Notes under the pieces: model-generated
What the model saw: the letters and a program-made list of their open reading frames with translations, nothing else
The model's database searches: none
Told to the model about the DNA's origin: nothing
Source: Triparma columacea
Lineage: Eukaryota; Sar; Bolidophyceae; Parmales; Triparmaceae
Assembly: GCA_030267965.1 (NCBI GenBank)
Contig: BRYA01001164.1
Location: forward strand, 1-17,245
Length of the DNA stretch: 17,245 nucleotides
Direction: 5' to 3'
Made by a program: the position numbers and the translations under genes
Part shown: in pieces, positions 1 through 17,245 of the stretch
How positions within the stretch are numbered: position 1 is the first letter of the stretch
How the letters are laid out: each line of letters begins with the position of its first letter

Positions 1-68
1 CCTAACCCTAACCCTAACCCTAACCCTAACCCTAACCCTAACCCTAACCCTAACCCTAACCCTAACCC
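1..68. repeat. Telomere, CCCTAA repeats (TTAGGG on the other strand)
   Basis: Eleven perfect copies of the hexamer CCTAAC followed by CC, read inward from base 1, so the window starts at a physical chromosome end. The G-rich TTAGGG strand is the minus strand and runs 5'->3' toward base 1, the correct polarity for a left end. TTAGGG telomeres are found in many eukaryotes, including stramenopiles, animals and fungi, so they do not fix the lineage alone. Confidence 0.98.
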
Positions 69-187
69 TTTACCCACTTTACACCTTTCACACACTTTAT
101 TTACTTTACACCTTTCACACACTTTATCTTCACACACACTTTTTTCTTACAAACACTTTACCTTTACCTTTACACACTCCATCTTAT
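69..187. repeat. Telomere-proximal subtelomeric short repeats
   Basis: Simple C/A/T sequence with no G on the + strand. A 25-bp block occurs twice without mismatch at 76-100 and 103-127 (27-bp period), followed by CTTTAC-type runs to about 175. No gene is visible. Confidence 0.8.
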
Positions 188-640
188 CTTATACCCTCCT
201 CTCTTCTACTTACCTCTTTCACTCATTTCACTCCTCTCCACAACTACACTCACCCTCCTACAATTCATCTTCATACACATCTACTTCACTTACATACATC
301 ATTCAACCTTATACCCTCCTCTCTTCTACTCTCTCTCCTTAACTTCTCTCACTCCTCTCTAAAACTACACTCACCCTCATTTAATTCAACTACATACACA
401 TCTACTACACTTACAAACAATATTCCACCTTACACCTTCCTCCCTTCTACCCTCAACCCTTAAATTCTCTCACTTCTCTCCAAAACTACACTCACCCTCC
501 TAATTCATCTTCATACACATCTTCTTCACTTACACACATTAATTCACCTTATACCCTCCTCTCTTTTCTCTCAACCCATAACTCCTTTCTACAACCACAC
601 TCTCCTTCCTTTAAGTCATCTCCATACACATCCATTACAC
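188..640. repeat. Subtelomeric ~120-bp degenerate tandem repeat, about 4 copies
   Basis: Four copies are anchored by the block CTTATACCCTCCTCTCTT (or variants) at about 188, 308, 429 and 548, giving spacings of 120, 121 and 119 bp. Other shared blocks are AACTACACTCACCCTC and TTCATACACATCT in each unit. The copies diverge by substitutions and small indels. The + strand is almost free of G (one G at 615). Confidence 0.85.
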
Positions 641-983
641 TTCCATTATACTCACAAACAACTATAACACTTCCACAACCCTTCAAAACTCCATACATAT
701 TCATAACACTACCATTACACTCACAAATCACTATAACACTTCCAAAACTCTTCAAATTTTCATACACATCTACTATACTTCCATTATTCTCACAAACCAC
801 TTTAACACTCCCACAAGACATCTACTACTCTTCCAAATACTCTCAATCTTCTTTAAAAATCCCACAATACATCTACTACACTATCATAATACTCACAAAC
901 CACTATAACGCTCATACAATATATCTACTTCACCTCTACAGTATTCCCAACAATAACAAATCAAATCATTTTATCCTACAAAT
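640..983. repeat. Subtelomeric 69-bp repeat grading into degenerate sequence
   Basis: The block CTCACAAAYNACTNTAACAC recurs at about 651, 720 and 789 (69-bp period) and more weakly at 892. Because 69 is a multiple of three, the minus strand shows a short open frame (821-549) with a 23-residue periodicity. I treat this as a by-product of the repeat. Only four G residues occur on the + strand in 1-983 (615, 817, 910, 941). Confidence 0.8.
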
Positions 984-999
984 GTTGCTGCCCTATTAG

Positions 1000-3900
1000 T
1001 CACTTGCCATCCTCATCTTCAAGCGGCACTACACTGCTTACTTTTGCCTTCCCACCTCCTACTCCTATAATACCTCCACCATCAGGGCCTTCAACACTTG
1101 CTCTCCTAATACTTGCTCTAAAAGCACCTGCTAGACCACCCTCAGCTTCAGCATCAACACTTGCTCTCCTAACACTCTCTCTCCTTCTAGCATCTCCACC
1201 TGCTGGAATGAAGTCTACAGGTACTTTAGCCTTTATCACATCAGTGAACCACTCTGGCTGCTCCTCTTCCCATTGAGCCCAATTCGACTCAACCCATTTC
1301 TTAATTTCTTCTTCAATTGAGACCCAGTGATGCCTTGAGCGAGTAAATACTGCAAACTTCATTTTATCACTTTCTCCTTCAAGAAAAAAGGCCATTGACA
1401 TATCCTTTGATTTCTGTGTGCTCCAGAAGGTGTGCAAGTACTTCTTCTCAATGTTCCAAAAGAAGACAGCAAAGCATAGACTAGTTATTGGTATGAAATA
1501 CTTCCCAATCAGTGATGCAATATCAATTGCCTTCTCATTAACATGAGGAGTAGCTATATTTATTGACACTGGTAGGCTACTCATTGACAACACGAGACCA
1601 AATAACCAATATGCTCCCCCAACTTCATTAGGATGCCTAAACTGCACCATTGAAGTAAAGTCTGCAATGATCTTTACTATTACTCTGCAAAGAATACTAT
1701 TCACAATCTCTGCCTTACCCCCCAATGACATCCAGTACCAGAAGTCTCCCCTTAAAATCTTAACCAACAAGTACAGTCCAAGGTCAGCACCAATGTAGAG
1801 AAAGGCCCACCTACCTCCCATCAACGCAAGAAGAACTATTGTTGTACACCTTATGAGAAGCATTCCTGCTGACAACAGCAACATAGACACAAACACTACT
1901 GTTCTCTTGCTTGCTTTTGCTGGTATGTACCCATAAAAGTCTGGTACCTGTTCTCTCTTAGCAGGATCTGTGTCCCAGTCATAATTAATTGTTGCTGAGG
2001 CAAAGCCTGTTGTAATTGCTGACACTGCAACTGAAAGCCATGCTGAATTGCCAACATTTTTGTCATTTGTTGCTATAGCCATAAGTTGGATAATCACACC
2101 AGGGATGGCCTCAGCAAACATCTCTATCCCTTTCATGAATGTCATCTCAAACATTGGGTCAAATGCAGCCCTTACCTCTTGCTTTGCTCCAGTTGCAACT
2201 CTGTAAGCATCAACTGCAGGCTTGTACCCAAACAAGATTGGAATCCATTCCCTAACCACTCTCTTCATCCCCAACTTTCTGTTTTGTCCCCAAACAGCTA
2301 ACAATTGAATCCCAATTGACGCCACTAAGCTTGCCAGAGAAGCCTTAAAGTACCCATACTTCTTATCACTCCAAAACATGTATGTCACATACACATCAGT
2401 TAGCAAATCAGTCATGCTTGTGATAGCCCCAACAGTTACTCTTGCCTTCAACCCCCAAGGAACTTCCTCCAAAAGCCTGTAGCTAATTGTCTCAAGCATG
2501 GGTCTGAACCATTCATATTCCTCATCAAGCTCCTGTAAAGCAGGGAAATTTAAGATGAATTCATCAACAGCAGCAACTGGCTGAGTATTAATAGCCAAGC
2601 TCTTCGCTAGAGACTCTCCAATCTCCCTTCCTTCCTTCTCTCCCAGGTCTACAGCCTTACCCTCTACCTTCCTCAACTTGCACAGCTTGTTCTTGACAAC
2701 AGCGCCAAGCATTGGTGTGACAAACGCGTACTTCTCTGCAGCCTGTCTCAGAACATAGTTTGACCCTATAAATAACCTCACTGCCTCCTCCTTTGTCATT
2801 CCTTTCTTCCTGAAACTTAATGCAACCAACAGTTGCTCACCCAACAACTGCCCTATTTGGTTAGGATTTAAACCTGCATAGTCTTGTGAAGTATCATTCA
2901 TAGCATGTGAAGCAATTAGTGCGCCTCCGTTGTCCATGCCAACACTTGCTCTCCTAATACTAGCTCTCAAAACACCTGCTAGACCACCCTCAGCTTCAGC
3001 ATCAACACTTGCTCTCCTAACACTCTCTCTCCTTCTAGCATTTCCATCTGCTGGAATAAAATCTACAGGTACTTTAGCCTTCATGACATCAGTAAGCCAC
3101 TCTGGCTGCTCCTCTTCCCACTTAGCCCAGTTTAACGCAACCCACTTTTTAACTTCTCCTTCAATTGAGACCCACTGATGCCTTGAGTTATCTAAAACCT
3201 TAAACTTTGCTTCTTCACTTTCTTCTTCAAGAAAAAAGGCCATTGAATATTCCTTGCCTTTCTGTGTGCTCAAGAAGGTGGGCCAGTACTTCTTCTCAAT
3301 GTTGAAAAAGAAGACAGCAAAGCACATGGTAGTTATTAGTATAAAATACTTCACTATCGATGACGCAATATCAATTGCCTTCCCATCAACATAGGGTGAA
3401 GCTATATATATTGACACTGGTAGGCTCCCCATTGTCAATAGAAGGCCAAACATCCAGTTAGCTCCCCCAACTTCATTAGGATGTCTAAACTGCGCAATTG
3501 AAGTGAAGTCTACAACAATCTTTACCAGCACTCTGAACATAATACTAAACACTATTTCTGCCTTGCCACCAACAGGCATCCAATACCAGAAGTCTCCCCT
3601 AAAAATCTTAACCAAAATGTACAGGCTAAGGTCAGCTCCAATGTAGAGAATGGCCCAACTACCTCCCACCAACCCAAGAAGAACTATTGTTGTACACCTT
3701 ATTAGAAGTATCCCTGCTGACAACAGCAGCATGGAAACAAACACTACTGATCTCTTGCTTGCTTTTGCTGGTATATACCCATAGAAGTCTGGTGCCGTTT
3801 CTCTATTAAAAGGGTCTGTGTCCCAATCATAACTAATTGTTGCTGAGGCAAAGCCTGTTGTAATTGCTGACACTGCAACTGAAAGCCATGCTGAAGTTCC

Positions 3901-6900
3901 AACATCTTTGTCACTTGATGCTATAGCCATAAGTTGGATGATGACACCAGGGATGGCCTCAGCAAACATCTCTATCCCTTTCATGTAAGTCATTTCTGCC
4001 ATTGGTTCAATTTCAACCCCAATCTCTTGTTTTGCTCCCGTTGCAACCCTGTAAGCATCAACTGCAGGCTTGTACCCAAGCAAGATTGGAACCCATTCCC
4101 TCATCACCCTCACCATCCCCAACTTTCTGTTCTGTATCCAAACACCAAACAACTGAAACCCAATTGACACTGTCAAACTTGCCAGAGATGCGTTAAAGTA
4201 CCCATACTTTTTATCTCTCCAAAACATATTTGTCACATACACATCAGTCACCAAATCAAGCATGCTTGTGGCAGCACCAACAGTCACCCTTGCCTTCAAG
4301 CCTAATTTTGACTTCATAAATAGTTTCATGACAATCTCCTCAAGCATGGGCCTTAACCATGCTTGTTCATTCATGACTTTTTGCACTTCAGTGAATTGAT
4401 GTGCCCACTCATCTACAGCATGAGCAGCAGTCAAAGTAGTCAACATGACTGTTGCCATTGCACTCCCAATCTCCCATCCCCTGGCTTCCTCCTCACTATT
4501 ATCTTCTCCCTCATTTGTTGCTCTCCTTTTAAATTTGTTCATAACCACAGCATACAGCATAGTTCTCATGAAACCATGCTGCTCTGTAATCTCATTCAGT
4601 GCCCTATTGGCAGCAATGAACTCCCTCATGGCCTCTACTTTACTGTCCCCAACTTTTCTTTTCTTCACTTTCTCCATCAGCTGCTCTCCAAACCTCCTCC
4701 CATCCTGTTCCTCTGCTTCATTGCTCTTCAGCAGATTATCAAAGTAGTAAGCAGCATCAGTTGCCATGCTAAGGTGCTTGATTACACTTTGTTTGCTGGC
4801 AGCTTTTCCTAAACCCTCCTGTCTAGTCATCATTTCAACATCTGTCTTCATCTGGTCAGCCTCTGAGAACCTTACAGCTGTGAGATGCCCTTTGTGTTCA
4901 AGTGTGATTACAAGTGTCTGATAGTTAACTCTGTGAACCTCAAGCTGGGATTCAACTCCACTTTTAAGGCCCCAGAAGAATGCTGCAACTTCCTTGTGAG
5001 ATGCTCTCACAGTAATTGCAGTCTTCCCCCACCCCATTCCCTTCTCTGCCTTTATCATTGTCTTTCCAGTTGAACCACTACTCATCTCTTGAGCTCCGTC
5101 AATCTCATCAAAATGACTTTCAATCCCTGGCGCTCCCTCAACTGCAATTTCCTCAAACTTTTCAATAATCTGCTGTCTCTTGAAAGCGTCAATCTCTTTG
5201 CTCTTGTCAAACTTCTTCCTCATTATTGACAGATGAATAAGGAATTTAGCTGCTACTCTGTTCACAAATGCTGTGGGAATTACACCTGCAAAATCTACCT
5301 TTGTTGTGTAGGTCACATTCGTTTGGTGTATATCTCCAATTGGATCCAAAGGTTGTATGGTCCAAACTGTTGATGCAGAACCCAACACGCTTACGCTTGG
5401 TGATGATTTGTTGGTGTCGGCAACATTGATGGTAACCTTCCTGTCCTCCTTTTTCCATGTTATTGTTGTTCTGAATTCTCTGAAAGAGAAACCGGGGATT
5501 CTGAGGTCTCTGGTGGAATTGTAATTGAGAGAATGATGGTTGATTTTTTCTACATCAACAGAGACTAAACCGTGCAGCTTCATGTTCCTTCTTGTTTGTC
5601 TAGAATCCAGGTCTGTTATTACCCAGGCAGCACAAATCTCTGGTGTTTCATCCATCACAGTAGTGGCAACACCAGTCCCACCGCTTGCCCCATCAACGTG
5701 GACTAGCTTCATCTTGACCCTTGGGTCAGGACTCTTCAAATCATCAAAGTTTTCCTCTACCTTGCACTTCTCATAGAACTCCTTCCCCTTCCTAATCGCC
5801 TTCTCCTCTTCCTTAGTATAATCTTGAGGCTCATTCTTGATGATATTTGAAAGGTATTCCAGCGCAGCCCTGTCAATCTTGTCATCACTCTGGTGAAACT
5901 TCTTCCGCAATTCAATCATGTTGCTTGCATACCTGGTTGACAAGCGATTCATGACAAAACTTGGCACAGAGCCCCTGATGTCCACCTTCGAAGCAAATAT
6001 GACTCTAGTCTGGGGAACACCACCAGTGGTTGTGAGTGCCTCAAACAACCAGGTAGTTGTTGCAGATGCAAGCACAGTTCCAGAGCTCAATGGCAAGTCT
6101 TCGTTGAGCATGTCGGTGTCCTTGTACACTGTCCAGCATTTTTTACCTCCCTCCTCTGTCTGCCAGCATACAATTTGCCTCCACTCCCTATCAGAAAGCC
6201 CTCGCACTCCAAGACTCCTCCTGTTCAAATAAAGCTGTGAGTGGCCATTCATTTTCTTTGTTTTGATCGCCTTGTACTTCTTCCCAAGTTTGGCCTGTCT
6301 CTGCCTTGAATCCTTGATGAACTCGTATGCCACACACTCTGCAAGTGTAGCATCGATAACAGCCTCGCACACACCAAGGTTAACGCTATCACCCTCGAGG
6401 TGCACAGCTTTCATCTTCACCCTGGGATCTGGACTCTTCAAATTCTTGAACTTCTTACTTGTCATGCACTTCTCATAAAACTCCTTGCCATCCCTCATCA
6501 CTGCTTCCTCCTCTTCGCTGTAATCCTGTGGCTCATTCCTAATAATATTGGCAAGAGCCTCCAGCGCAGCTTGGTCAATCTCGTCGTCAGTCTGGGTGGC
6601 TCCACCGATGCCTATGAAGGACGCATTGCTCCTCTCATTTTTCCCCTCCAGCAAATGCTCGACTCCGCCAAGCTCGTCAGGATGATCTTCATCTTCGGAA
6701 AGAGGAATATTCTTAGCAACGCGTCCCTTCTCCACATCATTGTTATCTCTTGAGTAAATGACATCTTCAGGAGCACCAACAATCTTGTCGTTGATGTCGT
6801 TAAGGTTCTTTATCTCAATGACGTGTTCGGCAGCGACACTTACGGCAGATGCCTTGGATTTGGCTGTTTTTATCCCTTGAGCATCGATGGGGGTCTCTAA

Positions 6901-8668
6901 TCTTTCGATTCCCTCCTTCATCGTTGCGACGTTTACAAAGCTGTCGGGATTCATTTTCGAGGGCGCAGTCGTACGGCCGGCGGACGATGGCGCGGCGGTA
7001 ACACCATTTCGGTCTGCAACTGGACCGACAACGGGGTCGCTTGAAATGTCGGAGTTAAAAATTTCTTTTCTAGGATGAACTTCTGGATGAGAAATTTCTG
7101 AGGGTTTTGGGAGGGGGGATTTTAATGAAAAAAGGTTGAAAAAAGGCAAAATCAGAAACGCCCTCAAAACGGCTTCCAAGCCCTCCCCAAAGCAATCAAA
7201 ATACCCTACCCTCCGTCTACACGACTACCCAAACTCACCTCGTCTAGCGTCCTCGTGAAAGCTTCTAGAGACTGCGAAGGGGACAACGTTGTTACAAAAG
7301 TGAGACAAAATTACAAAGTTTCAACGCGTCCTCCTGCGACTCTCCCGCTCTCGCTTAGAGTATTAATATGTATTTGTTCTTATCCGGCGCTCACCGCACA
7401 ACTCACCTCGTCTGGCGTCCTCATGACCATTTTCAGAGTCTGCGGTAATGGCGATATGGTGGTTGTTAGTCAAAATGAAAAGATTTCAACGCCCTCATTT
7501 CTGTGTAGCATATCAAGCGCCCCACGTGGTCACCGGAGACGGAACCCATGCGGTCGCCGGAGATGGATCCGATGCGGTCGCCGCAGACAGAACCCACGCG
7601 GTCGCCGGAGATGGATCCCATGCGGTCACCGCAGACCAGCGCACGCGCGCATGTGCCGCGGCCGCCGCCCGTCGAGCTCGACGCCAAGGGCCAGGCCCTC
7701 CGCAAACGGCTCCACACGTTCCGCACATAGGCGGTGAGAAAAAACTACAAAGTTTCAACGCGCCCTCCCGCGACTCTTCTGCTCTCCCCTAGAGTATTAA
7801 AATGTATTTTTCTTTTCCAGCTCTCAACGCACAACTCACCTCGTCCCGCGTCCTCGTGGCGGTTTTCAGAGTCTGCGGTAATGGCGACTATGGTGTTTGT
7901 TAGTCAATATGAAAAGATTTCCACGCGTGACCCTTGATTCCGTGTAGAATATCAAGCGCCCCATGCGGTCGCCAGAGACGGAACCCATGCGGTTGCCGCA
8001 GAAGCGTCCCATGCGGTCGCCGCAGACCGGCGTGCGCGCGCGTGCACCGCGGCCGCCGCCCGTCGAGCTCGACGCCGAGGGCCAGACCCTCCGCGAACGG
8101 CTCTACGCGTTCCGCTTAAAACGCGTTTTTCCTTATCTGGTGCTCAACGCACAACTCACCTCGTTCGGCATCCTCGTGAGACATTTCAGATGCTGCAGAG
8201 GAAGCGACAAAAAGGGGGAAAGTGAGCAAAAGTGGCAAACTTCATCTTGTCCTCCGACACATCTCCGGCCCTCTAGTGAAGTATAAAAATGTTCTTTTCC
8301 TCCTAGAGCGCCCGACGCTTACTCACCTCGTCTGGCGTCCCCGTGATCATTTTCAAAGTCTACGGGTGTTGGCGATTATGATGTTTTTTTGAGATTTTTG
8401 GTAACATTTCAACACGCTCCTCAACCATCCCTCCTTTGCTCACTGATACATATGATTTGCGCTCTTCCAACATCACCCCCGACGCGAACTCACCTTGTCC
8501 AGCGTCTCCATGAGGCCTATCAATACCTGATGTTGAGATAATTGTCCTCTCACGGCCTATATTAGGTCCGCAGAGTTGATTCTCAGACACTGAGGCACTG
8601 ACTTGTGGCATATTAGTCTCCTCTACGCCCTCATCGCTCCCCCCTCGGGGTTCGTTCTCCACGTCCAT
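1000..8668 (-). CDS. Giant START-domain and tandem multi-pass membrane protein, with N-terminal micro-exons
   Basis: Predicted exons (minus): 8668-8494, then 33-nt exons 8359-8327, 8192-8160, 7872-7840, 7439-7407 and 7271-7239, then 7097-1000. The total is 6438 nt, or 2145 residues. Domains: acidic linker 1-115; two START-like lipid-binding domains at about 282-516 and 516-750, each ending in the typical LRKKF/MRKKF segment; a further partial START-like stretch around 800-860; then two copies (about 912-1501 and 1526-2119) of a module with roughly eight hydrophobic segments. Module motifs DLVTDVYV and FAEAIPGVIIQL recall XK/XKR-family membrane proteins, a weak assignment. Each module ends in RRESVRRASV-type basic phosphosite repeats. 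The likely role is lipid sensing or transfer at a membrane. The last exon is open upstream to a TTG at 7179 and its first ATG is 6954, so an unspliced 1984-residue product from 6954 is the alternative. The gene is transcribed toward the telomere. Confidence 0.85.
7528..7735. repeat. GC-rich cassette with 24-bp repeats inside an intron, copy 1
   Basis: About 4.6 copies of a 24-bp unit (7528-7551, 7552-7575, 7576-7599, 7600-7623, partial to 7637), followed by a GC-rich stretch. The + strand is open from 7548 to 7730 and reads MRSPEMDP-type octapeptides, then PRPPPVELDA and a GQALRKRL segment. It lies antisense within the 400-nt intron of the START gene. The flanks resemble each other (GATTTCAACGCCCTC before, AGTTTCAACGCGCCCTC after), as if the cassette had been inserted with a local duplication. 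I recognise no protein family in it. Confidence 0.65.
7967..8118. repeat. GC-rich cassette with 24-bp repeats inside an intron, copy 2
   Basis: Second copy of the 7528 cassette with only 2.7 repeat units (7967-7990, 7991-8014, partial to 8030), followed by the same PRPPPVELDA-GQTLRERL reading on the + strand. It sits in the 287-nt intron between two micro-exons, at the same relative position as copy 1. It therefore probably spread with duplication of the exon-intron unit rather than by a second insertion. The open frame carries MRSPETEP-like octapeptides but no convincing gene structure. Confidence 0.65.
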
Positions 8669-9315
8669 GTGCGGTTGCTAACTCTTGTTTGTATCTTGGA
8701 ATCTGAGCGGTGGGTGTACGGATCGGTTAAGGTTAGAAGAGTGTATAAGCTTGCAAATGTCGAAAGTCAATACGAAAAGGACAGGCCCGGCGTTGAGACC
8801 ACCATTGGGACGTTAGACCAACTAAAGCCTTGGGTAGTGTTCGCAGTGTAGAGACCATGGGAAATCTCTCGGCTCCCTGGTCATTTTGGTGACATCTTGT
8901 GACCGCCCCGTCATCCTCTGAGTTAGATCCGGGAAATCTTGAAGTAAATCCACGTTGATGCCCAACAGGAGATGTCAAATTCCGATTTTGAAATCCAACT
9001 TCGGGAGCTAGGATTGCCCATGAGGAAAATTGTTTGGGACTATCGCCCATTCTCTCCCATTTTTTTACACTACTATCACCGTCAAGCCCATCTCTCGTAC
9101 ATGAATCGAGCTACTTACCCAGGGAAGCTCCGTGTGAGGTAAAAGTCCTATTTTTTTTCCTGACTTCCGAGTCCGAAGCGTTTTTTTGGTCGAAGTCCAC
9201 CACCAAAAAAAACATAATAGTGTGTGTATCTCTCAAACGACTCTACGTAATCCTTTCCTCTCTCCCCTTCCCCCTTTCTCCCCCCCCCTTCCCCTCCCCC
9301 TCCCCTATTTCCTTT
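8669..9315. other. Intergenic stretch without a supported gene
   Basis: This lies between the predicted ATG of the START gene (8668) and the stop of the SYO1-like gene (9316), and holds the promoter of the former and the 3' flank of the latter. Open frames at 9050-8733 (minus) and 8603-8851 (+) show no recognisable domain and no paired splice sites. The 9250-9315 end is extremely pyrimidine-rich on the + strand. Confidence 0.5.
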
Positions 9316-11246
9316 TCACCTCCATCCCCCGTTGACGTATTCTTGAAATCTCCTCCACTCCCTCTCGACCTCTTGGCTCATCCCCCCTCCCACTCTTCCC
9401 ATGACGTTCATTTTACCCACCGCGTCCCTCCTAGGTTCCTCCCCCCCGTAAACGTCCATAAGTCCCACCGCCACCCTATCCCTAACGTCCGTTCCTCCCC
9501 GTTCGTACGTGTCTAATAGGGCCTTCACGGCGTCCTCGTGGTGCTCGTCTCCCCTCCCCGCCAATGCCACTAGGAACTCGAGCGCCTCCTCCGGCTCGGC
9601 CCCCTCAACCGCTTTCCTCGCCCACTCCCTATCTATTGGTTCCATCACAATCTTAACGAAGGAGGTTGCCAGGCCGACTGTCGAGGGGCCTGAGAGGCCC
9701 CACCCGACGCGGTGGGACATGGCGGACCACATGGCGGTTACCTTGGACATGGAGATGGAGGGACCTCCGAGCTCGAAACATGCACCGAGAACGTCAAACA
9801 CCCTGTTGTGTGTTGTTTTTTTAACAGATTGTATGGGGAGGGTGGTGAGAGAGGAGGTCGGGGGTTAAGTTTCTTCATCCCTTGATAGTTTTCTCAAATC
9901 CCCCCCCTCTCCGCCCTCCCCCCCCCCCGTCCGTTTATAATATAGTGTCTCACCTGTCTCTGACATCTTCCTCCCCCTTCCCCCCTTCCTTCACCCCCGT
10001 TTCCACCAGTCCCCACATGACGTCAACGACTCCCCCGTCCTTCCACCACCTCCCCCCTTCCTCATCTTCGTCGTCCCCGCGTTCTCCCACCCCCTCCTCT
10101 CCCCCCGATCCTATCATAATGTTAAAGAGTACTTCGCATCCTAGGTTAACCGTGCCTACAATATCCTCCATATCCTTAAGTTCCCTCCTGAGCATATCCC
10201 TGCCCCCCTCAACGCTCTTGACGGCGGCCTTGAGACCCTGTTTTAAGGAGGCGTCCATGGACTTCTGACGGCGGGCTATGGAGATGGCGGACTCGTTCTT
10301 TGAGGTTACTGATTGGGACACACTACGCTCGAGGAGCTCGTCCTCGATCTAAGGTGTTTGTGGGGGGGGGAGGGGGGGGGGCAGATGGTTAGTTGAACGC
10401 TTATTTGTGTTGTATATAATGCTCCCCCCCCCATCCCCTTTGTTCCTCTTCCCCTTTCCTCCTTACCTCTTCCCTAGCTTTCCCTCTCGCAACTTCGACC
10501 CTATCCTTAAGTCCCTTCCACCTCTCCCCCCACTTGCACATAACCTCCAGCACACCCTGGATCATCCATTCCTCCCTCCCCCCCCCCATGTTAGTAAGCG
10601 CACCAATAGCGTGGAGCATCTCCCTATCCCCTCCAGATTTACCATCCCCCCCCCCACGAACCATGGCAACCTCCCGAGCCCTTGAGGCGCCCCTTTTATG
10701 TACCCCCCAAACCTCGCTACAGACATGTAGTAGTCTACCTGTACCTACTGATAGCGCCTTATTGACAAACCAGGGATCTAGGCAGGACACGTAGCCGTTC
10801 TCGACCCAGGTTGATAGTAGGTCCTCGTTACCACCGAACGATAGGACTGGTAGGTTGCCCTTGTTTATCCACTCCCCCAGTAGGTCTGAGGGGTTGGAGG
10901 ATGGGTTCAAGGTGATGTGGTTCCTGGTTAAGTTAAGGGCGATGCCACGAGAGAGATCCTGGACGACGGGGTCGGTGTGGGAGAGGAGCTTCCCTAAGGC
11001 GTCGAGGACGGGTAGGGTGAAGGGCTCCTTGGCTAGTTGGCTGGTTGAGGTTGAGGAAACGTGGGAGAGGTAGGAGAGGGTGGAGGTTAAGGCACTTAGG
11101 GGAGAGGTTGGGGAAAGGTTTGAAAGGATTGTGGGAGGGGTGGGAGAGGCGAGCGTTTGAGGAGGTGGAGGGAGGGTGGTTGGGGATTTGTTTGATTTAG
11201 GAGACTTTGAGGAGCCTCGCTTTGACTTCTTTTTTGCTTTAACCAT
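9316..11246 (-). CDS. HEAT/ARM-like repeat protein, possible symportin SYO1/HEATR3 homologue
   Basis: Three exons on the minus strand: 11246-10467 (260 codons), 10348-9954 and 9802-9316, joined by introns of 118 nt (GTAAGG...CCTTAG, with a CTAAC branch-like site and a C-rich tract) and 151 nt (GTGAGA...ACAACAG). Phases match (0 and 2), giving 553 residues. The N-terminus is basic (MVKAKKKSKRG), followed by a Ser/Pro/Thr-rich stretch and helical ARM/HEAT-like sequence around 45-190. Residues about 329-338 (LGCEVLFNIM) followed by an acidic patch at 351-359 (GDDEDEEGG) and a C-terminal WRRFQEYV segment recall SYO1/HEATR3, the co-importer of ribosomal proteins uL18 and uL5. That assignment rests on pattern only. 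The coding strand is C-rich at the 5' end and G-rich at the 3' end. It is divergent from ankyrin-MYND copy A. Confidence 0.75.
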
Positions 11247-11718
11247 CTAAATATTTGTTTGTTATTGATATATTGTGGGATGTATTTGGTGAATGGGGTA
11301 TAATGTGTGGTGATTGTAGTGTTGTAGTTTAGTGATATTGTAGATATATAGTTATTTAGTAGTATTAGAGTCACTTGTTTGAAGGGCGAGTGGTTGGGGT
11401 GGCTGGGATAACCCTATTATTTTGTTGCTGTGTACGTATGATGATATTTCAGTGTGTTAAATGGTGTTTGTGTGGATATTATAGTGAGAATATGTTATAA
11501 TATCGTTGATAATTGGGATATTTGGTGAAATTGTTTGGTAATCCTTCTTTTGTATTCTTCTTCCACAAAAGTCACTTTTCCTGGTGGACGAGAGAAGAAG
11601 GAATAACTTCTTCACTTCTGCCTAAGTGGAGTAGCTTGAAAGGCTCTGTTGATCACATTCGCATCGTAATTTCCCGCTATAAACTTACACTTGGACTAGG
11701 TTCGCTAACTGCTCAAAA
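11247..11718. promoter_or_regulatory. Divergent intergenic promoter region
   Basis: A 472-bp T/G-rich (+ strand) region between two divergently transcribed genes. From about 11610 to the ATG at 11719 it shares a conserved block with the regions upstream of copies B and C. The remainder shows no gene or clear repeat. Confidence 0.55.
11678..11683 (+). promoter_or_regulatory. TATA-like box of ankyrin-MYND copy A
   Basis: TATAAA in the conserved context CCCGCTATAAACTTACA, starting 41 nt before the ATG. The same block precedes copies B (13223) and C (14313), while the surrounding sequence carries substitutions and small indels. I cannot see a transcription start. Confidence 0.45.
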
Positions 11719-12961
11719 ATGGAATCACAATCAGAGGTACGATCGTCACACAATTCATCAGAGACCACAAATGTGACAGTATATAGTATGTGCGATTTGA
11801 CAGAGGGTCAGCAGTTGTGCTGCAACTGGGCTCGTGACCAAGACTGGGATCGCATCAAGGGGTATGCCAAGGAACATGGTCCTGAGGTTTTGTTCGGAGT
11901 TTATTCAAGAGTTGTTGATGGTGAATTGAAGGTAGGTTCAGTCCTCTCACTCGCCTCTCAATACGGTAATGTTGAGATGGTCAAGTTTACCTTAGAGGCC
12001 GGTTTCGACAACAAGGAAGCCATGTACGTTGCCGCAGATGTGTCAATGAAGAGTAGTGACAATTCAACAATCCTGAGATTGCTCTTAGAACATGGACTTG
12101 ACAAACGTATAATCATCTAGTATTATGATCCGATTCTTTCTCTCTTTCTCTCCGATTGATTAGATCCTATCTGACTATACTCGACAAAGACATGGACTTG
12201 ACCCTAATATGGACCTACAAGTCGAAGGATTGGTGGAAAGGTTTACCAATCTTTTGGTGTCTGCTGCTGAAAGGGGACGCATTGATCAGGCCATAGCACT
12301 TCTTGATCATGGAGCAAATGTGAACAAGACAGCGGTTAATTCTGATGGAGATGTTGTTTCACCACTTACTTGTACTATGGGTTATGGAGCACAGGACATA
12401 AGCAGGCTGTTTCTCACGCGCGGTGCTATTCCAACCACCAACGACGTGGATAATGTGTTTAGACATTGCCTCCAGGCGTGCAAAGGAGAACACCGTGGGC
12501 TTAGTAGAGATGCCGCAATAAAGATGTTCGCAACATTTCTTCATCTCGGAAAGCCCGATTCCGACGTAGTTCGAGACAAATTCAAGTTATGCCCTCCTTC
12601 CTATCGCGATCCTACAATCGCCAACATCACGAAACAGTACCTTCAAGGCCGTCCCTTCTGCTGCGAGGTTTGCGAGGCTCTTACAGCCAAGGAGCGTGAC
12701 AAGCTCCATATGTGTCCCTGCCGCAACGTCGCCTACTGCTCTCGGTCGTGCCAGCTCAAGCACTGGAAGAAGCACAAGGTGCTGTGCACGGGACCGCTGA
12801 ACGAAAAAGGGGAGAGTGAGGCGATGGTCAAGAAAAGATCAAAGACAGGGAAGGGAGCGGCGGCGGGAGGAGTGGATGTGGGAGTAGCGGAAGGAGCAGT
12901 TGCGACGGGGAAGAATGGCAAGAAGGGGAAGAAGGGCAAGAGTAAGGGTAAGAAGAAGTGA
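11719..12961 (+). CDS. Ankyrin-repeat MYND zinc-finger protein, copy A (interrupted)
   Basis: Paralogue of the intact copy C (14347-15528). The first open frame (11719-12120) matches the N-terminus and first ankyrin-like repeats. The second (from ATG 12209 to 12961) carries the remaining repeats, the MYND finger (CEVC...CPC...YCSRSCQLKHW..H..C) and the Lys/Gly-rich basic tail. They are separated by a 100-bp insertion (about 12103-12202) that shifts the frame. Reading straight through is impossible. A GT-AG intron 12107-12221 (115 nt, phase 1) would restore one frame of 375 residues, replacing a PNMDLQV segment by a single Lys. Without such splicing this is a pseudogene or two fragments. MYND fingers bind Pro-rich partner peptides and ankyrin repeats bind proteins. 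Partners are unknown. Confidence 0.65.
12090..12202. other. 100-bp insertion flanked by a 13-bp direct repeat
   Basis: The 13-mer ACATGGACTTGAC occurs at 12090-12102 and 12190-12202. The intact paralogue has a single related site (about 14724-14736, two mismatches), so 87 bp of new sequence plus one repeat copy was gained. The inserted DNA has a GT at 12107, a long pyrimidine tract (12132-12152), TTAG at 12160-12163 and a CTGAC motif at 12171. The structure resembles insertion with target-site duplication, as in intron-generating (introner) elements. Confidence 0.7.
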
Positions 12962-13256
12962 ACGAAGCAATACAGTAATGCGGCGGCTATAAGCAATTAT
13001 TCAGAATTCTATGTACATCAAATTGCTTATTTTTTATTGCGATTAGCGTGAGAATGAACAATTTCATATTTCTCCTTCTAATTTTGTCCCTCAATTTCGA
13101 CTCCTGCTTCCAAGAGCAACTTTCTTAGAGGTGGACTCCAATATTAGCACCTACACGACACTTCTGCCTACGTAGAGCACTTTCAAGGTTTTTTGGATCA
13201 CTTTCACATCGTAATTTCCCGCTATAAACTTACATTCGGGATAGGTTCGCTCAAAA
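12962..13256. repeat. Duplicated intergenic region between copies A and B
   Basis: From AATACAGTAATGCGGCGGCT (about 12971) to the next ATG this 290-bp region is nearly identical to 14067-14346, with scattered substitutions and small indels. It comprises the 3' flank of one gene and the promoter of the next, which marks tandem unequal duplication. Confidence 0.85.
13223..13228 (+). promoter_or_regulatory. TATA-like box of copy B
   Basis: TATAAA in the conserved CCCGCTATAAACTTACA context, 34 nt upstream of the ATG at 13257. It shows that the F-box gene uses the promoter of the ankyrin-MYND family. Confidence 0.45.
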
Positions 13257-13977
13257 ATGGCATCACAATCAGAGGTACGAAAAAGGGGAGAGTGAGGCTC
13301 CATCACAGGCTCCAACTCTCGCACCATCACAGGCTCCAACTCTCGCGCCATCACAGGCTCCAACTCTCGCACCATTACAGGCTCTCGCACCATCACTGGC
13401 TCCAACTCTCGCACCCCTCGCCGGGCTCCCCATCAACTGCCTGCGCTACATCGCGTCCTTCCTGCCCGTGGCCTCGGCGCTGTCGCTCTCTGCGACTTGC
13501 AAGCCCTTCAACGCGGCGCTCACGGACCGCCGCACGCTGGAGCTTCTCGTGGCCGGGGATCTGGACAACTACGCAGTCTCGACCGAGGGCGAGGAAGCGG
13601 TGGAGCCGAAGCTGTTCTACCGCAAGCACGCGAAGATCAAGCGCAACTACCAGCGCGCGGAGCAGGCGTACACGTGGTGGGGCGAGGGCAAATACGGGGC
13701 GTACGAGCCCGGATTCTGTGATGATTGGGAGGAGGAGGAGGCACTGGAGAAGATAGTGCACAGGTTCAGGGAGGACGGTGGCATCTTTCTGTTTGAGGAT
13801 GGGAGAGCTATGCACCCGGATGAGGTGGGCTGCTGCTGTACCATGGCCGCCGACTTGCCCTGCTTCGGCGGTTGCTGCTTCGAATGCTATTACTACTACC
13901 ACCCGTGGCCCAAGAGCATGCTCGGCCCGTGCGGCGCCGACCTCAGACAGCTCGAGGACATCCTGCGCGCCCACTAG
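13257..13977 (+). CDS. Chimeric F-box protein on an ankyrin-MYND gene frame, copy B
   Basis: The 5' flank, ATG and first six codons (MASQSE) are those of the ankyrin-MYND family. The ATG frame stops at 13293-13295, while the F-box frame has no ATG upstream of the F-box. A GT (13275) directly after GAG and AG sites at 13308, 13332 and 13356 would all join the frames in phase. With the 58-nt intron 13275-13332 the protein has 220 residues. It begins with APSQAPTL octapeptide repeats, then an F-box (LPINCLRYIASFLP...LSATCKPFNAAL, about 13426-13518), then an unrecognised Cys/Tyr/Trp-rich C-terminus to the TAG at 13977. F-box proteins recruit substrates to SCF ubiquitin ligases through SKP1. The body is GC-rich compared with its neighbours. 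Splicing is inferred. Confidence 0.65.
13297..13422 (+). repeat. 24-bp coding tandem repeat (APSQAPTL)
   Basis: Units at 13309-13332, 13333-13356 and 13357-13380, with a half unit before (13297-13308) and two degenerate units after (13381-13398, six bases shorter, and 13399-13422). In the F-box frame the repeat encodes Ala/Pro/Ser/Gln/Thr/Leu octapeptides. Each full unit ends in CATCACAG or CATTACAG, a potential splice acceptor in the same phase. Confidence 0.85.
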
Positions 13978-14007
13978 CCTCGCGCCCACTGATCCGCCCT
14001 CACTCCG

Positions 14008-14346
14008 TGGTCAAGAAAAGATCAAAGACAGGGAAGGGAGCGGCGGCGGGAGAAGTGAATGAAACAATACAGTAATGCGGCGGCTATAAGTAATTTTTCA
14101 GAATTCTATGTACATCAAATTGCTTATTTTTAATTGCGATTGCGATAGCGTGAGAATGAACAATTTCATATTTCTCCAACTAATTTTGTCCATCTCTGCT
14201 TCAAGCAAACTTTCTCAGAGGAGGACTCCAATATTAGCACCTACACGACACTTCTGCCTAAGTGGAGTAGCTTGAAAGGCTTTGTTGATAAGTTTCACAT
14301 CGTAACTTCCGCTATAAACTTACACTTGGGGTAGGTTCGCTCAAAT
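14008..14346. repeat. Remnant 3' end of an ankyrin-MYND gene plus duplicated intergenic region
   Basis: Just after the F-box stop, 14008-14050 repeats the end of the ankyrin-MYND reading frame (TGGTCAAGAAAAGATC through the GGCGGCGGGAG run), matching 12825-12870. It is followed by the same 3' flank and promoter as 12962-13256. This piece is no longer translated from copy B and marks the right junction of the F-box replacement. Confidence 0.8.
14313..14318 (+). promoter_or_regulatory. TATA-like box of ankyrin-MYND copy C
   Basis: TATAAA in the conserved context CCGCTATAAACTTACAC, 34 nt upstream of the ATG at 14347. The spacing matches copy B. Confidence 0.45.
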
Positions 14347-15528
14347 ATGGACTCTCAATCAGAGGTACAATCGTCACACAATTCATCAGAGACCACAAAT
14401 GTGACACACACAGTATCTAGTTTGGACGATTTAACAGACGGTCAGCAGTTGTGCTACAAGTGGGCTGCTGAACAAGACTGGGATCGCATCAAGGGGTATG
14501 CCATTGAACATGGTCCTGAGGTTTTGTTCGGAGTTTATTCAAGAGTTGTTGATGGCGAATTGAAGGTAGGTTCAGTCCTCACACACGCCTCTCAATACGG
14601 TAATGTTGAGATGGTCAAGTTTACCTTAGAGGCCGGTTTCGACAACAAGGAAGCCATGTACTCGGCCGCAAGTATATCAATGCAGAATAGTGACAATTCA
14701 ACAATCTTGAGATTGGTCTTAGAACATGGATTTGACCCCAACATGGACCTCCGAGTCGAATTTTCGGTGGAACACTCTTCCAACCTTTTGATACTTGCTG
14801 CTGAAACGGGACACATTGATCATGCCATGGCTCTTCTCGATCATGGAGCAAATGTGAACAAGACAGTGCTTTCCCCTAGTGGACCAGTTCTTTCACCACT
14901 TTTTTTTACTGTCAATTTTGGAGCACACGACATATGCAGGCTGTTTTTCGCGCGCGGTGCTATTCCAACCACCAACGATGTGCTTTATGTGTTTCGCGTC
15001 TGCCTCAAAGCGTGCAAAGGAGAACACCCTACCCTTAGTAGAGATGTCGCAATAAAGATGTTCACAACATTTCTTCATCTCGGAAAGCCCGATTCCGACG
15101 TAGTACGAGATATATTCAATTCATGCCCTCCTTCCAGAAGAGATCCTACAATCGGCAACATCACGAAACATTACCTTCAAGGCCGTCCCTTCTGCTGCTT
15201 CGTTTGTGAGGCTCTAACTGCCAAGTCCCGCGACAAGCTCCTAATGTGTCCCTGTCGCAACGTCGCCTACTGCTCAAAGGATTGCCAGCTCAAGCACTGG
15301 AAGAAGCACAAGGTTCTATGCACGGGACCGCTGAACGAAAAAGGGGAGAGTGAGGCGATGGTCAAGAAAAGATCCAAGACAGGGAAGGGAGCGGCGGCGG
15401 GAGCAACGGTGGTGGGAGTAGCGGATGTGGAAGTAGCGGATGGTGGATTAGCGGAAGGAGCAGTTGCGACGGGTAAGAATAGCAAGAAGGGCAAGAAGGG
15501 GAAGAAGGGCAGGGGTAAGAAGAAGTGA
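14347..15528 (+). CDS. Ankyrin-repeat MYND zinc-finger protein, copy C (intact)
   Basis: A single open frame of 393 residues from an ATG in the same context as copies A and B. A Ser-rich N-terminus is followed by about four ankyrin-like repeats (residues about 70-215; for example HASQYGNVEMVKFTLEAG and LAAETGHIDHAMALLDHGAN), then a MYND finger at about 284-325 with Cys284, Cys287, the CPC pair, YCSKDCQLKHW, a late His and the last Cys325. The CPC spacing (one residue between the cysteines) is tighter than the usual CxxC. The C-terminus is Gly/Ala-rich and ends in a Lys/Gly basic tail, a possible nuclear or nucleolar signal. The family's role is protein binding; I cannot name a specific function. 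It is very similar to copy A, which identifies the break there. Confidence 0.9.
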   Translation: MDSQSEVQSSHNSSETTNVTHTVSSLDDLTDGQQLCYKWAAEQDWDRIKGYAIEHGPEVLFGVYSRVVDGELKVGSVLTHASQYGNVEMVKFTLEAGFDNKEAMYSAASISMQNSDNSTILRLVLEHGFDPNMDLRVEFSVEHSSNLLILAAETGHIDHAMALLDHGANVNKTVLSPSGPVLSPLFFTVNFGAHDICRLFFARGAIPTTNDVLYVFRVCLKACKGEHPTLSRDVAIKMFTTFLHLGKPDSDVVRDIFNSCPPSRRDPTIGNITKHYLQGRPFCCFVCEALTAKSRDKLLMCPCRNVAYCSKDCQLKHWKKHKVLCTGPLNEKGESEAMVKKRSKTGKGAAAGATVVGVADVEVADGGLAEGAVATGKNSKKGKKGKKGRGKKK

Positions 15529-15818
15529 ATGAAACGTGGAAACAAAAACACAGAATTTATGAAGATCGTACTCTATTTGGCCCTTTGGATGGAGTGAAAA
15601 TCACGTGTAAAGAAAAGAAAGAAAAGAAGGGAGGGCAAAAAAGGAGAGATGAATGGAGTGAGGAGTGACATACTTCTGGCCATTTTATTTGCGGAAAGTG
15701 ATCAAAAAGCGTGATTAAAGCGTTATCAAAGCTTTATTAAGGGTTAATATCCTCCATACAGCCATTCTACGCATACGTATAGTACTGTATAGCTTAATAG
15801 AGGCGTAGAAGGGTGAAA
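15529..15818. promoter_or_regulatory. Intergenic and promoter region of the prenyltransferase gene
   Basis: AT-rich and unrelated to the downstream flanks of copies A and B: similarity ends about 8 nt after the stop of copy C. It contains the palindrome ATACGTAT at 15773 and short AAAGCGTTAT/AAAGCTTTAT repeats near 15720. I see no clear TATA box and no gene. Confidence 0.4.
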
Positions 15819-17245
15819 ATGTTGAGCAAGGTGCAACTCATTGTCGTCCTTACCATCAGCATTATTACTATTAATAAGAGCTATGGAGTGAATGGATTGT
15901 GCACGTCTGGATTGAGTACTGGCAGATTAGGTGGTGGATTAAGTAGTGGCGTACATAACACAATTCAAAATAAAATATCCCCAAAAAGTAGCCTGAGGAA
16001 CCCGAGCAAAATCACAACGACACAAACAACACAATTTGGACGCACAACAAGCACATTAGCAAGCACGTTAGCAAGTACATCAGCGAGCACATTGAGAAAT
16101 AGGAGAAATAGGAGAAAGAGGTGAGATATTCCCAGCTAACCCTATAACTATTTGCTCCCTCAAATCATACTTACCCCTTACCACCTTCTCTCTGCCCCAC
16201 ATAGTCTCCTCATCCTCCACGCAACGGCTCTCCCTCCACCCGTCACAAACTCTACCTCCTCCTCCTCCTCCTCTACCCCCCTCCCCCCCTCCCCTCTCCC
16301 CCCCCCCTCCCCCCCCCTCCACCCCTTCCTCAATCTCCTTCGCTCCACCTTCTCCTTCACCCGTCCCCACACCCTCTACGGTTCCCTCCTAGCCGTCCCC
16401 TCCGTCTACCTCTTCACCTCCCTCCCTCTCCCCTCCTCCCCCTCCCTCCCCTTCGCTCTAAAGGCGATCGCTGCCGCGCTTCTACCGTCCCTTGCCGCGA
16501 ACGTATACATAACAGGACTGAACCAGATAACCGACGTCGAGATCGACCGTATAAACAAGCCCTACCTCCCTCTCCCCTCCTCTCTCCTATCTCTCCGCGC
16601 CGCCACGTCAATAACCCTCCTCTCACTTCTCCTATCCCTAACCCCCCTCCTATACCCGATCTACCTCCCCACCCTAACGTCACCGTACCTCCTACCGACC
16701 CTAATATTCCCCTTAATAATGGGCACACTATACTCCCTCCCGCCGTTCCGTTTAAAGCGTTCCCCCCTCCTCGCAATGACACTTATATCACTAACCCGAG
16801 GCCCTTGTATAATCGCGGGCTTCCACCTACACTTCCTGGACGTTGTTTTAAGGTCGATAATACCACCTTTACCATCACCATCCCTCCTCACTGCACTTAC
16901 ACGAGTACTACCACAAGTAACGTATGGTTTGATAATGGGTTGTTTAATCGCCTTCCTAAAAGACGCGCCTGACGTGCAGGGGGATAAGGAGGTCGGGGGG
17001 TATAGGACTTACGCGCAGGTCATTGGGAAGGGTAGGGTTATGAGGTTCGGTGTAGCAGGGGTTGCTTTTACTCATGCTGTAGCGGGGGGGGGGATGGTCG
17101 CGAAAATAATTTGGGGAGGGGGAGGGGGGGGGTTTAAAGGGGTAGGGACGGCGGCGGCTTTTGGAGGGATGGCGGGGTGGATATGGAGGAGGTATAAAAA
17201 TAAGGAGGGGGAGGGGAAGGAGTATGGGGTTTATATGGACTGCTG
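15819..17245 (+). CDS. Plastid homogentisate prenyltransferase (UbiA family), 3' end outside window
   Basis: Exon 1 is 15819-16120 and exon 2 runs from 16205 to beyond the window. The 84-nt intron (GTGAGA...CACATAG, phase 2, with CTAAC at 16136 and a pyrimidine tract) removes an in-frame TGA. The N-terminus has a hydrophobic signal peptide (about residues 4-24), then a Ser/Thr/Arg- and Pro-rich stretch, as in bipartite targeting to complex plastids. The UbiA core starts at about 155 with FSFTRPHTLYGS. The first prenyl-diphosphate/Mg site is NQITDVEIDRINKPYLPL (Asn207, Asp211, Asp215). The second is KDAPDVQGD (Asp354, Asp357, Asp361). The NKPYLPL segment is typical of homogentisate phytyl- or solanesyltransferases, which prenylate homogentisate for tocopherol or plastoquinone synthesis. 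I cannot separate these two. By comparison with the family only about 20-30 residues are missing. The sense strand turns from C-rich to G-rich near 16970. Confidence 0.9.

Follow-up and report, generated by a model that had tools for sequence, protein, structure and literature searches.

The window analysed here, a stretch of 17,245 nucleotides from Triparma columacea, carries on its minus strand a series of exon-like segments of exactly 33 nt that precede a 6.1 kb open frame. The Parmales, to which Triparma belongs, are small algae with silicified cells and form the sister group of the diatoms. The locus raises the question of whether these segments are coding exons of the giant gene and, if so, how such short and similar units came to be arrayed in this way. 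The layout in the window, in the direction of the gene, is as follows (the 27 copies are the set of related loci, window included, described below).

8494..8668, minus strand: exon 1 (type I N-terminus), ATG at 8668; 58 codons and one base
8360..8493, minus strand: intron 1, 134 nt, GT-AG
8327..8359, minus strand: micro-exon B, 33 nt, DFENDHGDARR; class B is found in 8 of the 27 copies
8193..8326, minus strand: intron 2, 134 nt, GT-AG
8160..8192, minus strand: micro-exon C, 33 nt, ASEMSHEDAER; class C is found in 9 of the 27 copies
7873..8159, minus strand: intron 3, 287 nt, with a G+C-rich insert and a 24-nt minisatellite (segment 7960-8115)
7840..7872, minus strand: micro-exon D1, 33 nt, DSENRHEDAGR; class D
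7440..7839, minus strand: intron 4, 400 nt, with the intron-3 insert again (segment 7569-7724, 86% identical)
7407..7439, minus strand: micro-exon D2, 33 nt, DSENGHEDARR; class D
7272..7406, minus strand: intron 5, 135 nt, GT-AG
7239..7271, minus strand: micro-exon E, 33 nt, VSRSFHEDARR; the final unit ahead of the body
7098..7238, minus strand: intron 6, 141 nt, ending at the body acceptor
1000..7097, minus strand: body, the large last exon, 6.1 kb; 2032 codons including the codon split at the junction, in the phase of the array
1..69, no strand: telomere repeat (CCTAAC)11.5, towards which the gene is directed

Exon 1, the five units and the body form one open frame in the window, ending with the stop codon at 1000-1002 (minus strand). 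Every junction of the array is of phase 1, that is, it splits a codon after the first base, so that each 33-nt unit adds exactly 11 residues. A sequence-only reading of the same DNA had described the unit sizes, the AG and GTGAG borders, the phase and the codon pattern, and re-reading the sequence found all of these as stated; the measured introns likewise fall in the range of 134-400 nt that it gave. It had also proposed that one phase joins the ATG frame at 8668 to the body, which is the case with either of two acceptors, 7098 (2032 codons) or 7083 (2027 codons). Of 22 copies examined, 15 (the window among them) have an acceptor of the 7098 type, CAG/AAATTTCT, 134-143 nt past the last unit, and all 15 place the body in the array phase; the recurrence was established for the 7098 type.

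Two of the claims have to be narrowed. Six 33-nt units had been counted, of which five are free-standing micro-exons and the sixth (8526-8494) is the 3' end of exon 1, the peptide of which ends in ..GIDRPHGDAGQ/G, with the donor after 8494. The bases ahead of this end motif are AG in only one of 24 copies, the window itself, and otherwise GT (9), GG (8), TG (4) or CC (2). Because the AG is private to the window copy, the motif GIDRPHGDAGQ is homologous to the units but is not a separate exon. The residues H, D and A had been called invariant, with codons that differ only at synonymous positions; this holds for the six motifs of the window, but across paralogs these residues are common rather than invariant (110, 114 and 100, respectively, of the 123 eleven-residue units in the 27 copies).

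Outside the gene, the interval from the telomere to the end of the gene (70-933) contains several tandem repeats, whose units measure 27, 121, 69 and 51 bases. Two similar tandem ankyrin-MYND-like genes lie on the plus strand at 11683-12961 and 14335-15528, with an F-box frame in between (Pfam reports Ank and zf-MYND for the second gene, the sole one of the pair that was run), and a UbiA-type prenyltransferase at 16140-17243 (plus strand) is cut by the window end.

The array is far from unique in the genome. Across the 37.85 Mb searched (789 pieces), the array gave 144 DNA matches, and a pattern of the main unit class, D (35 places, at most three mismatches), matched 355 times, compared with 0 for the same pattern reversed. 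The pattern of the last unit, class E, matched 58 times, compared with 0 in the reversed control, although a few of the weakest matches resemble class F. The best 40 of 196 candidate loci lie on 39 contigs; the analysed set consists of 27 copies (the window, six and a further twenty loci), with 13 of the 40 left out, and, having been selected by best score, is biased to window-like copies. Four of the copies (L003, L024, L028 and L029) are incomplete or without exon 1 or body, and in L032 the first match is degenerate and exon 1 is not recognised, yet this copy is included among the 23 used for counting units.

The copies that could be placed are found near contig ends. All 24 minus-strand class-E matches are within 12.7 kb of the contig start, and the 9 of the 34 plus-strand matches that fall on contigs of known extent are all at most 11.2 kb from the contig end, the other 25 being unplaced. 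The array genes are directed to the nearer contig end, as in the window, where this end is a telomere and the telomere repeats start 7 kb from the array; telomere repeats are absent from some contig ends. The array thus belongs to a subtelomeric multigene family with many copies.

Some observations bear on the chromosomes themselves. Contigs C70 (75,484 bp) and C71 (84,296 bp), with loci L038, L045, L063 and L075, have telomere repeats at both ends, which gives them the appearance of entire chromosomes, 75-84 kb long. Among 20 contigs, most of them preselected for telomere repeats, such repeats are present at both ends in 2, at one end in 13 and at none in 5. The N50 is given as 63-83 kb for the published Triparma assemblies except T. 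retinervis (8.2 kb) (PMC10328945), and the genome may consist of perhaps hundreds of very small chromosomes.

The arrays follow a strict grammar. A profile built from clear units yields 182 hits in the 27 copies, namely 24 exon-1 ends, 153 complete internal units and 5 units that are continuous with the body; the 153 comprise 94 units of class D, 25 of F, 17 of E, 9 of C and 8 of B. The lengths of the internal units are 33 nt (123), 45 nt (25), 36 nt (4) and 39 nt (1), the class-F unit of 45 nt, VSKSKSSHEDAGQDR, encoding a 15-residue repeat. All 153 are preceded by AG and followed by GT, with the donor GTGAG in 126 and GTAAG in 27, and 152 are free of stop codons, the exception being one F exon in L035; the degenerate first hit of L032, which is counted as an exon-1 end, also contains a stop. 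Copies contain 3 to 11 units (23 copies, fused units counted). The order runs from exon 1 through B and C to the D units, among or ahead of which F units are placed, and from there, in most cases via E, to the body; B and C are confined to copies with N-terminal types I or III, except that C also occurs in L032, the N-terminus of which is unrecognised.

In these 27 copies, the borders were taken from the profile, and several were set by hand with the frame in view. Four held-out copies were therefore delimited by a frame-blind border rule, under which every one of their 32 internal units measured 33, 39 or 45 nt and was stop-free, although the held-out copies are related, so that the 32 units do not amount to 32 independent events. 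Taking simply the nearest YAG and GTRAG in the 27 copies reproduces the length seen in the alignment, be it 33, 39 or 45 nt, for 142 of the 153 internal units, four units with CAG-CAG acceptors being entered as 33 nt in this tally. The 11 exceptions are ten E units at 26 nt and one F unit at 32 nt, with an exonic TAG. Applied to the 24 exon-1 ends, the same rule returns 23 to 70 nt, as expected for ends without an acceptor. The introns are GT-AG in 155 of 155 cases, and their lengths show no preference modulo 3 (59, 52 and 44). The class-D splice-site consensus, TACCGCAG / GTGAGTTG, is near-identical between units.

Given that every complete unit has a length divisible by three and phase-1 borders at either end, the frame would survive any skip, and in-frame skipping is possible, as far as sequence can tell, for any combination of units. 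The array might, then, be a regulated splicing switch by which each gene produces a ladder of proteins in 11-residue steps, a reading that goes back to the earlier sequence-only description and that we regard as possible but doubtful. Besides the symmetry of the complete units, it can draw on a variation in L028, where four D units (4632, 5389, 5781 and 6224 in reverse-complement coordinates) have tandem CAG-CAG acceptors that permit 33 or 36 nt, either of them in frame. The splice sites of the main class, however, differ hardly at all from unit to unit, the donors being GTGAG or GTAAG throughout, and symmetry does not require skipping: a shared phase 1 makes the loss, gain and exchange of units frame-safe and so can alone explain that only symmetric units are seen, duplication by itself being enough to yield them. 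The ladder of lengths, from 3 to 11 units, is visible between gene copies, not between isoforms, and protein-database searches aimed at the N-terminus returned only unspliced reading frames and gene models, with no joined isoform. The fold of the 400-nt intron RNA, considered as a switch, is no better than that of shuffled sequences (z -0.34).

A search of the genome for spliced retrocopies with one D-D junction pattern gave 0 matches. Eight protein hits from ENA and JGI sources (P0016-P0023) encode close relatives of exon 1, and the family seems to be present beyond this assembly. As transcript evidence these hits were rejected: all of them read from exon 1 into the intron and hence derive from unspliced sequence.

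Whether the array is translated can be gleaned from its pattern of substitutions. Among 74 distinct class-D exons, pN is 0.121 and pS is 0.424 in the proposed phase (pN/pS 0.285), whereas the two alternative forward phases have pN/pS of 0.92 and 1.31; a low value, 0.42, is also obtained for one of the reverse readings. The mean diversity of class D at codon positions 1, 2 and 3 is 0.167, 0.096 and 0.271, respectively. Judged by these values, selection acts on the main unit class in a single frame, as it would on coding sequence. The smaller classes E (14 distinct exons) and F (15 distinct exons) contain too few changes to be very informative, with pN/pS of 0.69 and 1.07, respectively, and a reading shifted by two is lower than the proposed phase in both (0.39 and 0.21). 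For exon 1, pN/pS is 0.55 in 12 copies, and the alternative frames have 0.89 and 0.73, but in the eight type II exons alone another frame is lower (0.56 compared with 0.65). In 12 copies with the body type alpha, pN/pS of the body is 0.63 up to codon 100 and 0.42 from there on.

Continuity of the frame across the whole gene is most direct in L030, L032, L033, L034 and L035, where a D-like unit without a donor reads straight into the body in the array phase. In most of the remaining copies, an in-phase body acceptor is present but was picked among several, which makes it weak evidence of phase; L028 yielded no in-phase body past its last unit, and L003 is truncated. In-frame joining of a D and an E unit to the body is also annotated in the T. 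columacea protein TrCOL_g13771 (P0013), a deposited gene model that matches contig C161 at 100% identity over residues 37-929. According to the account of the assemblies (PMC10328945), the annotation was made without RNA-seq for this species, whereas RNA-seq was used for T. laevis f. inornata, T. verrucosa, T. retinervis and 'Scaly parma'. Upstream, the ATG at 58 codons is also found in L002, L003, L020 and most of the homologous type II exons; it is missing in L013, L017, L030 and the held-out L080, which have an ATG 32 codons upstream. The earlier proposal that the units join the giant gene as coding, symmetric phase-1 exons is supported by the constraint on class D, the lengths in multiples of three, the shared phase and the five fusions.

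An alternative is that translation starts at the methionine of the body (MNPDSFV, window 6954), with the array being 5' untranslated or only sometimes translated. A methionine is indeed common near the start of each main body type (VPM-NPDSF, QSM-TLDPD, VVM-SAEKK), although L002 lacks the one of its own body type. An untranslated leader, however, needs no frame, so that the class-D constraint in a single phase counts against it, as do the invariable multiples of three, the near absence of stops in the internal units and the in-phase ATG that opens exon 1 in most copies. This alternative has little chance of being correct.

With regard to the origin of the arrays, the introns are as informative as the exons. 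In the window, introns 3, 4 and 5 are mutually alike (z 8.0 to 13.7 relative to shuffled sequences, the comparison being limited to the outer 140 nt where introns are long), and introns 3 and 4 have a 156-nt segment in common; the likeness of introns 1 and 2 is weaker (z 2.7 to 7.1). These related introns support the earlier suggestion that whole exon-intron units have been duplicated. Among the 94 class-D units, 16 have their best match within the same copy, compared with 3.9 expected and a maximum of 14 in 2000 permutations, which indicates that local duplication occurs. Most D units have their best match in other copies, as would be expected if units move between subtelomeres.

The genes are mosaics also at a larger scale. 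N-terminal types I and II are combined with bodies alpha, beta and gamma, and body alpha with three N-terminal types; type II with a gamma body recurs in the held-out L080. The N-terminal exons of P0004 and of P0006/P0012, which are annotated proteins without an array, are joined to arrays in this genome: L022 is identical to P0004 at 99 of 139 aligned positions, and L019 to P0006, P0011 and P0012 at 21 to 23 of 30. In a Mantel comparison of 10 copies, exon 1 and body are uncorrelated (r 0.05), but so are two adjacent parts of the body in a control (-0.06), and the idea that the array is a special site of shuffling was abandoned, mosaicism being general. A correlation between exon 1 and a later part of the body (r 0.52, p 0.008) vanished in the eight type II copies (r 0.02).

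The D introns contain a 24-base G+C-rich minisatellite (window 7521-7636 and 7960-8026), and the core that adjoins it has 126 matches in the genome, one of which, on the minus strand (C154:38006), is far from the contig start. Such a long G+C-rich core, common to D introns, could point to gain of introns in the manner of introners, in which a continuous coding repeat of 33 nt would have been split later by a mobile intron between all its units. The intron classes, however, differ in length and are only partly alike, the window introns of 134-135 nt are without the core, and no clear spread of the core to other genes is apparent among the 100 matches listed out of 126, most of which are not placeable relative to contig ends. 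Duplication of a unit together with its intron accounts for the similarity of exons and introns at once, and gain by a mobile intron is a very improbable explanation. That the units are just subtelomeric repeat DNA, a minisatellite dispersed by exchange between subtelomeres that has taken its splice-like borders with it and does not act as exons, is hardly credible: the placeable copies do lie near contig ends, and both the minisatellite in introns 3 and 4 and the 126-fold core are repetitive, but constraint is phase-specific, the length rule holds in the exons and is absent in the introns, GT-AG borders are universal, and the frame is continuous with exon 1 and the body.

With the sequences and phases, the frame constraint on the main class, the copy numbers, the chimeric combinations and the START fold (see below) in hand, the phase-1 micro-exon array is, with high probability, the coding N-terminal repeat of a subtelomeric START-fold/XK-related family and has grown by exon-intron duplication. 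The protein would carry charged repeats of 11 residues (15 in one class), each encoded by its own symmetric, phase 1-1 micro-exon, and the pre-mRNA would be spliced from exon 1 through the units to the body. All units are most likely included normally, given the short introns and the uniform splice sites, a combination that would favour intron definition. Array length would shift through duplication or loss of whole exon-intron units and, presumably, recombination between subtelomeres. With the same phase at every boundary, any number and order of units, and any N-terminal exon with any body, would remain in frame. The repeat might set the length of a linker or mediate an interaction.

The micro-exons account for 55 residues, or 2.6%, of a predicted product of 2145 residues. 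The following regions of the body could be assigned.

5890..6591, minus strand: START-fold domain (AlphaFold2 mean pLDDT 86.8; best PDB match 3p0l_A, E 1.1e-12)
5209..5889, minus strand: putative second copy of the domain, proposed from a repeated start motif
1651..2436, minus strand: XK-related region (PF09815), residues 1597-1858 of the open frame

The top PDB matches of the folded domain are the START domains of StAR, STARD13, STARD10 and CERT. Pfam START (PF01852) gave no match at E <= 0.1 for either of the window domains, and a distant homologue, P0014, matches it at 1.5e-9. The PF09815 scores are 26.3 and 27.0 bits, compared with a gathering cut-off of 24.8. The giant START membrane protein that had been proposed from the sequence is thus upheld by the modelled START fold and by an XK-related region above the Pfam cut-off. 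Some animal members of the XK-related family function as phospholipid scramblases. Exon 1 starts with MDVENEPRGGSDEG, which is hydrophilic by inspection, with no hydrophobic start. The product can be tentatively described as a membrane protein that binds lipid and has at its N-terminus a linker of charged repeats, which is probably flexible.

To our knowledge, arrays of near-identical micro-exons have been described mainly from animals. The closest in layout, known to us by title, would be the tandemly repeated 81-base exons, one repeat per exon, reportedly found in Schistosoma by Davis et al. in 1988; these differ in exon size (81 nt as opposed to 33 or 45 nt) and in belonging to an animal parasite rather than a silicified alga. 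Collagen and the PEVK region of titin are repeat proteins that have grown by duplication of small symmetric exons, but their exons are larger than those in Triparma, and they are encoded by single genes that are not subtelomeric. In the troponin T gene TNNT3, as described in the source consulted, the 5' cassette exons are likewise mostly of one phase class, which is attributed to exon shuffling (PMC2447309); TNNT3, however, is a single-copy muscle gene with alternative splicing, whereas Triparma has a family of near-identical repeated units.

The micro-exon genes (MEGs) of Schistosoma are described as genes in which exons of 6-36 bp account for about 80% of the coding region, as mostly encoding secreted proteins with signal peptides and as being alternatively spliced (PMC5825161, PMC10526429). 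On these descriptions, the two systems are alike in having short symmetric exons, the skipping of which keeps the frame, and in forming multigene families (PMC5825161, PMC10526429). The size range of the MEG exons accommodates 127 of the 153 internal units of Triparma, all of phase 1-1; 128 of the units are 33-39 nt long, and the 25 class-F units, at 45 nt, exceed the range. The differences are that the Triparma micro-exons make up 2.6% of the product, not about 80%, and that this product is a predicted membrane protein with a hydrophilic start and a single repeat motif, its splicing being deduced from the sequence. By analogy, the array would work like the schistosome MEGs but lacks two of their defining features, the coding share and the secreted product.

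START proteins are reported to be enriched in parmalean genomes, with up to 141 genes in Tetraparma gracilis (PMC10328945). The words 'telomer', 'subtelomer', 'chromosome' and 'intron' have 0 occurrences in the main text of that article, to the extent available, and in the open-licence PMC literature nothing was found that pairs Triparma with microexon or micro-exon, or Parmales with telomer, which does not imply absence from print. Annotation seems to miss most of the arrays: a single deposited model with joined units appeared among the results of the N-terminal protein searches.

One alga contains several hundred matches to the main unit class, and array length, unit order, N-terminus and body all vary within a single genome. 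This makes the family a natural test bed for the duplication of exon-intron units and for the splicing of very short exons, as well as for the question of whether symmetric exons are kept for the variety of splicing they allow or are the sole survivors of duplication. More speculatively, and with the odds rather against it, combinatorial micro-exon splicing might have in this family a protist counterpart that is independent of animals: dozens of subtelomeric START/XK proteins would tune the length and charge of their N-termini both by splicing choice within a gene and by the rapid trading of micro-exons among chromosome ends, and the shared phase 1 would serve as a universal joint that lets N-termini and bodies be interchanged.
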